From positions 2,046,001 to 2,110,000 of the forward strand of contig NZ_CP031217.1 in NCBI RefSeq assembly GCF_003346815.1: a DNA stretch of 64,000 bases. Direction: 5' to 3'. This stretch comes from Halarcobacter bivalviorum (GTDB taxonomy: Bacteria; Campylobacterota; Campylobacteria; Campylobacterales; Arcobacteraceae). The notes under the pieces are model-generated. The model searched no databases. It saw only the letters and a program-made list of their open reading frames with translations, and was not told the origin of the DNA. The translations under genes and the position numbers were made by a program. Positions 1 through 64,000 of the stretch are shown here, piece after piece; position 1 is the stretch's first letter; the number at the start of each line of letters is the position of its first letter.

Positions 1-614
1 ATATCTATAAAATCATTCTCATAAAAGTTTTCAAAATAGTACTCTTTTCCATTTATATTTAATTTTTCATATTTAAATATCTCTTTTTTATATAAATATA
101 TTTTTTTATCTTCTGCATGGAAAAAAGCTATTGCTTCTAATAAGTTTTTTACACAATAGATATTTATATTTGGTATCTTACTTATCTTTTTTGCACTTTT
201 ATTACAAACAAGTACATTTTTGATTTTGTTCTCTTTTGCAAGGGATAATATGATAGGAAAGATATTATTACTATCTTTTATTTCGCCATTTAAAGAGAGT
301 TCTCCAAAGATATGAATATCATCAAATACTATTTTTTTATCTTCATATAATGAGATTAAAAGAGCAATAGGCAAATCAAAGTGAGTACCAGTTTTTTTTA
401 TTTCACTAGGTGCAAGATTTATTGTAATTTTTTTAGGAGGGAATTTATATTCATTTGTTAATAATGCAGATTTTACTCTATCTTTTGACTCTTTTATTTG
501 GTCAGAAGGTAACCCTACTATAGTAAAACTAGGAAGTCCTTTTGTAAAAGTTGCTTCAACATTTACTTCATTTGCTTCAATATTAACTAAAGTTGCTGAT
601 TTAATGATTTTCAT
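1..614 (-). CDS. YifB/ComM-family Mg-chelatase-like AAA ATPase, N-terminal part
   Basis: About 204 codons of the N-terminal part are visible and the gene runs off the left edge. The protein starts MKIIKSATLVNIEANEV and continues with TKGLPSFTIVGLP and KKITINLAPSEIKKTG, which are the hallmarks of the ChlI/Lon-S5-like domain at the front of YifB/ComM proteins. In naturally competent bacteria ComM is a hexameric helicase that promotes branch migration during recombination of incoming DNA; the general YifB family is less well understood. The Walker motifs lie outside the window, so I cannot check them. It is the last visible gene of the minus-strand tig-clpP-def-PAS series. The family is confident, a role in competence is inferred. 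Confidence 0.85.
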   Translation of the reverse strand, partial: MKIIKSATLVNIEANEVNVEATFTKGLPSFTIVGLPSDQIKESKDRVKSALLTNEYKFPPKKITINLAPSEIKKTGTHFDLPIALLISLYEDKKIVFDDIHIFGELSLNGEIKDSNNIFPIILSLAKENKIKNVLVCNKSAKKISKIPNINIYCVKNLLEAIAFFHAEDKKIYLYKKEIFKYEKLNINGKEYYFENFYENDFID

Positions 615-677
615 GTTAGCTCTTTAAATAATTTTATTAATTATATATAAAGCAACATAAAATAAATTTAAATATTA

Positions 678-1181
678 TTAAAATTCTATACTATCATCCA
701 CATCAAGTATATCTTCAAAAATGTCATCAACTCTTTTAGAATCAGTTATATCAAATCTTATAGATTTAAATCCTTCAATCTCATCTTTTTGATTTAATAT
801 AGGAAAAATAATAGAATCAACCCAATAAAAACCACCATCTTTTTTTTGATTTTTTATTTCACCTCTCCAAACTCTTTTTGCAGTAATAGTTTCCCACATC
901 TCTTTAAAAACTTCACTGTTCATATCTGGATGTCTTACAATACTATGATTTGAGCCAATTAATTCTTCTTCAGTATATCCAGAAATATCTATAAAAGGTT
1001 GACTTACATATGTAATTTCCCCTTTTTTATTTGTTTCTGAGTTAATAGCATATTTATTAAAGAAGTTATATAAATATTCAATTTTAAATAATTGATTTTT
1101 TAAAGACTCGTTTTCTAAAGTAAGTTTTGAGATTTTTTCTTCTAATTGAAGTGTTTGTAGTTTTGAATTTTCATTACTCAT
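678..1181 (-). CDS. PAS-domain sensor protein, no output domain
   Basis: This 167-residue protein has an N-terminal coiled coil (about residues 5-40, Leu/Lys/Glu heptads) and a single PAS domain (about 45-150). PAS signatures seen are DISGYTEEELIGSNHSIVRHPDM and, near the end, FYWVDSIIFPI followed by GFKSIRFDITDSK. This resembles the Aer-type PAS fold, which often binds a cofactor, but I see no HAMP, kinase, GGDEF or methyl-accepting domain. It probably signals by protein contact, for example to chemotaxis or cyclic-di-GMP components. It sits downstream of def on the same strand after a 54-nt gap. The partner and ligand are unknown. Confidence 0.8.
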   Translation of the reverse strand: MSNENSKLQTLQLEEKISKLTLENESLKNQLFKIEYLYNFFNKYAINSETNKKGEITYVSQPFIDISGYTEEELIGSNHSIVRHPDMNSEVFKEMWETITAKRVWRGEIKNQKKDGGFYWVDSIIFPILNQKDEIEGFKSIRFDITDSKRVDDIFEDILDVDDSIEF

Positions 1182-1235
1182 AATAATACTCCTAGCTAGT
1201 AGAGTATTATATTATGATTTTAATAAGAGAAGATA

Positions 1236-1751
1236 CTAGTTCTTATTTTTTAGTCTCTTTTTCCACTCTTTTTCAAATTTTTTTCTTTTTGTAATTGATA
1301 GATTTTCTATAAAAAGATGTCCTGATAAATGTTCCATTTCATGTTGCCATGCTACTGCTAAAAAATCTTCACACTCCATAGTTTGTTTTTCACCATCTCT
1401 ATTATAGTATTCAACAATTATATGTTGTGCTCTTTTAACTTCTTCATTAAAACCAGGAACACTAAGACAACCCTCTACAAAAATTTGTACTCCATCTTTA
1501 TGAGTAATTACAGGATTAATTGCTTCAATTAAATCCTCTTTTTCTTGTATGTCTTCCTCATTTGGTAAATTGATAATTAATACATTTAAAGGAATCCCAA
1601 CTTGAATTGCTGCTAAGCCTACGCCATTCTCAGCTATCATAGTATCATACATATCATCTAGTAATGTATGAAGTTCACTATCGAACTTCTCTACATCACT
1701 TGATTTTGTTCTAAGTAGTTTATTTGGATATGTTAAAACTTCTCTAATCAT
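1236..1751 (-). CDS. def: Peptide deformylase
   Basis: Removes the N-formyl group from the initiator methionine of nascent proteins in the cytoplasm, using a metal ion. All three family motifs are present in this 171-residue protein: GVGLAAIQ (residues 43-50), EGCLSVP (metal Cys), and WQHEMEHLSG, the HExxH helix that supplies the two metal His and the catalytic Glu. The usual HExDH reads HEMEH here, a conservative change. The length is normal. The ATG start lies 4 nt after the clpP stop codon, so it is almost certainly cotranscribed with tig and clpP, fitting its role beside nascent-chain chaperone and protease. Confidence 0.97.
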   Translation of the reverse strand: MIREVLTYPNKLLRTKSSDVEKFDSELHTLLDDMYDTMIAENGVGLAAIQVGIPLNVLIINLPNEEDIQEKEDLIEAINPVITHKDGVQIFVEGCLSVPGFNEEVKRAQHIIVEYYNRDGEKQTMECEDFLAVAWQHEMEHLSGHLFIENLSITKRKKFEKEWKKRLKNKN

Positions 1752-1755
1752 CTTT

Positions 1756-2340
1756 TTACTTATGACTTGAAATTACTTCATCAATTAAACCATATTTACA
1801 AGCTTCATCAGCACTCATAAAGTTATCTCTATCTGTATCTTTTTCTACAGTTTCAATATCTTGTCCTGTTTGCTCAGAAATCATCTTATTAAGCATTTCT
1901 TTCATTCTTTGAATCTCTTTTGCTTGAATCTGAATATCTGTTGCTTGACCTTGTGCTCCACCTAATGGTTGGTGAATCATAATTCTAGAGTTAGGTAAAG
2001 AGTATCTCTTTCCTTTAACCCCAGAAGATAATAAGAATGCACCCATTGAAGCTGCTTGTCCTATACAAATAGTACAAACATCAGGTTTAATATAGTTCAT
2101 TGTATCGTAAATTGACATACCACTTGTAATTACTCCACCTGGAGAGTTGATATATAAATAGATATCTTTATCTGGATCCTCAGCTTCTAAAAATAGAAGT
2201 TGAGCAACAACTGTAGAAGCTACTTGGTCATTAATTTCACCACTTAGCATAATAATTCTATCTTTTAGAAGTCTTGAATAAATATCATAACTTCTTTCAC
2301 CTCTTCCACTTTTCTCAACTACGTATGGTATATAACTCAT
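1756..2340 (-). CDS. clpP: ATP-dependent Clp protease proteolytic subunit ClpP
   Basis: Serine peptidase that forms the double-heptamer chamber of ClpXP/ClpAP. The catalytic triad is recognisable: Ser in [11 protein letters not shown], His in [10 protein letters not shown], Asp in the [11 protein letters not shown] segment. The N-terminal [23 protein letters not shown] and the INSPGG oxyanion loop are typical. I start it at the ATG at 2340 (MSYIPYV, 194 aa), because AGGA sits 6 nt upstream; an in-frame TTG two codons earlier would overlap that ribosome site. It lies 20 nt downstream of tig and 4 nt upstream of def. Confidence 0.97.
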
Positions 2341-2360
2341 TTTCAATCCTATTTTAGGTT

Positions 2361-3662
2361 TTAGTTTCCTGCTTTTTCGTCTAATAATTTAGTAATAACT
2401 TTTTCTTCAATCATAGACATTTTAATTGCTGGTAAGTATCCTGCTTGTTGGTATTGATTTAATACTTCTTGAGGGTTTTGACCAGTTTGCATTGCTTCAA
2501 AGTAAATAACTTGTGTAACTTCTTGATCAGTTACATCAATTGACTCAGCTTTTGCTAATGCATCAACAATAAATGTAGCTTTTACAGATTTTTCAGCATC
2601 AGCTTTTAATTCATCTCTAATAGCCTCAACTTTAGAAGCATCTTCTTGTAATTCTTTGATTTCTTCTTCAGTCATAGTTCTAACTTTATTATTTAAAGAG
2701 TAGTTTACTTCTTGGTCTACTACAGATGCAGGTAATGCAAAGTTGATTGTTTCAACTAATTTATCTAAAAATGCTGGTTTTAATTCATCTCTATAATAAA
2801 TAGCTTTTGCTTCACCAGTAATTTGCTCAGCAATTTTCTCTTTTAATGTTTCAACAGTTGGGTTTTCTTCACCTGGTAACATTCTTTTTGCAAATTCATC
2901 ATCTAATTCAGGAGCAACTTTTTCTTGAATTTCATGTAAAGTTACTTTGAATGTAGCTTCTTTACCAGCTAAATCTTTTTGTTGGTAAGACTCAGGGAAA
3001 GTAACAACTACATCTTTTTCCTCTTCATATTTCATACCAATAATTTGATCTTCAAATCCTGGAATAAATGCACCAGAACCGATTTGTAATGGATACTTCT
3101 CAGCTTTTCCACCTTCAAATGCAACACCATCAACAAAACCTTCAAAATCGATTACTGCGAAGTCACCTTCTTTAACCATTCTTTTTCTTTTGATTTTTTC
3201 TAATGGTGCAGATTGTTTTGCAATTTCTTCTAATCTAGCTTCTACTTCTTTTGCATCAGCTTCTTTTTTCTCAACTGCAGGAACTAATGATTTATAATCA
3301 CCTAAATCTACATTTGGTTTGCAAGCAACTTTGATTTCAACTTCAATTGAACCATCTTCTTTTTTGTCATATTTACCAAAAGTTGGCTCACCAATTAAAT
3401 CTTCATTTGCAATTTTTAATTCAGCTAGTGCATCAACTAAAACACCTCTAACTGCTTCACCCTCTGCATCTTCTGTTAATTTATCTGCATATCTTTGCTT
3501 AACTACTCTTACAGGTACTTTACCTTTTCTAAAACCTTGAATATCCATAGTTCTAGCAGCTTGTTGAGCTACTTTATCTATATTTTTTTCAATTGTTTCT
3601 TTAGAGATTGTTGAAGTGATAACTGCATTAGCTTCGTCAACTCTGTTTGCGTTAAATTCCAT
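2361..3662 (-). CDS. tig: Trigger factor, ribosome-associated chaperone and prolyl isomerase
   Basis: Binds ribosomal protein L23 at the exit tunnel and shelters nascent chains. In this 433-residue protein the ribosome-binding domain (1 to about 110) carries the signature [16 protein letters not shown]. The FKBP-like PPIase domain (about 150-240) is seen as [21 protein letters not shown] and [11 protein letters not shown]. The C-terminal helical chaperone arms follow. The length matches the family. The ATG start has GGAG 8 nt upstream. It heads the tig-clpP-def cluster, with the divergent vWA gene starting 100 nt away on the other strand. Confidence 0.97.
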
Positions 3663-3762
3663 TAAATCTACTCCGATTATTTTAATTTTAGTCGTGATTT
3701 TATCTAAAAGTTACTAAGTATTATATAAAATATAAAAACTAAGATTTTATGAGGATTTTTTA

Positions 3763-5442
3763 TTGCAATTTTTATATCCAAATGTACTTTTTTTTATGTT
3801 AATTCCAATTATTATTTTAATGTTTTTGATTACCACAAATAGAGATAAGTTTCAAAAATATTTTGATAAAGAGGCATTGGCAAAACTATCTGTTAAAAAT
3901 AAATATATGACTAAGACAACAAGAAATATTCTATTTTTTATAGCTTTAATTCTTATGACTATCTCTTTAGCAAGGCCTGTTTTTGATGAAAAAGAGCATA
4001 AACTTACTCAAGAAACCGTCTCTTTTGTAATTGCACTTGATGTTTCTAAATCAATGCTTGCTACAGATATTTTTCCTAATAGACTTACTTTTGGAAAGAA
4101 AAAAATTCTTGAAATAATTGATTATGCAAAACAAAACTCTATAGCTGTAATTTTATTTGCTAAATCCTCTTTTATCCTTTCCCCTATTACAGAGGATTTT
4201 AACTCTTTAAAAATACTTGTAAATAGACTTGATACTGGTTTAAACTTTGATAATGGTTCAAATATCTTTTCTACTTTGGAAGTTAGTAAAAAGCTATTAA
4301 AAGATTATAAAGACAAAAACTTAATCTTAATAACAGATGGAGGAAACAATTCTACTTATGAAAAAGAGATAAATTTTGCAAAAGAGAATAAAATAAAAAT
4401 CTATACTCTTGCTCTTGCAACAGATACACCAACTCCTATCAAACTTGAAAATGGTAGTTTTCTTACAAAAGAGGATGGTTCTATTGTTACTGTGAAATTA
4501 AATGAAGATATAAAAAATTTAAGTCTAAATACAAATGGAGCATTTATTAACTTTTCAACAACTAATAAGGATATAAAACAGCTAATAGATGAAATAAATA
4601 TCTCTTCTCAAAAAGAGAAAAAAGAATCAAAAAACTATAAAACATATACTGAATTATTCTATTATCCACTGGCTTTAGCTCTTTTTGTTTTATTAATTGC
4701 TTTTTCTTCAAGACCAGACTTTTTTAGAAAGAGTAAAAATCTTGTAATAATATTCTTAGCTATATTTCTATCAAACAATCAAGCAAACGCTTTTGAGTTT
4801 GATTTTAAGACTATAGATAAAGCAAATAAACATTATGAAAAACAAGAGTATGAAAAAGCTTCAAAAGAGTTCCAAAAAGTTATTAAAACACCTGAATCAC
4901 ACTACAACCTTGCAAACTCTTTATATAAAGAAAAAGAGTACAAAAAAGCTTTAATGCACTATAAAAACATAGTAACTTCAAATCAAGAACTAGAGTATAA
5001 AAAACTTCATAATATGGGTAATAGTTATGTTAAATTAAATGATTTAGAAAATGCAAAAAGAGTTTATGAAAAAGCTTTAAAAATAAAAGAGGACAAAGAG
5101 ACAAAAGAGAATCTTGAAGAGGTTTTAAAAGCAATGAAACAAAACCAACAAAATAACCAACAGCAACAGCAAAATCAAAACCAAGATAACGAAAAACAAA
5201 AAGAGAGAGACAAACAAAAAGAAGAGTCTAAAAATCAAAAAAATAATAAAGAAAATGAACAAAAACAAGAAAAGAAAAATAATAACTCTAACTCAGAAGA
5301 AAAGAAGATAAAACAAAATGAAGAGATAAGTGAAGCCGAAGAACAAAAATGGCTAAATAAACTAGACTCAAAAGAGGTTCCAGTTATGCTTAAAAAGTTT
5401 GATTCCAAAGAGCGAAGTGAAGAGACTTCAACTCCTTGGTAG
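3763..5442 (+). CDS. BatB/BatC-like membrane protein: vWA domain plus TPR repeats
   Basis: A 559-residue fusion. Two N-terminal TM segments (about 7-24 and 55-73) precede a von Willebrand A domain (about 85-270) with an intact MIDAS: ALDVSKS (DxSxS) and LITDGG. A third TM follows (about 300-318), then a hydrophobic stretch near NLVIIFLAIFL that resembles the internal signal of BatC. TPR repeats occupy about 345-450 (YEKQEYEKASKEFQKV, YKKALMHYKN, LENAKRVYEKALK), and the tail is Gln/Asn/Lys-rich and probably disordered. This matches BatB fused to BatC of aerotolerance operons, whose biochemical role is unsettled. No MoxR or DUF58 gene is beside it. TTG start with GAGGA 7 nt upstream. Confidence 0.8.
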   Translation: MQFLYPNVLFFMLIPIIILMFLITTNRDKFQKYFDKEALAKLSVKNKYMTKTTRNILFFIALILMTISLARPVFDEKEHKLTQETVSFVIALDVSKSMLATDIFPNRLTFGKKKILEIIDYAKQNSIAVILFAKSSFILSPITEDFNSLKILVNRLDTGLNFDNGSNIFSTLEVSKKLLKDYKDKNLILITDGGNNSTYEKEINFAKENKIKIYTLALATDTPTPIKLENGSFLTKEDGSIVTVKLNEDIKNLSLNTNGAFINFSTTNKDIKQLIDEINISSQKEKKESKNYKTYTELFYYPLALALFVLLIAFSSRPDFFRKSKNLVIIFLAIFLSNNQANAFEFDFKTIDKANKHYEKQEYEKASKEFQKVIKTPESHYNLANSLYKEKEYKKALMHYKNIVTSNQELEYKKLHNMGNSYVKLNDLENAKRVYEKALKIKEDKETKENLEEVLKAMKQNQQNNQQQQQNQNQDNEKQKERDKQKEESKNQKNNKENEQKQEKKNNNSNSEEKKIKQNEEISEAEEQKWLNKLDSKEVPVMLKKFDSKERSEETSTPW

Positions 5443-5462
5443 CAGATTACTAGTAATCTGCT
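5441..5462. terminator. Bidirectional hairpin overlapping two stop codons
   Basis: A perfect 22-bp inverted repeat (AGCAGATTACT / AGTAATCTGCT) is followed by GTTTTT on the plus strand. It contains the stop codons of both convergent genes (5440-5442 plus, 5450-5452 minus), so one hairpin would end both transcripts. Confidence 0.75.
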
Positions 5463-6565
5463 GTTTTTCTCATTTGCATTAACTCTTTTTGAACAGAGAT
5501 ATTAATAGTTTCATCTGGGTCAAAATTTAAGGCATAGTTTCTTCCATCATAATCAACAGAATTTAAGATGATTTTCATAGCTTCTAATCTTGCTTTATGT
5601 TTATCATCACTTCTTACAATATGCCAAGGTGCAGCTCTTGAAGATGTTCTCCTAAGCATTTCATATTTTTTCTCAGAAAACTCTGACCATAAATCTTGTG
5701 CTTGCATATCAACTTCTGAAAACTTCCATTGTCTTAGAGGGTCATTGATTCTTCTATCAAATCTTCTTTTTTGCTCATCTTTAGAAACAGAGAAATAAAG
5801 TTTAATTAAAATCATTCCTTGCCTTACTAAATCTTGCTCAAAATTTACTACATCTTCCATAAAGATTTCATACTCTTCTTTTGTACAAAATCCAAAAATA
5901 GGTTCAACCATAGCTCTGTTATACCAAGACCTATCGAATAAAACCATCTCTCCACCTGTAGGGAAGTGTTGAATATATCTTTGTAAGAACCACTGATTTC
6001 TTTGTGTTTCAGTTGGTTTACCCAAAGCAACAACTCTATAGTGTTTGTTATTCATATATCTAGTGATTCGTCTAATTGCACCACCTTTACCTGAAGCATC
6101 TCTACCCTCAAATAAAATAATCATTCTTTTATTCTCTTCTTCAAGATAGTTTTGAAGTTTAATTAACTCAATTTGATATTTTTTTAACTCTTCAAGGTCA
6201 TAAATTTTTTGAATCCCATCTCTTAATGTCTCAGGGTCTAAATCTTTAAAATCACCTAAAATTGTTTTTAAATTTTTATTTTCTTCAAATAACTCTTGAT
6301 ATTTTTTATCAAAATTTTTATCATTGATATTTGTTTTTGTTGGAACTTCTTCTTTATCAACAACTATTGAGTCTTTAAACTTCTGCATTAAAGTAAGTGC
6401 AGCTTTTTTAGTAAGATTATCTTTTTTTGTATAACCAAGTACTTTCACATATCTTTTTTTATCATATTGAAATCTTGCTATGTATTTTTTTCCAAAAGTT
6501 GGATGTGCAGCTTTTGAGATATATAAGCCACTAAATTCTGTTTTTTCAAAATCACTTAAATTCAT
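5450..6565 (-). CDS. PPK2-family polyphosphate kinase with an extra N-terminal domain
   Basis: Transfers phosphate between polyphosphate and nucleotides in the cytoplasm. The catalytic core (about 130-360) has Walker A FEGRDASGKGGAIRRIT, Walker B LFDRSWYNRAMVEP, and the lid/substrate segments KRRFDRRINDPLRQWKFS and RAAPWHIVRSDDK. Residues 1-80 are not part of PPK2. They read like the small Arm-type DNA-binding domain at the front of tyrosine recombinases (KKYIARFQYDKKRYVKVLGY then TKKAALTLMQKFKDS). A coiled stretch (about 90-150) links the two parts. It lies 5 nt downstream of a second PPK2 gene. Direction of catalysis (ATP/GTP synthesis or polyP synthesis) cannot be read from sequence. Confidence 0.9.
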   Translation of the reverse strand: MNLSDFEKTEFSGLYISKAAHPTFGKKYIARFQYDKKRYVKVLGYTKKDNLTKKAALTLMQKFKDSIVVDKEEVPTKTNINDKNFDKKYQELFEENKNLKTILGDFKDLDPETLRDGIQKIYDLEELKKYQIELIKLQNYLEEENKRMIILFEGRDASGKGGAIRRITRYMNNKHYRVVALGKPTETQRNQWFLQRYIQHFPTGGEMVLFDRSWYNRAMVEPIFGFCTKEEYEIFMEDVVNFEQDLVRQGMILIKLYFSVSKDEQKRRFDRRINDPLRQWKFSEVDMQAQDLWSEFSEKKYEMLRRTSSRAAPWHIVRSDDKHKARLEAMKIILNSVDYDGRNYALNFDPDETINISVQKELMQMRKTADY

Positions 6566-6570
6566 TCTAA

Positions 6571-7494
6571 CTATGCCTTTGCAAACTTATTTTTTTGTTC
6601 CATATGTTCTAGCTCTTTTGTACCAGAAACTAATATTTCACTATCCATTATAATTTCATGCGAATCAATCTTATTTGGGTAATCAACCATTGATAAAATA
6701 TGTTTTATACAGTTAATTCTTGCTCTTTTTTTATTATCACTTCTAATAATTGTCCATGGAGCATGGTCTGTATTAGAAGACATAAGCATTGAAAATTTTG
6801 CTACTGTATATTTATCCCAAAGCTTTTGAGACTCTTTATCTACAGGAGATAATTTATACTGTTTTAATGGGTCAATTTCTCTTTTTTTGAACCTTCTAGC
6901 TTGTTCTTTTTTTGATACAGAGAAATAAAATTTAAGAAGAATAATTCCAGATTTTACAAGCATTTGTTCAAACTCAGGAACTTCTCTTAAAAATTCATGA
7001 TGCTCTTCAGGAGTACAAAAACTCATAACTGGCTCAACACCAGCTCTATTATACCAAGACCTATCGAATAAAACTATCTCTCCAGCACTTGGCAAATGTT
7101 TTGTATATCTTTGGAAATACCATTGAGTTTTTTCAACATCACTTGGTTTTTCTAAGGCTACAACTCTAGCACCCCTAGGATTTAAATGCTCAGTGATTCT
7201 TTTAATTGTACCACCTTTTCCAGCAGCATCTCTACCTTCAAAAAGCATAAGAACTTTAAGGCCTTGATCTTTTACATGGTTTTGAAACTTTAGTAATTCA
7301 ATTTGAAGTTTTGTTAACTCCTTTTGATATTCTAAAGTCTCTTTTTTAACCCAAATTTGAACTTTTTTGCCTCTAGTTCTTAACTCTTCTCTTTTTCTTG
7401 AAAAGTTATTAGGTTTATGTTTCTCACTTCTATGAGTGTCAATCTCTTCTTCATCTTTGAATTCTTCATTAATAATTTTTCTATCTTGACCCAT
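6571..7494 (-). CDS. PPK2-family polyphosphate kinase
   Basis: Second PPK2 paralogue. It has Walker A FEGRDAAGKGGTIKRIT, Walker B LFDRSWYNRAGVEPVM, the lid KKREIDPLKQYKLSP and the DHAPWTIIRSDNKKRAR segment. The N-terminal 50 residues are charged and lack the recombinase-like domain seen in its neighbour. I start it at the ATG at 7494 (MGQDRKII, 307 aa) because GGA sits 7 nt upstream; an in-frame TTG four codons earlier lacks a good site. It is about as long as stand-alone class I PPK2 enzymes. The two genes sit 5 nt apart, suggesting a joint role in polyphosphate-nucleotide balance, perhaps with one enzyme favouring each direction. Confidence 0.92.
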   Translation of the reverse strand: MGQDRKIINEEFKDEEEIDTHRSEKHKPNNFSRKREELRTRGKKVQIWVKKETLEYQKELTKLQIELLKFQNHVKDQGLKVLMLFEGRDAAGKGGTIKRITEHLNPRGARVVALEKPSDVEKTQWYFQRYTKHLPSAGEIVLFDRSWYNRAGVEPVMSFCTPEEHHEFLREVPEFEQMLVKSGIILLKFYFSVSKKEQARRFKKREIDPLKQYKLSPVDKESQKLWDKYTVAKFSMLMSSNTDHAPWTIIRSDNKKRARINCIKHILSMVDYPNKIDSHEIIMDSEILVSGTKELEHMEQKNKFAKA

Positions 7495-7515
7495 AAACTT
7501 TTCCAATCTATTATT

Positions 7516-8658
7516 TTATAATCTTGATTTGTAGGCATTATATCCAAAATTATTTACAATTTGGTAACAATCCTTATTATCCTTTATTATAATAGATGGT
7601 AACTTAATTCCATTGAAAGTAGTTGTTTTAACCATAGTATAATGAATCATATCTTCTAAAATAATTTTATCCCCTACTTTTAAAGGCTCATCAAAAGAGT
7701 AATCTCCGATAATATCACCTGCTAAGCAAGTGTTTCCACCTAGTCGATATGTATACTTTTTTTCATTTGCTAAACCAGAATTTCTAATCTCTGCACGATA
7801 TGGCATTGCTAAAGTATCTGGCATATGAGCCTCTGCTGAAGTATCTAAAATGGCTATTTGCATTCCATTTTCAACAATATCTAAAACAGTTGCCATAAGG
7901 TAACCTGTCTGCCAACCTACTGCTTCTCCTGGCTCTAAATAAACTTCTAAATGAGGATATCTTAACTTAAACTCTTTTAATAGTTTAATTAATCCTTCCA
8001 CATCATAATCAGCTCTTGTAATATGATGTCCACCACCAAAGTTTACCCATTTCATCCCTACTAAATATTCCCCAAAGTTTTTCTCAAAGTTTGCTAAAGC
8101 ACCCTCTAGGGCATCTACATTTTGCTCACAAAGTGCATGAAAATGTAAACCTTCTATAAGCTCTAGTTTATCTGCTTGAAAATTTTTCTTTGTAATACCT
8201 AATCTTGAAAAAGCACCACAAGGGTTATATAAATCTACCTCAACAGATGAATATTCAGGATTTACTCTAAGTCCAATAGAAGTTTTTCCATATGCTTTTT
8301 TACCATATCTTTCAAGTTGAGAAAATGAGTTAAATACTAAGTGATTTGAAATATCTATAATCTCATCTATCTCTTCATCTTTAAAAGCAGGAGAATAAGT
8401 ATGTACTTCTTTTTGGAACTCTTCTTTTGCTAAAAGGGCTTCATGTAAACCACTTGCACAACATCCATAAAGATATTTTCTACAAAGTTCAAAACTAGCT
8501 TTTAAAGCAAAACCTTTTAAAGCTAGTAAAATTTTTACGTCTGCTTCTTCTTGCACTTTTTTAAGTAGTTTTAGATTTCTTTCTAGAAGCTCCTCCTCGC
8601 AAATAAATGCGGGAGAAGGTAATTTGTTTATGTCAGTTATTTTTTCAGTATTTGTCAT
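7516..8658 (-). CDS. nspC: Carboxynorspermidine/carboxyspermidine decarboxylase
   Basis: PLP enzyme that removes CO2 from carboxy(nor)spermidine, the last step of the alternative polyamine pathway used by Campylobacterota and vibrios. It has the alanine-racemase-like TIM barrel with the PLP lysine at Lys48 (ILLALKGFALK), a His-containing ALCEQN barrel segment, the GGGHH glycine-rich phosphate loop (WVNFGGGHHIT), and the C-terminal LGGNTCLAGDIIGDYSF motif with the active-site Cys. Length 380 aa is normal. It lies 4 nt downstream of the carboxynorspermidine dehydrogenase gene, which supplies its substrate. Confidence 0.94.
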   Translation of the reverse strand: MTNTEKITDINKLPSPAFICEEELLERNLKLLKKVQEEADVKILLALKGFALKASFELCRKYLYGCCASGLHEALLAKEEFQKEVHTYSPAFKDEEIDEIIDISNHLVFNSFSQLERYGKKAYGKTSIGLRVNPEYSSVEVDLYNPCGAFSRLGITKKNFQADKLELIEGLHFHALCEQNVDALEGALANFEKNFGEYLVGMKWVNFGGGHHITRADYDVEGLIKLLKEFKLRYPHLEVYLEPGEAVGWQTGYLMATVLDIVENGMQIAILDTSAEAHMPDTLAMPYRAEIRNSGLANEKKYTYRLGGNTCLAGDIIGDYSFDEPLKVGDKIILEDMIHYTMVKTTTFNGIKLPSIIIKDNKDCYQIVNNFGYNAYKSRL

Positions 8659-8662
8659 TTTA

Positions 8663-9859
8663 TTATACGTCTAATTCAAGGATTTTCCAAGGAAGTCCTT
8701 GAGTCATTAACTCATCCATAAATGGTTTTGCATCAAACTCTTCAATATTAAATACACCAGTTCCATCCCAAATACCTTTATAAAGCATTTTAGAACCAAT
8801 CATTGCTGGAACTCCTGTTGTATAAGAAACAGCTTGTGCTCCCGTCTCTTTATAACACTCTTGGTGGTCACAAATATTATAGATATAGATTTTCTTTTTC
8901 TTTCCATCTTTAATACCTTCAATAATACAACCAATATTAGTAAGACCTACTGTTCTTGGTCCTAAAGATGCTGGATCTGGTAATAAAGTTTTTAAGAACT
9001 CAATTGGAATAATTTTTTGACCTTGGTGTTCAACTGGCTCAATTCCTAACATACCTACATTTTGTAAACAATTCATGTGTTGAATATAAGCATCTCCAAA
9101 AGTCATAAAGAATCTAATTCTTTTTAAACCTTTAATATTTTTAGATAAAGACTCTAACTCTTCATGGTATAAAAGGTATGAAGGTTTAACTCCAACTTCT
9201 GGATAATCATGGTCTACTCTAATCTCTAAAGGTTTTGTTTCAATCCACTCACCATTTTCCCAATATCTACCATTTGCAGATACTTCTCTTAAGTTGATTT
9301 CTGGATTAAAGTTTGTAGCAAAAGCGTATCCATGATCACCAGCATTACAATCCATAATATCTATATAATGAATTTCATCAAATAAGTTTTGTTGAGCATA
9401 AGCACAAAATACACCTGTTACACCTGGGTCAAAACCTGAACCTAAAAGTGCTTTGATACCAGCTTTTTTAAACTGTTCATCTCTTGCCCATTGCTCTTTA
9501 TATTCAAATTTTGCTTCATCTGGGTGTTCATAGTTTGCAGTATCCACATAATCAACACCTACTTCCGTACAAGCATCCATAATTGTTAAATCTTGATAAG
9601 GTAACGCAACATTTAAAACAAGCTTTGGATTAACCTCTTTAATTAAACTTACTAATTGAGGAATATCATCAGCATCAACTTGTGCAGTTTCAATCTCTAC
9701 TCCAAGTCTCTCTTTAATATCCATTGCTATTGAATCACATCTTTTAAGTGTTCTTGACGCTAATGTAATCTTTTCAAATGTATCAATATTCATAGCACAC
9801 TTAACTGTAGCAACTCTACTTACTCCACCTGCACCAATGATTAAAATACCTTTTTTCAT
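8663..9859 (-). CDS. Carboxynorspermidine dehydrogenase (saccharopine dehydrogenase family)
   Basis: NADPH-dependent enzyme that condenses aspartate semialdehyde with a diamine (putrescine or diaminopropane) to give carboxyspermidine or carboxynorspermidine. The 398-residue protein starts with a Rossmann signature GILIIGAGGVSRVATVKC, followed by the acidic/basic cofactor segment ASRTLKRCDSIA, and has the family stretch LGSGFDPGVTGVFCAYAQ and DVDYVDTANYEHPDEA-like segments. Saccharopine dehydrogenase itself is a close relative, but the partner nspC gene 4 nt downstream decides for polyamine synthesis. Its start overlaps the bioA stop by 4 nt (ATGA). Confidence 0.92.
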   Translation of the reverse strand: MKKGILIIGAGGVSRVATVKCAMNIDTFEKITLASRTLKRCDSIAMDIKERLGVEIETAQVDADDIPQLVSLIKEVNPKLVLNVALPYQDLTIMDACTEVGVDYVDTANYEHPDEAKFEYKEQWARDEQFKKAGIKALLGSGFDPGVTGVFCAYAQQNLFDEIHYIDIMDCNAGDHGYAFATNFNPEINLREVSANGRYWENGEWIETKPLEIRVDHDYPEVGVKPSYLLYHEELESLSKNIKGLKRIRFFMTFGDAYIQHMNCLQNVGMLGIEPVEHQGQKIIPIEFLKTLLPDPASLGPRTVGLTNIGCIIEGIKDGKKKKIYIYNICDHQECYKETGAQAVSYTTGVPAMIGSKMLYKGIWDGTGVFNIEEFDAKPFMDELMTQGLPWKILELDV

Positions 9860-11109
9860 CTATCTTGCTCCATATTTTTAAATTGAATATTTGCTTTTTT
9901 TACAGCATAAATCATTGCATCACAAATTTTATTTAACTCTTCATTAGTAATTGTGTATGCAACAATCGAATAAATTAATTTTCCAAATGGTCTTATCCAT
10001 ACCCCTTGATTTACACATTCATCTTGAATAAATTGTGCAAAATCAGGATTATTTAACTCAACTACACCAATTGCACCAATTGTTCTAATATCTTTTACTA
10101 TCTCAATACCTTCTAAAGAAGATAGTTTTTCACTAAATATCTTATTTATATTAGAAACTTTTTCTTGCCAATTTGATTCTAAAAGAAGATCAATACTTGC
10201 ATTTGCAACACTACAAGCTAAGGCATTACCCATAAAAGTAGGACCGTGCATAAGTACACCAATCTCTGAATTTGAAATTGTATCACTTATTTGCTTTGTT
10301 GTACACATTGCAGCTAATGTCATCATACCACCAGTTAAACATTTACCAATAGTTAAAATATCAGGTATAACTTCTGCATATTCACAAGCCCACATTTTTC
10401 CTGTGTGTCCAAACCCAGTTGCTATCTCATCAGCAATAAAAATTATATCATATTTAGTACATAATTCTCGAACCCTTTTTAGATAGTCAGGTTTATGAAT
10501 TTTCATACCACCTGCACCTTGAACTACTGGTTCTAAAATTACACCCGCTACTTCTTTATGATGTTTTATTATAGCCTGCTCAATATTTTCAACTGAAGTA
10601 AAAATATTATTTGGTAAATACTCTCCATATAAAGAGTGCATACTATTATTTGGGTCACAAACCCCCATACAACCTAAAGTATCTCCATGATAAGCATTTT
10701 CTAAAGCAATAAATTTATTTACATTTTTACCTTTTGCTTTTTGATAAAGAATTGCTGTTTTAAGTGCTACTTCAACGCTAACACTTCCACTATCTGCTAA
10801 AAAAATACTAGGAAGGTTTGTAAGTTTTGCTAACTTTTCACAAAGAACTGCTGCAGGCTCATGAGTAAGTCCTCCAAACATAACATGAGGCATAATATTT
10901 GCTTGTTTTTCTAAAGCTTCTATTAATTTTGGATTGTTATATCCATGGATTGCACTCCACCATGAACTCATAGCATCAACAAGTTCTGTACCATCTTCTA
11001 AAACGATTGTTTGAGCAAAAGTTTTCTTTACTGCTAAGATTTTTGTTTTCGTTGGCAAAGAGTTATAAGGGTGCCAAGTATGTTTTTTATCTAATTCAAT
11101 ATAATTCAT
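9856..11109 (-). CDS. bioA: Adenosylmethionine-8-amino-7-oxononanoate aminotransferase
   Basis: Class III PLP aminotransferase that makes 7,8-diaminopelargonic acid in biotin synthesis, using SAM as amino donor. It shows the BioA opening HTWHPYNS, the substrate-site motif VDAMSSWWSAIHGYNNP, the LADSGSVSVEVALK segment, the catalytic Asp in IFIADEIATGFGHTG, the PLP lysine in LTIGKCLTGG, and the HGPTFMGNALAC stretch typical of BioA. Length 417 aa is normal. It is the first gene of a three-gene unit with the polyamine genes; other bio genes are not in the window. Confidence 0.94.
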   Translation of the reverse strand: MNYIELDKKHTWHPYNSLPTKTKILAVKKTFAQTIVLEDGTELVDAMSSWWSAIHGYNNPKLIEALEKQANIMPHVMFGGLTHEPAAVLCEKLAKLTNLPSIFLADSGSVSVEVALKTAILYQKAKGKNVNKFIALENAYHGDTLGCMGVCDPNNSMHSLYGEYLPNNIFTSVENIEQAIIKHHKEVAGVILEPVVQGAGGMKIHKPDYLKRVRELCTKYDIIFIADEIATGFGHTGKMWACEYAEVIPDILTIGKCLTGGMMTLAAMCTTKQISDTISNSEIGVLMHGPTFMGNALACSVANASIDLLLESNWQEKVSNINKIFSEKLSSLEGIEIVKDIRTIGAIGVVELNNPDFAQFIQDECVNQGVWIRPFGKLIYSIVAYTITNEELNKICDAMIYAVKKANIQFKNMEQDR

Positions 11110-11134
11110 AAGTAATATTATATAAAAAAAGTGC

Positions 11135-11140
11135 TATGAT
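11135..11140 (+). promoter_or_regulatory. -10 box of the tmRNA promoter
   Basis: TATGAT lies 15 nt before the mature tmRNA start, in an AT-rich stretch following the divergent bioA start. The distance allows a short 5' leader for RNase P to remove. Confidence 0.45.
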
Positions 11141-11155
11141 TCCACTTTATTTAAT

Positions 11156-11557
11156 GGGGATGACTTGGTATCGATTAGAGCAGTGAGGATCAGTTGCATG
11201 TCGGCCTGAACATGCCGTTACGCGGTTCATTTTTTTTAGACGCAAACAATACTGATTACGCTCCAGCTTACGCAAAAGCTGCGTAAGTTTTAACAAACTT
11301 ATAGGACTCGCCTTAGGGCTTGAGGCCTCGGAGGCTCACACTACTGATTCTATCTAAGTAGATTTTAGTGGGTTCACCCTAGATAGATTATCATCTTAGA
11401 ACTGATTTGGCTAATTTGAGACACTTTTAAATCTTAGCTTCGCAATTGCTTTTGCGGGTTGAGCTGTTGTGAAGTGAAATTTTTCAACCCTTCTAAGCAT
11501 GTAGACGCTGGTAGTAGCTGTTTTAAGACTCCGGTTCAATTCCGGACATCTCCACCA
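11156..11557 (+). ncRNA. ssrA: tmRNA (ssrA)
   Basis: Transfer-messenger RNA that rescues stalled ribosomes together with SmpB. The 5' end GGGGATGACTTGG and the 3' end GGTTCAATTCCGGACATCTCCACCA (T-arm and acceptor strand with encoded CCA) form the Ala-tRNA-like part. The tag frame starts at GCA 11242 and encodes ANNTDYAPAYAKAA, ending with TAA at 11284-11286; a first Ala is added from the charged tmRNA. The YAKAA end is recognised by ClpXP-type proteases, and clpP is in this window. Single-piece, not permuted, about 400 nt. The pseudoknot region follows the tag. Confidence 0.96.
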
Positions 11558-11574
11558 AAATAAAAATTTAACCT

Positions 11575-11880
11575 CTATTCAAATAATTTTTTCTCTAAAC
11601 ATTTAACTTTATTCTCAAAAGTTTTGATATTTGACGATATATCTTTTAATGATTTTATTAAAGTTTCTTTATTTAATTTATTATATTCTAGATTCATTTC
11701 TATTCCACTACTAATTGCAGAAATAACATAAAGGTTACTTTTTAACTCTTTTATTAATTGTTTTGTTAATAATTCTTTCTGAAAACTTATCTCATAAACT
11801 TTTTGTTTTAAAGATTTTATTTCTCTGAAAAGGGCTATTATTAGGCAAAAGTTTAAAAAAATAAGTGAAATTTCTAACAT
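11575..11880 (-). CDS. Small membrane-anchored coiled-coil protein, unknown function
   Basis: A 101-residue protein of no recognised family. One N-terminal TM segment (EISLIFLNFCLIIALF) is followed by a helical, charged, coiled-coil-like domain (residues 20-100) rich in Lys, Leu and Glu. The topology suggests an inner-membrane anchor with a cytoplasmic helix bundle. I start it at the ATG at 11880, with AAAGGA 6 nt upstream. It lies just downstream of tmRNA on the opposite strand and diverges from an XRE regulator gene, which may control it. Confidence 0.6.
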   Translation of the reverse strand: MLEISLIFLNFCLIIALFREIKSLKQKVYEISFQKELLTKQLIKELKSNLYVISAISSGIEMNLEYNKLNKETLIKSLKDISSNIKTFENKVKCLEKKLFE

Positions 11881-11975
11881 AAAAATTCCTTTCAAATTCC
11901 ATTTAACTTTATATATAAAGTTGCAGCTAAAATGCTAACGATATATAATTTAAAAACTTCTTATATAGAGTTAGA

Positions 11976-12230
11976 ATGAAAGAAATAAAAAATTTAGATA
12001 AAAATTATATTCAAAATATATATATCAAAATTGGACAAAATGTAAAAAGAATTAGAAAAGAAAAAAAAGTTTCCCAACTTAGCCTAGCTCATGCAATTGG
12101 TCATAAATCAGTAACTGTTATTTCATGTTGTGAGATTTGTCATAAGAATTATCATTTTAATATTGAACATCTTGCAAAGATTGCATATGTATTAGAAGTA
12201 GATATAACTGAGTTTTTTAAAGATATTTAA
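11976..12230 (+). CDS. XRE-family helix-turn-helix regulator
   Basis: An 84-residue protein consisting almost only of a Cro/CI-type HTH (about 17-82): IGQNVKRIRKEKKVSQLSLAHAIG, then the recognition-helix region HKSVTVISCCEICHKNY, then LAKIAYVLEVDITEFFKDI. Two Cys near the recognition helix (SCCEIC, three Cys in all) are unusual and could sense redox or metal, but this is a guess. There is no ligand domain. It diverges from the coiled-coil membrane protein gene and its stop overlaps by 4 nt the convergent YdhR-like gene. Confidence 0.82.
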   Translation: MKEIKNLDKNYIQNIYIKIGQNVKRIRKEKKVSQLSLAHAIGHKSVTVISCCEICHKNYHFNIEHLAKIAYVLEVDITEFFKDI

Positions 12231-12538
12231 TTCTTTAAAAAACTAGCTTTAGAAAGTACACTTAACTCTTCATTTATATTAAATATTTTTGCTTTTATAT
12301 TATCATATCCAAAAGATTGTAGTCTTTTTGTATGTTTGTCTAAATATCTATTTGCATCTTCAAGATTATTAAATACATATATTCCACCTGCTTCTTTAGT
12401 CTCTTCATTTTCAGTCCAAATTTTAAATTCAAGCCCTGCTTCATTTGCAATATCTTTTGCTAAATAAGCCATAAAACCTAACATCTCTTTACCAAAAGGT
12501 CCATTATGTGGGAAATCGATTTGAATAAGATATTTCAT
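12227..12538 (-). CDS. YdhR-family putative monooxygenase
   Basis: A 103-residue ferredoxin-like alpha/beta-barrel protein. The start MKYLIQIDFPHNGPFG and the later IYVFNNLEDANRYLDKHTKRLQSFGYDNIKAKIF match the YdhR group, whose members are dimeric small proteins with suspected monooxygenase activity on aromatic or quinone-like compounds. The substrate is unknown. It is transcribed away from the adjacent MarR-type regulator gene across a 66-nt gap, a classic arrangement for a MarR protein controlling a detoxification gene. Confidence 0.75.
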   Translation of the reverse strand: MKYLIQIDFPHNGPFGKEMLGFMAYLAKDIANEAGLEFKIWTENEETKEAGGIYVFNNLEDANRYLDKHTKRLQSFGYDNIKAKIFNINEELSVLSKASFLKN

Positions 12539-12604
12539 GGTATAATTCCTTGTTACTTTTTAGAAGAGTATCAAAAATAATAATTTTTGTCAACTAGGTT
12601 TACA

Positions 12605-13030
12605 ATGTCAATATGTTTTTTATCCCTTGAAACTTCAAAAGTTTTTAATCAATTAATTTTAAATCATCTTTCAAAAGAGGGTTATCAAGGATTATCAGTT
12701 TCAAATTTATTAATTTTTCCATATTTAGAAAATGAAAATGATTTATCAATCTCTAAATTAGCAAAAAAATTAAATCAATCAAGACAAGCTACGCATAAGA
12801 GTATAAATAGATTGTGTGAACTTTCATATATCACATTAAATCAAGAAAAAAACAAAAAAGAGAAAATTATAAATCTGGATAAAAAAGGAAAAGCATTATT
12901 AGAGGAGGCAAACTTTTTTATTGAAAGTTTACAAAATCAGTTGAAAAAAGTTGTTGGAAAAAAAGAGTTATTTGATTTTATCCAAAACCAAAATATTATT
13001 TTTGATTATTTAAATTCAAAGTTAGACTAA
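12605..13030 (+). CDS. MarR-family transcriptional regulator
   Basis: A 141-residue winged-helix protein. The HTH is seen in SISKLAKKLNQSRQATHKSINRL, followed by the wing region NQEKNKKEKIINLDKKGKALLEEA, typical for MarR proteins. The N- and C-terminal helices would form the dimer interface. I start it at the ATG at 12605, with AGG 6 nt upstream, rather than at a TTG six codons earlier. It probably represses the divergent YdhR-like gene and itself in response to a small phenolic or oxidant; this role is inferred from position. Confidence 0.82.
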   Translation: MSICFLSLETSKVFNQLILNHLSKEGYQGLSVSNLLIFPYLENENDLSISKLAKKLNQSRQATHKSINRLCELSYITLNQEKNKKEKIINLDKKGKALLEEANFFIESLQNQLKKVVGKKELFDFIQNQNIIFDYLNSKLD

Positions 13031-13097
13031 TATACCCCTTATTTAAGAGTATATTAATCATAAAAAACATATATTACATTTATATGTAGGAGAAATA

Positions 13098-14000
13098 TTG
13101 ATTATGAAAATAAAGAAGCTGATTGATTCATTAAATCTAATCTATTATGAATACGATCCAAAATCAAATATAATCAAACTAGATCAAAACTATTGTAATT
13201 CTCATACTCAAAGAGAATTCACTAAAATCACATATTATTTATCAAAAAAACATATACAGTTTGATGTCTTACCAGATAGGTCAATAATTGTAAATGGAAA
13301 GAATTCAATTATGTCAAGAATAAAAAGAGCAATAGATTCTGTTGCTGAAAATTTTAAAAACAATAGAAAAAATATTTTTGTACTTAGCAACAAAAAAGTA
13401 AAGTGGGCAAAAAACATCCCTCTTTTTGAAATTAAATTTATTCCAAAAGAGATAAAGTTAGAAGAGTATGATGCTTTAATTTTTACTTCTAAAAATGCAA
13501 TTCAATCTATAAACTCTTTTAATAAATCATGGAAGAAAATCCCTTCTTATGTAATCTCACCACAAAGTGCAAAGCTTGTGAGAAGTCTAAATGGTAATTT
13601 AGAATTTGTAGGTAAAGAGAAACATGGAGATAAATTTGCACTTGAGATAGCAGAAGAATTAAAAGGCAAAAGAGTTTTATACCTAAGAGGAGAAAAGACT
13701 GTTTCTAAATTAGTTGACATTCTAAGAGATTTGGAAGTTAATTGTGAAGAGATTTCTATTTATGAAAACAACTTCAAGAAATTAGAAAAAAAAGTTAAAA
13801 TTCCTAAAGGCTCTAAGATAATATTCTCTTCTCCATCTACAATAGAATACTTCTTAAAAAACTTTGAATGGGATAATAGCTTTCATGCTATTTCAATTGG
13901 TCAAACAACAGCAAAACATTTTCCAAAAAATATAAAACCTCTTATTGCAGATGATACCTCAATTGAAGCTTGTGTAAAAAAAGCTATTGAAATTGAATAG
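13098..14000 (+). CDS. hemD: Uroporphyrinogen-III synthase with N-terminal extension
   Basis: Cyclises hydroxymethylbilane to uroporphyrinogen III in haem synthesis. The HemD two-domain fold covers about residues 92-300: YDALIFTSKNAIQSI, YVISPQSAKLVRSL, KGKRVLYLRGEKTVSKLVDIL, CEEISIYENNF, and the family end IIFSSPSTIEYFLKNF with AISIGQTTAKHF. Residues 1-90 are extra: a lysine-rich alpha/beta segment (QREFTKITYYLSKKHIQFDV) that I do not recognise. TTG start with AGGAG 5-6 nt upstream; ATG two codons later is an alternative. The 3' end overlaps the transporter gene by 14 nt. Confidence 0.85.
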   Translation: MIMKIKKLIDSLNLIYYEYDPKSNIIKLDQNYCNSHTQREFTKITYYLSKKHIQFDVLPDRSIIVNGKNSIMSRIKRAIDSVAENFKNNRKNIFVLSNKKVKWAKNIPLFEIKFIPKEIKLEEYDALIFTSKNAIQSINSFNKSWKKIPSYVISPQSAKLVRSLNGNLEFVGKEKHGDKFALEIAEELKGKRVLYLRGEKTVSKLVDILRDLEVNCEEISIYENNFKKLEKKVKIPKGSKIIFSSPSTIEYFLKNFEWDNSFHAISIGQTTAKHFPKNIKPLIADDTSIEACVKKAIEIE

Positions 14001-14892
14001 TACTACATTTCAAGGTCACTTTTATATCATACTTGCCACTATTTTAATTGGTGGCTCGTTTATTGCAGTTGAAAATCTAGCAGGCTTAATTGACCCTTTT
14101 TCTCTTATTCTACTTAGGTTTTTAGTTTCAGCTATTATTTTAGCTCCTTTTGTTTTATTTAAAAAAGAGTATAGAAATTCTATTATTCATACCCTAGGAA
14201 GAGGTACCATACTAAGTTCTTTTTATGCTGGGTTTTTTGTACTTCAACTTATTGCACTAGAGACAACAACTGCTTTAAATACGGGGGCTTTATATACACT
14301 AACTCCTTTGTTAACTGCTCTTTTAAGTATTCCTTTTTTTAAAGATAGAATAAGTCCTAAACAATATGCAATTTTCTTTTTAGCTGCAATTAGTACTTGT
14401 GGAGTTATTTTTAAAGGAAGTTTAGATTTACTATTATCTTTTTCTTTAAATAGTGGAGATTATATTTTCTTTTCTAGTATGTTTTTAATGGCTTTTTATT
14501 CTATCTTTTTAAAAACTTTTCAAAAAGATGAAAAGCCTATTGTAATGGTTTTTTCAATTCTTCTTGGTGGTTCTTTTTGGATGGCTATAATTTTACTTAT
14601 CTTTGATATTCCATTAAATTGGCATTTAGTAAGAGGAGAATATGCTGTAAATATAGCTTACTTAATTATTATGACAACTCTATTTACTCTTTATTTATAT
14701 CAAAAAGCAACTGCTATTTTAAATCCAAAGATTATTATGTCATATACTTATATTAATCCAGCTATTGTAGCTATTTTAGCCTCATTATTATATGGTGTAA
14801 AATTAGATTTTATTGTTTGGGTGTTTATTGTAATATCTTGTTTAGTGACAGTTATTTTACAGTTAGTTTTACATAAAGAAAAAAGCTTTTAA
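13987..14892 (+). CDS. DMT-superfamily (EamA) transporter
   Basis: A 301-residue inner-membrane protein with ten predicted TM helices in two EamA repeats (GGSFIAVENLAGLIDPFSLILLRF in the first; GDYIFFSSMFLMAFYSIF and YTYINPAIVAILASLLYG in the second). The motif YINPAIVAILA near the end is typical of EamA exporters of amino acids or metabolites. The substrate cannot be predicted. It starts with TTG inside the hemD gene (14-nt overlap), so the two are cotranscribed, though a functional link to haem synthesis is only possible. Its stop overlaps the convergent galU stop by 4 nt. Confidence 0.85.
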   Translation: MKLNSTTFQGHFYIILATILIGGSFIAVENLAGLIDPFSLILLRFLVSAIILAPFVLFKKEYRNSIIHTLGRGTILSSFYAGFFVLQLIALETTTALNTGALYTLTPLLTALLSIPFFKDRISPKQYAIFFLAAISTCGVIFKGSLDLLLSFSLNSGDYIFFSSMFLMAFYSIFLKTFQKDEKPIVMVFSILLGGSFWMAIILLIFDIPLNWHLVRGEYAVNIAYLIIMTTLFTLYLYQKATAILNPKIIMSYTYINPAIVAILASLLYGVKLDFIVWVFIVISCLVTVILQLVLHKEKSF

Positions 14893-14904
14893 GCCTTTTT
14901 CTTT
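14875..14904. terminator. Bidirectional terminator hairpin
   Basis: AAAGAAAAAAGCTT / AAGCCTTTTTCTTT forms an A/T-flanked stem across the overlapping stop codons of the EamA transporter and galU genes, suited to ending both. Confidence 0.55.
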
Positions 14905-15725
14905 TTCTCTAAGTTATAGTAGTAATTTGTAGCTTCAACAAAACCATCTACACTACCACAATCAAATCTAGTACCTTTAAATTTATAAGCAACTACCATT
15001 CCATTTTTTGCTTGAGTACAAAGAGCATCTGTAATTTGAAGTTCACCATTTTTACCAGGTTTAGTATTTTTAATAATTTCAAAAATATCAGGAGTTAAAA
15101 CATATCTTCCAATAACTGCTAAGTTTGATGGTGCTTTATCATTTTCAGGTTTTTCAACCATATTTGAAACCATAAATACACCCTCTTCTATTTCATTTCC
15201 CTCAATAACACCATATTTATGTACTTCTTCAGTTGGAACTTCCATGCAGGCAACAATACAACATTTATATTTTTCGTATAATTTTGCCATTTGAGTTAAT
15301 ACCCCATCTCCATCAGGATTTACACATAAGTCATCTGCTAAGATTACAGCAAAAGGGTCTTGGTCTCCTAAAAGGGCATTACCCTTATAAATTGCATCTC
15401 CTAGCCCTTTCATCTCATTTTGTCTTGTATATGTAAAAGTACATTTATCAATAATATGTCTAATATCAGCAAGCATTTTCTCTTTTGATGAACCTTGAAT
15501 CTGATGTTCTAATTCATAAGAAATATCAAAATGATCTGTAATAGCTCTTTTCCCTCTACCTGTAATAATTGCCATTACGTCACATCCTGCTTCCATTGCT
15601 TCTTCTACTCCATATTGAATCAATGGTTTAGTTAAAATTGGTAGCATCTCTTTTGGCATAGCTTTTGTTGCAGGTAAAAATCTTGTTCCATATCCAGCAG
15701 CAGGGAACAGGCATTTTTTTATCAT
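14889..15725 (-). CDS. galU: UTP-glucose-1-phosphate uridylyltransferase
   Basis: Makes UDP-glucose from UTP and glucose-1-phosphate for LPS, capsule and glycan synthesis. The 278-residue nucleotidyltransferase shows the opening CLFPAAGYGTRFLPATKAMPK (nucleotide-binding loop), PLIQYGVEEAMEAG, FAVILADDLC (metal/UTP site), GVIEGNEIEEGVFMVSNMVEKP and GRYVLTPDIFEI, and the KGTRFDCGSVDGFVEATN end typical of bacterial GalU. ATG start with GGAG about 8 nt upstream. It is monocistronic, convergent with the transporter gene. The 282-nt region upstream shows only very AT-rich sequence without a clear gene. Confidence 0.95.
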   Translation of the reverse strand: MIKKCLFPAAGYGTRFLPATKAMPKEMLPILTKPLIQYGVEEAMEAGCDVMAIITGRGKRAITDHFDISYELEHQIQGSSKEKMLADIRHIIDKCTFTYTRQNEMKGLGDAIYKGNALLGDQDPFAVILADDLCVNPDGDGVLTQMAKLYEKYKCCIVACMEVPTEEVHKYGVIEGNEIEEGVFMVSNMVEKPENDKAPSNLAVIGRYVLTPDIFEIIKNTKPGKNGELQITDALCTQAKNGMVVAYKFKGTRFDCGSVDGFVEATNYYYNLEKKKKA

Positions 15726-16007
15726 TTATTCTCCTTGATGTAATTAACTCTTTATTACTTTATTATTTTATCGGATTATAACATATTAAACTAATAAAAA
15801 ATCTTGAGTAAAAAAATATACAAAAATATATTATATGTCACATATTTGTTTCAAAAAAAAGTCTAAAATATACAAAATTGATAAAATTTTTGTGATTTTT
15901 GTGACAAATTTTAAAATTTAACATTATTTTTAGCTTGGATTAAACTTTTAAGATAAGCACTTGTGTTACAATAATAATTATATTTTATTGTATATATGAG
16001 GAAAGAA

Positions 16008-16424
16008 ATGAGTAAAGATATTACTATAAAACTATCAAGTGAAATGGAAGAGTTTTTAACTGAAAAAGCAAAAGAAATTCAACTTCCAATAGAAGAAACA
16101 ATAGAACAATTAATTAACGAACAAATAAATAATAAAGTTATTTTTGACGAGGGTTTCTATTATGATAAACAAAAAAATGCTTTATTAGACAAATCAGGAA
16201 AGATTATTCAATTTACAAAACTACAAAATGGTTTATTTAACCTACTTATGCAAAATAAAGGAAAAATTGTAGACTTTGATGTGATTCATAAAGAAGTATG
16301 GAAAAACAAAAAAATGTCTATTTTCACAATGAGAAATATTGTAAAAAGAATTAGAGACTTAACTTACTATGGGATTATTGTTAATCACTCAAATAAAGGT
16401 TACTCTTTAGGAGAAACTTTTTAA
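16008..16424 (+). CDS. Putative regulator: ribbon-helix-helix-like N-terminus plus OmpR-type winged helix
   Basis: A 138-residue protein. Residues 1-45 (DITIKLSSEMEEFLTEKAKE, then ETIEQLINEQINNK) look like a CopG/Arc ribbon-helix-helix dimerisation and DNA-binding unit. Residues about 50-138 look like the effector domain of OmpR-type regulators (FTKLQNGLFNLLMQNKGKIV, IHKEVWKNKKMSIFTMRNIVKRIRDL, GIIVNHSNKGYSL). No receiver domain exists. I start it at ATG 16008 with AGGA 6 nt upstream; an ATG four codons earlier overlaps that site. It precedes a GGDEF sensor gene on the same strand and may regulate it. Confidence 0.65.
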   Translation: MSKDITIKLSSEMEEFLTEKAKEIQLPIEETIEQLINEQINNKVIFDEGFYYDKQKNALLDKSGKIIQFTKLQNGLFNLLMQNKGKIVDFDVIHKEVWKNKKMSIFTMRNIVKRIRDLTYYGIIVNHSNKGYSLGETF

Positions 16425-16498
16425 TAACATTTCCTAATACTTTTATCTTATAGAAAGTATTTTTTTATTACAATTAAAATAAAAGATATATTATAATA

Positions 16499-19159
16499 AT
16501 GAATAATAATTTAAAAATACTTTTTATAACTTTTATTGTCACATCTCTTACTTTTGTTTTCATCATTCTTTATTTGATAAATAATAAAATTGAACAGCAA
16601 CTTAATTCTGAAAAAGAGATAGTAGAAGTCACATATAAAACAATAATTGATTCCCATAAAACAAATTCAAACATCATATATTTTAATATGCTTGATACAA
16701 AAAAAGTTAAAACTATACTTTTTGATGCCTATGAAAGTAGTTTTGAGCAAAAAGCAATATTAAGAGAAAAACTTCATAAAGAACTTCTTTATATGTATGA
16801 AAATATGAATAGTTTTAGAATAAAACAACTTCACTTTCATCTAAAAGATAATGAGAGTTTCCTGAGATTTCATCGTCCTGAAAAATTTGGAGATAACTTA
16901 AGTAATATTAGAGCAACTGTAAAATATGTAAATGATAATAAACAAGCTATTCAAGGTTTTGAAGAAGGAAGAATCTTTAATGGTTATAGATTTGTTTACC
17001 CTCTTAGTTATAAAATGAAATATTTAGGTAGTGTAGAGATTTCTGTTTCTATGAGTGAAATAATCAACTCTTTAAAACAAGATTTAGACTCAACAATTGA
17101 TTTTATAATAAAAAAAGAAGTGGTTGATAAAAAAGTATTTAATAGTGAGATTTTTAACTACAGGGTTTGTGAAACAAATCCAAAGTATTATCATGAAAAA
17201 ACAATAAGTAGTACAAAAAATATTCTTATTGAAGATATTAGTAAAGATTATATTGATAAAAATACAAAAGAGTTTTTAGCAAAAAAAGAGACTAATCAAA
17301 TATTTAATTTTACTTCTATGTATAAAAATAAAAGATTTATTACAACTTATTTGCCTATTAAAAATGCTATTTCAAAAGAGAATGTTGCTTACTTAATCAT
17401 CTCAAGAGAACATCCACTTTTACAAGATTCTATTGATAAATTTAAATTATCTTTAATCTTCTTTCTTATTCTAAACTTTCTATTTTTCTATTTTTTATTT
17501 AAATCAGAAAAAAGAAAGATCCAATTAAAACATAAAGATGAAATTCTAGATGACCTACAAGTTATGGGACATATTGGTTATTGGGAAAGAGATAATCTAA
17601 ATAAAAAACTTATTTGGAGTGACGAATTTTTCAATATCTTAGAAATCTCAAAAGATGAAATAAAGCCTTCATACAAAAACTTTATGAAGTTTATTCATAA
17701 AGAAGATTATAAAAGAATTAATTCTGTTTACAATGACTTCTTTAAAAACCTTATTGATTATAATACTGAATTTAAAATTGTAACTGCAAAGGGAAATATT
17801 AAATTTATAAAACAAGAAGCACATCATATTTATGATGAAGAGAAAAAAGTAATTCGTTCTATAGGAACATTAAGAGATATTACTGAAATAAAAAAATATC
17901 AAATAGAGTCTGAAGTTTCAAAAAAAGAGTTTGAATTATTAGTATCAAATATTCCAGATATTGTATATAAAAGAGGGATTGATAAAAAACAAGCTGTAAT
18001 ATATTTAAATAATAGTTTAGAGACTATTTTAGGATATAAAAGTGAAGACCTAATAAATAATCAAAAACTATCTTTTGAAGATTTAATTTTAGAAGAAGAT
18101 TTAAATCATGTGAAATATACTCTAAATAATCTAATTGATAAAAATATAGAAAAATCTGTGACATTAAAATATAGACTAAGACACAAATCAGGAAATTATA
18201 TTTGGGTAAAAGATAGATTTAAACTTATGAAAAATCATGGTAAATACTATATTGAAGGTATTATTAGTGATATTAATTCACAAAAAAATGCTTATGATAA
18301 ACTATATAAATTTATTGATTTACAACTAAATATTGTAATTCTTACAGATGGAGAAAAACTTCAATTTGCAAATAGAAGTTTCTTTGAATTTTTCAATTAT
18401 AGAAATCTTCCTCATTTTTTAGAAGATTATAACTGTATTTGTGACCTATTTTTAGAAGATGACAACTATTTTAATCTTAATAAAATAGAAGAGAAAAACA
18501 AATGGGTACAAGAACTACAGAAACTTCCCCAACCTGATAGAGTTGTAGCTATAAATGATCAAAAAGGAATAAAAAAAGCCTTTTCTGTAACAATTAATAG
18601 CTTTGAAAATAATCATTTTATAGTTACATTTACAGATATTACTGAGACAATTTTAATAAATCAAGAATTACAACAAAAAACAATTCATGATAAACTAACA
18701 AATGCTTATAATAGAGAGTATTTTGAATTAATTTATAGAAGATTTATTTATGATTTTGAGCAAAATCCAGCAAACTCTTTTGCTCTATGTTTTATTGATA
18801 TTGATTTCTTTAAAAAGGTAAATGATACTTATGGACATGATATAGGAGATAAAACCCTTGTTGAACTTGTGAAACTAATAAATTCTTCTACAAGAAAAGA
18901 GGACTCTCTAATTAGATGGGGAGGAGAAGAATTTATTTTAATTATGAAAAATAGTTCAAATAATACTTTATATAATTCATTAGAACATTTAAGACAAATT
19001 GTTTTTAATCATGACTTTGAGATTATAGGAAAACTTACTTGTAGTTTTGGGGCTACTATTTATAAAAAAGATGAAAGCATAGAAGATACAATAAAAAGAG
19101 CTGATATAAATCTATACACTGCAAAAAGAACAGGACGAAATAAAATAGTTATATCATAA
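16499..19159 (+). CDS. Membrane sensor diguanylate cyclase with PAS domains
   Basis: Synthesises cyclic di-GMP from GTP. The 886-residue protein has TM1 (about 7-27), a periplasmic CACHE-like sensor (about 30-315; LHFHLKDNESFLRFHRPEKFGD is typical), TM2 (SLIFFLILNFLFFYFLF), then PAS domains around 345-465 and 475-600, a more divergent PAS-like segment (600-725), and a C-terminal GGDEF domain (about 725-886). The active-site motif GGEEF is at residues 808-812, preceded by FIDIDFFKKVNDTYGHDIGD, so it should be active. An RxxD inhibitory site is not obvious. The first PAS domains have W/Y-rich pockets but no recognised cofactor motif. The signal is unknown. Confidence 0.92.
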   Translation: MNNNLKILFITFIVTSLTFVFIILYLINNKIEQQLNSEKEIVEVTYKTIIDSHKTNSNIIYFNMLDTKKVKTILFDAYESSFEQKAILREKLHKELLYMYENMNSFRIKQLHFHLKDNESFLRFHRPEKFGDNLSNIRATVKYVNDNKQAIQGFEEGRIFNGYRFVYPLSYKMKYLGSVEISVSMSEIINSLKQDLDSTIDFIIKKEVVDKKVFNSEIFNYRVCETNPKYYHEKTISSTKNILIEDISKDYIDKNTKEFLAKKETNQIFNFTSMYKNKRFITTYLPIKNAISKENVAYLIISREHPLLQDSIDKFKLSLIFFLILNFLFFYFLFKSEKRKIQLKHKDEILDDLQVMGHIGYWERDNLNKKLIWSDEFFNILEISKDEIKPSYKNFMKFIHKEDYKRINSVYNDFFKNLIDYNTEFKIVTAKGNIKFIKQEAHHIYDEEKKVIRSIGTLRDITEIKKYQIESEVSKKEFELLVSNIPDIVYKRGIDKKQAVIYLNNSLETILGYKSEDLINNQKLSFEDLILEEDLNHVKYTLNNLIDKNIEKSVTLKYRLRHKSGNYIWVKDRFKLMKNHGKYYIEGIISDINSQKNAYDKLYKFIDLQLNIVILTDGEKLQFANRSFFEFFNYRNLPHFLEDYNCICDLFLEDDNYFNLNKIEEKNKWVQELQKLPQPDRVVAINDQKGIKKAFSVTINSFENNHFIVTFTDITETILINQELQQKTIHDKLTNAYNREYFELIYRRFIYDFEQNPANSFALCFIDIDFFKKVNDTYGHDIGDKTLVELVKLINSSTRKEDSLIRWGGEEFILIMKNSSNNTLYNSLEHLRQIVFNHDFEIIGKLTCSFGATIYKKDESIEDTIKRADINLYTAKRTGRNKIVIS

Positions 19160-19211
19160 GGGTTTAAGTAATATATACATACAATAATCATAACTTTTTT
19201 TAAGGATTTAT

Positions 19212-19511
19212 ATGGAACCAAATTATGATAAAATTATTGTACTAATTATTGTATTTACAGCTTCGTTTATAACTTGGAAAATCATCAAAGATTTTTATAA
19301 ACAAAGATTTCATATGATTTTTGCACATCTAATTGCTATCGTAACTTCTTCTTTCATGTTACTTTCTACAATGTTTTTATTTATGCCTAAAAACTATCAA
19401 AGAGGTATGGGACCAGAAGTTGAATTAAGTTTCAATTCTATTGCAATTGTATTTGTAATGGTATTTGTAATTTATATGCTGTTTAGCTATCTTCCAAATA
19501 GAAAAAGGTAA
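19212..19511 (+). CDS. Small three-TM membrane protein, unknown function
   Basis: A 99-residue protein with three hydrophobic helices: IIVLIIVFTASFITW, MIFAHLIAIVTSSFMLLSTMFLF and SIAIVFVMVFVIYMLFSYL. A short loop (MPKNYQRGMGPEVELSF) separates the last two. I do not recognise a family. ATG start with AAGGA about 6 nt upstream (TAAGGATTTATATG). It is 52 nt downstream of the GGDEF gene on the same strand and convergent with mfd. Confidence 0.6.
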   Translation: MEPNYDKIIVLIIVFTASFITWKIIKDFYKQRFHMIFAHLIAIVTSSFMLLSTMFLFMPKNYQRGMGPEVELSFNSIAIVFVMVFVIYMLFSYLPNRKR

Positions 19512-19532
19512 GGTTTACCCTACCCTTTTTTA
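19502..19532. terminator. Hairpin between convergent genes
   Basis: AAAAAGGTAAGG pairs imperfectly with CCCTACCCTTTTTT across the end of the three-TM gene and the mfd stop region; T-run on the plus strand. Confidence 0.45.
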
Positions 19533-22513
19533 TTTAAAAATTTTAATGTTGTTTCGATAATATCGTCATCATCTTTACTTGGACTTTTTATAGTCTCTTT
19601 AGTTTCATCGCTTTTTACAAATGTTATATTCATCTCATAAGATGAGATAGTTTTAATACCTTGACTAAGTGCAAGTATTTTTATAATAATAAGTTCTAAA
19701 AACTGTTTTGTTGGAATATCTGGCTTTCCAAATCTATCTTCCATCTCTTCTTCAATCTCATAAACTTCTTGTTTTGAATGACATTTAGAAAGTCTTCTAT
19801 AAAGCTCAAGTCTTACTCTATCCTCAACGATATAATCACTTGAAATAAAAGCAGAGATAGCTAGTTTAATATCAACAGTTTTAGCTTCCTCTTTTGTCTC
19901 TCCACTTAAACTAGCAAGGGCATCTTCTAGCATCTTTAAATATAGTCCATATCCTATTTGTTTGATATGACCACTTTGTGCTTCTCCAATAATATTTCCA
20001 CCACCTCTGATTTCTAAATCTTGGTGTGCTAAAGCTGTTCCACTCCCTAAATATGAGTTAGACTCTAAGGCTACTAATCTTTTTATTGCATCATTAGTGA
20101 TTTTCTTTTTATCTTCAACCACATAATAACAGAAACCTTCTTTGTCACTTCTACCAACTCTTCCTCTTAATTGGTGTAAATCAGCAATACCAAATCTATC
20201 AGCTCCATCAATAATAATTGAGTTTGCATTTGGTAAGTGAAGTCCTGATTCTACAATTGAAGTAGCAAGTAAAATATCAAACTCTTTATTATCAAACTTT
20301 TCAATAATCTCTTCAGCATCTTTTGGTTTAACTTTAGAATGAATAATCTCTATTTTAATATTTGGTACAATCTCTTCAATATCTGCTTTTTTTGCCTCTA
20401 TTGAAGCAATATTGTTGTGTACATAGAAAAGTTGTCCACCTCTTCTTTTTTCCCTTAAAATAATCTCTTTTATAAGTTTATCACTATACTCTTTTACATA
20501 AGTTCTAACACCTAATCTCTCCCTTGGAGGAGTAAGAAGTGAACTCATACCTTTTAGTTTTGAAAGGGCTAAATTTAGTGTTCTTGGAATTGGTGTTGCA
20601 CTCATAGAAAAAATGTGTACATCCTCTCTAAGCTCTTTTAATTTCTCTTTTTGTTTTACACCAAACTTATGCTCTTCATCAATAACTACAAGAGCTAAAT
20701 CTTTTGTCTTCACACCTAAAAGAGAGTGAGTTCCAACTACTAAATCTAAACTACCCTCTTCAAGTGATTTTTTAACTTCATTTTTCTCTTTTGCAGTTGA
20801 CTTTCCGTCAAGTTTAGCCATTCTTATACCAAACTCTTCAAATCTTTTTCTCATTCCATGGAAGTGTTGAGAAGCAAGTAAAGTTGTAGGACATACAAAA
20901 ATAGCTTGATGTCCTTCTAATACAGTTGCTAAGATTGCATTCATAGCTACTTCTGTTTTACCAAAACCAACATCTCCTGAAAGAAGTCTATCCATAACTC
21001 TTCCAGAACTTAAATCCTCAAAAATCTCCCTAACACTTCTTGTTTGGTCTTTCGTATATTCAAAACCTGCACTATTTTGGAAGTTTGCTAAAACCTGTTT
21101 TTCAGTATTTATCTTTATACCATTTACTAGCTCTCTTGCAGCAGCAAGTTTAATAATATCATTTGCAATTGCAAATAACTTATCTTTTACCTTCTCTTTT
21201 AGTTTGGCAAAACTTCCCTTACCTAACTTATCAACAACAGCATAAGAGTTTCCATCAGCTACATATCTATCAATTAAATCAATATTCTCAACAGGAATTA
21301 AAAGCTTATCATCCCCTGCATACATTACAATCACAAAATCTCTTTTTGCTCCCATAACAACTACAGGTTCAATTCCTCTATATTGACCAATACCATGAGT
21401 TTCATGAACTACAAAATCCCCTTCTTGTAACTCATCAAGAACTAATCGTACTCTTTTCTTTCTTCTTTTTTTAATCTCTTTATTAAGTGAAATAATTACT
21501 TCATCATTTCCTACAAGATTAATAATATAGTTTTCAAAAATATAATTAATATTTGAGTTTGAAAGCTCTAAATCAAAAGATTTTACTTTAGCTTCAGAAG
21601 AAGAGATAATAGTTACTTTTTTGTCTTCATGGAAAGTTAAAAACTCTTTTATATTTGCAGGAGCAACTTCTTGATAGTTTTTAGCCCTTCGTACTTGAGG
21701 TAGAGTCAAAAACTTCTCTTTTGCTACTCTTTTATCTTCAAAAACATAAACCTCTTCTAACTCATCTAAAGCCTCTAAGGTAACATATGAGTTTAGTTTT
21801 TGAGGTAAATACTCTCCTAATTCTCCTAAATACCAAAAACCTAAAGAGTGAATATCTTTAATAAAAGCATCACTTTCAACACTCTGTATTTGTTCATTTA
21901 TCTCTTCTAAAGCACTCTCTTCTAAGGCTAAAAAAGCAGGAGTAATTTTGAAACTCTCAATCTCCTCTTTTGAAGATTTTTGGTCTTCTATATCAAACTC
22001 TCTAATACTCTCTACTTCATCATCAAATAAAGAGATTCTATATCCAGTTTCACTTCCTAAAGGGCAGATATCTAGAATATCTCCTCTAATAGAAACCTCA
22101 GCTTCACTTGTAACAATATCTACAAAATAGTATCCCCAGTTATAAAGCTTTGTTTTTAACTCTTCTAAATTTAAAGTATCTGCAAAACTTATTTCAAAAG
22201 AGTCAAAACATTTATCTTTTGGCATAGGAAAAGAGGCTGTTCTAATAGGAGCAATTAAGATTTTGTCTTGTTTTTTATAAGAGTAGTACTCATTTAAAGC
22301 TTTTGTTATATCTTGAAGTTCAGTAGAAAAAGATAATAAATCATCTCCAAAATTTGCTCTAAAATCAGCAAGAGTAAAGGGTTTAAAACCTAAAAAAGAG
22401 ACAATATCACTTGCTATTTGAGCTTGTTTATCATCATTTACGATTAAAAGCTCACACTCTTTTAACTTCTTCTCTTCCTTTAAATTTTTTAAATACTCAT
22501 ATATGTTTTTCAC
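19520..22513 (-). CDS. mfd: Transcription-repair coupling factor Mfd
   Basis: Displaces RNA polymerase stalled at DNA damage and recruits UvrA. The 997-residue protein is slightly shorter than the E. coli form (1148). Visible parts in order: UvrB-like N-terminal region (1-330), RNA-polymerase-interacting domain with GDFVVHETHGIGQYRGIEP, SF2 helicase core with Walker A GDVGFGKT (about 512-519), DEEH box (about 611-614), SATPIPRTL, then the translocase motifs GRVGRSDKEGFCYYV, and the C-terminal TRCF domain. GTG start, sharing one base with the stop of the small gene upstream (TAGTG), so the pair is translationally coupled. Confidence 0.96.
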   Translation of the reverse strand: MKNIYEYLKNLKEEKKLKECELLIVNDDKQAQIASDIVSFLGFKPFTLADFRANFGDDLLSFSTELQDITKALNEYYSYKKQDKILIAPIRTASFPMPKDKCFDSFEISFADTLNLEELKTKLYNWGYYFVDIVTSEAEVSIRGDILDICPLGSETGYRISLFDDEVESIREFDIEDQKSSKEEIESFKITPAFLALEESALEEINEQIQSVESDAFIKDIHSLGFWYLGELGEYLPQKLNSYVTLEALDELEEVYVFEDKRVAKEKFLTLPQVRRAKNYQEVAPANIKEFLTFHEDKKVTIISSSEAKVKSFDLELSNSNINYIFENYIINLVGNDEVIISLNKEIKKRRKKRVRLVLDELQEGDFVVHETHGIGQYRGIEPVVVMGAKRDFVIVMYAGDDKLLIPVENIDLIDRYVADGNSYAVVDKLGKGSFAKLKEKVKDKLFAIANDIIKLAAARELVNGIKINTEKQVLANFQNSAGFEYTKDQTRSVREIFEDLSSGRVMDRLLSGDVGFGKTEVAMNAILATVLEGHQAIFVCPTTLLASQHFHGMRKRFEEFGIRMAKLDGKSTAKEKNEVKKSLEEGSLDLVVGTHSLLGVKTKDLALVVIDEEHKFGVKQKEKLKELREDVHIFSMSATPIPRTLNLALSKLKGMSSLLTPPRERLGVRTYVKEYSDKLIKEIILREKRRGGQLFYVHNNIASIEAKKADIEEIVPNIKIEIIHSKVKPKDAEEIIEKFDNKEFDILLATSIVESGLHLPNANSIIIDGADRFGIADLHQLRGRVGRSDKEGFCYYVVEDKKKITNDAIKRLVALESNSYLGSGTALAHQDLEIRGGGNIIGEAQSGHIKQIGYGLYLKMLEDALASLSGETKEEAKTVDIKLAISAFISSDYIVEDRVRLELYRRLSKCHSKQEVYEIEEEMEDRFGKPDIPTKQFLELIIIKILALSQGIKTISSYEMNITFVKSDETKETIKSPSKDDDDIIETTLKFLNKKG

Positions 22514-22818
22514 TATTTCTCTTCTTTTACTTCTTCAAAGTCATTTGTAGTTCTATCATAATAATAAGCAGGATAAGGTGTCTCATTAAGTAAGAAAATC
22601 AAATTTGCTTCTAAAAACTCATTTTTTTGAAGACCCTTTTTAAATACTTCTAAAATATATGCTTTTGTAGAAAATGTTGTTGTTGTAGACTTTGCAGTAT
22701 ATACAAAATTTTCACCCTCAACTGCTTTAAAACCTTCTCTTTTTACATGTTTTTCAAACTTCTCTTTGTCTTCTAATCCTGATACATCAAGTAATACTAA
22801 AACCTCTAATTCTTCCAT
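22513..22818 (-). CDS. Conserved small protein of unknown function, coupled to mfd
   Basis: A 101-residue soluble alpha/beta protein. It opens EELEVLVLLDVSGLEDKEKFE and has a Thr-rich strand KSTTTTFSTKAYILEVFKK and a PYPAYYYDR turn; the tail is acidic. I recognise no domain; the pattern of short strand-helix-strand-helix suggests a ferredoxin-like fold. Its stop overlaps the GTG start of mfd by one base, so expression is linked to repair helicase production. ATG start at 22818; upstream shows only AT-rich sequence. Confidence 0.6.
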   Translation of the reverse strand: MEELEVLVLLDVSGLEDKEKFEKHVKREGFKAVEGENFVYTAKSTTTTFSTKAYILEVFKKGLQKNEFLEANLIFLLNETPYPAYYYDRTTNDFEEVKEEK

Positions 22819-22945
22819 AATCGTCCTATTTATCTTTACAGTAATTATTAAAAATGTATTTTATTTAAATAAGGTTTAAAACATAGTTTTACACACTACT
22901 TCCTCATTATACATATAAACTATATCAAACAAAAAAGGATATAAA

Positions 22946-23152
22946 ATGTTTGAGTATATGAATACAAATATGACAATGTTTCATGGGTTTACAATGCTTA
23001 TCTTCTGGTTTATTATATTTTTTCTTTTATTATCTATGTTTAAAAAAGAGAAAAGCTCAGCAATTGATATTTTAAAAAAACGCCTAGCAAAAGGTGAAAT
23101 AACAAAAGAAGAGTATAAACAGATGAAAAAAACATTAGAAGAGAATGAGTAG
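22946..23152 (+). CDS. SHOCT-domain small membrane protein
   Basis: A 68-residue protein. A single TM segment (TMLIFWFIIFFLLLSMF) follows a Met-rich start (MFEYMNTNMTMFHGF). The C-terminal 30 residues form a SHOCT motif (AIDILKKRLAKGEITKEEYKQMKKTL), a short oligomerisation helix pair. ATG start with AAAGGA about 8 nt upstream. Such proteins often lie near metal-handling genes, and the convergent neighbour is a Met/His-rich exported peptide, so a copper link is possible but unproved. Confidence 0.8.
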   Translation: MFEYMNTNMTMFHGFTMLIFWFIIFFLLLSMFKKEKSSAIDILKKRLAKGEITKEEYKQMKKTLEENE

Positions 23153-23160
23153 TTTTTTTA

Positions 23161-23196
23161 AGTATAAAGTTTAACCAAAAAATTAAACTTTATACT
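23161..23196. terminator. Perfect 14-bp-stem bidirectional hairpin
   Basis: AGTATAAAGTTTAA (23161-23174) pairs exactly with TTAAACTTTATACT (23183-23196) around an 8-nt loop, between two convergent genes. A T-run precedes it on the plus strand (GTTTTTTTA at 23151-23159), which acts as a U-tract for neither strand in the usual place, so efficiency is uncertain. Confidence 0.6.
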
Positions 23197-23202
23197 GGCT
23201 TG

Positions 23203-23433
23203 TTAGTTTCCGTGCTTCATCATCTTTGAATTATTCATTTGAGTTCCTTGTTTCCCATGATTCATCATCTCTGAGTTATTCATGTGATTTCCAGAATTAT
23301 TCATATGATTATTTTGAACTTGTTCTTTTTGGTTCATCATATGCCCATTACTATTTTGTCCCATCATACCTTGTGCTAATGCTACAGAAGCTACTACACT
23401 TACTCCTACTGCTACTAATAATAACTTTTTCAT
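23203..23433 (-). CDS. Exported Met/His/Asn-rich small protein
   Basis: A 76-residue protein with a clear Sec signal peptide (MKKLLLVAVGVSVVASVALA, cleavage near ALA-QG). The mature part is almost only Met, Asn, His, Gln, Lys, Gly and Ser, built from imperfect repeats such as HMNNSGN, HMNNSEMMNHG and QMNNSKMMKHG. Met and His spaced like this can bind Cu(I)/Ag(I) in the periplasm; this is inference from composition, no family is recognised. ATG start with AAAGGA about 7 nt upstream. It is the last core-type gene before the accessory island. Confidence 0.65.
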   Translation of the reverse strand: MKKLLLVAVGVSVVASVALAQGMMGQNSNGHMMNQKEQVQNNHMNNSGNHMNNSEMMNHGKQGTQMNNSKMMKHGN

Positions 23434-23467
23434 TACAAATCCTTTTTATTTTTAAAAACTATTGTAA

Positions 23468-23629
23468 AACTCTTATGAGGAAAAAGATAAAATTATAGGT
23501 AATTATTATTCAGAAAAACTTGGCATACAATCTAAAAAAATAACTTGTAAACTTTTTGGTATTAATTCAAAATGTTATGACTTAAATAAAAGTCCTCTTT
23601 TTCAAGACTCTATAATAGAGGGGAAATAA
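23468..23629 (+). pseudogene. Possible 3' remnant of a gene at the island edge
   Basis: An open stretch of 53 codons ends with TAA directly before the ATG of the D5 helicase (TAAATG). Its reading (for example KLGIQSKKITCKLFGINSK and KSPLFQDSIIEGK) looks protein-like, but there is no in-frame ATG, GTG or TTG after the upstream stop at 23465. It may be the tail of a gene cut during island formation, or chance. No family recognised. Confidence 0.25.
23608..23620. promoter_or_regulatory. Inverted repeat with TATAAT upstream of the D5 helicase
   Basis: CTCTATAATAGAG is a 5-3-5 inverted repeat that overlaps the ribosome site (GAGGGG) of the helicase gene; it also contains a -10-like TATAAT. It could be an operator or promoter, but the leader would be very short. 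Confidence 0.3.
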
Positions 23630-25321
23630 ATGGATAATTCATATTTAAACTCACCTGGTTATGGTAATCCGGAAGATGAAGAGTTTGATGATTTCGATAT
23701 TGATGATTTAGATTATAATCCTCCTCCTTGCAATCCAGAGGATGAAGAGTTTGATGAATCTGACTTTGAAATAAATGAAGACTATGAGAAGCATCTTGAA
23801 GAAGATGCTCTCTTAGAGGAAAAGAGCAAACAAAAGCAATTTGAAAATAGAAGAAAATCATCTAATAAAAGGTATCAAAAAATTGATAACTCAACCTACC
23901 ATATTTCTACCAAAAGAACTGATAGCATAAAAATTAAAGACTTGAAAAGGTTATTAAACCTTTATTTAGTAGATGTTCCATCAAAAGATGAATCATTTTG
24001 GGAAGTGCTATCAGAACAAATGACAAGTAATAATCCTTTAAATATTAGAACAAGTGGAAAAAAACAGTATCAGATTGGAGTTTTTAAAACACTATGTGAT
24101 TTAAAAGATGATTATAATTGGGAATTTTCAAAGGATGGGAATTCTATATATATCTATAATGACACTTATTGGGTTAATATTGAGATAAATTTATTTAAAG
24201 AATTTTTGAAGATTATAGTAATGAAATTAAATGTACCAGAATTTTTATATATTGATTCAAAGTTTATTGATACTATATATAAGCAATTATTACAATCTGA
24301 TTTTTTTGTAAATATAGAAGTTACAGGTATCACACTAATCAATCTAAAAAATGGCACACTACAAATTCGTTCTGATGGTGTAAAACTTTTAAATTTTCAA
24401 CCTAATCATTTTTTAACATATCAATTAGACTTTGAATATGATAAAAATAGAGAAAATCATAGGCTATTAGAGTATTTAGATTATGTTTTACCAAATAGAG
24501 ATACACAAAAGACATTGCAACAAGCAATAGGGAGTCTTTTTATTCACTCTATTAAACTTGAAAAAGTTCCTTTTTTATATGGTACGGGAGGAAATGGTAA
24601 ATCAGTAACTTTTGAGATAATAGATGGCTTACTTGACCCAAGTTTAATTACACATTATTCTTTAGAAACTTTAACTAATCAAAAAGGCTATGAAAGAGCA
24701 GAGTTGGAGAACAAACTTATAAATTATTGTTCAGATATAAATATGAAAAAAATTGATTTTGGAATATTTAAACAATTGGCATCAGGGGAACATATACAAG
24801 TTAGACCAATTTATCAACAACCTTTTATCATGAAAAGATATGCAAAAATGATTTTCAACATCAATAAAATTGATGATGCAGACATTGAACAAACAGTAGG
24901 TTTTTTTAGAAGGATGATTTTTATTCCATTTGAAAAAACTATACCTTTAGATAAACAAGATAAAAAGCTACATGAAAAGATTTTAAAAAATAAAGCAGGT
25001 GTTTTAAATTGGATTATTGAAGGGATTGAAGAAGTCTTGGAAAATGAGGAGATATTCATATCTAAAAGATGTCAAGATTTTTTAGATAACTTTATGCAAG
25101 AATCTAATTTAACAGCAAGATTTGTTAGAGAATATTCTATTAAACACTCTATTAATGAAACTATTAGCTTTCAAAATATGTATGATAGGTTTTTAAAGTT
25201 TTGTAAAAATGAGGGTGAGAAATCTATTACAAAGACTATTTTTAATAAAGAGATGAAAAAATTGAAGTTTACCTCTAAAAGAGCTAATAGTGGTATGGTT
25301 TGGAATGTAAATTTTAATTGA
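23630..25321 (+). CDS. D5-type phage/plasmid SF3 helicase (primase C-terminal family)
   Basis: Replicative helicase of phages, plasmids and satellite elements. In this 563-residue protein residues 1-80 are strongly acidic and contain a repeated octapeptide NPEDEEFD (13-20 and 35-42). A D5_N-like domain (about 160-300) precedes the SF3 AAA+ core: Walker A GTGGNGKS (318-325), then ENKLINYCSDINMKK, the sensor region YAKMIFNINKI, and GFFRRMIFIPFEK. A C-terminal winged-helix domain (TARFVREY to KRANSGMVWNV) closes it. No archaeo-eukaryotic or TOPRIM primase domain is seen, so priming must come from elsewhere. GAGGGG lies 6 nt before the ATG. It marks this region as mobile-element derived. Confidence 0.88.
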   Translation: MDNSYLNSPGYGNPEDEEFDDFDIDDLDYNPPPCNPEDEEFDESDFEINEDYEKHLEEDALLEEKSKQKQFENRRKSSNKRYQKIDNSTYHISTKRTDSIKIKDLKRLLNLYLVDVPSKDESFWEVLSEQMTSNNPLNIRTSGKKQYQIGVFKTLCDLKDDYNWEFSKDGNSIYIYNDTYWVNIEINLFKEFLKIIVMKLNVPEFLYIDSKFIDTIYKQLLQSDFFVNIEVTGITLINLKNGTLQIRSDGVKLLNFQPNHFLTYQLDFEYDKNRENHRLLEYLDYVLPNRDTQKTLQQAIGSLFIHSIKLEKVPFLYGTGGNGKSVTFEIIDGLLDPSLITHYSLETLTNQKGYERAELENKLINYCSDINMKKIDFGIFKQLASGEHIQVRPIYQQPFIMKRYAKMIFNINKIDDADIEQTVGFFRRMIFIPFEKTIPLDKQDKKLHEKILKNKAGVLNWIIEGIEEVLENEEIFISKRCQDFLDNFMQESNLTARFVREYSIKHSINETISFQNMYDRFLKFCKNEGEKSITKTIFNKEMKKLKFTSKRANSGMVWNVNFN

Positions 25322-25334
25322 TATGTTTGCAGAA

Positions 25335-25352
25335 TTTACTACATTTACTACA
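25335..25352. repeat. Tandem 9-bp iteron-like repeat
   Basis: TTTACTACA occurs twice head to tail (25335-25343 and 25344-25352) just behind the D5 helicase gene, where satellite elements often keep origin iterons. Two copies alone are weak evidence. Confidence 0.4.
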
Positions 25353-25412
25353 CTAACCTGTCATAAAAGCCCTTTTTTCAAAGGGCTTTTATGGTGTAGT
25401 AATGAATGTAGT
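25338..25412. terminator. Long two-tier hairpin after the D5 helicase
   Basis: The inner stem CATAAAAGCCCTTT / AAAGGGCTTTTATG (25362-25375, 25380-25393) is perfect and followed by no clear T-run. An outer stem ACTACATTTACTACAC (25338-25353) pairs with GTGTAGTAATGAATGTAGT (25394-25412) with a small bulge. It may be a terminator, a replication hairpin, or both. Confidence 0.55.
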
Positions 25413-25501
25413 TTAACATTCAATCATCTATAACTCTAAAAGGTCATCATTATCAAATATTCGGATAAAGTAATTTTAAAGCTTTTTTAAAGTCATTTAC
25501 C

Positions 25502-26062
25502 TTAAATAGATTTAAAAATTGAAATAGTTGTAATAATAATTGAAAAATAGGTCAAATATTTATTTATTTTCTCAGTTTTGTTTTGTTTATCATAACGAAG
25601 TTTGACAACTTTTGATAATTGAATAAGTTTTTCATTAAAAATAGTGTTGTCCTTATCCTTATATTCTTTGATATCTTCTAGCAAATTTCTTTCATCTTCA
25701 GGTAGTGTTGAAAATGGTTCTTCAACACTAAAATTATAGATTGTATCATATAAAATTTTGTATTTAATTTCATCAAATTCTTTTTGTTGAGAGTATTCAA
25801 TTAAGCACTCATTAGACCAATCTTCTAGAAAGAAATATCGTTTATTTAGAACTGTACCATAAATTCTTCTTAAATCATTTGAACTATTTATATGTCCATT
25901 TTCTAGTTCAGACATCAAGTAATTTTTGTATTTATCTTTATTTTTATTTAGTCTGATATTATCTTTTTTCTCCAAATACAAAATTATAGGTAATAGAACA
26001 AATAACATAACAAATAAGCCTGAAGTTTGATGTAAAAACTCTAACAATCCATTTAATGTCAC
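25502..26062 (-). CDS. Two-TM protein ending the defence-type gene block, unknown function
   Basis: A 186-residue protein. TM1 (about residues 12-29, SGLFVMLFVLLPIILYL) and TM2 (about 168-184, YLTYFSIIITTISIF) flank a 130-residue charged helical domain (ELENGHINSSNDLRRIYG, EDWSNECLIEYSQQKEF, TLPEDERNLLEDIKEYKD). I recognise no family. Transcribed as the last of six same-strand genes, 19 nt after the HNH gene, so it is probably cotranscribed. The topology would fit a membrane effector or a sensor for the two ATPase modules upstream; an unrelated passenger is equally possible. Confidence 0.6.
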   Translation of the reverse strand: MTLNGLLEFLHQTSGLFVMLFVLLPIILYLEKKDNIRLNKNKDKYKNYLMSELENGHINSSNDLRRIYGTVLNKRYFFLEDWSNECLIEYSQQKEFDEIKYKILYDTIYNFSVEEPFSTLPEDERNLLEDIKEYKDKDNTIFNEKLIQLSKVVKLRYDKQNKTEKINKYLTYFSIIITTISIFKSI

Positions 26063-26081
26063 AATAACTCCTAATTTTTAT

Positions 26082-26981
26082 CTAAATCAATCCTAATTCT
26101 TTACTTATATCTTTTAATAATTTACTCAATGGTCTGATATGAAGTTCTTTTTTTATATAAATGCTAAATAAATCTTGTTTAATATCTTCTACACTTTGAT
26201 TTGTTAGATTTGCTAATTCTTCTATTCTACTATCTGGATATTTTCTTCTTTTTTCAATCATTTCTAAAACTTTATATTTATGATAATTATACCTATTATC
26301 TAAATTTAAACTTTCAATATATTTGTCATATACATTTGAAAAATTTTCAATAAGTCTGATATTAAAATCATCTTCTTTTTTTATTTGCAGATTATAATTT
26401 GTAATAAAAGACTTAAACTTTACTTTTTCATTAAAATCAAAATTCTTGTTTGTGGGAGAAAAATTATCAAAAGGAATTTTAGAATCTTTAACCTTACTAT
26501 TACATACATAACATGATGGAACTAAATTATAAAGACTAAGTGCAAAGTATGGATATTCTGCTTTCTCTAAAACATGGTCTAAAGTAAACCCATTTTTTAA
26601 TTCATTTTGTTTTTTAAAAATATTAATAAAATCAATATTACAGTAATAGCAAGTATGTACCTCTACATTTTGTTCAAAAAACTTAGATATTTTTGGTTGT
26701 AATTTTGAAATTAAAGGGTTTTGTTTATTAATTTTAGATTTGTCATAATTAAAAAAACTTTTTACACTATTATTATTCTTTTTTCCTATTTTATTTTTTA
26801 TACTAAGTAATTTTTCAAAATCTCCACAAAGTATTTCTTTTAAATCAAATTGTAATATTTTTTTATAATTTTTATTATAATATTCTTTAAAAGTTAGTCC
26901 ATTAAATTTATCTGCTTTACTATCTGCAATTACATCGAAGTATTTTTCTTCTATATCAGGAGAATACCTAACTTTAAGCAT
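26082..26981 (-). CDS. HNH endonuclease, PtuB-like (Septu-type)
   Basis: Probable DNA nuclease partner of the ATPase encoded just upstream. In this 299-residue protein the HNH zinc-finger nuclease spans about 105-165: CYYC (111-114), LDH with the catalytic His136, the Asn at 152 in SLYNLVPSCYVC, and the second pair CYVC (157-160). The N-terminal 100 residues (MLKVRYSPDIEEKY) and the C-terminal helical part are as in PtuB-type HNH proteins. I choose ATG 26981 with AGGG 5 nt upstream over a GTG two codons earlier; it overlaps the ATPase stop by 8 nt. ATPase plus HNH is the Septu arrangement, also used by some retrons, but no reverse transcriptase is present here. Confidence 0.8.
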   Translation of the reverse strand: MLKVRYSPDIEEKYFDVIADSKADKFNGLTFKEYYNKNYKKILQFDLKEILCGDFEKLLSIKNKIGKKNNNSVKSFFNYDKSKINKQNPLISKLQPKISKFFEQNVEVHTCYYCNIDFINIFKKQNELKNGFTLDHVLEKAEYPYFALSLYNLVPSCYVCNSKVKDSKIPFDNFSPTNKNFDFNEKVKFKSFITNYNLQIKKEDDFNIRLIENFSNVYDKYIESLNLDNRYNYHKYKVLEMIEKRRKYPDSRIEELANLTNQSVEDIKQDLFSIYIKKELHIRPLSKLLKDISKELGLI

Positions 26982-28920
26982 TTTCACCCTTTAAAAAATC
27001 AATTTGACTCTGTAATCTATTGATTTCGTTTTGTTTTGCTGCATCATTTCCTAAAACAATTTTTTCTATCTCTGTAAGATGATTTTTAATTACTTGTTGT
27101 AAATATTCATCTCCAATAATAGATTGAATATTCCAAAACTCTTTTTGTTTATTAGTTTCATATTCTATTCTAATACTACTTGTTATCTTTTCTTCTTTAA
27201 TTTCATTATGATAATTAATTATAGATTGTATTTTCTTTTTTGCAAACTCCCCGATAAGCCCTTTTTCCATAAAAAAACCATGGGATAAAAGGGTGTGAAT
27301 ATTTGCTCCAAAAGTTTGTTTTATATTTGGTTTTGATACTTTACAATTGCCAACTTCTTGATTTCCATCTTCATCTTTTTTGTACTTTTCTAAAAAAATC
27401 ACATTTTCTTTTGGTAAATCTGAGAGAATAAATGGAGAGTGTGTAGAAAAAAATACATTAATTTTCTTATCTTCTAAATCAATATTTCCTAAAGCCTTTG
27501 ATATATTTTTAATAAACTCTTTTTGCCAGTTTGGATGATAACTTGATTCAACTTCATCTAAAAATAAGTTTATCGTTTTATATTCCTCTACTTGCATCAA
27601 ATTTGATACCTCATACATCATATTTACCATAAATGTAAAAAATAGTTTTTGACCGCCGCTTAAACTATTGAAACTTTTGTTATATTCTAACAATTCTAAA
27701 TTTAACCAAGGGATTAATATAATAGATATATCTTCAAAAGCTGATAATTCAAGTATTTCTCTATCTAATAGCTTATTTAAAATTTCTTCTTTATTATCTG
27801 AAGTATTTTTATAGAACCCGATACAATTATTAATTTTTTCATTATTATATTTAACAGTATCATTAATAAATATTTGTTCTATATTTTGTTCAATTAAAAT
27901 AATACCTTCTTCTAAAAAACTATCTTCATAAAGTCTTCCATCAAACCACTTATCAATAGCATCATAAACTTGAACTTGAAAACCACTTTTTGTAGATGAT
28001 AGTATTTTAAAAGCTATGTATAATAAATTTATTTCTTTATATTGTTTTTTAGTTTCTAAATCTTTAATTATATTTAATTGTTTGTTTATATTTTTGTAAT
28101 ATTTTTCAGTTTTTTCTCTTTTTGTTTTCTTACTGTCAATGTCTTCATAATATATATTTACATTTTTTTTATTAACTAAGTTTAGGAATTTTCCAGCAAC
28201 TTTTCCAAAAAAATCAAATTCAACTTCTTGAACAGTAGAAGGATTATCTGAATATAACTTAATTCTATTTGGATTAAAGAAGTCGTTAATTTTTGTTTTT
28301 ATATTTTTTTTATAAAACTTAATACTATGATTGATATTTACATACTCAATATCATCCAAGTTTATACTATTTTGTAAAAAATCTTTATGAAATTTATTTG
28401 GAGTTAATAGTATTGGTGTTTCATAATTATCTGACTTATGATATAAATTCCACATCCAGTAATCTTCTTTATTTTGTAAAGTGTCAAGCATATAACTAAA
28501 ATAAATGGAATAAAAATCAATATCATCATTATCTATTTCGGTTATTCTATCATTTTTAATATCTGTATTTAAACATATCTTTTTATATCCATCTACTGTA
28601 TTAATAATTAGAAATAAAGCTTTAGCATTTAATTCTTGTTTTAGTATGGCTATTTCATGGTTATAGTCAGATGTAGCATCATACTTTTTAAAAAATATTA
28701 ACATCAAAACTAGCTTTACAACACTACTCTTCCCACTTCCATTTTCTCCTACAATAGCACTAACATTAAGATTATCAGGAAAAATATTTATATATTCTTT
28801 TTCAGTTATTGTTAGTTCTTCTGTATCTTTATCATAACTACATTCACATCTAGGACTAAAATTAAAACCTTGTTCTTTTATATTTTTATAATCTTCAACC
28901 CATAAATATACTAATTCCAT
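26974..28920 (-). CDS. AAA/ABC-type ATPase, PtuA-like (Septu-type)
   Basis: A 648-residue ABC-class ATPase. It opens MELVYLWVEDYKNIKEQGF, the strand typical of RecF/AAA_21-like defence ATPases. Walker A is GENGSGKS (58-65), the signature is FNSLSGGQKLFFTF, Walker B is LFLDEVESSYHPNWQ, and the H-loop is FFSTHSPFILSDLP, so all ATPase motifs are intact. The middle (about 200-420) is an insertion without recognised domain; the end has a short coiled coil (QNEINRLQSQIDFLKG). In Septu systems PtuA ATPase and PtuB nuclease form one complex that responds to phage. Its stop overlaps the HNH start, and it begins 23 nt after the Rad50-like ATPase gene. Confidence 0.82.
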   Translation of the reverse strand: MELVYLWVEDYKNIKEQGFNFSPRCECSYDKDTEELTITEKEYINIFPDNLNVSAIVGENGSGKSSVVKLVLMLIFFKKYDATSDYNHEIAILKQELNAKALFLIINTVDGYKKICLNTDIKNDRITEIDNDDIDFYSIYFSYMLDTLQNKEDYWMWNLYHKSDNYETPILLTPNKFHKDFLQNSINLDDIEYVNINHSIKFYKKNIKTKINDFFNPNRIKLYSDNPSTVQEVEFDFFGKVAGKFLNLVNKKNVNIYYEDIDSKKTKREKTEKYYKNINKQLNIIKDLETKKQYKEINLLYIAFKILSSTKSGFQVQVYDAIDKWFDGRLYEDSFLEEGIILIEQNIEQIFINDTVKYNNEKINNCIGFYKNTSDNKEEILNKLLDREILELSAFEDISIILIPWLNLELLEYNKSFNSLSGGQKLFFTFMVNMMYEVSNLMQVEEYKTINLFLDEVESSYHPNWQKEFIKNISKALGNIDLEDKKINVFFSTHSPFILSDLPKENVIFLEKYKKDEDGNQEVGNCKVSKPNIKQTFGANIHTLLSHGFFMEKGLIGEFAKKKIQSIINYHNEIKEEKITSSIRIEYETNKQKEFWNIQSIIGDEYLQQVIKNHLTEIEKIVLGNDAAKQNEINRLQSQIDFLKGENA

Positions 28921-28943
28921 TCTAGTCCTACTATCATTGTTTT

Positions 28944-30926
28944 TTAATACATATCTTCACTATAATCATCAATTAAACCAATTGGTAAATCATCATTTTC
29001 ATCTTTACTAAATCGTCTAATAATAAAACCTTTATACTCTTCTTCTATAAAAGGAGGAACATCATTATCAACCAAAATAATTTGACAACTTTTATTAGCT
29101 TCTTCCATTTTTATTGATAAATTAATTATATACTCGTATAAAGCTTTATATTTACCAGCACTTCTTATTTCTTCTTTAATATCTTCTTTTTCATCAGTAT
29201 CTGATAAATACTCTTTTTTAGTTTTTTGTAGATATTTTCCAACTGTATCTATCATTAATAGCCTAGGATGGTTTATATCATTATTTAAACTATATTCAAG
29301 AATATTCAATAAAAATCCCATAGATAAAACAGTTCTAACACCACCAGAAGTAATTTCATTGTATTGTTTATTTCTTAATATAGGTAAAAATGTTTTTTCA
29401 CTAATACCAATTCCTGTCCTATTTTTAACATCAATAGATTTTAAGTATGTTTCTAAAATTAATTTTAAGTCATTTAAAACATTATCAATCTGAACTTGGG
29501 AAGAAGTTAATTCATCTAATTTTTCTTTTAGGTCTTTCAAATCTTCATCTAACTTAACAACTTCTTTATTCAAATTATTTTCTTCGTTCCTAATTTTTAA
29601 AGCTTTTGTTATTTGTTGTTCTTTTTCTATTAAAGTAGATTGTTGTTTAATAAGTTCATCTCTTTTTGTCAAATAAGGAGAGATATGTTCTTTTAATTCT
29701 TCATCAACACTTTTTTTAAATTGTTCTCTTTCTTCTATAAGTTTAGATAATTCTATTTCACTGTTTCTAAAAGATTCTTTTTCTTTTTCAATTAGTCCTG
29801 TTAAGTCTTTAATTCTTTTATTTAATATTTTGACTTCTGAGCCTAACTTTTCTTCATTATGAATAGAATATTCTTCTTTTAATTTAATATGTTCCACATC
29901 ATGTTTACATAATGGGCATATTGCAATATCTGGAGAAATTTTTCCTATTAATTGTTTTGCAGATAATACTCCTTCAATTTTTAATCTATCATCATAATAA
30001 TCATTAATTAGCTTCTCATATCTCTTTATGTTATCTCTAGTTTTAGCCTTTTCTTTTTCTTTATCCTTAATTTGATAATTAAGAGTTACAATATGTTCTT
30101 TAAGAGGTGCATATTCTTTAGAACTACTAGTTATTGAAACATTTATATTTTGAAGTTCTTCTTCTATTTGTTTTAAATTAGTTTTGATATCTTCTAGAAA
30201 TGTACTAATAAAATCTAACGTTTCTATTTCAATAGTTTCTAAAAACTCTTGTATGTTAGAAATCTTAGTAGATAACTTATTTTTTAAATTTGACTTTTCA
30301 GAAATTAATTGGTTTATTTCAGATATCTCTTCATCACTTAGATTAAAAATGTATTTAAAAACTTCTTTAACTTTATGATATAGAGGATGATATTGATTAC
30401 TTAGAAAGTTTTTACTTCCAACATCATCTTGATTTATATAACAAAACTTAAATAAATCTCTAAAACTCAATCTTGATAAAGTTGAATTATCTTGTGTTGG
30501 AGCATTTTTAATTTTTATTTTTGGATAATTAAGTGTATCTAATAAAAAGTCTGAAAAAAACTTTCCATCTATTGTATTATCAAGTTTAGGTTTGTATTTT
30601 GAAGGAAATACAAGGTCAATATTCTCATAACTTGACATATAAACCTCAATATCTTTTTTTGCATCAAAAATATCTCTTTTTATACAATAAATTTCATTAT
30701 TCAAATTCAATTCTAAAATTGCATATTTTACTGATTGTTCTAATTCATCATACTTATCTAAACTACTTGCACCTAATAAGTAATTAATCAACTCTAATAT
30801 ACTCGACTTTCCACAATCTTCTTCACCATAAATTATATTAACACCTGGGAAGAAGGGAACTTCATAATTCTTTCTATGACCAATTAACATTAATTTCTTT
30901 ATTATTAACTTTGAGAAAACATCCAT
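28944..30926 (-). CDS. Rad50/SMC-like ATPase of an ABC three-component (Lamassu-like) system
   Basis: A 660-residue ATPase. Walker A is GEEDCGKS (34-41) in PGVNIIYGEEDCGKSS. Long coiled coils (about 195-320 and 350-480) flank a single zinc-hook-like CPLC motif (CPLCKHD, about 336-342), as in Rad50. The C-terminal ATPase half has the atypical signature NEITSGGVRTVLSMGF and Walker B PRLLMIDTVGKYLQ, in which the usual catalytic Glu is replaced by Thr. The pattern is that of DUF3732-type ATPases of ABC-3C systems, of which Lamassu LmuB is a relative. It lies 7 nt after the small middle-component gene. It probably senses foreign DNA and releases the hydrolase; that is inferred from Lamassu. Confidence 0.8.
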   Translation of the reverse strand: MDVFSKLIIKKLMLIGHRKNYEVPFFPGVNIIYGEEDCGKSSILELINYLLGASSLDKYDELEQSVKYAILELNLNNEIYCIKRDIFDAKKDIEVYMSSYENIDLVFPSKYKPKLDNTIDGKFFSDFLLDTLNYPKIKIKNAPTQDNSTLSRLSFRDLFKFCYINQDDVGSKNFLSNQYHPLYHKVKEVFKYIFNLSDEEISEINQLISEKSNLKNKLSTKISNIQEFLETIEIETLDFISTFLEDIKTNLKQIEEELQNINVSITSSSKEYAPLKEHIVTLNYQIKDKEKEKAKTRDNIKRYEKLINDYYDDRLKIEGVLSAKQLIGKISPDIAICPLCKHDVEHIKLKEEYSIHNEEKLGSEVKILNKRIKDLTGLIEKEKESFRNSEIELSKLIEEREQFKKSVDEELKEHISPYLTKRDELIKQQSTLIEKEQQITKALKIRNEENNLNKEVVKLDEDLKDLKEKLDELTSSQVQIDNVLNDLKLILETYLKSIDVKNRTGIGISEKTFLPILRNKQYNEITSGGVRTVLSMGFLLNILEYSLNNDINHPRLLMIDTVGKYLQKTKKEYLSDTDEKEDIKEEIRSAGKYKALYEYIINLSIKMEEANKSCQIILVDNDVPPFIEEEYKGFIIRRFSKDENDDLPIGLIDDYSEDMY

Positions 30927-30933
30927 TTAACAA

Positions 30934-31440
30934 TTACCTCTCTTCTAAAATGCTTTTTATTGCTGTATTGATTTTTGATACAGATGTAGAACTTATTTGT
31001 TTTATTTTTTCAATTAGTGTTATATTTCGCTTAAAATATTCACTATCTGCATTTATATATTTTTCCGTATCTTTATTAGGAGTAAATACAAAACCTATCT
31101 TTTCGTTATATGTTATACTAATTAGATTATTACTAGCAAGTAATTGAGTATAATACCTCACTATTTTATTATCATAAAAAGTTTCAGTATCATTTCTCTC
31201 ACTTTTATAAGATGAAGTTTCATAACTTTTTAAAGTAAATCTTTTTTTGCCTAATTTAATTAATACTCTATGTAAAATATGTGGATTTTTTAACAAATAA
31301 ACATAGATACTTAATCTTTCAATATCTAATATATTTAAGCCCCTAGCTGTAGAATTTAAAAAATAAACAATTTGAAATGTCAGTAATAAATTTAATTCAA
31401 AATCATCTTCTGGAGTTATAAAAGGTAGATTTTTAAGCAT
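30934..31440 (-). CDS. Middle component of the ABC three-component system
   Basis: A 168-residue protein resembling the small middle components (LmuC-like) between effector and ATPase genes in ABC-3C/Lamassu loci. It reads PFITPEDDFELNLLLTFQIVYFL at the start, then a helical part (NILDIERLSIYVYLLKNP), a winged-helix-like middle (VRYYTQLLASNNLISITY) and a helical end. No catalytic motif is seen. Recognition is by pattern and position, not by a strict motif. Its start overlaps the hydrolase stop by 8 nt and its stop is 7 nt before the ATPase, so the three proteins are likely made in fixed ratio. Confidence 0.7.
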   Translation of the reverse strand: MLKNLPFITPEDDFELNLLLTFQIVYFLNSTARGLNILDIERLSIYVYLLKNPHILHRVLIKLGKKRFTLKSYETSSYKSERNDTETFYDNKIVRYYTQLLASNNLISITYNEKIGFVFTPNKDTEKYINADSEYFKRNITLIEKIKQISSTSVSKINTAIKSILEER

Positions 31441-32644
31441 AACCCTTACCTTTTTTGGTGTCTAATTCATTTTGTGAATATTTATTCTCATCCCAAAATA
31501 TATCTCTTTTTAAATCATTTGCTAATAAATGAATCATACCTTTTTTATGTAATCCATTTATTTTAGATAGGGTTGTATTTAAAAAATCTCTATCATCTTC
31601 TATGATTTTTTTATGTATTTCATTTACAAGTTCATTTGATGATGTTATTTTTTTAGTAATTAAATCCCCATAGAAGTTTTTGTATAAACTTTCAATCTTT
31701 GCATATAATTCTTGCAGTATTTTTCTATCACTACTAGATGTAAATATTTTTCTTATTTCTTCAGAATAATAAAAATGTTTTTTTGAATCATCTACTAGAC
31801 TATTATGAACATCTGCAATTAAAAGCTTTACAACAAAATACTCATCATTATATTCCTCTGACATAATTTTTTCATAATCAATATCATCAACTTTACTGTT
31901 TTTTAAAAACTCTTTTAAATACTTTAATATACTTATTACTACAATATCATTCTCGTCTTTTGGTTTAGCAATTGTTCTATGATTTTCATCTACTTTAACA
32001 ATATCATGTTTATTTGTATTTGGAGGGATTGCACTATTAATATGAACTGTTCCCTCATATACACCAGCAAAATACTTAGTTGTTGGAAGAATTGAAGATT
32101 TAAGCCATTTATTTACTAATAACATACTTTCATTTTGAAAAGGTGCCAAGTGCTTAATTTGAATATTAGAACTTATAAACCTTCCATAGTCTGCTAAGTT
32201 AGAACCTAGATGAGGAACTGCTAGAGAAAAAAATAATTTAATTCTTGAATTACCTTCTTCTGCATAATCTAATATTACACTTTTAGCTATGATTCCACCC
32301 ATACTATGAGCAATAATAACAATACTACTATATTCATCTAACTGATGATTAATTCTTGTTTTTAATACATCTGCAATTTCACTAACAGATATATTTTTAG
32401 GTGCAGATTTATCTTTAGAAAATAATGTTTTTAAAATTGCAAGTTTTTCTTTAGCATTAACTAAACTAGTATAATATTCAAAATATGCTATATCAAAATT
32501 ATTTTTAATTTCAGAATCTTTAAGTAACAATTCTGGAAATGTATTTTGGGTAACTTCATTTTTCCATGTTTCATTACTACCACTCAATCCATGTATAAAT
32601 AATATTAAATTATCATTACTATTTTTTTGTACAAAATCAATCAT
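31433..32644 (-). CDS. SERAC1-like alpha/beta hydrolase effector with ABC-3C C-terminal domain
   Basis: A 403-residue protein. The hydrolase domain (about 1-265) has the oxyanion motif FIHGLSGS (His18-Gly19), the nucleophile elbow IIAHSMGG with Ser114, and a probable catalytic His in VDENHRTIAKP, as in SERAC1-type lipases. Residues about 270-403 are helical and charged and likely bind the ATPase or middle component. In Lamassu-type systems the effector is variable, and lipase/hydrolase forms are known; the target (lipid, ester or protein) is not readable here. It heads a six-gene block. ATG start with AAAGGG 5 nt upstream and a -10 TATAAT at 32688-32693. Confidence 0.8.
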   Translation of the reverse strand: MIDFVQKNSNDNLILFIHGLSGSNETWKNEVTQNTFPELLLKDSEIKNNFDIAYFEYYTSLVNAKEKLAILKTLFSKDKSAPKNISVSEIADVLKTRINHQLDEYSSIVIIAHSMGGIIAKSVILDYAEEGNSRIKLFFSLAVPHLGSNLADYGRFISSNIQIKHLAPFQNESMLLVNKWLKSSILPTTKYFAGVYEGTVHINSAIPPNTNKHDIVKVDENHRTIAKPKDENDIVVISILKYLKEFLKNSKVDDIDYEKIMSEEYNDEYFVVKLLIADVHNSLVDDSKKHFYYSEEIRKIFTSSSDRKILQELYAKIESLYKNFYGDLITKKITSSNELVNEIHKKIIEDDRDFLNTTLSKINGLHKKGMIHLLANDLKRDIFWDENKYSQNELDTKKGKGYA

Positions 32645-32687
32645 ACTATCCCTTTATCTTCACTTATCATCTTAAACCCTCAAACAT

Positions 32688-32693
32688 ATTATA
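32688..32693 (-). promoter_or_regulatory. -10 box for the defence-type operon
   Basis: TATAAT on the minus strand, 44 nt before the hydrolase ATG. This gives a leader of about 36 nt with an AAAGGG ribosome site. No other strong -10 is seen inside the block, consistent with one transcript for six genes. Confidence 0.5.
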
Positions 32694-32699
32694 GTTGTT

Positions 32700-33095
32700 T
32701 GCATGACCATCAAACTAATTTAACCTAAATATAATTTTTAGTTATTTTATCTAAATAGAGATTAAACTATTTTGTTACTAAATAGAGATATTGGTATTAC
32801 TATATGAAATAAAACATATTTATATATATTATATGATACATATAATGTATTAGTTTGTTTGGAAACTATAAATCGGGTTCGAGTCTCATTTCATGCATAA
32901 TATAAAACTAAACACTACTTTGAGTCTAGACGAGATTCTAGACGTAGGATTAGAGGTAATAGTAGCACGAGAGATATCAGATGCCATGCATGAAATAGAC
33001 ACTGAAATAAAATATATAACCTATTCTCTATGAGGATGGGGGATAGAGGGCGTTAGCCCTCTATCTATTGGGGAAGGAGTAATATTTTTAAATTA
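32700..33095. other. 396-nt non-coding region with inverted repeats
   Basis: No ORF with a plausible start and ribosome site. It holds a 10-bp inverted repeat TTTCATGCAT (32889-32898) and ATGCATGAAA (32986-32995) enclosing a repeated TCTAGACG (tctagacga and tctagacgt), and a strong GC-rich hairpin at 33042-33065. The GC content of this part is higher than its surroundings. It may encode a structured RNA, or carry a mobilisation or recombination site. Function unknown. Confidence 0.45.
33042..33065. repeat. Perfect 10-bp-stem GC-rich hairpin
   Basis: GATAGAGGGC (33042-33051), loop GTTA, GCCCTCTATC (33056-33065). No T-run follows on either strand, so it is not a typical intrinsic terminator; it lies 30 nt behind the TerB-like gene stop. 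Confidence 0.65.
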
Positions 33096-33497
33096 TTAGT
33101 TTAATTCTAACAGTGCTTCACCTTGTATGTAAAGAGAAAGTAAACTTCTAGACCATTCCCCATACACTACAACTAAACTTGAGTTTATTCCCCATGTATC
33201 AACCATAGTATCAATAATCTCTTTTTCTGATTCATGCATAATATTGTCAGAATAAACAATAGCTAGTAGTTCTATTAGGATAACTTTTTGATACTCTTTA
33301 TTTGTAACCTTTTTTAAACAATCAATTAGTGAAAATTCATCTTCTTTGAAATCTACATCTTGAATATTCATCTCTTTTAAATATCCACCTATCAAGTTCT
33401 TCTGCATATCAGAAAAAGATTTGTCACATCTTGCCATATGATGAGCTAAATATAAAAATATCTCTTTTGAATCATTATCTAGTTTATTTAAAAACAT
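33096..33497 (-). CDS. TerB-like helical protein
   Basis: A 133-residue all-helical protein of the TerB/DjlA-like kind: FLYLAHHMARCDKSFSDMQKN, ILIELLAIVYSDNIMHESEKEI and IDTMVDTWGI match the repeated helix-turn with acidic metal-site residues of TerB. TerB domains occur in tellurite/phage-resistance operons and as scaffolds at membranes. No other ter genes are present, so here it is probably a phage/plasmid accessory protein. It overlaps the preceding small gene by one base (TAATG). Confidence 0.7.
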   Translation of the reverse strand: MFLNKLDNDSKEIFLYLAHHMARCDKSFSDMQKNLIGGYLKEMNIQDVDFKEDEFSLIDCLKKVTNKEYQKVILIELLAIVYSDNIMHESEKEIIDTMVDTWGINSSLVVVYGEWSRSLLSLYIQGEALLELN

Positions 33498-33718
33498 TAA
33501 GCATCCTTTCCAAAATATTTAACTTCTATTTTAGAACCAAACAGATTTTTATATATAACCCAATCAGGGTCCCATGTCATAATAGTATGCCCAAGTTGTA
33601 AAGTTGCATTTAAAGCCCATAATGGAGGAACTAAAAGTGTAGCTTCTCTACCTTTTGTTTTAACTCTCTGCTGGTCTATTGCCTTTGAGAGCTGTTGTAT
33701 TTGACTATCATTGAACAT
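33497..33718 (-). CDS. Small protein of unknown function in the DUF932/Gp157 operon
   Basis: A 73-residue protein: basic N-terminal helix (SQIQQLSKAIDQQRVKTKGRE), then a Trp-rich compact part (VPPLWALNATLQLGHTIMTWDPDW) and a strand-rich end. I recognise no family. It has a strong AAGGAG ribosome site 5 nt before the ATG, embedded at the stop of the Gp157-like gene, and ends overlapping the TerB-like gene by one base, so it is clearly translated as part of that operon. Confidence 0.65.
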   Translation of the reverse strand: MFNDSQIQQLSKAIDQQRVKTKGREATLLVPPLWALNATLQLGHTIMTWDPDWVIYKNLFGSKIEVKYFGKDA

Positions 33719-33727
33719 ATTAACTCC

Positions 33728-34318
33728 TTATGCCACTTGTTCTTCTATAATTAAAATCTCATCTGTTTCACTATTGTTTACCGATGCTCTTTTCATGTTA
33801 ACTTTTACTTTTGCTGGTGTTGTTATACTCATTGGTGTAACTTCAACCAATCCCTTAAGCTCCTTTTGTCCTTGTTTTGTTGTTATTGCTTTCTCAACAG
33901 CTTCAACATCCACAGAGAACTTAACAAAGCCTAATCCCATGATTTTGTTTTCATCTAGAATATTGACTATATTTTTCTCTTTCGTGGTTGATTTTGAAAT
34001 GGTTAAAGATGAAATAATGTTCCCATCTATTCTATCTATTCCATTTGCTTCAAATATAGTTGCAACTTGCTCTTTGGCTATCTCTAACGCATTTGTAAGC
34101 TTCTTCTTTAAAGCCTGTAATTCAGATATATCTTTTGAGAGATAATCAATTTTTGATTTAATCTCATTTAGAGATAAACCAATGTAGTCAGCTCTTTGAT
34201 AATATGGTTTTGAAGTATCTTCAAGGATGTTTTGAAGATACTCTTTAAAATGGTTGTTTGTTTTATCTTCACTAAGATATTCAATTTGGTTTTGCAGTGC
34301 ATAATTAACTAGTTTCAT
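33728..34318 (-). CDS. Siphovirus Gp157-like protein
   Basis: A 196-residue protein. The pattern SLNEIKSKIDYLSKDISELQ, KKLTNALEIAKEQVATIF and the turn ANGIDRIDGNIISSLTISKS match the Gp157 family, a coiled coil followed by a small beta domain, linked in Streptococcus phages to interference with phage growth. The C-terminal tail (KGLVEVTPMSITTP) is also typical. I start it at ATG 34318 with GAGGTG 6 nt upstream rather than at the preceding TTG. It lies 8 nt after the DUF932 gene, a pairing frequent in plasmids and prophages. Confidence 0.75.
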   Translation of the reverse strand: MKLVNYALQNQIEYLSEDKTNNHFKEYLQNILEDTSKPYYQRADYIGLSLNEIKSKIDYLSKDISELQALKKKLTNALEIAKEQVATIFEANGIDRIDGNIISSLTISKSTTKEKNIVNILDENKIMGLGFVKFSVDVEAVEKAITTKQGQKELKGLVEVTPMSITTPAKVKVNMKRASVNNSETDEILIIEEQVA

Positions 34319-34326
34319 ATTGCACC

Positions 34327-35136
34327 TCAAGCAGCCATTGCATAAGAAGAGTCTTTGATACTAGCAATTCTTTCTGCTATATCCCAAAGACCTTTATTTA
34401 TCTCAACATCTTTTGAAATAGATGTAATCTCTTTACTTGTAAATCTTCTTCCTGTATCTTTGTTATATCCACTAATTTTAGAGGATAATAAATTCTCTTG
34501 AAGTACATTTAGTGTTGTATATAAATCATCTTTCATATCCTCAGTTCTTAGTGGGTTTAATAAATCATTTGGATTATCTAGTTCTAAATGGTTTTCAAAT
34601 CGCAATGGTAAAGCACTTTGCATAAAAGCTTCTTTTTCACTTTTGTTTAGCTTGATAGATTCAAATTTTGCAATTTTTGAAAGTAGTTTTGGTTTTACTT
34701 CTGTTATTCTTGCAACTGCATTTTCTACATCATTGTTTCTATCGCCTAAATGTTTGATTTTATAGCTATCAAAGACTGAATCAGCGATTACAAGACCATT
34801 TGAACATATATATCTGTAAATACCTGCACTAATTGTAAAAGCTTTACTTCTATCATGACTATTAAACAAAAGTAGTTCAACTACATTTCCACTTGGATTA
34901 ATCAAATCTGCAAAATTTTGAAATCTTACATAGTGTTGTTGGAATCCATCTTTTGCTATATCTCTAACTCCTGCTTCACTTACACTTACAGGAAACCAAC
35001 TTTGCTCTCTTAGATTTTCAATTGTAGGTATGAAGTGGTATTTCTCGCTTACTTCATGGTATGGTTGTTCTTGAAACAGACTTGGTGCTTTTGATTTTAA
35101 CTCTTCATTAGTCAATGGTTTAATTGGTTTTGACAT
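34327..35136 (-). CDS. DUF932 phage/plasmid-like protein
   Basis: A 269-residue protein of the DUF932 group found in plasmids and phages: FIPTIENLREQSWFPVSVSEAG, YVRFQNFADLINPSGNVVELLLFNSHDRSKAF, ISAGIYRYICSNGLVIADS and the NVLQENLLSSKISGYNKDTG end. The biochemical role is unknown; family members are often expressed early from mobile elements. ATG start with AAGGA 7 nt upstream. It precedes the Gp157-like gene by 8 nt and follows the tiny genes at 35192-35553, probably on the same transcript. Confidence 0.8.
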   Translation of the reverse strand: MSKPIKPLTNEELKSKAPSLFQEQPYHEVSEKYHFIPTIENLREQSWFPVSVSEAGVRDIAKDGFQQHYVRFQNFADLINPSGNVVELLLFNSHDRSKAFTISAGIYRYICSNGLVIADSVFDSYKIKHLGDRNNDVENAVARITEVKPKLLSKIAKFESIKLNKSEKEAFMQSALPLRFENHLELDNPNDLLNPLRTEDMKDDLYTTLNVLQENLLSSKISGYNKDTGRRFTSKEITSISKDVEINKGLWDIAERIASIKDSSYAMAA

Positions 35137-35191
35137 TGTTTTATCCTTATTATTTTTTATTGTTTTATGTTGAAAGTCAGTTGACTAAAAC

Positions 35192-35281
35192 TTATTGATT
35201 TTCTTTTGTGTCTAGGTATTCTTTGATAATAGTTGATGAAGCAATAACAATAGCTATTAGTACAGTTGGAGGAATCTTCAT
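35192..35281 (-). CDS. 29-residue single-TM peptide
   Basis: Too short for routine calling. The reading MKIPPTVLIAIVIASSTIIKEYLDTKENQ-stop gives one hydrophobic helix (residues 4-19) and a charged tail. The support is the ribosome site GAGGTG 5 nt before the ATG, the same motif used by its neighbours, and the exact abutment to the preceding gene (its ATG directly follows that gene's TAA). It looks like a phage-type small membrane peptide (toxin, holin-like or regulator), but function is unknown. Confidence 0.55.
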   Translation of the reverse strand: MKIPPTVLIAIVIASSTIIKEYLDTKENQ

Positions 35282-35464
35282 TTATGCACCTCTTAGAGGT
35301 TGATAGTATGGATTATTTTGAGGTTTATTCTTACGAACTTCATTTTCCATATCATCAAGTTCTTTACTTGTGGGTTCTTTTGAAAAAAGATTTAGCCACT
35401 CTTCAAATGATGGATTATAATTTGTACCTTCATCTTGTTTTTTTAGTTGCTTATTAAATCTCAT
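35282..35464 (-). CDS. 60-residue protein, unknown function
   Basis: The product (MRFNKQLKKQDEGTNYNPSFEEW...) is charged, with a short acidic helix (KEPTSKELDDMENEVRKN) and a proline/asparagine-rich end. It is soluble and unrecognised. GAGGTG lies 6 nt upstream of the ATG, matching the ribosome sites of the two flanking genes. Its ATG overlaps the stop of the 30-residue ORF (TTATGA), implying translational coupling. Confidence 0.6.
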   Translation of the reverse strand: MRFNKQLKKQDEGTNYNPSFEEWLNLFSKEPTSKELDDMENEVRKNKPQNNPYYQPLRGA

Positions 35465-35553
35465 AATGCACCTCTTATTTTACAATCACACATCAATTCA
35501 TCAAACGATGGTTTAGTAGTAAACACATAGAACTCTTTTCTTTTTTGAAACAT
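35461..35553 (-). CDS. 30-residue leader peptide/protein heading the operon
   Basis: The reading MFQKRKEFYVFTTKPSFDEL... ends LMCDCKIRGAL with TGA. A near-perfect AAGGAG lies 5 nt upstream of the ATG and the stop overlaps the next ATG, both strong signs of translation. It carries a CDC motif. It is the first gene after the regulatory region at 35554-35802. It may be a small protein or serve to couple translation. Confidence 0.55.
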   Translation of the reverse strand: MFQKRKEFYVFTTKPSFDELMCDCKIRGAL

Positions 35554-35576
35554 TGGTTGCTCCTTTATTGAGTTTT

Positions 35577-35596
35577 CAAAGTGGTAGTACACTTTG
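35577..35596. promoter_or_regulatory. Inverted-repeat operator candidate upstream of the small-gene operon
   Basis: CAAAGTG (35577-35583), 6-nt spacer, CACTTTG (35590-35596), 24 nt before the 30-residue ORF. Placement fits a repressor site on the minus-strand operon. Confidence 0.5.
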
Positions 35597-35715
35597 TCTA
35601 TGTTGATGATATATGATTGAAAAGAAATGATTTTAACTATATAGATAAGTAATCTTTAAGGTTGTCTCCATTAAAATGTCTTCTCAAGGTTTAGGAACCT
35701 GCTGCATACCACTGA

Positions 35716-35721
35716 TATAAT
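35716..35721 (+). promoter_or_regulatory. Extended -10 box for the FGE-NYN operon
   Basis: TGATATAAT (TG-n-TATAAT) about 80 nt before the FGE-like gene. It would give a leader of about 74 nt that includes the palindrome at 35774-35792. Confidence 0.45.
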
Positions 35722-35773
35722 GGTTATGACAAATTCCTTCTACAAAGAAAACTATATTTCCACATTTTTTATA

Positions 35774-35792
35774 TCGTAAATAAAATTTACGA
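35774..35792. promoter_or_regulatory. Palindromic operator overlapping the ribosome site of the FGE-like gene
   Basis: TCGTAAAT-AAA-ATTTACGA is a perfect 8-3-8 inverted repeat. Its right arm runs into the GAGGA ribosome site (35791-35795), so a bound protein or a folded RNA would block translation or transcription of the operon. Confidence 0.6.
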
Positions 35793-35802
35793 GGAAAAAC
35801 CT

Positions 35803-37575
35803 ATGTACTTAAAATACTTCTTTACAAAAGAATATTGTAGTTGTCCGCTAAATAGTTTATCTCCAGATGAGATTAAAAAATCATATTCAAAAGACTTATC
35901 AAGATATGATATAAAAAAAGTAAGATACTTGAACTTAGTATCTAAAACTTTAGGATTTCAAGATTGGACAGAATACCAGAAAGAATACACTAATAGAATT
36001 CTTCCATTTCTTGAGAAAAATGGTTTAAAAAAATATGCGCCTGAGCATAAAATTGAATTGTATAAAGCAGAGCATGATATATTATTTTCATATAGGAAAA
36101 TAGCTGATAGAATATTTTTATCCCAAAAACCAATCCCAGAAAAGATATTTACAGGGTATGGTTGTAGAACAGATAACTATTTGTATTATCAAGGTCTTTG
36201 TACTAATAACTATGACCTTTATCTAGATGCAAACTATTTGGAATCACTTATTAAGTCTAATGATTATCTTAGTATAGTAGAAGAACAAGAATTAGATTAT
36301 CTAATTCCGATAAGTTTGTTTGATTTCTGCACTTTAATGAATCTTGTGGGAGACACATTTGTTATAGATGGTAATAATACCAAAGAACATCTATCTATGA
36401 CATATGAGAGTAAACTAGGATTAATAGAACAAGATAGATTTAAAGGTGTTGCAGAAATAATTCATAAACAATTAAAAGAATTAGAAAAAGGTTGGATAGA
36501 AATAATTCCATTTAATAAAAACCTTGTTTTCTTAAAAGCAAAAGATGGAAGTTATGATTTTGTTTTTAGAAGTTTAAGAGATAAACCTTTTATTTCTGAA
36601 TTTGGAAAATATATTAGAACAAAAAACATACCATCCCTACTTAATGAAGAGTATGACTTTGACAGATGGCTATATTTTGGATTTAAAGAAAAGAATAAAA
36701 ACATAAAAGAGATTAAACCTTTTGATATTTGGCTTGAAAGAGATGCTCATTTATCAGAGGTAGAATATTACAAAAATAATACACTTCAAGACTATCCTGG
36801 TCAAAATAGTATACTCAAAGATTATTACACTAAAAAAGGAACTTATTCTTATTATAAAAAAGAAACAAAAGAGATTTTAGAAGGTTTTAAACCATTTGAA
36901 TTAGAAAATAAAGTGTTGTATGTATCGAATTTAATTACAATAAAAGACTTTGCAGAGTTTTATATAGAAAAAGATAAAGATAATCAAAGCTATCAAGAAA
37001 CTAGACTAAATACACTTGAAGATTTATCGATGATAAATGCAGAAGATGATGAAAATGCACCTATTAGTGTAACTTGGTATGATGCAATTGCTTATTGTAG
37101 ATATATTGAAAATAAATATAATGTACATGCACGACTGTTATTTCAAGATGAGTTTGAACTAATTTGTCCATCTTTAATTAATAAAGAATACAATCGTGAA
37201 GACATAGATATGAATTTAAATTATGAACTAAATAAATCATATACTCCATTTACTAATGACATAGAAAATGAATTAAATTTTTTCTATGAAAAGAAGCAAC
37301 TATCTTCACCTCCCCCTTACATGAATGATTTTGAAAATGTAGTTATGAAATGGGCTAAGCCATTAGAATTTATAGAAAATAATGAACTATTATTTTGTAT
37401 TAATGAAAGGTTTAATGAATGGACAAATGAGTTTAGAGGTGGTCATTCAAAATTTGTAAGTGCTAAATATTATATTGATAAAAATAATTGGGTTTTAGCT
37501 TCATCAACTATGAAATATAAATATAGAAAAGTTGGTTTTAGAGTATGTTATGAGACACCAAAGGATATAAAATGA
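35803..37575 (+). CDS. Large protein with C-terminal FGE-sulfatase/C-type-lectin-like domain
   Basis: A 590-residue protein. Residues about 395-585 resemble the formylglycine-generating-enzyme fold: APISVTWYDAIAYCRYIENKYNVHARLLFQDEFELICPS corresponds to the family's SWYDAxAYCxWL...LPTEAEWE, followed by FNEWTNEFRGGHSK and VGFRVCYE. The paired catalytic Cys of true FGE are not evident, so it may bind rather than catalyse. The first 60 residues contain SKTLGFQDWTEYQKEY, a short helical motif seen at the start of several small accessory proteins. The middle (65-390) is unrecognised. GAGGA lies 7 nt before the ATG. It overlaps the NYN gene by 4 nt. Function unknown; a recognition or scaffold role is a guess. 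Confidence 0.65.
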   Translation: MYLKYFFTKEYCSCPLNSLSPDEIKKSYSKDLSRYDIKKVRYLNLVSKTLGFQDWTEYQKEYTNRILPFLEKNGLKKYAPEHKIELYKAEHDILFSYRKIADRIFLSQKPIPEKIFTGYGCRTDNYLYYQGLCTNNYDLYLDANYLESLIKSNDYLSIVEEQELDYLIPISLFDFCTLMNLVGDTFVIDGNNTKEHLSMTYESKLGLIEQDRFKGVAEIIHKQLKELEKGWIEIIPFNKNLVFLKAKDGSYDFVFRSLRDKPFISEFGKYIRTKNIPSLLNEEYDFDRWLYFGFKEKNKNIKEIKPFDIWLERDAHLSEVEYYKNNTLQDYPGQNSILKDYYTKKGTYSYYKKETKEILEGFKPFELENKVLYVSNLITIKDFAEFYIEKDKDNQSYQETRLNTLEDLSMINAEDDENAPISVTWYDAIAYCRYIENKYNVHARLLFQDEFELICPSLINKEYNREDIDMNLNYELNKSYTPFTNDIENELNFFYEKKQLSSPPPYMNDFENVVMKWAKPLEFIENNELLFCINERFNEWTNEFRGGHSKFVSAKYYIDKNNWVLASSTMKYKYRKVGFRVCYETPKDIK

Positions 37576-38252
37576 ATGATAAAAAAATAGCTGTATTCTT
37601 TGACTGTGATAATATAAATGCAAAATACATAGATGATGTATTTAATGAGTTAGCTAATATTGGTGAAGTGATTATTAGACAAGCAATAAAAGATTGGACT
37701 AGCCCTCATCATAAGGACTGGAATCAAGGACTATTAGAAGAACATGGAATTGAACCTATTCAAGTATTTCCTTATAAAGCAGGAAAAAATACTGCTGACT
37801 TAAGAATTGTACGAGGAGTAATGGAGATTATGACTTCATCTGTTGTAGATACAATAGCAATCGTATCAGGTGATAGTGATTTCATAGATTTAGCACGTAC
37901 AATTAAATCAAAGGGATTTACATCAATTGGCTTTGGAGAATCAATAACAAAAGCTCCTATTCGTAATAGTTATTCTGATTTTTTTGAACTTCCTATAAAA
38001 GTTAAAAATAAAAAAATTGATACTAAAGACCCAATAAGTTTATTAAAAGATGCAATAGAAAACCAAAAAGATGAAAGTGGATTTGCTTATGCTTCTAACA
38101 TAGGTTCATATTTAAAACGTAAAAACTCATCTTTTAATGCAAAAAATTATGGTGCTAGCACATGGGGAGATATAATCAAAAAATATGATAATTATTTTGA
38201 AGTTTCCCATGCAGATTCAAAAAAAAGTAAAATGCTTGTTAGAATAAAATAG
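37572..38252 (+). CDS. NYN-domain (LabA/DUF88-type) nuclease with OST-HTH/LOTUS domain
   Basis: A 226-residue protein. The NYN domain (about 5-145) of the PIN-like superfamily has the acidic active-site residues in VFFDCDNIN and IAIVSGDSDFIDLARTIKSKG, and ADLRIVRGVMEIM between them; such proteins cut RNA. The C-terminal OST-HTH/LOTUS-like domain (about 155-226: PISLLKDAIENQKDESGFAYASNIG, KNYGASTWGDIIKKYDNYFEV) usually binds RNA. Start codon overlaps the upstream FGE-like gene stop (ATGA), so the two proteins are translationally coupled and probably act together. A strong terminator follows. Confidence 0.85.
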   Translation: MNDKKIAVFFDCDNINAKYIDDVFNELANIGEVIIRQAIKDWTSPHHKDWNQGLLEEHGIEPIQVFPYKAGKNTADLRIVRGVMEIMTSSVVDTIAIVSGDSDFIDLARTIKSKGFTSIGFGESITKAPIRNSYSDFFELPIKVKNKKIDTKDPISLLKDAIENQKDESGFAYASNIGSYLKRKNSSFNAKNYGASTWGDIIKKYDNYFEVSHADSKKSKMLVRIK

Positions 38253-38262
38253 CTACTTATAT

Positions 38263-38296
38263 AAAGACAAAACTTATAATTATAGGTTTTGTCTTT
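38263..38296 (+). terminator. Terminator of the FGE-NYN operon
   Basis: AAAGACAAAAC (38263-38273) pairs with GTTTTGTCTTT (38286-38296), loop 12 nt, followed by ATCA; the stem is A/T-edged and sits 10 nt behind the NYN stop. Confidence 0.65.
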
Positions 38297-38354
38297 ATCA
38301 CTCATTTCCTATTTACAATTCTCTATTTTAAATATATCTCTATTTTATCGGTAA

Positions 38355-38379
38355 ACGAACCAGTTCGTAATCGGTTCGT
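38355..38379. promoter_or_regulatory. Operator-like triple half-site
   Basis: ACGAAC (38355-38360) faces GTTCGT (38363-38368), and a second GTTCGT (38374-38379) follows exactly 11 bp further on, one helical turn. It lies before a decayed toxin gene; an antitoxin operator is the likely origin. No intact antitoxin gene is present. Confidence 0.5.
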
Positions 38380-38416
38380 CAAGTTTTTCATGAAAACTTT
38401 TTAATCATATTAAAAG

Positions 38417-38599
38417 ATATATGAACTAAAATTACATCCTAAAGTAGAAGATGATTTAAAAGAGCTAGATAATGCACTTCAAATACAAGTTTTTAAAAAA
38501 TTAAAGCAGATTCAAAATGATGAGTTATTCATTTACACAATTGCTATTGGTAAAAGAGATGATATGGAAGTTTATAAAAAAGCGAATGATAGATTATAA
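38417..38599 (+). pseudogene. Decayed RelE/ParE-type toxin gene
   Basis: The reading from 38423 gives ELKLHPKVEDDLKELDNALQ, then QVFKKLKQIQND, then jumps to ELFIYTIAIGKRDDMEVYKKANDRL and a stop. The first part matches the front and the last part the end of a RelE/ParE toxin of about 90 residues; the middle is missing, an in-frame deletion. The expected ATG start is ATA (ATATATGAA), so it is not expressed in this form. It is a remnant of a toxin-antitoxin pair at the right edge of the island. Confidence 0.7.
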
Positions 38600-38711
38600 A
38601 AAATCATAACATTTGCAGATTTATTCAAAAATTAGCAGATTTATTACCATTTGTTGTAAAAAAATGTTGTAAAATTTTTTAATAAGTTTTACTAAATCCC
38701 TAATTTAAGGA

Positions 38712-39419
38712 CTATATTACTAATGTTGAGATTAGTCCTATTAGTCCACCAAATACTGCACCCCAAATCACAAGCCATCCTAAATGCTCTTTTATCATAT
38801 TTTGAACTAACTCTTTTACCATTTTAGGTGTTAATTCATTTAATCTTGTATTTACTATTTTACTTAGCTTTTCATATACATCTTCACTTAAATCTTCAGA
38901 TGTTAAGGCTTCATTTACTACTGCTTGAAAAGAGTCTGTTTGAGATATTTTTATAATTGAAGCTTTTAGTTTTGCTACAAAAGGCTCTTTTAATGGCTCT
39001 AAAGCAGCTTCTCCACCAAACATTCCAAGCATTCCACCAAAAGGTGACTCTACAACTGACTCTTTTAAAGAATCATAAGCAGGTGTAAAATCTGTTTTAT
39101 TTAAAAGCTTTTCAAAATCTATTGTGCTTTTTGCACTTGAAACCTCTTCTTTAAAAAACTTTGTTAAGTTCTCTTTTGTAAAAAATTCATGCATAAGTAG
39201 ATTATGAATTGCCTCTTTAAAAGCATCAAACTTCTTTTCAATAACCCCACTTCCATATAAAAATGGAACTTTTTCAAAAAGCATATGAATAGCTAAGGTA
39301 TTTGTAATTGAGCCACTTAAAGCAAATAGACCAATCATAAAAATTGTATTATTTTCATTTAAATAGCCAACTGCCATGATAAGCAAAGTTACCAAGTTTG
39401 TAATATTTGTTCTACTCAT
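38712..39419 (-). CDS. DUF445 family membrane protein
   Basis: A 235-residue protein of the DUF445 (YheB-like) family. TM helices flank a helical, charged central part: ITNLVTLLIMAVGYL and IFMIGLFALSGSITNTLAIHMLF near the front, GWLVIWGAVFGGLIGLISTLVI at the end. The motif SITNTLAIHMLFEKVPFLYGSGVIE is the family's hallmark (GA-TN-AI-MLF-P). Its role is unknown, possibly envelope-related. This is the first core-type gene after the island, on the minus strand. ATG start with GGAG 6-7 nt upstream. Confidence 0.85.
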   Translation of the reverse strand: MSRTNITNLVTLLIMAVGYLNENNTIFMIGLFALSGSITNTLAIHMLFEKVPFLYGSGVIEKKFDAFKEAIHNLLMHEFFTKENLTKFFKEEVSSAKSTIDFEKLLNKTDFTPAYDSLKESVVESPFGGMLGMFGGEAALEPLKEPFVAKLKASIIKISQTDSFQAVVNEALTSEDLSEDVYEKLSKIVNTRLNELTPKMVKELVQNMIKEHLGWLVIWGAVFGGLIGLISTLVI

Positions 39420-39546
39420 AAACCTCTCCTTATTTATTTTTGGATTCTAACATAATTTATGTAAGTTATTAATTACCTAAATACTAATAAGGCTGTAACT
39501 TATTTGTAATAGATTTAGCTTAAAATTTCTAAACTAAGGAGTAAAA

Positions 39547-41253
39547 ATGATTGATGTTCAAAAAGAGATAGCAAAGAAGTTTCCAAATATAAATAAAAAC
39601 CCAAACTTCTTAAAAAAATCTTTAATTAACATTGCTAAAAAAGTTGTACATGAAAACTCAATAAATGAATTTTTAGAAAAAAACTCTCACTTAAAAGGTT
39701 TTGAGTTTGTTGATGCTGTATTAGACTATTTTAACTTTGACTATACAGTTTCTAGTAATGATTTACAAAATATCCCAAGCTCTGGAAAGGTAGTGATAAT
39801 AGCAAACCATCCTTTAGGTGGATTAGATGCATTATCTCTTCTAAGATTAGTAGGTACAGTAAGAACAGATGTAAAGATTGTTGCCAATGATTTTTTAGTA
39901 GGAATTGAGGCTTTGAAGTCACTATTTATTCCTATTGATAATTATAAAATGAGACAATCAAAAAAAGATATTCAAGCTGTTTATAATGCTTTAAATAATG
40001 ATGAAGCAGTTATTATTTTTCCTGCTGGAGAAGTAAGTCGTGCTAGTGCAAAAGGAGTGAAAGACCCTTCTTGGAATAAAGGTTTTCTAAATTTTGCAAT
40101 CAATGCAAATGCACCAATTTTACCTATTTTTATTGGTGGGAAAAACTCTAAAACTTTTTATACTATGTCTGTAATAAATAAGACTTTTTCTACTCTACTT
40201 TTATCACATGAGATGTTTAAAAAGAAATCTACAAATATCAATATAAAAGTTGGAGAGATAATTCCAAATGAGAATATAAAACCCAAAGGTTTAGATAAAA
40301 AGTATTTAGTAAACCTTTATAAAAAGCATCTTTATGCTCTAAAAAAAGGGAAAAAATCTTTTTTTGAAACACAAAAAGCAATCGCTCACCCACAAAAAAA
40401 AGATGACTTAATCAAAGAGTTAAAAAAAGCAGAACTAATTGGAGAAACAAAAGATGGTAAAAAAATCTATCTGTATGACTATGAAGAGGACTCAATAGTT
40501 TTAAAAGAGCTTGGAAGATTAAGAGAACTATCTTTTAGAAAAGTTGGAGAGGGAATAAATCAAAAAAGGGATACAGATAAATATGATATTTATTACCAAC
40601 ACATCATTCTTTGGGATGAAAATGATTTAGAGATTGTTGGTTCTTATAGAATAGGAAATGGTAAATTTATCAATGAAAACTTAGGAGTAAAAGGTTTTTA
40701 TTCAAATACTCTTTTTAGATATAATAATAGCTTTGTTCCATATTTAAATGATTCAATTGAATTAGGAAGAAGTTTTGTTCAACCAAAATATTGGGGAACA
40801 AGAGCTTTAGATTATCTTTGGTATGGAATTGGTGCATATTTAAAAAATAATCCTCAAATAAAATATATGTTTGGTCCTGTCTCTATTTCTGGAAGTTTTC
40901 CAAGTGCAGCAAAAGATTTAATGATTTTTCATTATTCATACTACTATTCAAATAATGAAGAGTTAGTTGAAGCAAAAATTCCATATCAATACTCTTCTCA
41001 TAGTCAAGACTTAAAAGATATATTTGAATTTAATGATAAAAAAGAGGATTTCAAAATCTTAAAATCTAGTCTTAATAGTATAGGAGTTGCTGTACCAACA
41101 CTCTTTAAACAATACTCAGATATTTGTGAAGAAGATGGAGTTAAATTTTTAGGTTTTAATGTTGACCCAGACTTTTCTGATTGTGTAGATGGTTTTATTT
41201 TAGTTGATGTAAGTAAGATCAAAGATAGTGCAAGAAAAAGATATATAGGATAA
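39547..41253 (+). CDS. olsF: Bifunctional ornithine lipid synthase, OlsF-like
   Basis: A 568-residue fusion of two acyltransferases that together would make ornithine lipids, phosphorus-free membrane lipids. The N-terminal half (about 1-280) is an OlsA/PlsC-type O-acyltransferase with the catalytic NHxxxxD box NHPLGGLDA and the glycerolipid-site IIFPAGEVSRAS. The C-terminal half (about 315-568) is an OlsB-type GNAT-related N-acyltransferase (GRLRELSFRKVGEG, VGSYRIGNGKF, LELGRSFVQPKYWGTRALDYLWYG, MFGPVSISGSFP). The order PlsC-OlsB fits OlsF. ATG start with AAGGAG about 6 nt upstream. Convergent with the sensor kinase gene. Confidence 0.85.
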   Translation: MIDVQKEIAKKFPNINKNPNFLKKSLINIAKKVVHENSINEFLEKNSHLKGFEFVDAVLDYFNFDYTVSSNDLQNIPSSGKVVIIANHPLGGLDALSLLRLVGTVRTDVKIVANDFLVGIEALKSLFIPIDNYKMRQSKKDIQAVYNALNNDEAVIIFPAGEVSRASAKGVKDPSWNKGFLNFAINANAPILPIFIGGKNSKTFYTMSVINKTFSTLLLSHEMFKKKSTNINIKVGEIIPNENIKPKGLDKKYLVNLYKKHLYALKKGKKSFFETQKAIAHPQKKDDLIKELKKAELIGETKDGKKIYLYDYEEDSIVLKELGRLRELSFRKVGEGINQKRDTDKYDIYYQHIILWDENDLEIVGSYRIGNGKFINENLGVKGFYSNTLFRYNNSFVPYLNDSIELGRSFVQPKYWGTRALDYLWYGIGAYLKNNPQIKYMFGPVSISGSFPSAAKDLMIFHYSYYYSNNEELVEAKIPYQYSSHSQDLKDIFEFNDKKEDFKILKSSLNSIGVAVPTLFKQYSDICEEDGVKFLGFNVDPDFSDCVDGFILVDVSKIKDSARKRYIG

Positions 41254-41268
41254 AACCTATATATCTTT
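41237..41268. terminator. Bidirectional terminator overlapping two stop codons
   Basis: AAAGATATATAGG (41237-41249) pairs exactly with CCTATATATCTTT (41256-41268), loop 6 nt. The olsF stop lies in it and the kinase stop touches it. Confidence 0.7.
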
Positions 41269-43105
41269 ATAACTCATTAATTTTAGCTTTTATAATAAAC
41301 TTTGCACCAGCTTCATAAAAATAATCAATCGTTCCAAAAAGTTGAAACTTTACAATTGTATTTATAAGTTTTAAGCCTAAAGTTTTACTATTAAGTGTCT
41401 CAAAATCAGCTTCTAAGCCACCTCCATTATCTTTTATACTCATTACTAAAAATTCTTCTTTTTTATGGATTGAAATCTCTAATTTTGGATTTTCATTTTT
41501 ACAAAAAGCATATTTAAAAGAGTTTGTAATAAGCTCATTTAAAATAAGTCCACAAGGCATTGCTTTTTCTATATTTAAAGCTATTTCATCCATATCAATT
41601 TTTACATTAACTTTATTATTTATATCATATGAATGAGAAATAACTCCCACCAAATCCTTTATATAAGTTTTAAAAGGAATATCATTTATATTTTCTGATT
41701 CATAAAGTTTTCTATGTAATAACTCCATAGTAAAGATTCTTTCTTGAATATCAACTAAGACTTTTTTTGTTTTTTCATCTTCTATCTCTTCTTGTTGAAG
41801 TTCAATTAATCCAATTGTTAAAGCAAGATTATTTTTAACTCTATGATGTATCTCTTTTAAAAGTAGTTCTTTCTCTTCTAAGGATTTTGTTATCTCTTGA
41901 GTTTTCTCTTCAACTTTTTTATCTAAAATTTTAATATTGTTTTCAAATAAATCTAACATAGAGTCAAAGGCTTGTCCTAAAATACCAATATCATCATCAC
42001 CTGTTACCTTACTTCTTATATTCTTTTCTCCTTGATTAACTTTTATTGCACTACTTGTGATAGTATCAATGTTCTTTAAAATTCTTCTAAACAAAAGAAA
42101 AATTAGTAGAAAACTAACTGCGATAGTAAGAAGAGTTTCATTAAGTAAAGAGATTAAATCCTCGCTATTTCTATTTATAATCTCCTCTTTATTTATACTA
42201 TAAACAAGAATAAAATATCTACTTTTAGTAGAATCTAAAGTCAGATTTATAACCCAAGTTAAAACCTCTTTATCCTCTATTTTATGTTCAATTGGTTTTT
42301 TTTCATCTGCTTGAAGTATCTGTTTTAGAGTTAAATTTCCTGTTGGAAGGTTTTCTACATTTGAGAGATTACTTAAAACATACCTTTGTTTTCTTTGTTC
42401 TTCATTATGAGAATAAAAACTTACCCCATAATCTTTAAACTCAGGATTTAACCAAAAAAGAGCTGTTTTAGCATCACTTATTGTTGAACCTAAAACTAAC
42501 TTTTCATGAAAATGCTTTTTTAAATCTTTCTCAAAAGAGTTATGTCCAGGATTTAAATTTGCTCTACTACAAGCAAGTAAGATTTTAGTTTTATTTTCTA
42601 AAAGAATATTATAAAAATAGTTTTTTGTTTTTCTATAAGCTTTTGAAACAGAAGCCTCTTCTACTAATATCCATTTTTCATAAAGGTTTGAGTTATCAAA
42701 AACCTTTATTTTATTGATTTTTTTAAAAATAAACTCTTCTTTTTCAATCTTATAAGAACATTTTTCAAGAAGTTTATTTTGAGCAAAAAAAGTAATTAAC
42801 TCTTGCTTATCAAAAATATTTAAAAGCTCTTTATTCTTTTTTAATTCATGGGCAATTTTTTCTTGAGTAAGTTCAACTTCAAGATTAGCTTGCATTCCAA
42901 TTGATTTTCCTATAATCATAAACTGATTTTTTATAATCATCAAAGTTCTAGTAATTTGTTCTATAACCTCTTTTTCATTTTCATTATGAATTTTTGGAAG
43001 GGTTAAAAGAGTTCTTATTCCATAAATGATAAGTATCATAATAAAAAAAGAGAAGACTACTTTTGTAGTAAAAGAGTAGTTTTTTAGTTTAAAGATTCTT
43101 GCCAA
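41267..43105 (-). CDS. Membrane sensor histidine kinase (HisKA_2 type)
   Basis: A 612-residue kinase. TM1 (about 14-32) and TM2 (about 318-338) enclose a long CACHE-like periplasmic sensor. A HAMP domain (about 340-392; LKNIDTITSSAIKVNQGEK) and a short coiled coil lead to a HisKA_2 dimerisation domain with the phospho-acceptor pair His420/His421 (LLKEIHHRVKNNLAL). The ATPase domain shows the N-box GLILNELITNSFKYAF and the G-box IKDNGGGLE. Probable TTG start, overlapping the response regulator gene by 17 nt. The ligand is not known; the position next to a Fur-box-flanked iron receptor gene suggests an iron or envelope signal. Confidence 0.88.
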   Translation of the reverse strand: MARIFKLKNYSFTTKVVFSFFIMILIIYGIRTLLTLPKIHNENEKEVIEQITRTLMIIKNQFMIIGKSIGMQANLEVELTQEKIAHELKKNKELLNIFDKQELITFFAQNKLLEKCSYKIEKEEFIFKKINKIKVFDNSNLYEKWILVEEASVSKAYRKTKNYFYNILLENKTKILLACSRANLNPGHNSFEKDLKKHFHEKLVLGSTISDAKTALFWLNPEFKDYGVSFYSHNEEQRKQRYVLSNLSNVENLPTGNLTLKQILQADEKKPIEHKIEDKEVLTWVINLTLDSTKSRYFILVYSINKEEIINRNSEDLISLLNETLLTIAVSFLLIFLLFRRILKNIDTITSSAIKVNQGEKNIRSKVTGDDDIGILGQAFDSMLDLFENNIKILDKKVEEKTQEITKSLEEKELLLKEIHHRVKNNLALTIGLIELQQEEIEDEKTKKVLVDIQERIFTMELLHRKLYESENINDIPFKTYIKDLVGVISHSYDINNKVNVKIDMDEIALNIEKAMPCGLILNELITNSFKYAFCKNENPKLEISIHKKEEFLVMSIKDNGGGLEADFETLNSKTLGLKLINTIVKFQLFGTIDYFYEAGAKFIIKAKINEL

Positions 43106-43823
43106 CTATCTTTACCCTATAACCTTCTTCATATAAGTTTTCAAAAGGATTAAATCCTATTTTATTTTTTAATCTATAAATTAAAGACCTTAATTTTGAT
43201 AAATCATAAACATCTTCTCTCCAAATAAAATTAAAAATAGTGTCAAAGCTTATTACCTTACCTGCGTCTTTTGTAAGTATTTCAAAAAGCTTTCTCTCAT
43301 TTTTAGTTAGTTTAAAAACCTCATCATCTATATATAATTCAGAAGTAGTTTTATCATATTTTGCACTATTTCCTAAATATATAAAATCACTTTTCTCTTT
43401 GGTTAAAACCTTTTTATTTTTAAAAAAGAATTGATGTTTATGCATTGCTGTATTTATTGCTACTTTGAGTTCCTCATCTCTACAAGGTTTTATTAAATAA
43501 GCATAAGGCTCAGCTTCCATAGCTTGATTTAAAATATTATCATTATAGTATGAAGTTAAAAAGATAATTGGAATATTAAAGTTTTTCCATAAATAGTTTG
43601 CCACATCTATTCCTGTCTTTTTTGCATTTAAATTTATATCAATTATTGCAATATCAGGATAAGTATTTTGAGCATTTAAAATTGCATGTTCAGGAGAAGT
43701 TGCTATTCCACTTACATTTAATCCTAACTTCTTTAACTTCAATTCCATTGCCACAGCTAAAATTGGTTCATCTTCAACAATAAGTACATCAAAGTTTTTA
43801 TTTGCTAATAAATTGCTTGACAC
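43089..43823 (-). CDS. OmpR-type response regulator
   Basis: A 244-residue regulator. The receiver domain (about 10-130) has the acidic pair in VLIVEDEPILAVAM, the phosphorylation Asp in IAIIDINLNAKKTG, the Thr/Ser switch in IIFLTSYY and Lys in YLIKPC. The C-terminal winged helix (about 165-244) shows ELYIDDEVFKLTKNERKLFEIL and KLRSLIYRLKNKIG. Cognate to the kinase gene overlapping its 3' end. GTG start with AAGG upstream. Divergent from the TonB receptor gene across 165 nt containing two Fur-box-like sites. Confidence 0.92.
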   Translation of the reverse strand: MSSNLLANKNFDVLIVEDEPILAVAMELKLKKLGLNVSGIATSPEHAILNAQNTYPDIAIIDINLNAKKTGIDVANYLWKNFNIPIIFLTSYYNDNILNQAMEAEPYAYLIKPCRDEELKVAINTAMHKHQFFFKNKKVLTKEKSDFIYLGNSAKYDKTTSELYIDDEVFKLTKNERKLFEILTKDAGKVISFDTIFNFIWREDVYDLSKLRSLIYRLKNKIGFNPFENLYEEGYRVKIVGKNL

Positions 43824-43847
43824 TTTTTAAACCTTTTATTTATATTC

Positions 43848-43862
43848 TGATAACTATTCTCA
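43848..43862. promoter_or_regulatory. Fur-box-like site 1
   Basis: TGATAACTATTCTCA agrees with the 7-1-7 Fur consensus TGATAATnATTATCA at 12 of 14 positions. It lies 25 nt from the response-regulator start and could control the two-component operon. Confidence 0.55.
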
Positions 43863-43906
43863 GTATTCTATTTAAAAGTAGATTAATTTAAACTTTTAAA
43901 TGATTT

Positions 43907-43921
43907 TGATACCAATTATCA
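43907..43921. promoter_or_regulatory. Fur-box-like site 2
   Basis: TGATACCAATTATCA matches the Fur 7-1-7 consensus at 12 of 14 positions and is flanked to give TTTTGATA/TATCAAAA arms (8 bp, perfect). It lies 68 nt before the TonB-receptor ATG, where Fur would block transcription. Confidence 0.65.
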
Positions 43922-43988
43922 AAATATCATTATTGTATCATTTTTTCTTATTACAATACGATTAACAATTTTTCACACAAGGATTAAA

Positions 43989-46223
43989 ATGAATTTAAAA
44001 AGGAAAAGTTTACTTTCATTTGTAGCAGTAGCTGCATTAAGTAATCTATATGCAAATGAATCAAACCTAGGAAATGTCACTGTTACAAGTGCTAGTGGAT
44101 TTGAGCAAAAACTTGTAACTGCTCCTGCAAGTATTTCTGTTATCTCACAAGAGGACTTAAATAAAAAGCCCTATACTAATCTTTTAGACGCAGTAAAAGA
44201 TATTGAAGGTGTTGATATTGGAGAAAGCACAGATAAATCTGGACAAGGTACAGTTAGTATTAGAGGTATGGGATCTGATTATACATTAGTACTTATTGAT
44301 GGTAGAAAACAAAACAATAATGGAGATATCTATCCTAATAACTTTGGTGGTTTACAATTTGCAAATATTCCACCTTTATCAATGATTGAAAGAATTGAAG
44401 TTATAAGAGGACCTATGAGTACTCTTTATGGTGCTGATGCCATGGGTGGGGTTATTAATATTATCACTAAAAAGATTTCTAATGAATGGACAGGGTCTAT
44501 TACAAAAGGACAAACTTTTCAATCAAAAAGTTATTGGGGAAATCAAGCTACTACAGATGTAGCTCTTATGGGTCCAATTATTGAGAATAAATTAGGATTA
44601 AGCCTAAGAGGAAGTTATTACGATAAAGAGAAATCAAATCCAGAATGGGACAAAGATACATTTAACAATAATGGTGTAATTGAAGACTCTAGTAAATCAA
44701 ATGATAGTTTTGGTGGAAATGGTAAAACTATGGATAATCAAAACTGGACTCTAGGAGCTGGTTTAACTTTTACTCCAACTGATAACCATACTATTAGAGC
44801 TGATTTTGATATTGCAAAACAAAAATATGATAATACAGAAGGTAGTGTTGGAACACTAGATTCTTATGAAACTTTATATAAAAATCAAAGAGTTGGTTAT
44901 GCAGAATATCAAAGAATGCAAAGGGAACAATACTCTTTATCTTGGGAAGCAGATTGGAACTTAGGTAAAAGTACACTTGGTATTCATCATATAGAAAGTG
45001 AAAACTTAGGAAGAAGTTTACCTTTAACAGCTGACCAAAGACAATATATAAAAGATAAGAAAGGTTCTTGGGCAGATTTAGATGCAGCTTTAGCAGACCC
45101 TGTTTTTGCAGCTTTAATGCCAAGACCAGATAGAACATTAAAATCAAAAAACACTACTTTTAGTGCAAAATATGAACTTCCTTTAGATAAACACTATCTT
45201 GTATTAGGAACAGAATATTTAAAAGCTAAAATGCAAGATGGTGTTTTTGGTATGAATGAAGGAAAAACTAATGGAGAAAAAGAGTATTATCAATACTCAT
45301 TTTTTGCAGAAGATAGTTGGAATTTAGCTGAGTTATTAACTCTTACAATTGGTGCTAGATATGATAAACATGAAGATTTTGGAAGTCATGTAAGTCCTAG
45401 AGCTTATTTAACTTATACACTAAATGATAATTGGACAATTAAAGGTGGAGTTGCAACAGGATATAAAACTCCAAAAACTTCTGACTTACAAGAGGGAGTT
45501 ACTGGTTTTGGTGGACAAGGTACTTCTCCTTTTATTGGGAATCCTGATTTAAAACCAGAAGAGAGTTTAAGTAAAGAGATTGCAGTTTATTATGAACACC
45601 CAGATAGACACAATTTCAATATAACACTATTTCAAAACAACTTTAAAGATAAAATTGAAGATGATGATGCAATTGGTGGAATCTCTCAAGAGTGGATTGA
45701 TTTAGGTTATGATCCTAAAATGAAACAAAATGTTGGAAAAGCTGAGATTTTAGGTCTTGAACTTTCTGGTAAATATTTTATTTTAGATAATTTATCAATC
45801 AAAGCAAACTGGACATATATGGATTCAGAGATTGAATCAAGTGAGGACTCTACAAATGGAAGACCTCTAACAAGTAGTCCAAAACATATGTATAGTGCAA
45901 CTTTAGATTATCAAGCAACTCCTAAATTTAATACTTATTTACAATATTCAGGAGAAAAAGATAGATTCAATACAAGATATAAATCAGGGGATAAATATAA
46001 AGATTTATACTACAAAGACTACTCTATTTGGAACTTAGGTTCTTCATTTAAAGTAAATAAAAACTTAACTTTCAATGCAAAAGTTAATAACTTATTTGAT
46101 AAAGACTTTATGGAATACAATGCTGTTGCAAAGGGTTCTGGAAGAACACCTTATTACTACAACCAATATAGTAATATCACAGCTGGTAGAAACCTTTGGC
46201 TTAGTCTAAATTATACATTCTAA
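43989..46223 (+). CDS. TonB-dependent outer-membrane receptor (FepA/CirA-like)
   Basis: A 744-residue siderophore or colicin-type receptor. Signal peptide MNLKRKSLLSFVAVAALSNLYA, TonB box region near LGNVTVTSAS, plug domain (about 35-155: APASISVISQEDLNKKPY, VSIRGMGSDYTLVLIDGRKQ, IERIEVIRGPMSTLYGADAMGGVINI), then the 22-strand barrel ending in an aromatic residue (ITAGRNLWLSLNYTF), as required for BAM. It is followed by a strong terminator and by iron-reductive genes. The ligand is likely a catecholate or similar siderophore. Confidence 0.93.
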   Translation: MNLKRKSLLSFVAVAALSNLYANESNLGNVTVTSASGFEQKLVTAPASISVISQEDLNKKPYTNLLDAVKDIEGVDIGESTDKSGQGTVSIRGMGSDYTLVLIDGRKQNNNGDIYPNNFGGLQFANIPPLSMIERIEVIRGPMSTLYGADAMGGVINIITKKISNEWTGSITKGQTFQSKSYWGNQATTDVALMGPIIENKLGLSLRGSYYDKEKSNPEWDKDTFNNNGVIEDSSKSNDSFGGNGKTMDNQNWTLGAGLTFTPTDNHTIRADFDIAKQKYDNTEGSVGTLDSYETLYKNQRVGYAEYQRMQREQYSLSWEADWNLGKSTLGIHHIESENLGRSLPLTADQRQYIKDKKGSWADLDAALADPVFAALMPRPDRTLKSKNTTFSAKYELPLDKHYLVLGTEYLKAKMQDGVFGMNEGKTNGEKEYYQYSFFAEDSWNLAELLTLTIGARYDKHEDFGSHVSPRAYLTYTLNDNWTIKGGVATGYKTPKTSDLQEGVTGFGGQGTSPFIGNPDLKPEESLSKEIAVYYEHPDRHNFNITLFQNNFKDKIEDDDAIGGISQEWIDLGYDPKMKQNVGKAEILGLELSGKYFILDNLSIKANWTYMDSEIESSEDSTNGRPLTSSPKHMYSATLDYQATPKFNTYLQYSGEKDRFNTRYKSGDKYKDLYYKDYSIWNLGSSFKVNKNLTFNAKVNNLFDKDFMEYNAVAKGSGRTPYYYNQYSNITAGRNLWLSLNYTF

Positions 46224-46228
46224 ACTCA

Positions 46229-46269
46229 TTAATGTCTAAGCCTTTTGCGAATTTTGGCTTAGACATTAA
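46229..46269 (+). terminator. Terminator after the TonB receptor gene
   Basis: TTAATGTCTAAGCC (46229-46242) pairs exactly with GGCTTAGACATTAA (46256-46269). The 14-bp stem lies 6 nt behind the receptor stop. The downstream T-run is weak. Confidence 0.65.
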
Positions 46270-46281
46270 ACTATCATTTTC

Positions 46282-46300
46282 TAGTCATTATCTATGACTA
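46282..46300. promoter_or_regulatory. Inverted repeat before the DUF3649-PepSY operon
   Basis: TAGTCAT (46282-46288), 5-nt spacer, ATGACTA (46294-46300), 29 nt before the ATG of the DUF3649-like gene. Likely an operator; it does not resemble a Fur box closely. Confidence 0.45.
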
Positions 46301-46328
46301 AAATATCTAAAAAAATTATGGAAGTAAA

Positions 46329-46592
46329 ATGGAAATACTTAGATTAATAATTGCAGGAGCAGGAGGATATTTATTAGCCTCGTTAGTTACAGTCACACTA
46401 AGCCTTGCTCTACCTTTTTCAAATAAGATTGAAGCTATCTCTTTTTCAACTATGCTCTCTTTTTTAGTTTGGTTAAGCTTTATTCTTTATTCATACTCTA
46501 ATATAAAATTAAAATCTCTATTAATACAGTTAAGTCTACTTTGTGCAAATCTTTATTTAATCAATACCTGTTTAATAGCAATAAAGGCTTAA
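46329..46592 (+). CDS. DUF3649-like iron-uptake membrane protein
   Basis: An 87-residue protein with three TM helices (IIAGAGGYLLASLVTVTLSLAL, AISFSTMLSFLVWLSFILYSY, LIQLSLLCANLYLINTCL). The GAGGYLLASLV start and STMLSFLVWLSF match small DUF3649-type proteins that precede PepSY genes in siderophore loci of proteobacteria. It is the first gene of the operon; PepSY starts 2 nt after its stop. Role: accessory to ferric-siderophore use, mechanism unknown. Confidence 0.75.
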   Translation: MEILRLIIAGAGGYLLASLVTVTLSLALPFSNKIEAISFSTMLSFLVWLSFILYSYSNIKLKSLLIQLSLLCANLYLINTCLIAIKA

Positions 46593-46594
46593 GT

Positions 46595-48301
46595 ATGAGA
46601 GAAAACTTTAATGAATCAATGAGATGGCTTCATACTTATAGTGGTCTAATCTTAGGATGGCTTTTATTTGCTATTTTTGTAACAGGAACAAGTGCTTATT
46701 ATAAAAATGAAATTACTTTATGGATGAAACCAGAGTTTCATAAATCAATAGCAAATGAAAAAACTCTTGATATTGCTATTGATAAAGCAATTAAAAATAT
46801 AGAAACAAATGATAAAGTAAGTGTTGTTTTACCTAATAATAGAACTAATCTCTTAGCTCTAAGAGTTGAAAATAATTCAAGTAAAAAACAAGATAGAAGA
46901 AGAGTGCCAGCTACTTATTATAATGCAAGTAGTGGGGAAAAGATAGAAGATAAAACAAAAACAGCAGGTGGAGAATTTTTATATAGATTTCACTTTGAAC
47001 TTTATAATATACCTAGAAATATATCTAGATGGATTGTAGGAATTGCTACTATGGCAATGTTTGTAGCTATTATCACTGGAATATTAATTCATAAAAGAAT
47101 CTTCAAAGATATATTTACATTTAGACCTAAAAACAATACAAGAGGTTGGATGGATGCACATATTCTTCCAGCAGTAGCAGCTTTACCTTTTTTAATAATG
47201 ATTACTTACTCAGGACTTATACTTTTAGGTGGAACTTTGATGCCTTGGGCAATAAAAACTTTTTATGGAGATGATTTTAGAGCTTACAAACAAGAGTATA
47301 TAAAACTTCATTCAATAGATACAAAAAAAATAGAACTTCTTAAAGCCTCTATTAGAGAAGAGGAACATGAAAAAGAAGCCTCTATTTATAAAGCAATAAA
47401 TACAAAAGCACTAAGAGAAAGTCAAAATTCCAATAATGCAAAAAACTATAGTTTTATAAAGGCAAAAAAAGAGCTTTATAAATATGGATATAAAGAAGAA
47501 AATATCATAACAAAACAAAGACTTCAAGCCATAATAAAAAAAGCAGATGAAATCTGGCCTAATAATATTGGCTCATTTACACTTATAAAAGAGAAAAACA
47601 ATAACTTTTCAGTAGAAATTAGTCCTAAAGTTGCCACAACTATATTTAACTACAAGATGCAAAGAGAAGTTGCTATTTATGATGGAAAAACTCTTGAACT
47701 TATTAATAAATCAGAACTTCCTATTCTAAGTAGTTCAATTATAAATACAAGTACCTCACTTAGAAGTTTACATGAAGCAAAATTTGCTGACTCAACTCTT
47801 AGATTTATCTTTTTTATCTCAGGAATTTTAGGAATTATTCTTGTAGGAACTGGACTTATTTTATGGACACAAAAAAGAAAAAAGAAAAACTTAGTTAAAA
47901 AAAGTTTTGGTTTTTGGCTTGTAGAGAAACTAAATTTAGGAACAATTGTTGGGATTATATTAGCTCTTGCTGTTTATTTTATTGCAAATAGAGTTATTCC
48001 TTTAGAGGAGATAAATAGAAGAGAATGGGAGATAAATGCCTTTTTTATTGCTTGGTTTTGTTCATATGTTTATGCTTTTTTAAGAGAGACAAACAAAGCT
48101 TGGAAGGAACAACTTTTATTAACTGCGATTTTATTTTTAGCCTTACCTATTATAAATGTTTTTACAGTTTTAGATAGTTTTTCTCAAGTTTTTACAAGAG
48201 ATTCTATCTTTATCTATTTTGATTTGTTTTTTATTTTTATGGCTTTAGTTTGTTTACTTATTAGATTTATCTTAATAAAAAAACAAAGGAGAATAAAATG
48301 A
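46595..48301 (+). CDS. PepSY-associated TM protein (iron-uptake/ferric reductase type)
   Basis: A 568-residue inner-membrane protein. PepSY_TM signature MRWLHTYSGLILGWLLFAIFVTGTSAYY at the start with the first TM, further helices around residues 150-215 (WIVGIATMAMFVAIITGILIHKR, MDAHILPAVAALPFLIMITYSGLIL), a periplasmic loop, LHEAKFADSTLRFIFFISGILGIILVGTGLILWTQKR, and C-terminal helices. Conserved His lie at helix ends, as for haem binding in the FoxB/PiuB group that reduces ferric siderophores in the periplasm. ATG start at 46595 with AAAGG 7 nt upstream. Overlaps DUF3325 gene by 4 nt. Confidence 0.88.
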   Translation: MRENFNESMRWLHTYSGLILGWLLFAIFVTGTSAYYKNEITLWMKPEFHKSIANEKTLDIAIDKAIKNIETNDKVSVVLPNNRTNLLALRVENNSSKKQDRRRVPATYYNASSGEKIEDKTKTAGGEFLYRFHFELYNIPRNISRWIVGIATMAMFVAIITGILIHKRIFKDIFTFRPKNNTRGWMDAHILPAVAALPFLIMITYSGLILLGGTLMPWAIKTFYGDDFRAYKQEYIKLHSIDTKKIELLKASIREEEHEKEASIYKAINTKALRESQNSNNAKNYSFIKAKKELYKYGYKEENIITKQRLQAIIKKADEIWPNNIGSFTLIKEKNNNFSVEISPKVATTIFNYKMQREVAIYDGKTLELINKSELPILSSSIINTSTSLRSLHEAKFADSTLRFIFFISGILGIILVGTGLILWTQKRKKKNLVKKSFGFWLVEKLNLGTIVGIILALAVYFIANRVIPLEEINRREWEINAFFIAWFCSYVYAFLRETNKAWKEQLLLTAILFLALPIINVFTVLDSFSQVFTRDSIFIYFDLFFIFMALVCLLIRFILIKKQRRIK

Positions 48302-48621
48302 TATTTCTTGCTAGTTTTTTAACCTATTTAGGCATGCTGTTTTTCTCTTTTTCTTTAGAGAAACACTATAAACAAATTTTAAATAAAACAATAAACAAAA
48401 AAATAAAATATTTTGTAAAAGCTTTAGGAACAATATTTTTAAGCCTTTCACTTTATATTTTTATTCAAGTACTTACTTATTCATTAGCAATAACTTATTG
48501 GCTAGGTTTATTAACTATTGTCGCAATTTTTATTGCCTTTATCTATAGCTATAAACCTCAACTCATAATCAAAATATCTGTTTCACTTTTAGTTTTAACA
48601 GGAATAATAAATCTTATATAA
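48298..48621 (+). CDS. DUF3325-like membrane protein
   Basis: A 107-residue protein with three TM segments (ASFLTYLGMLFFSFSLEKHY, FVKALGTIFLSLSLYIFIQV, LTIVAIFIAFIYSYKPQL). The pattern of Tyr-Leu-Gly-Met, Ser-Leu-Glu-Lys-His near the front fits DUF3325 proteins that accompany PepSY genes. ATG start overlaps the PepSY stop (ATGA). Confidence 0.75.
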   Translation: MIFLASFLTYLGMLFFSFSLEKHYKQILNKTINKKIKYFVKALGTIFLSLSLYIFIQVLTYSLAITYWLGLLTIVAIFIAFIYSYKPQLIIKISVSLLVLTGIINLI

Positions 48622-48631
48622 AAGGAAAAAA

Positions 48632-49444
48632 ATGAAGATAAAAAAACTATTATTAATAGGAGCAATAACTACAAGTAGTTTATTCGCTCATGGACTTTGG
48701 ATAAATGCTTTTGAAGCAACTTCACATGGAAGTAAACTTGTGACTGTAGGTTTAGGAACTGGACATAACCCAACAATTGAAGACTCTATTTCTGATAGAG
48801 TTGAGCTTAACTCTTTTGATTTAATCATGCCAAAAGGAGAAGCTATTGCTTTAGAAAAACCTAAAAGAGGTTTAGAAGAGATTTATAATAAAGATAATCT
48901 AAATATTATCCCTAGTAATCTTGCTATGCAAAAAATCTCTTTTAATAAAGAGTCAAAAGAAGGTACTTATACAGCAGCTTTAGCTACTAAAACAAATACT
49001 TTTATTAAATATCTTGATAAAAATGATAAAGAGAGATTTACTACAAAGGCTAAAGAGGAGATTAGAAATCTTAAAGAGATTTTATCTACTACTAAAAGTA
49101 CAATTTATGCAAAAAGCTATTTTGTAAACAAAATTTGGAGTGAACCAAAAGCAATAGGACATGAGCTAGAATTAATCCCTACAAGTGATATTTCACAACT
49201 ACATATAGGAGAGACTATTACTTTTAAAGTTTTATATAAAGGTAAACCTTTAGAAAGTGGATATGTTACAGCTAAAAGTGCTTTAGCAAAAGAAGATAAT
49301 GCTCTTTTTGCAAATGTTAGAAAAGGTCAAGCAAAATTTGTATTAACAAACTTTGGGCAATGGATGTTTACAATACAAAATAAAAAAGAAGTAGAAGGTA
49401 TTATTATTTCAAATACAGCAAGTGCTACAATAAATATAAAGTAG
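48632..49444 (+). CDS. DUF4198 periplasmic protein
   Basis: A 270-residue exported protein (signal peptide MKIKKLLLIGAITTSSLFA, followed by HGLWINAFEA, the start typical of DUF4198). The C-terminal beta domain (GHELELIPTSDISQLHIGETITFKVLYKGKPLESGYVTAK, FGQWMFTIQNKKEVEG) is a conserved family part. The His near the mature N-terminus is typical of metal handling; family members occur in cobalt/nickel or iron loci. Last gene of the iron operon, 10 nt after DUF3325. Confidence 0.8.
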   Translation: MKIKKLLLIGAITTSSLFAHGLWINAFEATSHGSKLVTVGLGTGHNPTIEDSISDRVELNSFDLIMPKGEAIALEKPKRGLEEIYNKDNLNIIPSNLAMQKISFNKESKEGTYTAALATKTNTFIKYLDKNDKERFTTKAKEEIRNLKEILSTTKSTIYAKSYFVNKIWSEPKAIGHELELIPTSDISQLHIGETITFKVLYKGKPLESGYVTAKSALAKEDNALFANVRKGQAKFVLTNFGQWMFTIQNKKEVEGIIISNTASATINIK

Positions 49445-49461
49445 GAATTTTCCTACTTTAT

Positions 49462-49484
49462 AAAGAGGATTAATCCTCTTTTTG
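49462..49484. terminator. Bidirectional terminator after the iron operon
   Basis: AAAGAGGATTAATCCTCTTT palindrome followed by T-run on the plus strand; overlaps the antiporter stop. A second hairpin AAAGTAGGA/TCCTACTTT (49438-49459) lies just before it and holds the DUF4198 stop. Confidence 0.7.
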
Positions 49485-51107
49485 CTCTTTTATAAAATCA
49501 ACTTTACAAATTTTTGTTTCATTAACAAGAGCTCTAGCAACTACATCATCTTCAACAATGATATGCTCTAAGTGTAAAGACTCTAACTCTTGTTTTTCAC
49601 TAAATCTAGTTACTTTTACAATAGTTTTTGTATTATGAGTTAAATCATCAATAACCTCACAAATTAAATGAAGTTTTTCAGGGTTATCAATAGCTACTAT
49701 AACTGCACAAGCATCTTTAATATTTACAGATTCTAAAATATGTTTATGAGCTGCATTTCCAAAGATGATAGGCTCATTATCTTTATATCCTATCTCAAAA
49801 TATTTTAAGTTGTGTTCAATAATTACATAATTATGTCCATCTTCTCTTAAGTTATGAGCAATCTCTTGACCTAAATGTCCAAAACCTAAAACAACGATAT
49901 GACCTTTTGTATCTTTGTCAATATTATATGTTTCTGGTAATTTAAGAGTATCTTCTGTTAGAAGTTTAGCTGCTAATGAAGACATATTTTTTAAAATAAT
50001 TGGTGTTAAAATCATTGAAATAACAATAGTTACAATAAGTATCTGAGAATAAGTTGGATCAATTAAACTTCTACTTCTTGCAAGCTCTAAAATAGCCAGT
50101 GAAAACTCTCCAATTTGGACTAAAGAAATTGCTGTTTTAAAAGCAACTCTTTTTGTATCATCAAGTCTTACAAGTAAATAGATGATTAAATATTTTAAAG
50201 ATACTAAAACTGGTAATAAGATTAAAATAATTACTATATTATCTGCAATAACTTTGAAGTTAATCTGCATCCCTACTGTAATAAAGAAAACTCCTAATAA
50301 AAGATTTCTAAATGGTGTAAGGTCAGCTTCTACTTGATGTTTAAATTTTGTTTCACTAATCATCATACCAGCAACAAAAGCTCCAAGAGAGTAAGTAAAT
50401 CCAAAATAGTGAGCTAAATATGAAGCTCCAATTGCAACTAATAAAACAGACCCAACAAATAGTTCATCAGATTTTGATTTTGAAACATGTTCAAAAAATG
50501 GTTCTAATAAGTATTTTCCTACAATATATAAAAGTGCAAGTAAAATACCAGCAGCAACTGTTGTTTCAAAAACTAGTGAAGTTATACTTTTATCATCATC
50601 TGCTGCAAATAGTGAAATCATAAGTAAGATTGGAATTACAGCAATATCTTGCATAATTAAAATTCCAAGAACTCTTTGTCCATGTCTTTTTTTAATCTCA
50701 TTATTTTCATTATATGTTTTTAAAACAATGGCTGTTGATGATAAAGATAAAGCAGCTCCAATAATAAGAGAAGTTCTAAAATCAAAACTAAAAATAAACA
50801 TACAAATAGTAATTACAAAAGCTGTAGTTACTACAATTTGAAGTGTTCCTGTAAAAAACACCTCTTTTCTCATTCGTTTTAAATGCTCTAATGAGAACTC
50901 TAAACCTATGGTAAACATTAAGAATACTACACCAAACTCTGCAATCTCTTTTAAATCATGATTATTTACAGCCGCGTGTAAATTAAAAGCATAAGCAATA
51001 ATTGTACCTGTTAAAATGTACCCAATAATTGTTGGTAAATGAAATCTTTTTAAGATAAGATTAACTACTATTGCTATGAATAGTGTCCAAACGATAATTC
51101 CTAACAT
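49470..51107 (-). CDS. Kef/CPA2-type cation:proton antiporter with TrkA-N domain
   Basis: A 545-residue inner-membrane protein of the monovalent cation/proton antiporter-2 family. About twelve TM helices cover residues 1-380 (PTIIGYILTGTIIAY, LIIGAALSLSSTAIVLKTYNE, LGAFVAGMMISE, ISLVQIGEFSLAIL). A cytosolic Rossmann TrkA-N domain (about 400-520: GHIVVLGFGHLGQEIAHNLREDGHN) binds NAD(H) and gates transport. TrkA-C is absent or short. Role in K+/Na+ and pH homeostasis. It is 12 nt downstream of the helicase gene. Confidence 0.9.
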   Translation of the reverse strand: MLGIIVWTLFIAIVVNLILKRFHLPTIIGYILTGTIIAYAFNLHAAVNNHDLKEIAEFGVVFLMFTIGLEFSLEHLKRMRKEVFFTGTLQIVVTTAFVITICMFIFSFDFRTSLIIGAALSLSSTAIVLKTYNENNEIKKRHGQRVLGILIMQDIAVIPILLMISLFAADDDKSITSLVFETTVAAGILLALLYIVGKYLLEPFFEHVSKSKSDELFVGSVLLVAIGASYLAHYFGFTYSLGAFVAGMMISETKFKHQVEADLTPFRNLLLGVFFITVGMQINFKVIADNIVIILILLPVLVSLKYLIIYLLVRLDDTKRVAFKTAISLVQIGEFSLAILELARSRSLIDPTYSQILIVTIVISMILTPIILKNMSSLAAKLLTEDTLKLPETYNIDKDTKGHIVVLGFGHLGQEIAHNLREDGHNYVIIEHNLKYFEIGYKDNEPIIFGNAAHKHILESVNIKDACAVIVAIDNPEKLHLICEVIDDLTHNTKTIVKVTRFSEKQELESLHLEHIIVEDDVVARALVNETKICKVDFIKEQKED

Positions 51108-51119
51108 CTCTTCCTTCTT

Positions 51120-53234
51120 TTATAAATAGTGCATTTGCTTATACCCTTCAAGCCTTTTTTTATAAGCTGAATTAAGCATAGCATTTTTGTTATCTAGAAA
51201 ATCAATTGCTAAACACTCTTGATTTCCTCTTCCAATTCTTCCTAAATATTGAATCAATCTTCCATAATAGGAGATTGGAGTAGCAAATATAATCGTATTT
51301 AAATGAGGGAAATCTATTCCTTCACCAAAATATGAAGTAGTTGCTAAAATTAAACTTTTTTCTTCAATTAGTTTAATCTTTTCGCTTTGTTCTTTTTTAG
51401 TCATACTTCCATGAATAGAAACATAATCAAGCTCTTCTTTTTCTAACAGCCGTTCTAAAGCGTTGATATGTTCAATTCTATCAGTTAAAATTAAAATCTT
51501 TCTTTTTTGATGAAGCTTTATTTGATGAATAATTAAATTATTTCTTTTTTCATCTACACACAACTCATTTATGAGTGTTGCATAGTTATCAGCTTCACTA
51601 ACAAAGTCAGTTCGTATTATCTCTAATTTATTATTAAAAGTTTTTTTCTTTTTATACTCATAAGAAATATCCCCTAATTGTTGGAATAAAATAGGGTCTA
51701 ATCCATCTTTTCTTTTTGGTGTTGCACTAAGTCCTAAGATATATTTTCCGAAAAACTGTTTAACTATTTGTTCAAAAGTAACTGCTGGAATATGGTGACA
51801 CTCATCAACTATTACAAATGAGTAGTTATTTATGATATCTGGTATGTTTTTTAGACTCTGCATTGTAGCAACATCTATTTTTCCATTTAATTTATTTTTA
51901 CTTTTTCCCAAATAACCGATATCTGTTTTTTTATAATCAAAATATTCAACAAACCTATCTCTCCACTGGTCTAAAAGCATATTCTTATTTACAATAATCA
52001 AAGTAGAACAAGCTCGTTGCTCAAACATTTTTGCACCAAGAAGAGTTTTACCAAAACCAGGAGGAGCAACACAAATAGAAAATCTCTTTTTAAAGATTTT
52101 AGAAATAGCCTCTTTTTGTTCTTCCCTTAATTCATATAAAACTTTTTTTGTCTCAACTGCTTCAAAATAAGTTTTATCATCTATTTTAAAAGCAACTTGA
52201 TTCTCTTCAAAATATTTTGAAATTTTATATAATAAACCCCTTGGTAGTTTTAAATAGTTTTCATCTTCTTCAAAATTCTTTATCACTTTTGGAGTATTAT
52301 ATAAAGGTTTTCTAAGACTTAATAAAACTTTTATTTGAGGGTTATCAAAAGAGGCAAAGGATTTTAACTTAGTTATAAAACTTCTTGATAAGTTCAAAGT
52401 CGGAATATACAAATAATCGTAAAGTTTTATCTCTAACTTAAAAAGAGGAAACTCTATATCTTCAAACATTAAGTCAGTTGTATTTACTTTTTCAAAATCA
52501 TTATATTTTAAAACTATGCTCTTAGAAACTCTATTAATATTTTGTAAAAGCCTCCATTGGTCTTTATATACCTCTTTTGTATTTGGTTCAAAAAATACAG
52601 TTTTATTAGAGTCTCTAAATACTAAATGAAGAGGTAATTCAACTGCTTCATCAAAATTTCCTAAAGTTGCAAAATCTTTTGTGGGAAATATCTTAGCTGT
52701 GATATTTGATTTTTTTAAAATATATTGAGCAAAAGTTCTTACACTTTTTGTATCAAGATACTCTTCAAAAAATATCCAAACAAAAATTGAGTTATATGAA
52801 GTATATTCAAAAATAGCCTCAATATTTATAGAAGAAAAAGTTTTAAGTAAGGTGGGAATATCTTTTTGTAAAACTTCTAAAACTAAATATTTACTTTGAT
52901 TTAAAGAGTTAATTAAATATGAGGCAAGCTGAACTTTACCTCTTAAATGTAGTTCTACATCTTTGTTTGTTAGAGGTAAATAATCATTACCTCTAAAAGT
53001 TTGAGTTAAGGGATAAAAGGTTTGTTTTGAGCCATCTTTACTAATCCATTTTTTTGCAAAAATATCTGTTCTTGCAAAAAACAGAGATTTAAAAAGCTCT
53101 ATTTTTTCATCTTTAGTAAGATTTTTATTTCTATTTTGCTGTACTATAGTTTCAAGAGTCTTAATCTCTTCTTCTATAGCTATTTTTTGTTCATAAAGTT
53201 CTTTTAATCTTTCTTCTATTTTTTTATGATTCAT
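51120..53234 (-). CDS. TOTE-family primase-SF2 helicase with degenerate primase domain
   Basis: A 704-residue protein. A coiled coil (1-45) precedes an archaeo-eukaryotic-primase-like domain of the TOTE type (about 48-270): LFKSLFFARTDIFAKKW, FVWIFFEEYLDTKSVRTFA, LPLHLVFRDSNKTVFFEPN, YKDQWRLLQNINRVSK. An SF2 helicase (about 370-700) has Walker A APPGFGKTLL, IVDECHHIPA, LSATPKRKDG and IQYLGRIGRG. The primase catalytic DxD position reads LVLEVLQ and the GGH motif before VWIFF reads NSIF, so the active-site Asp and His seem lost while the helicase motifs are intact. It lies in a core operon, starting inside the bactofilin gene end. Confidence 0.75.
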   Translation of the reverse strand: MNHKKIEERLKELYEQKIAIEEEIKTLETIVQQNRNKNLTKDEKIELFKSLFFARTDIFAKKWISKDGSKQTFYPLTQTFRGNDYLPLTNKDVELHLRGKVQLASYLINSLNQSKYLVLEVLQKDIPTLLKTFSSINIEAIFEYTSYNSIFVWIFFEEYLDTKSVRTFAQYILKKSNITAKIFPTKDFATLGNFDEAVELPLHLVFRDSNKTVFFEPNTKEVYKDQWRLLQNINRVSKSIVLKYNDFEKVNTTDLMFEDIEFPLFKLEIKLYDYLYIPTLNLSRSFITKLKSFASFDNPQIKVLLSLRKPLYNTPKVIKNFEEDENYLKLPRGLLYKISKYFEENQVAFKIDDKTYFEAVETKKVLYELREEQKEAISKIFKKRFSICVAPPGFGKTLLGAKMFEQRACSTLIIVNKNMLLDQWRDRFVEYFDYKKTDIGYLGKSKNKLNGKIDVATMQSLKNIPDIINNYSFVIVDECHHIPAVTFEQIVKQFFGKYILGLSATPKRKDGLDPILFQQLGDISYEYKKKKTFNNKLEIIRTDFVSEADNYATLINELCVDEKRNNLIIHQIKLHQKRKILILTDRIEHINALERLLEKEELDYVSIHGSMTKKEQSEKIKLIEEKSLILATTSYFGEGIDFPHLNTIIFATPISYYGRLIQYLGRIGRGNQECLAIDFLDNKNAMLNSAYKKRLEGYKQMHYL

Positions 53235-53661
53235 GCTCAATTTGGTGAGACGGTGTAATTATGATATTATTAAGTTTATTCTCAATTTCATCATATCTAC
53301 TTTTTAGTTTTGAGCCTTTTCTAACACCATGCCCTTCAAACTTACCATCTTCTTCAATGCTTAATTCATTGTATTTCATATTTCCAATAACTTTTCCAGT
53401 TGAAAGAATTTGTACTTCATTACAATCAATTTTGCCATCTAAAAGACCACTAACAATTAAGTTATTTGCTTTAATATCACCTATTACTTCTCCTGTTTTA
53501 CCAATTGAAATAACATCAGCTTCTAAAATAACACCTTCAAATTTTCCATCGATATGAACTGTACCTTCAGTAGTAATTCCACCTATAATACAAGTTCCAT
53601 GGGCAATTACTGTAGCACCATTTTGTGCTGCTCGCTTATTAGCCTTACCAAAGATTCCCAC
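53224..53661 (-). CDS. Bactofilin (CcmA-like cytoskeletal protein)
   Basis: A 145-residue bactofilin: short N-terminal tail, then the right-handed beta-helix (residues about 16-115) with regular TEGTVHIDGKFEGVI, GEVIGDIKANNLIVSGLLDGKID, and GKVIGNMKYNELSIEEDGKFEGH repeats. Polymerises without nucleotide and positions peptidoglycan enzymes; in Helicobacter CcmA works with M23-type Csd proteins. GTG start with a strong AGGAGA 5-6 nt upstream, located inside the M23 peptidase gene (55-nt overlap in another frame). It is also overlapped at the 3' end by the TOTE gene. Confidence 0.92.
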   Translation of the reverse strand: MGIFGKANKRAAQNGATVIAHGTCIIGGITTEGTVHIDGKFEGVILEADVISIGKTGEVIGDIKANNLIVSGLLDGKIDCNEVQILSTGKVIGNMKYNELSIEEDGKFEGHGVRKGSKLKSRYDEIENKLNNIIITPSHQIEHES

Positions 53662-54548
53662 TTAACTCTCCTTTGTTTAGTAAAGATTTTATCATAATTT
53701 TTAAAATTCCACTTTATAAAGTCTTTTGGATCTAAAATTTTTCCACCATATCTTACTTCATAGTGTAGATGTGGACCATTACTTCGACCACTATTCCCAC
53801 TTAAACCAACAACTTGACCTTTTCTAATTACATCTCCAAGTTTTACATCTGTTTGATTTAAATGAGCATAGATTGTCATAAATCCAAAACTATGTTGTAA
53901 TTTCACAACCCTACCAAAATCGCCTCTATCTTTTGACCTAACATAAACTACAACTCCATTTGCAGTTGCTTTAATAGGTGTTCTCATTTTAGCTTCTAAG
54001 TCAATCCCTCTATGAAATTTCTTTTTTCTAGTAATAGGATGTATTCTATATCCATAAGCAGATGTAACTCTTGTATTTTGAATAGGACTTCCATTTGGTA
54101 TAGTTAAAAGTGTAAAATATTTTGTATTATCACTAATAGAGTCTAAAGTCTCTTTTGTAAGTTGTTCAATCTTTTCATCTTTTAGTCCAATCATAGCTTC
54201 AATATCGTCAAGCTTTGAACTAAGTGCATCAATATCTTCAACTTTACTTTTAATTTGCATTGAATAAAATTTATTTTGAGCTTGAAGTTTCTGCTCTTTT
54301 TCATTTAAAGAGTTAATTTCACTCTCTTTTAATTCTATTTCTTGCTCTTTTTTATCTAACTCTTTCTCTTTTTGTATTTTTATTGTTTCGATTCTATCAC
54401 TTAGATTATTGATAAACCAAGAACCACCACCAATAATAAGTATTACAAAAAGAATAATAAATACAATAAGTTTTTTAGCAATTTGATGGACATTAAACGC
54501 TCTAGTTCCATGAACATCAGTAACAGTAATAATTAATCTATTCTTCAT
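53607..54548 (-). CDS. M23 peptidase with TM anchor and coiled coil (Csd-like)
   Basis: A 313-residue peptidoglycan endopeptidase. TM segment (about 29-51, LIVFIILFVILIIGGGSWFI), coiled coil (55-140), then the LytM/M23 domain (about 160-275) with zinc-site motifs HRGIDLEAKM (His and Asp), SNGPHLHYEVR (HxH) and IYAHLNQ. All metal and catalytic residues are present, so it should be active. Similar to Csd1/Csd2 cell-shape endopeptidases in Campylobacterota, supported by the bactofilin gene overlapping its end. Overlaps folC by 11 nt at the start. Confidence 0.9.
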   Translation of the reverse strand: MKNRLIITVTDVHGTRAFNVHQIAKKLIVFIILFVILIIGGGSWFINNLSDRIETIKIQKEKELDKKEQEIELKESEINSLNEKEQKLQAQNKFYSMQIKSKVEDIDALSSKLDDIEAMIGLKDEKIEQLTKETLDSISDNTKYFTLLTIPNGSPIQNTRVTSAYGYRIHPITRKKKFHRGIDLEAKMRTPIKATANGVVVYVRSKDRGDFGRVVKLQHSFGFMTIYAHLNQTDVKLGDVIRKGQVVGLSGNSGRSNGPHLHYEVRYGGKILDPKDFIKWNFKNYDKIFTKQRRVKWESLVRLISEQHKMVLQ

Positions 54549-55707
54549 TTAATTCCATATTTCTTAAAAATTTTTCAACAACTAAAAATGAACCAAAAAC
54601 TAAATACTCTTCTTTTGGGTCAATTTTTTCTAAAGAATTTACTATTATATTTAAATTATGGCAAATTTCTAATAAATTATTTTTATCTACTATTCTATTA
54701 TCATCAAGTTCAAGAATAGTTATTTGTGTAATAATGGGTTTTAAAATCCTTAAAACTTCAGCATAATCCTTATCTTTATAAGAATTATATATTAAATGCA
54801 CTTTTTTATTATTAAATTCTCTAGCTAAAACTGTTGCAGCAAGGGGATTGTGACCTACATCAATAGTTATATTATCTTTGATTCTTTCACATCTTCCTGA
54901 AAGTTTTACATCATTGAAGATTTTTGTATCAATTTCAATATCAAGCTCTTCTAAAACTTCAATAACTAAATGTAAATTTAGTTTTAAATAAGAAGCAAAC
55001 TTCTCATCTAAATCATATTTATCAAACTCTTTTACAGTTTGTATAACTATTTCTTTTCCAAACTCTTTTTTAAGTTCTTCTTTTACTTTTAAAGCTGTTT
55101 CATAAACCTTATTAGAAACTTGATAACCAATAAGCATTTTTGTATCTACAGAACGCATTTTTGTTCTTGCGATCTCTTCTATTGTATTACCTAAAAAACT
55201 TTGATGGTCTAAACCAATAGTTGTGATTAAAGATAAATCATTTTTCACAACATTTGTAGCATCAAACTCTCCACCAAGCCCAGCTTCTAAAACCAAATAA
55301 TCAAGATTTGAGCTTAAAACCAGTGCTAAAAGTGTTGTATATTCAAAATAAGTAAGCTTTTCTAATAAAGAAAGAGGTAAAAATTCTTGTAGTTTTTTAC
55401 TAGCTTTTTCTAGTTCTTCATCTGAACTATCTTTTCCATTTATCCAAATTCTTTCATTGAATTTTAAAATATGAGGAGAAGAGTAATGTAAGGTTTTAAA
55501 ACCTTTTTTATGTAAATAATGAGATAAAAATCTTCCTGTACTTCCTTTTCCATTTGTTCCTACAATATGAATTACAAAGGGAAGAGATAAAGAAGAAGAT
55601 AGAATTTCCCAAGACTTTTGTACTATTGAGAAATCTATTTTCTCATAGTACATAGTCTTATGTTCTAATACCTCTGTTAAAGAGGCAGTTTTAAAATCAA
55701 TTAGCAT
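54538..55707 (-). CDS. folC: Bifunctional folylpolyglutamate/dihydrofolate synthase
   Basis: Adds glutamate to dihydropteroate and to folates. The 389-residue Mur-ligase-like enzyme shows the P-loop HIVGTNGKGSTGRF, the HYSSPHILKFNERI motif, YFEYTTLLAL, the Asp/Gly-rich VLEAGLGGEFDATN, TTIGLDHQSFLGNTIEEIARTK and the C-terminal LSGRCERI and IDVGHNPLAA. All essential motifs are present. ATG start at the 3' end of the lptE gene; the M23 gene start overlaps its stop by 11 nt. Confidence 0.94.
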   Translation of the reverse strand: MLIDFKTASLTEVLEHKTMYYEKIDFSIVQKSWEILSSSLSLPFVIHIVGTNGKGSTGRFLSHYLHKKGFKTLHYSSPHILKFNERIWINGKDSSDEELEKASKKLQEFLPLSLLEKLTYFEYTTLLALVLSSNLDYLVLEAGLGGEFDATNVVKNDLSLITTIGLDHQSFLGNTIEEIARTKMRSVDTKMLIGYQVSNKVYETALKVKEELKKEFGKEIVIQTVKEFDKYDLDEKFASYLKLNLHLVIEVLEELDIEIDTKIFNDVKLSGRCERIKDNITIDVGHNPLAATVLAREFNNKKVHLIYNSYKDKDYAEVLRILKPIITQITILELDDNRIVDKNNLLEICHNLNIIVNSLEKIDPKEEYLVFGSFLVVEKFLRNMELNEE

Positions 55708-56217
55708 CTATTTCTTTTTTTCAAAAGATTGAACAGCTAATTTAGAAATAACCTCTTCTAAAGCTTTTGTAGCAGCATTTCTAATTGCTTCAAATCTTTT
55801 TGAATCTGTGATAGTTGAACCTTTATTAATTGAGAATTCATAATCACCACTTACTGTAAATGACTTTTTAGCTCCATCTTTATGATATGCTACTAAAATA
55901 GTTACAACCGCTCTATATAAGTTATTATAACCATCTTCATCATCTTGTAACTCTTGCATTCCTACAGAGTTAAGTTTTACATCAAGAATAGTATCAGCTA
56001 GTTTTTTATCAAATACAAGATTTGAATCTAATCTATGTACTATTAATTCATGCATTGCATCTTTAATAATTACGGCATTTCTTGGGTCTTCTAAGTTAAT
56101 AATTAAATTAACAAAAATAGAACCTTCTAATTGCCTTTTTGCATAGTGACTTGAAGGTTTATAACCACAAGCAGTAAACAAAAACACAACTAATAATACT
56201 AATAGACCATTTTTCAT
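55708..56217 (-). CDS. lptE: LptE-like LPS-assembly lipoprotein
   Basis: A 169-residue lipoprotein: signal peptide with lipobox LFTAC (Cys at residue 17), then GYKPSSHYAKRQLEGSIFVNL, the short family hallmark at the start of mature LptE. The rest is an alpha/beta fold (VIIKDAMHELIVHRLDSNLVFDKKLADTILDVKL). LptE plugs the LptD barrel and helps place LPS in the outer membrane. LptE proteins diverge strongly, so the call also leans on the position after leuS, the usual order in bacteria. Start lies 2 nt after the leuS stop. Confidence 0.8.
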   Translation of the reverse strand: MKNGLLVLLVVFLFTACGYKPSSHYAKRQLEGSIFVNLIINLEDPRNAVIIKDAMHELIVHRLDSNLVFDKKLADTILDVKLNSVGMQELQDDEDGYNNLYRAVVTILVAYHKDGAKKSFTVSGDYEFSINKGSTITDSKRFEAIRNAATKALEEVISKLAVQSFEKKK

Positions 56218-56218
56218 A

Positions 56219-58684
56219 TTAACCCTTAATAACTAAGTTAACTAACTTATTTGGTACAACAATCTCTTTGATTAACTCTTTACCATCAAGCCATTTAGCT
56301 GCAAGAGTTTTTGCTTCTGCTAAAATCTCTTCTTTTGTTGCACTTGGAGCTACTTCAAGTTCTGCTCTTTTTTTACCATTAATTGTAATAGCTAAAATAA
56401 TTGAATCTAAAGTAAATACCTCTTCTTTAACTTCAATTTTTGAAGAGAAATTTTCTCTTTTAAATAAGCTATCAGCTAAATCCCAACAAGTATGAGGAAT
56501 TACTGGCTCTAAGATATTTGTTAAAATATAATAACCTTCTGCCCATACAAGCTCATTTGTTTGTGCTTGAAGTGCATTCATAGCTTCCATTGAAGCTGCA
56601 ATTAAAGTATTAAACGTATATGTTTTATTGAATACATCATCTGCTTTTTGTAAAGCTTCATATACTTTTCTTCTAGCTTCTTTTTCCTCTTTTGATAAAG
56701 ATGAATGGTCAATATTTTTAAAGTTAGCAGCTGAATTCTCAGTAACATTTACTGATCTTTCATAGAATTTTTTAATAAATTTAAATGAACCTTCAACTGC
56801 TGAATCATTCCACTCTAACTCTTTTGTTGGAGGTGCAGCAAATAGAATAAACATTCTAGCTGTATCAGCTCCATACTTTTCAACAATAGAATCAGGATCT
56901 ACTACATTACCTTTAGATTTAGACATTTTTGCACCATCTTTAAGTACCATACCTTGAGTAAGTAACTTTTTAAATGGCTCTCTTGAGTTTGTATATCCTA
57001 AATCATTTAATACTTTTGTAAAAAATCTTGCATAAAGTAAGTGTAAAATAGCGTGTTCAATGCCACCAATATATTGGTCAACATCCATCCAATAATCAGA
57101 ATCTTTTTTAGAGATTCCTTCTTTTTCCCACTTTTTGTTGTTTGTTGCATATCTTAGAAAGTACCAAGAAGATTGGACAAAAGTATCTAAAGTATCAGTC
57201 TCTCTAATTGCTGGCTTACCACAAGAAGGACAAGAAGTATGTTTCCATGTTGGATGCGTATCAAGTGGGTTACCCTCACCTGTAATTTCTACATCTTCAG
57301 GAAGTGCAATAGGAAGATTTTCAATCTTTTCAGGAACTAATCCACAATCATCACAATGTACAAATGGAATTGGTGCTCCCCAATATCTCTGTCTTGAAAC
57401 TCCCCAATCTCTTAATTTAAAATTGATTTGTTTTTTACCAAGAGAGTTTTGCTCAAAATGATAAATAATAGCTTTTTTTGCTTTACTGTTTTTAAGACCT
57501 GTAAAACTTTCAGAGTTGATTAACTCACCCTCATCTGTATATGCTTCAGTTTGATTAGATAAAACACCATCTTTTCCAACAATTACTTGTTTGATTGGTA
57601 AGTTATACTGTTTTGCAAACTCAAAGTCTCTTTGGTCATGTGCTGGCACTGCCATAACTGCACCACCACCATAAGAAGCAAGTACAAAATTTGCAACCCA
57701 TACAGGAATAGACTCACCAGTAAGTGGATGAATTACATCAATCTCTAAAGATACACCCTCTTTTGGCATAGTTGCTCTATCTCTTTCACTCACTTTTTGC
57801 ATTGCTTTAATAGCATTGATTTTACTTTCTGGTAAAAGATTGTTTTCAACAATATACTTAACAATTGGATGCTCAGGAGCTAAAGCTGAATAAGAGATTC
57901 CATAAATTGTATCTGGTCTTGTTGTAAATACTTGATATGAAGAGAATTGATTATCTAATTTATATTTTGATTGCTTTGATAAAAGCATATTAAACTCTAA
58001 ACCTTCACTTCTACCAATCCAGTTCTCTTGCATAGTTAAAACTTGTGATGGCCATTGCCCTTCTAAAGTTTTTAAATCATCTAATAATTCTTGAGCATAT
58101 TTTGTAATACCTACATAATATCCTGGCATCTCTTTTTGTTGAACAGGAGTATCACATCTCCAACAACAACCCTCTTCTACTTGCTCATTTGCTAATACTG
58201 TATGACATGGTTCACACCAGTTTACTGTTGTAGATTTTCTATAAAGTAAACCTGTTTCAAACATTTTGATAATGAATTCTTGTTCCCATTTTGTATAAAG
58301 TTCATCAGAAGTTGCGAACTCTCTTTGTTCAGAAAAAGATAGTCCTAAAGCTTTCAGCTCATCTCTCATATAGTCAATATTTTCATAAGTCCATTTTTTA
58401 GGGTGAAGTTTGTGTTTGATAGCTGCATTTTCTGCTGGCATACCAAAACTATCCCATCCAATTGGATGTAAAACATTAAAATCAGATTTTCTAAAAAATC
58501 TTGCGATTGCATCACCTAAACAGTAGTTTCTAACGTGTCCCATGTGAATTCTACCACTTGGATATGGGAACATACTTAAAATATATTTTTTTTCTTTTTT
58601 ATAATCATCACTAGGCTCAAAAGATTTGTTTTCAACCCAGAAGTTTTGCCACTTTGACTCAATACTCTTTGGACTATATTCCAT
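56219..58684 (-). CDS. leuS: Leucyl-tRNA synthetase
   Basis: Class I synthetase, 821 residues. HIGH motif at residues 47-50 ([12 protein letters not shown]), CP1 editing domain (about 220-420) with [20 protein letters not shown] and the [13 protein letters not shown] segment, zinc-type Cys pairs ([17 protein letters not shown], and CPSCG), KMSKS signature (about 584-591, AKMSKSKGN), and C-terminal anticodon-binding helices. Editing residues appear normal. ATG start overlaps the DUF6394 stop by one base (TAATG). Confidence 0.97.
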
Positions 58685-59028
58685 TAATAATCTTCCTTAT
58701 CTTGACTTTTTGCACTCTCAATTAAAGCTAATGCTATTGAGAAAAGATTTGCAACAACAGCTCCAATTGCTAAGGCTATTGCCATCGGTTCGTCACCTAT
58801 AAAAGTTAACACCATAAATGCTGGAATTAAGTGTAAATCTGCAACTAAAGAACTTGCTAATAATTCTGCTGCTAAAAGATTTTTAACACCTATTTTTAAA
58901 ATTGTTGAAATAACATTAACACCTGCTGCGAGGAAGAGGGCTACTGCATTTGGCTCATATAGAAAACCTGCTGTAGTTGTTAACGACATTAATGAAAAGA
59001 ATATATAGGTTACTTTACCCCAATCCAT
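58684..59028 (-). CDS. DUF6394-like membrane protein
   Basis: A 114-residue protein with four probable TM helices ([78 protein letters not shown]). The repeats of Gly/Ala-rich helices and the [11 protein letters not shown] stretch fit the small DUF6394 family found in Campylobacterota next to leuS. Function unknown. ATG start at 59028. Confidence 0.7.
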
Positions 59029-59110
59029 GATAATTATCCTTTTATAGATTTTTACTTTGTAATTTTAAGCAAATATATTATCTAAAAAAGGATAAAAAAA
59101 GGCTTTCTAG

Positions 59111-59602
59111 CTATTTCATTTGCTTTGAGTATTTGAAACCTTGAAACATTTTAAAGATTAGATAAATGATAATTAATTTGATAGCAAATTGAACTACTGT
59201 ATATGCACCAAAGCCATTGAACTCAAACTCAAAAGGATTGATAATGTTATGAAATAATAAGTTAAAAGTCATATCTTTTGTGATATAAAAATATAGACCT
59301 AATAAGCCATACATTATTAAAAAGTAAAATTGATTTCTATGCATATTTACAATACTATAAATAAAGTGCCAAACAAAAAAACTCACAAAGGCTGCTATTA
59401 ATAACTCTTTGAAGATTCCTTCTTGAATATCAATTACATATGTTCTTGCTATTGTTAGGTATTTATACTCAATTAATGATGAGATAAGTTCAAAAACAAA
59501 AATCCATGTTAGGGCTAAAAACCAGTCTCTTCCATTGTTTGATGTAATTCTATCAAAATAGTATAATAGACTTCTTGATTCTACTTGCATAGTTTTTTCC
59601 AT
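59111..59602 (-). CDS. Four-TM protein related to the C-terminal half of its upstream neighbour
   Basis: A 163-residue membrane protein from ATG 59602 (GGAG 6 nt upstream; an in-frame ATG four codons earlier is the alternative). Its parts RITSNNGRDWFLALTWIFVF and NIINPFEFEFNGFGAYTV with IKLIIIYLIFKMFQGFKYS match the order and words of the end of the pentapeptide-type protein upstream (SLASNHSQEWLLALFWI, NMINPFSIMTKGEELSF, KIIIAYLIYQLIVSI). So it is the same TM module without the N-terminal part. It may be a truncated copy or an independent channel-like unit. Confidence 0.65.
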   Translation of the reverse strand: MEKTMQVESRSLLYYFDRITSNNGRDWFLALTWIFVFELISSLIEYKYLTIARTYVIDIQEGIFKELLIAAFVSFFVWHFIYSIVNMHRNQFYFLIMYGLLGLYFYITKDMTFNLLFHNIINPFEFEFNGFGAYTVVQFAIKLIIIYLIFKMFQGFKYSKQMK

Positions 59603-59732
59603 GTCCTTCTCCATTGGGCTAACGATAATTTTATATTAAACTTTATTAAATAAAAATTACTGATAAACCACACTTAAATTTTTTTATTTTATAGTTTTAT
59701 TGTCCATTTTGTGTGTGGTTTATGTGGAATGT

Positions 59733-61352
59733 TTATTTTCGCCTTGTATTTTGGCGGATAGAGACTATTAATTGGTAGATTAAATAGGCGATTATGATTT
59801 TATAAATTAATGTTCCAAAAGATAACTCTTCACCTTTTGTCATAATAGAAAATGGATTAATCATATTTGAAAACTCTTTTAAATTGCTATCATTAACATA
59901 ACTATTTGAATAAAAGAGGTAAATACAAATTGTTGAAATTATAATTGCAATATTTCGATAAAACTCATTAAACTTAGAGATAATAACACCAACTAGAAGT
60001 AAACCTCCAAAAAAAACTAATCCTTTATCGATATGTTTAACAATATCTGCACAAAATAATTCATGGCTTAAATATGTTGTAATAAAAGTTAGATTTATTA
60101 TCCAAAATAAAGCTAGTAACCATTCTTGAGAATGATTTGAAGCTAGACTATGAGTTTTAAAAATAACCCAGTCAAACCACTTTTTCTCTTTTATAAAGTC
60201 ATCTTCTGCTTTTTCCATTTCTATTGCATAATACTTATTTGCTTCAATTATATTGTTTTGTTGTTCAAAAGAATCTTTTATAATTCTTGCAGTTTCACGG
60301 TTTTTAATACCAAAAAATTTAAATTTTAAGAAATTTGCTTTTTCAAAAAAGTTTGTAGATAAATCAACATTTGAATTAAATTTAACTTCTTTCAATGCTA
60401 TTAAATTATTAAAAGATGAAGTTTCAATTGTATTTTTTTCTATAATAATATTTGACAGTTTTAAATTTTTACTAAAAACAGAATCTTTTAAACAAAGTTT
60501 TTCTATTTTATTATCTTTTATACTAACAGAACCTTGAAATATGGTTTTTATAATAATTAACTTTTTTATCTTTGAATCAATATAAGTATCAAAATCTATA
60601 TTAGAATTAATATCTGATTCTGAAAACATGACTTCAGTAGAGTTAAAGATACAGTTTTTAATTAAAGCATTAGATTCGGTATAAACTTTACAAAATTCTA
60701 GCCTTTCGTCAAAATGACATTCTCTAAATAACTTTGATGATATATAAAGTTTTTCTTCTTTTAAAGAATTTAATAAAACTATCCCATGAAATTTACAGTT
60801 ATGAAAAATAAAAGAGTTATCGATTTCTTTAAAATTATTAGTTATTGAAAATTTCTTATAAAATTCACAACCTATAAATACAACCTCTTTCTCATTTGTA
60901 TTAATAGTACAATGGATAAACTTACAATTTTTTTGAAATACAAACTGATTTGAAATACAATTAATTGGGATGATTACATTTTCTAAAAAAGTACAATTAT
61001 TAAAAATAACTGGAGCATTAGTCTTGATATTTGATAAAATATTAATGGATGTATCTTCAAAAGGTGAATATATAGCTTTCTTATTTCTATTAAAATTAGG
61101 GAATTCTATATCATTAAATTCATAAGCTTTATAATCCCCCTCTTCCAATTCTTTATTAGATTTATTTATCTTGTCAATAGTACCTTCTAATTCAATCCAA
61201 AAAGAATTTTTATTATAATTATTTTGTTTTTTTGGTAAATTTTCCCAATCTTTTTTTTCACAATGTAAAATACATTTAGTTTTGTCATTTGTTAATTTAA
61301 ATTCTTCTTCGTCAACTTCTTTACCACATATACTACAAATATTTTCTGACAT
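59733..61352 (-). CDS. Zinc-ribbon / pentapeptide-like beta-helix protein with four C-terminal TM helices
   Basis: A 539-residue protein. A small zinc ribbon at the front (ICSICGKEVDEEEF, then CILHCEKKDW). Residues about 70-360 have a pentapeptide-like solenoid pattern (FNNCTFLENVIIP, FQKNCKFIHCTI, VFIGCEFYKKFSIT, FIFHNCKFHG, LIKNCIFNSTEVMFSESDI). The last 170 residues hold about four TM helices and the module shared with the next gene. Such proteins are widespread and uncharacterised; a signal-gated channel is one idea. ATG start at 61352 with AGGAA about 7 nt upstream. Confidence 0.65.
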   Translation of the reverse strand: MSENICSICGKEVDEEEFKLTNDKTKCILHCEKKDWENLPKKQNNYNKNSFWIELEGTIDKINKSNKELEEGDYKAYEFNDIEFPNFNRNKKAIYSPFEDTSINILSNIKTNAPVIFNNCTFLENVIIPINCISNQFVFQKNCKFIHCTINTNEKEVVFIGCEFYKKFSITNNFKEIDNSFIFHNCKFHGIVLLNSLKEEKLYISSKLFRECHFDERLEFCKVYTESNALIKNCIFNSTEVMFSESDINSNIDFDTYIDSKIKKLIIIKTIFQGSVSIKDNKIEKLCLKDSVFSKNLKLSNIIIEKNTIETSSFNNLIALKEVKFNSNVDLSTNFFEKANFLKFKFFGIKNRETARIIKDSFEQQNNIIEANKYYAIEMEKAEDDFIKEKKWFDWVIFKTHSLASNHSQEWLLALFWIINLTFITTYLSHELFCADIVKHIDKGLVFFGGLLLVGVIISKFNEFYRNIAIIISTICIYLFYSNSYVNDSNLKEFSNMINPFSIMTKGEELSFGTLIYKIIIAYLIYQLIVSIRQNTRRK

Positions 61353-61748
61353 TTCATTCCTAAATAAATTATTAGATTTATTATATTGAAATTACCCTTT
61401 ATACTCTTTTATTACTTTTTTTATAAAAAGTAAAACAAAAAATCGTATCGAAAGTTAGATTTTTAGGAATTTTATTCACGCAAAGCTAAAATTGTAAAAC
61501 TCGACTTCGTCTCAAACAGTTACAATTTTTTAACGCTTTTTATTTATAAAATTTTGAACCTAAAAATATAAATCGATACCTTTTTATATTATGAAGTCTT
61601 GAGAGATAGCTTATAAATTGGAATTTTTGAAATTAGTCAATGAAGAATGAAAAAATTATGAAGGAGTTTACTGAAGTAAATGACTGAGTGATTTTTTTGT
61701 TATGAAGTAGAATAATTTATGAAAAGGACTGTTTAGAAGCTATCGCTC
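61353..61748. other. 396-nt intergenic region with large palindrome
   Basis: No coding potential seen. It holds the imperfect palindrome described separately, with AT-rich flanks, and ends in the secF terminator. Confidence 0.6.
61442..61581. repeat. About 140-bp imperfect palindromic element
   Basis: The left part (GTATCGA, then AGATTTTTAGG, AATTTTATT, AAAATTGTAA, and ACTCGACTTCG) finds its reverse complement on the right (TTACAATTTT, ATAAAATTTT, CCTAAAAATAT, TCGATAC). The central arms AAAATTGTAA / TTACAATTTT are perfect. The shape and length resemble a MITE or a REP/BIME-like repeat; no terminal duplication could be confirmed. Confidence 0.6.
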
Positions 61749-61765
61749 CTAAACAGTTCCTTTTT
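61722..61765 (-). terminator. Terminator overlapping the secF stop
   Basis: On the minus strand AAAAAGGAACTGTTTAG pairs with CTAAACAGTCCTTTT; the secF stop codon lies in the first arm. It is followed by CATAAATT, T-poor, but the stem is long with an A/T edge. Confidence 0.65.
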
Positions 61766-62717
61766 CATACATCGCACGCAGTTTTTCCTTCTCTTTCTGC
61801 CTCTTAACTTTCTCAGCCTCTTTAGCTCTAAAGTTCTCAATAGAGAATCTAAGCTGTACTAAGAATGAAGCAGCGATAAAGATAGATGAATATGTACCAA
61901 CAATAATACCTACAAGTAATGTAAAGGCAAATCCATTGATAATCTCTCCACCAAAGAAATATAGTGTCACAACAACAAAGAATGTTGTTAATGATGTAAG
62001 AGTTGTTCTTGAAAGTGTTCTTGATACAGAGTTATTTACTACACTATTAAGTGCAGACTCTTTAGAGGTTTGAACACCTTCTCTAATTCTATCAAATACG
62101 ATAATTGTATCGTTTAATGAGTATCCTAAGATTGTAAGAATTGCAGCTAGAATATCTAAGTTTACCTCTACACCTACAAGTGATATTGCCCCAAGTGCAA
62201 TAATAACGTCATGTGCAAGAGCTAAGATAGAAGCAACGGCAAATCTCCATTCAAATCTATATGATACATAAATTAAAATAATTATAAGAGATAAAGATAA
62301 GGCCATAATACCTTTTTCTCTAAGCTCTCCACCAACTTTTGGTCCAACCATATCAACTCTTCTGATTTCAAATTTACCAGTAGAATCAAGTAATTTATGC
62401 ATCTCATCACCAATATCATTTGTTAAGTTTGATGATACTCCTGAGATTCTAATAACTACTTCCTCTTCACTACCAAATTTAGTAATAGAAGAACCTTTAT
62501 ACTCTGTTGCGTTTAATACTTTTCTGATTTTATCAATTGGTGCTTTATGCTCATATTGAACTTGTACTAAAGTTCCACCAGCAAAATCAATACCAAAGTT
62601 TAAACCTTTTGTAAAAAGTATTACAATAGAAGCAATAACTAAAACAGCTGAAAGACCTAAAAATGGGATTCTTTTACCCATAAAATCATGAATTTTATTA
62701 CCTTTGAATATTTCCAT
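61749..62717 (-). CDS. secF: Protein translocase subunit SecF
   Basis: A 322-residue inner-membrane protein that uses the proton gradient with SecD to pull proteins into the periplasm. Six TM helices: MGKRIPFLGLSAVLVIASIVIL at the front, then LNFGIDFAGGTLVQVQYEH (family hallmark), the periplasmic P1 domain, VGPKVGGELREKG, ALAHDVIIALGAISLVG and LTILGYSLNDTIIVFDRIRE, SRTLSRTTLTSLTTFFVV, and a basic tail (KAEKVKRQKEKEK-like). Length normal. Its ATG shares one base with the secD stop. Confidence 0.96.
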   Translation of the reverse strand: MEIFKGNKIHDFMGKRIPFLGLSAVLVIASIVILFTKGLNFGIDFAGGTLVQVQYEHKAPIDKIRKVLNATEYKGSSITKFGSEEEVVIRISGVSSNLTNDIGDEMHKLLDSTGKFEIRRVDMVGPKVGGELREKGIMALSLSLIIILIYVSYRFEWRFAVASILALAHDVIIALGAISLVGVEVNLDILAAILTILGYSLNDTIIVFDRIREGVQTSKESALNSVVNNSVSRTLSRTTLTSLTTFFVVVTLYFFGGEIINGFAFTLLVGIIVGTYSSIFIAASFLVQLRFSIENFRAKEAEKVKRQKEKEKLRAMYEKGTV

Positions 62718-64000
62718 TATTTAATCCCAAACCATTTATTTAAGTTTTTATCTTTTGCTATTTTAGGTAATAAAGCTTCATAAATACCATGTGTACCTAA
62801 GATAGCCGTTAACATAGATGCTAAAATACCAATAGAAATTGTTACTGCAAAACCTTTGATTGGTCCTGTACCATATGCATATAAAATTACTGCAACTAAA
62901 AGAGTTGTAATATTTGCATCAAGGATTGCTCTCATTGCATTTGAGTAACCATCTTCAATAGCTTTAGGTATAGAAACTCCTTGTCTTAGAAGTTCTCTAA
63001 TTCTTTCTCCGATAATTACGTTTGCATCAACTGCCATACCAACTGTTAATACAATACCAGCCATACCAGGTAAAGTTAAAGTTGCTCCAAACATTGCCAT
63101 TACTGAAATAATAATAAAAATATTTGTAACAAGTGCAATATTTGCAATAATTCCAGCTCTTCTATAATAAATAATCATAAAGATAAATACCATTAAGAAC
63201 CCAGCTACAAGTGCAATTGTAGAAGCTTTAATAGAATCAGCACCTAATGATGGTCCTACACTTCTTTTCTCAAGTAAGTTTACAGAAGCAGGTAAAGCTC
63301 CTGACCTTAAAGCAATCGCAACATTTCCAGCTTCAACAACTGTAAATCCACCAGAAATTTGACCACTTCCTCCACCAATTCTCTCTCTAATATTTGGAGC
63401 AGAGTAAACTTTTCCATCAAGTACAACTGCAAGTCTTTTACCTACATTTTTACCTGTAAAGTCTCCAAAAATTCTAGCACCGGCTGAGTTAAGAGTAAAG
63501 TTAATAATTGGTTGATTTGATTGGTCAAAAGCAACTTGTGCATCTACAACTTGGCTTCCATTTAAAATTGGAATCTCTTTTACAAGATACTTAACATTTG
63601 GGTTATCAGTAGCCTCTAAAATCACATCACCATATTGTGCTGCTTGTGCTCTTGTCATACTGTAAACTTGGTCTATTCGCTCTTCATCAACAGCCATAAG
63701 TTCTAAATTTGCAGGTTTTGAGATAAGTTCTCTTGCTGCTTTTTCATCTTCTGCTGTTTTGATACCTGGAAGTTGAACCACAATATCAGTTTCACCTTGT
63801 CTTACAACATTTGGTTCTGCAAGTCCAAATTGGTCAAGTCTGTTTCTAATAGTTTCTACTGCTTGTGCAACAGCTTGATCTTTTGTTCTAACCTCTTCGT
63901 CTTGAGTTAATGTAATAGAATATTCAAGTTCAGTTTTTGAAACATTCAGTCCATTTATCTCTTCAAGCATTTTATCAACTTTTGGAAGTTCGTCAGCGTC
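62717..64000 (-). CDS. secD: Protein translocase subunit SecD, N-terminus outside the window
   Basis: The reading continues to the right edge (codons for DADELPKVDK upstream of the first visible Met), so the true start lies beyond 64000. The visible 427 codons contain the P1 head domain (AQAVETIRNRLDQFGLAEPNVVRQG, VQLPGIKTAEDEKAARELI, GAGARIFGDFTGKN-like, VLDGKVYSAPNIRERIGGGSGQISGGF), and the transport TM block (MAGIVLTVGMAVDANVIIGERIRE, ANITTLLVAVILYAYGTGPIKGFAVT). Family and partner (secF, one-base overlap) are certain. Confidence 0.96.
   Translation of the reverse strand, partial: DADELPKVDKMLEEINGLNVSKTELEYSITLTQDEEVRTKDQAVAQAVETIRNRLDQFGLAEPNVVRQGETDIVVQLPGIKTAEDEKAARELISKPANLELMAVDEERIDQVYSMTRAQAAQYGDVILEATDNPNVKYLVKEIPILNGSQVVDAQVAFDQSNQPIINFTLNSAGARIFGDFTGKNVGKRLAVVLDGKVYSAPNIRERIGGGSGQISGGFTVVEAGNVAIALRSGALPASVNLLEKRSVGPSLGADSIKASTIALVAGFLMVFIFMIIYYRRAGIIANIALVTNIFIIISVMAMFGATLTLPGMAGIVLTVGMAVDANVIIGERIRELLRQGVSIPKAIEDGYSNAMRAILDANITTLLVAVILYAYGTGPIKGFAVTISIGILASMLTAILGTHGIYEALLPKIAKDKNLNKWFGIK

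Follow-up and report, generated by a model that had tools for sequence, protein, structure and literature searches.

Prim-Pol domains of the AEP fold are recognized by three motifs, I (hhhDhD/E), II (sxH), and III (hD/E), of which motif II is part of the nucleotide site; DNA binding, placed in the N-terminal part of eukaryotic PrimPol and with analogous motifs in CAPP, is thought to be metal independent (available text of PMC10345425). In the CAPP proteins, exemplified by the Marinitoga structures 7nqd, 7nqf, and 7p9j, this domain is catalytic, and the combined D177A and D179A replacements in MpCAPP abolish activity; the Marinitoga type contains a TPR part but no helicase (according to PMC8211822). 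The HP0184/DUF1882 proteins (PF08966; structure 2atz), whose AEP membership has already been described (in PMC8065100 and in a table of PMC3397514), are stand-alone proteins of 180 aa, and HP0184 of H. pylori has been called non-essential (PMC6294363). Intact AEP-TOTE proteins (PF22548), such as those from loci L069 and L203, consist of an N-terminal helix, an AEP domain, and an XPB-like helicase, in this order. Helicase cores with an N-terminal accessory domain are also found in T4 UvsW and archaeal XPB; UvsW has been referred to as “a functional analogue of RecG” (PMC3778716), and RecG itself is described as contacting the junction with its wedge domain.

A degenerate protein of the TOTE type is encoded in the 64,000-nucleotide stretch of DNA analyzed here (the window), which comes from the single-contig, 2.68-Mb genome of Halarcobacter bivalviorum (positions 2046001-2110000). 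It has the same order of parts as the intact AEP-TOTE proteins, to which it is related as a member of the sister clade (33 to 43% identity between the two types where one full-length stretch aligns), but those proteins retain the residues D, D, H, and D, are sporadic in distribution, and have AbiE or AAA_14 genes nearby. Its predicted model shares the Prim-Pol fold with CAPP (Z of 24, 2.1 to 2.4 Å), and the helicase core with its accessory domain resembles those of UvsW and XPB (Z of 22 to 26), although the aligned UvsW and XPB chains have no counterpart of the Prim-Pol domain and show only ∼20% identity. The likeness to RecG would lie in a proposed niche and in the combination of an SF2 motor with a junction-binding domain, not in the sequence: the RecG model NF008168 matches the helicase part only, with 17 bits against a cutoff of 718 (E = 0.0013), which places the protein outside the RecG family. 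HP0184/DUF1882 shares the AEP fold and the degeneration of motifs I and III but differs in standing alone, in keeping the motif II His, and in its glyA-SPOR-like locus (five loci). Literature listings on Arcobacter helicases together with bactofilin, on inactive AEP domains, and on essential genes of Arcobacter from transposon studies showed nothing on this gene.

Domain layout and predicted fold

The gene, its neighbors, and the parts of its product are as follows.

49470..51107, minus strand: KefB-like Na/H exchanger with TrkA_N, the downstream neighbor (PF00999, PF02254)
51120..53240, minus strand: degenerate TOTE primase-helicase gene, 706 aa, start codon TTG at 53240 (PF22548, ResIII, Helicase_C)
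53136..53234, minus strand: long, coiled-coil-like helix at the N terminus, residues 3-35 (a helix in the predicted model)
52485..53123, minus strand: apparently catalytically dead AEP/Prim-Pol domain, residues 40-252 (PF22548 and fold match to CAPP Prim-Pol)
52869..52877, minus strand: former motif I DxD, now E122-V123-L124 (by alignment)
52776..52799, minus strand: former motif II SGxGxHxW, now SYNSIFVW, residues 148-155 (by alignment)
52683..52706, minus strand: former motif III (SYDRMFP), residues 179-186, without its acid and next to a deletion of 9 residues (by alignment)
52221..52442, minus strand: N-terminal helicase accessory domain, residues 267-340 (aligns with the N-terminal regions of T4 UvsW and XPB)
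51651..52220, minus strand: RecA-like domain 1, residues 341-530 (APPGFGKT 392-399, DECHH 479-483, LSATP 504-508)
51123..51650, minus strand: RecA-like domain 2, residues 531-706 (motif VI QYLGRIGR 664-671)
53224..53661, minus strand: bactofilin, directly upstream (PF04519)
53607..54548, minus strand: M23 peptidase (PF01551)
54538..55707, minus strand: folC (TIGR01499)
55708..56217, minus strand: lptE-like gene (PF04390)
56219..58684, minus strand: leuS (TIGR00396)

An earlier note, made from the sequence alone, had placed this gene at 51120-53234; the gene stands, and 53234 is an alternative ATG start, two codons after the TTG at 53240, that overlaps the bactofilin stop. All residue numbers are counted from the TTG. 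The PF22548 (AEP-TOTE) model covers residues 45-243 (E = 3e-41, 142 bits against a cutoff of 27), in agreement with the view of that note that the N-terminal domain keeps the TOTE framework and assigning the protein to this family. The PADLOC PrimPol model PDLC01465 also matches (3e-27), and the score with NF040561 (CRISPR-associated Prim-Pol A1), 80.3 bits, is below its cutoff of 200. The Pfam domains ResIII and Helicase_C occupy residues 369-510 and 569-672, respectively.

Modeling of the full protein, based on 35 sequences, gave a mean pLDDT of 87 and a pTM of 0.50, a value that leaves the mutual placing of the domains unsure. Residues 40-254 of this model match the CAPP Prim-Pol structures with Z of 23.6 to 24.0 (rmsd of 2.2 to 2.4 Å over 194 to 196 residues). 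Modeled alone, the AEP domain reached a pLDDT of 94 and matched CAPP with Z of 23.8 (2.1 Å over 188 residues), followed by HP0184 (2atz; Z of 12.6) and then by Prim-PolC and LigD. As judged from these models, the Prim-Pol fold is kept while its catalytic residues are gone.

In the helicase part, XPB is the better structural match: residues 267-698 align with XPB 6p4f (Z of 25.7, rmsd of 4.7 over 378 residues), and residues 267-529 align with T4 UvsW 1rif (Z of 22.4, rmsd of 3.8 over 247 residues); the second UvsW structure, 2oca, has the same Z of 22.4 but an rmsd of 17.3. The match begins at model residues 265-270, which correspond to residues ∼0-3 of S. tokodaii XPBII and to residue 1 of UvsW. 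Walker A, DExH, SAT, and motif VI are all present, and the motor and accessory folds are predicted, consistent with an SF2 helicase of the XPB/UvsW type. APPGFGKT is kept in 85, DECHH in 89, and LSATP in 90 of 91 copies, in line with the earlier statement that the helicase motifs are intact.

Loss of the Prim-Pol active site

The active site was examined in an alignment of the window protein with MsCAPP (7nqf) and 11 intact TOTE proteins, in all 11 of which the four catalytic residues are present. The window protein has LEVLQ (E122, L124) in place of IDLDK in motif I, and SYNSIFVW in place of SGNGIHIW in motif II, with both Gly residues lost and the His replaced by F153. Motif III, SYDRMFPNQ in the intact proteins, reads KIFPTK (within TAKIFP), with no acidic residue and with a deletion of 9 residues just before it; K183 is found one column past the intact acid. 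As a separate observation, the motif III acid of MsCAPP may be a Glu one column on from the acid of the intact TOTE proteins. The earlier claim that the DxD metal site reads VLEVLQ thus holds; its “missing GGH motif” is a real loss, but the motif itself is better written as SGxGxH.

The same columns were read in 79 Arcobacteraceae copies at the fixed locus that have an AEP-like region, including that of the window, 4 shrunken copies of the g20 type (L077-L080), and three imperfect copies, L096 (truncated at the end of its contig), L095 (split by a frame break), and L108 (interrupted by an in-frame stop codon). None of the 79 has both motif I acids, and the motif II His is kept in only three (L076, L101, and L102, all on early branches of the tree). 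Continued primase activity with substitute residues, such as E122 together with other acids, might be suggested by the Glu that occupies the first motif I position in 66 copies and by the Glu or Asp one column past the intact motif III acid in five (L077-L080 and L102). However, the first position is Lys (5 copies), Gln (4), Ser (2), or Cys (2) in the other 13 copies, the second is non-acidic in 76, the three copies with an acid there lack one at the first, the column of the intact motif III acid is a gap in all 79, and the acid one column further on is never combined with both motif I acids. Given also the loss of activity in the MpCAPP double mutant (PMC8211822), a still-working primase is highly improbable, and alternative catalytic residues were rejected after examination of each column.

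A second set of sequences points the same way. It consists of named loci, the best 80 of 130 in similarity to an intact protein, a ranking that favors intact forms; it comes mostly from the same species, with another alignment, and 9 of its rows lack all or part of the motif region. In this best 80 of 130, the DDHD combination is found in all 40 relatives from outside the fixed locus that could be read and in 0 of 31 copies at that locus, where the motif III column holds Ala, Gly, Val, or Phe but never an acid. Positions that are invariant in the intact proteins and lost in the degenerate copies include R104, G106, D122, D124, G149, G151, H153, R183, and Q188. Intact acidic residues and a His in the primase fold, named beforehand as the finding that would speak against inactivation, were looked for in the alignments and not found. 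As far as can be read from the sequences, all three Prim-Pol motifs are lost and the active site is gone in every copy read; the protein is very probably a catalytically dead primase with a domesticated helicase.

A different pattern is seen in DUF1882, which was aligned from 37 loci (34 distinct genes) together with the 2atz reference. Motif I reads hDYN in 37 of the 38 rows and LEYE in the remaining one, the HLH of motif II is kept in 37 rows, and in motif III a Trp replaces the acid in 37, with a Glu just before it in 18. DUF1882 is encoded after glyA in all five loci examined. It was detected in 307 of the 397 class genomes, a search that served as the positive control, and in 0 of the 104 Arcobacteraceae; in the genome of the window, ∼35 bases separate one glyA from a following SPOR gene, and DUF1882 is missing from this gap. 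This family-wide complementarity of DUF1882 and the window gene may be a coincidence.

Descent with the locus and selection on the dead domain

The gene is present in 92 of the 104 Arcobacteraceae genomes, with the AEP-like region in 79 and without it in 13. It was not found in G018, G035, G037-G042, G051, G070, G074, and G098, of which G018, G051, G074, and G098 are only 54 to 86% complete. In G035, the gap of ∼410 bases between bactofilin and kefB shows a weak, stop-interrupted likeness to the N terminus (best E of 0.005 for an assumed database size) and is probably a remnant of the gene. In a sample of 397 genomes of the class (E ≤ 1e-25), the helicase was detected in 39 of 42 Arcobacteraceae and in 7 other genomes, all seven with intact motifs.

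Of 92 loci fetched (the window left out; two of them are pieces of one genome, G052), 81 have the gene directly downstream of bactofilin (47 loci) or folC (34 loci) on the same strand, with gaps of at most 166 and 130 bases, respectively, and in 56 kefB follows downstream on the same strand. The other 11 comprise L093, which holds the 3' part of the gene in G052, and ten AEP-less copies; of these ten, five adjoin der (L086-L090) and two (L082 and L084) start close to the end of a contig. Bactofilin does adjoin the gene in the window, as implied by its earlier description as a neighbor of cell-shape genes, but the M23/bactofilin pair is absent between folC and the gene in 34 of the 92 loci, which weakens any functional tie to these two genes. 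Given these 34 loci and the five AEP-less copies beside der, leuS-lptE-folC is the steadier neighbor.

In the helicase tree (416 columns, 82 chosen rows, with other phyla as the outgroup), the fixed-locus copies form one clade (support of 100/100), and the intact proteins of Campylobacterota are its sister (100/94). The single clade disfavors independent, repeated inactivation. Inside the degenerate clade, the AEP-less copies group together (98/90), with the shrunken form of 650 aa beside them (100/97); the tree program warns of long branches, L072 and L076 among them. The AEP-less forms have an N-terminal helix-like stretch, similar in L081 and L083-L092 to the helix at residues 3-35, and align from residue ∼270 on, i.e., from the start of the XPB/UvsW-like part. 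Trees of the helicase and of LeuS from 76 loci have 40 of 73 splits in common (shuffles gave a mean of 0.2 and a maximum of 2), and 8 of the 50 supported helicase splits conflict with supported LeuS splits. The survey of Arcobacteraceae that had been proposed as a check thus came out in favor of vertical inheritance of the degenerate form at one locus.

The intact relatives occur in a different setting. Either AbiEi and AbiEii as a pair or an ATPase of the AAA_14 type is encoded nearby in all 11 whole-genome intact loci (L064-L074, four of them from Arcobacteraceae; in L072, the assignment rests on a weak 25% match), with matches of 1e-31 for AbiEii (PF08843), 9e-60 for AbiEi (PADLOC), and 4e-23 to 6e-31 for AAA_14. 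Among 44 further named loci from the best 80 of 130, many of them on short contigs, 11 have an AbiE/AAA_14-type gene and two more (L212 and L277) have a fragment of one; five of the 11 (L199, L200, L203, L205, and L210) lie on the same contigs as L070, L071, L068, L065, and L066. In 14 loci from other phyla, no more than a fragment of such a gene was seen, and none of the five AbiE/AAA_14 query proteins has a match at 1e-5 in any of the 92 fixed-locus regions, a result that applies to those five queries. Intact-type and degenerate copies occur together in G001, G006, G012 (where the intact-type copy is broken), and G029, Arcobacter vandammei, whose intact copy is L203. The meaning of TOTE is taken here from the title of the Pfam entry; the available text of PMC7159879 has no mention of TOTE, AEP, or primase. 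The neighborhoods of the intact relatives support the conflict origin of the domesticated protein that had been suggested earlier. A phage source was rejected: when viral contigs were searched with the N-terminal 247 aa, 12 stretches fit a pattern and none was confirmed, leaving no relative of this region in them.

Selection was estimated by Nei-Gojobori counts pooled over 31 disjoint pairs with dS of 0.1 to 0.9. A first calculation on all pairs up to dS of 1.6 (omega of 0.331 for AEP and 0.182 for the helicase) was set aside, since saturated dS distorts the ratios. In the degenerate copies, the AEP domain has an omega of 0.165, higher than that of the helicase (0.101) but lower than that of the coil (0.387); AEP and helicase have values of 0.068 and 0.069, respectively, in three intact pairs. 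The AEP value of the degenerate copies indicates relaxed but clear purifying selection on the dead domain. The mean majority frequency is 0.76 in residues 45-111, 0.64 in 112-160, and 0.67 in 161-243. F50, F54, H98, L99, and G101 are invariant in 74 AEP copies, in which E96 (1.00) and R100 (0.99) occupy positions that hold mostly Gln and Glu in the intact proteins. Describing the protein as domesticated as a helicase was right in that the helicase is kept, but it understated the selection on the dead domain, even though one sublineage dropped it. The single clade, the fixed locus, and the purifying selection support, at the level of sequence comparison, one domestication followed by vertical descent with the locus and retention of the helicase, with a later deletion of the Prim-Pol domain in one sublineage.

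Apparent absence of RecG and possible functions

The Pfam model of the RecG wedge proved too weak a probe for genomes of this class, with matches in 16 of 101, and a whole RecG protein (L318; NF008169, 894 bits) was used instead. With this query, RecG was found in all 23 other Campylobacteria tested, which were chosen by hand (E ≤ 4e-136, frames of ∼580 to 700 aa), and in 0 of 24 Arcobacteraceae tested, where the single match per genome had an E of 9e-32 to 4e-48 in a frame of ∼1000 aa. The single match in G041 lies in a frame of 410 aa. At 1e-40, 91 of the 104 Arcobacteraceae gave one match, all in frames of 963 to 1018 aa, the size of Mfd, and 13 gave none; the match in the window is Mfd itself (19520-22513; TIGR00580). 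The word “recG” was not found in the available text of the A. butzleri genome paper (PMC2147049). The intact-TOTE genomes G208, G290, G352, G373, and G413 do carry RecG.

The absence of RecG, the description of UvsW as its analogue, and the contact of the RecG wedge with the junction make replacement of RecG the leading functional guess. A TOTE-type primase-helicase of the kind found near AbiE or AAA_14 genes would have been fixed once beside folC in the ancestor of Arcobacteraceae and domesticated. Its product would be a DNA helicase of the UvsW/XPB kind that uses ATP to remodel replication intermediates, branched or stalled, and so would occupy the RecG niche; the dead Prim-Pol domain would bind DNA independently of metal, as a wedge keeping the motor at ss/ds junctions. 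Judged by the selection, the conservation of its N-terminal half, and the known DNA binding by Prim-Pols, the dead domain has an even chance of being a DNA-binding module; its dispensability in the L081-L092 lineage counts against the wedge role. Neither RecG nor this helicase was found in 8 of the 24 tested Arcobacteraceae (G035, G037-G042, and G070), so the absence of RecG is wider than the presence of the helicase, and the two distributions differ by about one branch, so that the correlation may reflect a single event. On these grounds, a RecG-like niche is only a tentative assignment, and XPB/RadD-type repair roles fit the helicase as well. The whole chain of capture, primase inactivation, UvsW/XPB-like fork remodeling, and wedge has a little less than an even chance of being correct, and the specific proposal that Arcobacteraceae replaced RecG, a widespread helicase of fork rescue, by a domesticated anti-invader enzyme, with the inactivated primase recruited as a junction wedge, is rather unlikely.

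Other roles have to be weighed against this RecG-like one. The protein could still act against invaders, as a helicase-only defense factor fixed in the chromosome that no longer needs its primase, as might be expected from the AbiE, AAA_14, and other PADLOC-listed genes near its relatives and from its own match to the PADLOC PrimPol model. However, the lack of matches to the five AbiE/AAA_14 proteins in the fixed-locus regions, the descent with LeuS, and the presence in most genomes of the family, compared to the patchy intact form, make this quite unlikely. Alternatively, the dead domain could be a nucleotide-sensing or protein-binding regulator of the helicase rather than a DNA wedge; its purifying selection despite the lost active site and its specific E96 and R100 are consistent with that, as is HP0184/DUF1882, degenerate, class-wide, and not found in Arcobacteraceae, which would fit a shared non-catalytic role. 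Yet the lost motif II belongs to the nucleotide site (PMC10345425), the intact-invariant R104, G106, and R183 are lost as well, and no partner is known, so a regulatory role is unlikely, too. The probable remnant in G035, the erosion in L077-L080, the deletion in L081-L092, and the in-frame stop that interrupts the copy of G059 could be taken as signs of a decaying relic without function, but the omega values over the 31 pairs reject neutral decay, and with intact helicase motifs in a gene this widespread such a relic is scarcely credible.

The path by which an enzyme of a conflict system entered the core genome can be followed here, from active-looking relatives through a single loss of the active site to a dead domain that stayed under selection and was then removed in one sublineage. 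A single family thereby displays an erosion series of active, dead, shrunken, and deleted primase. If the link to RecG is true, it would explain how RecG can be dispensed with in a bacterial family and would allow the reuse of a primase fold for DNA binding to be tested on an actual example.

Altered copies of the helicase gene

In genome G035, a probable remnant of the helicase gene lies between the bactofilin gene and kefB (positions 8900-9352 of locus L188), and the degenerate copy of genome G059 (L108) carries a single in-frame TAG. In L086-L090, the helicase lacking the AEP domain has been relocated and now adjoins der (EngA).

The stand-alone protein HP0184/DUF1882 represents another family with the AEP fold, likewise degenerate: its motifs I and III read hDYN and W, respectively (L279-L284 and L286-L315). 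It is encoded in 307 of 397 sampled genomes of the class and in none of 104 Arcobacteraceae genomes.

RecG, Mfd, and other genes

RecG was found in all 23 of the other Campylobacteria tested and in none of the 24 tested genomes of Arcobacteraceae. A search of 104 Arcobacteraceae genomes returned 91 matches at 1e-40, every one of them the size of Mfd, which is encoded in the window as follows:
19520-22513, Mfd
RecG appears to be absent from the Arcobacteraceae as a whole family.

The window's genome has two copies of glyA (L316 and L317), equally similar to the query (84%), only one of which is followed by a SPOR gene. The 539-aa protein encoded at window positions 59733-61352 had no Pfam match at 1e-4 and was judged by eye to be pentapeptide-like.

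Neighbors of intact TOTE primase-helicases

Some intact TOTE primase-helicases have an AAA_14-type ATPase gene directly upstream (L064-L066, L205, L210, L214, and L232). Others adjoin an AbiEi/AbiEii pair (L067-L071, L073, L074, L199-L201, L203, L204, and L213), several of these loci being the same contigs present in two collections. Intact TOTE, AbiEi, and AbiEii are a candidate three-gene module that recurs in Campylobacterota.
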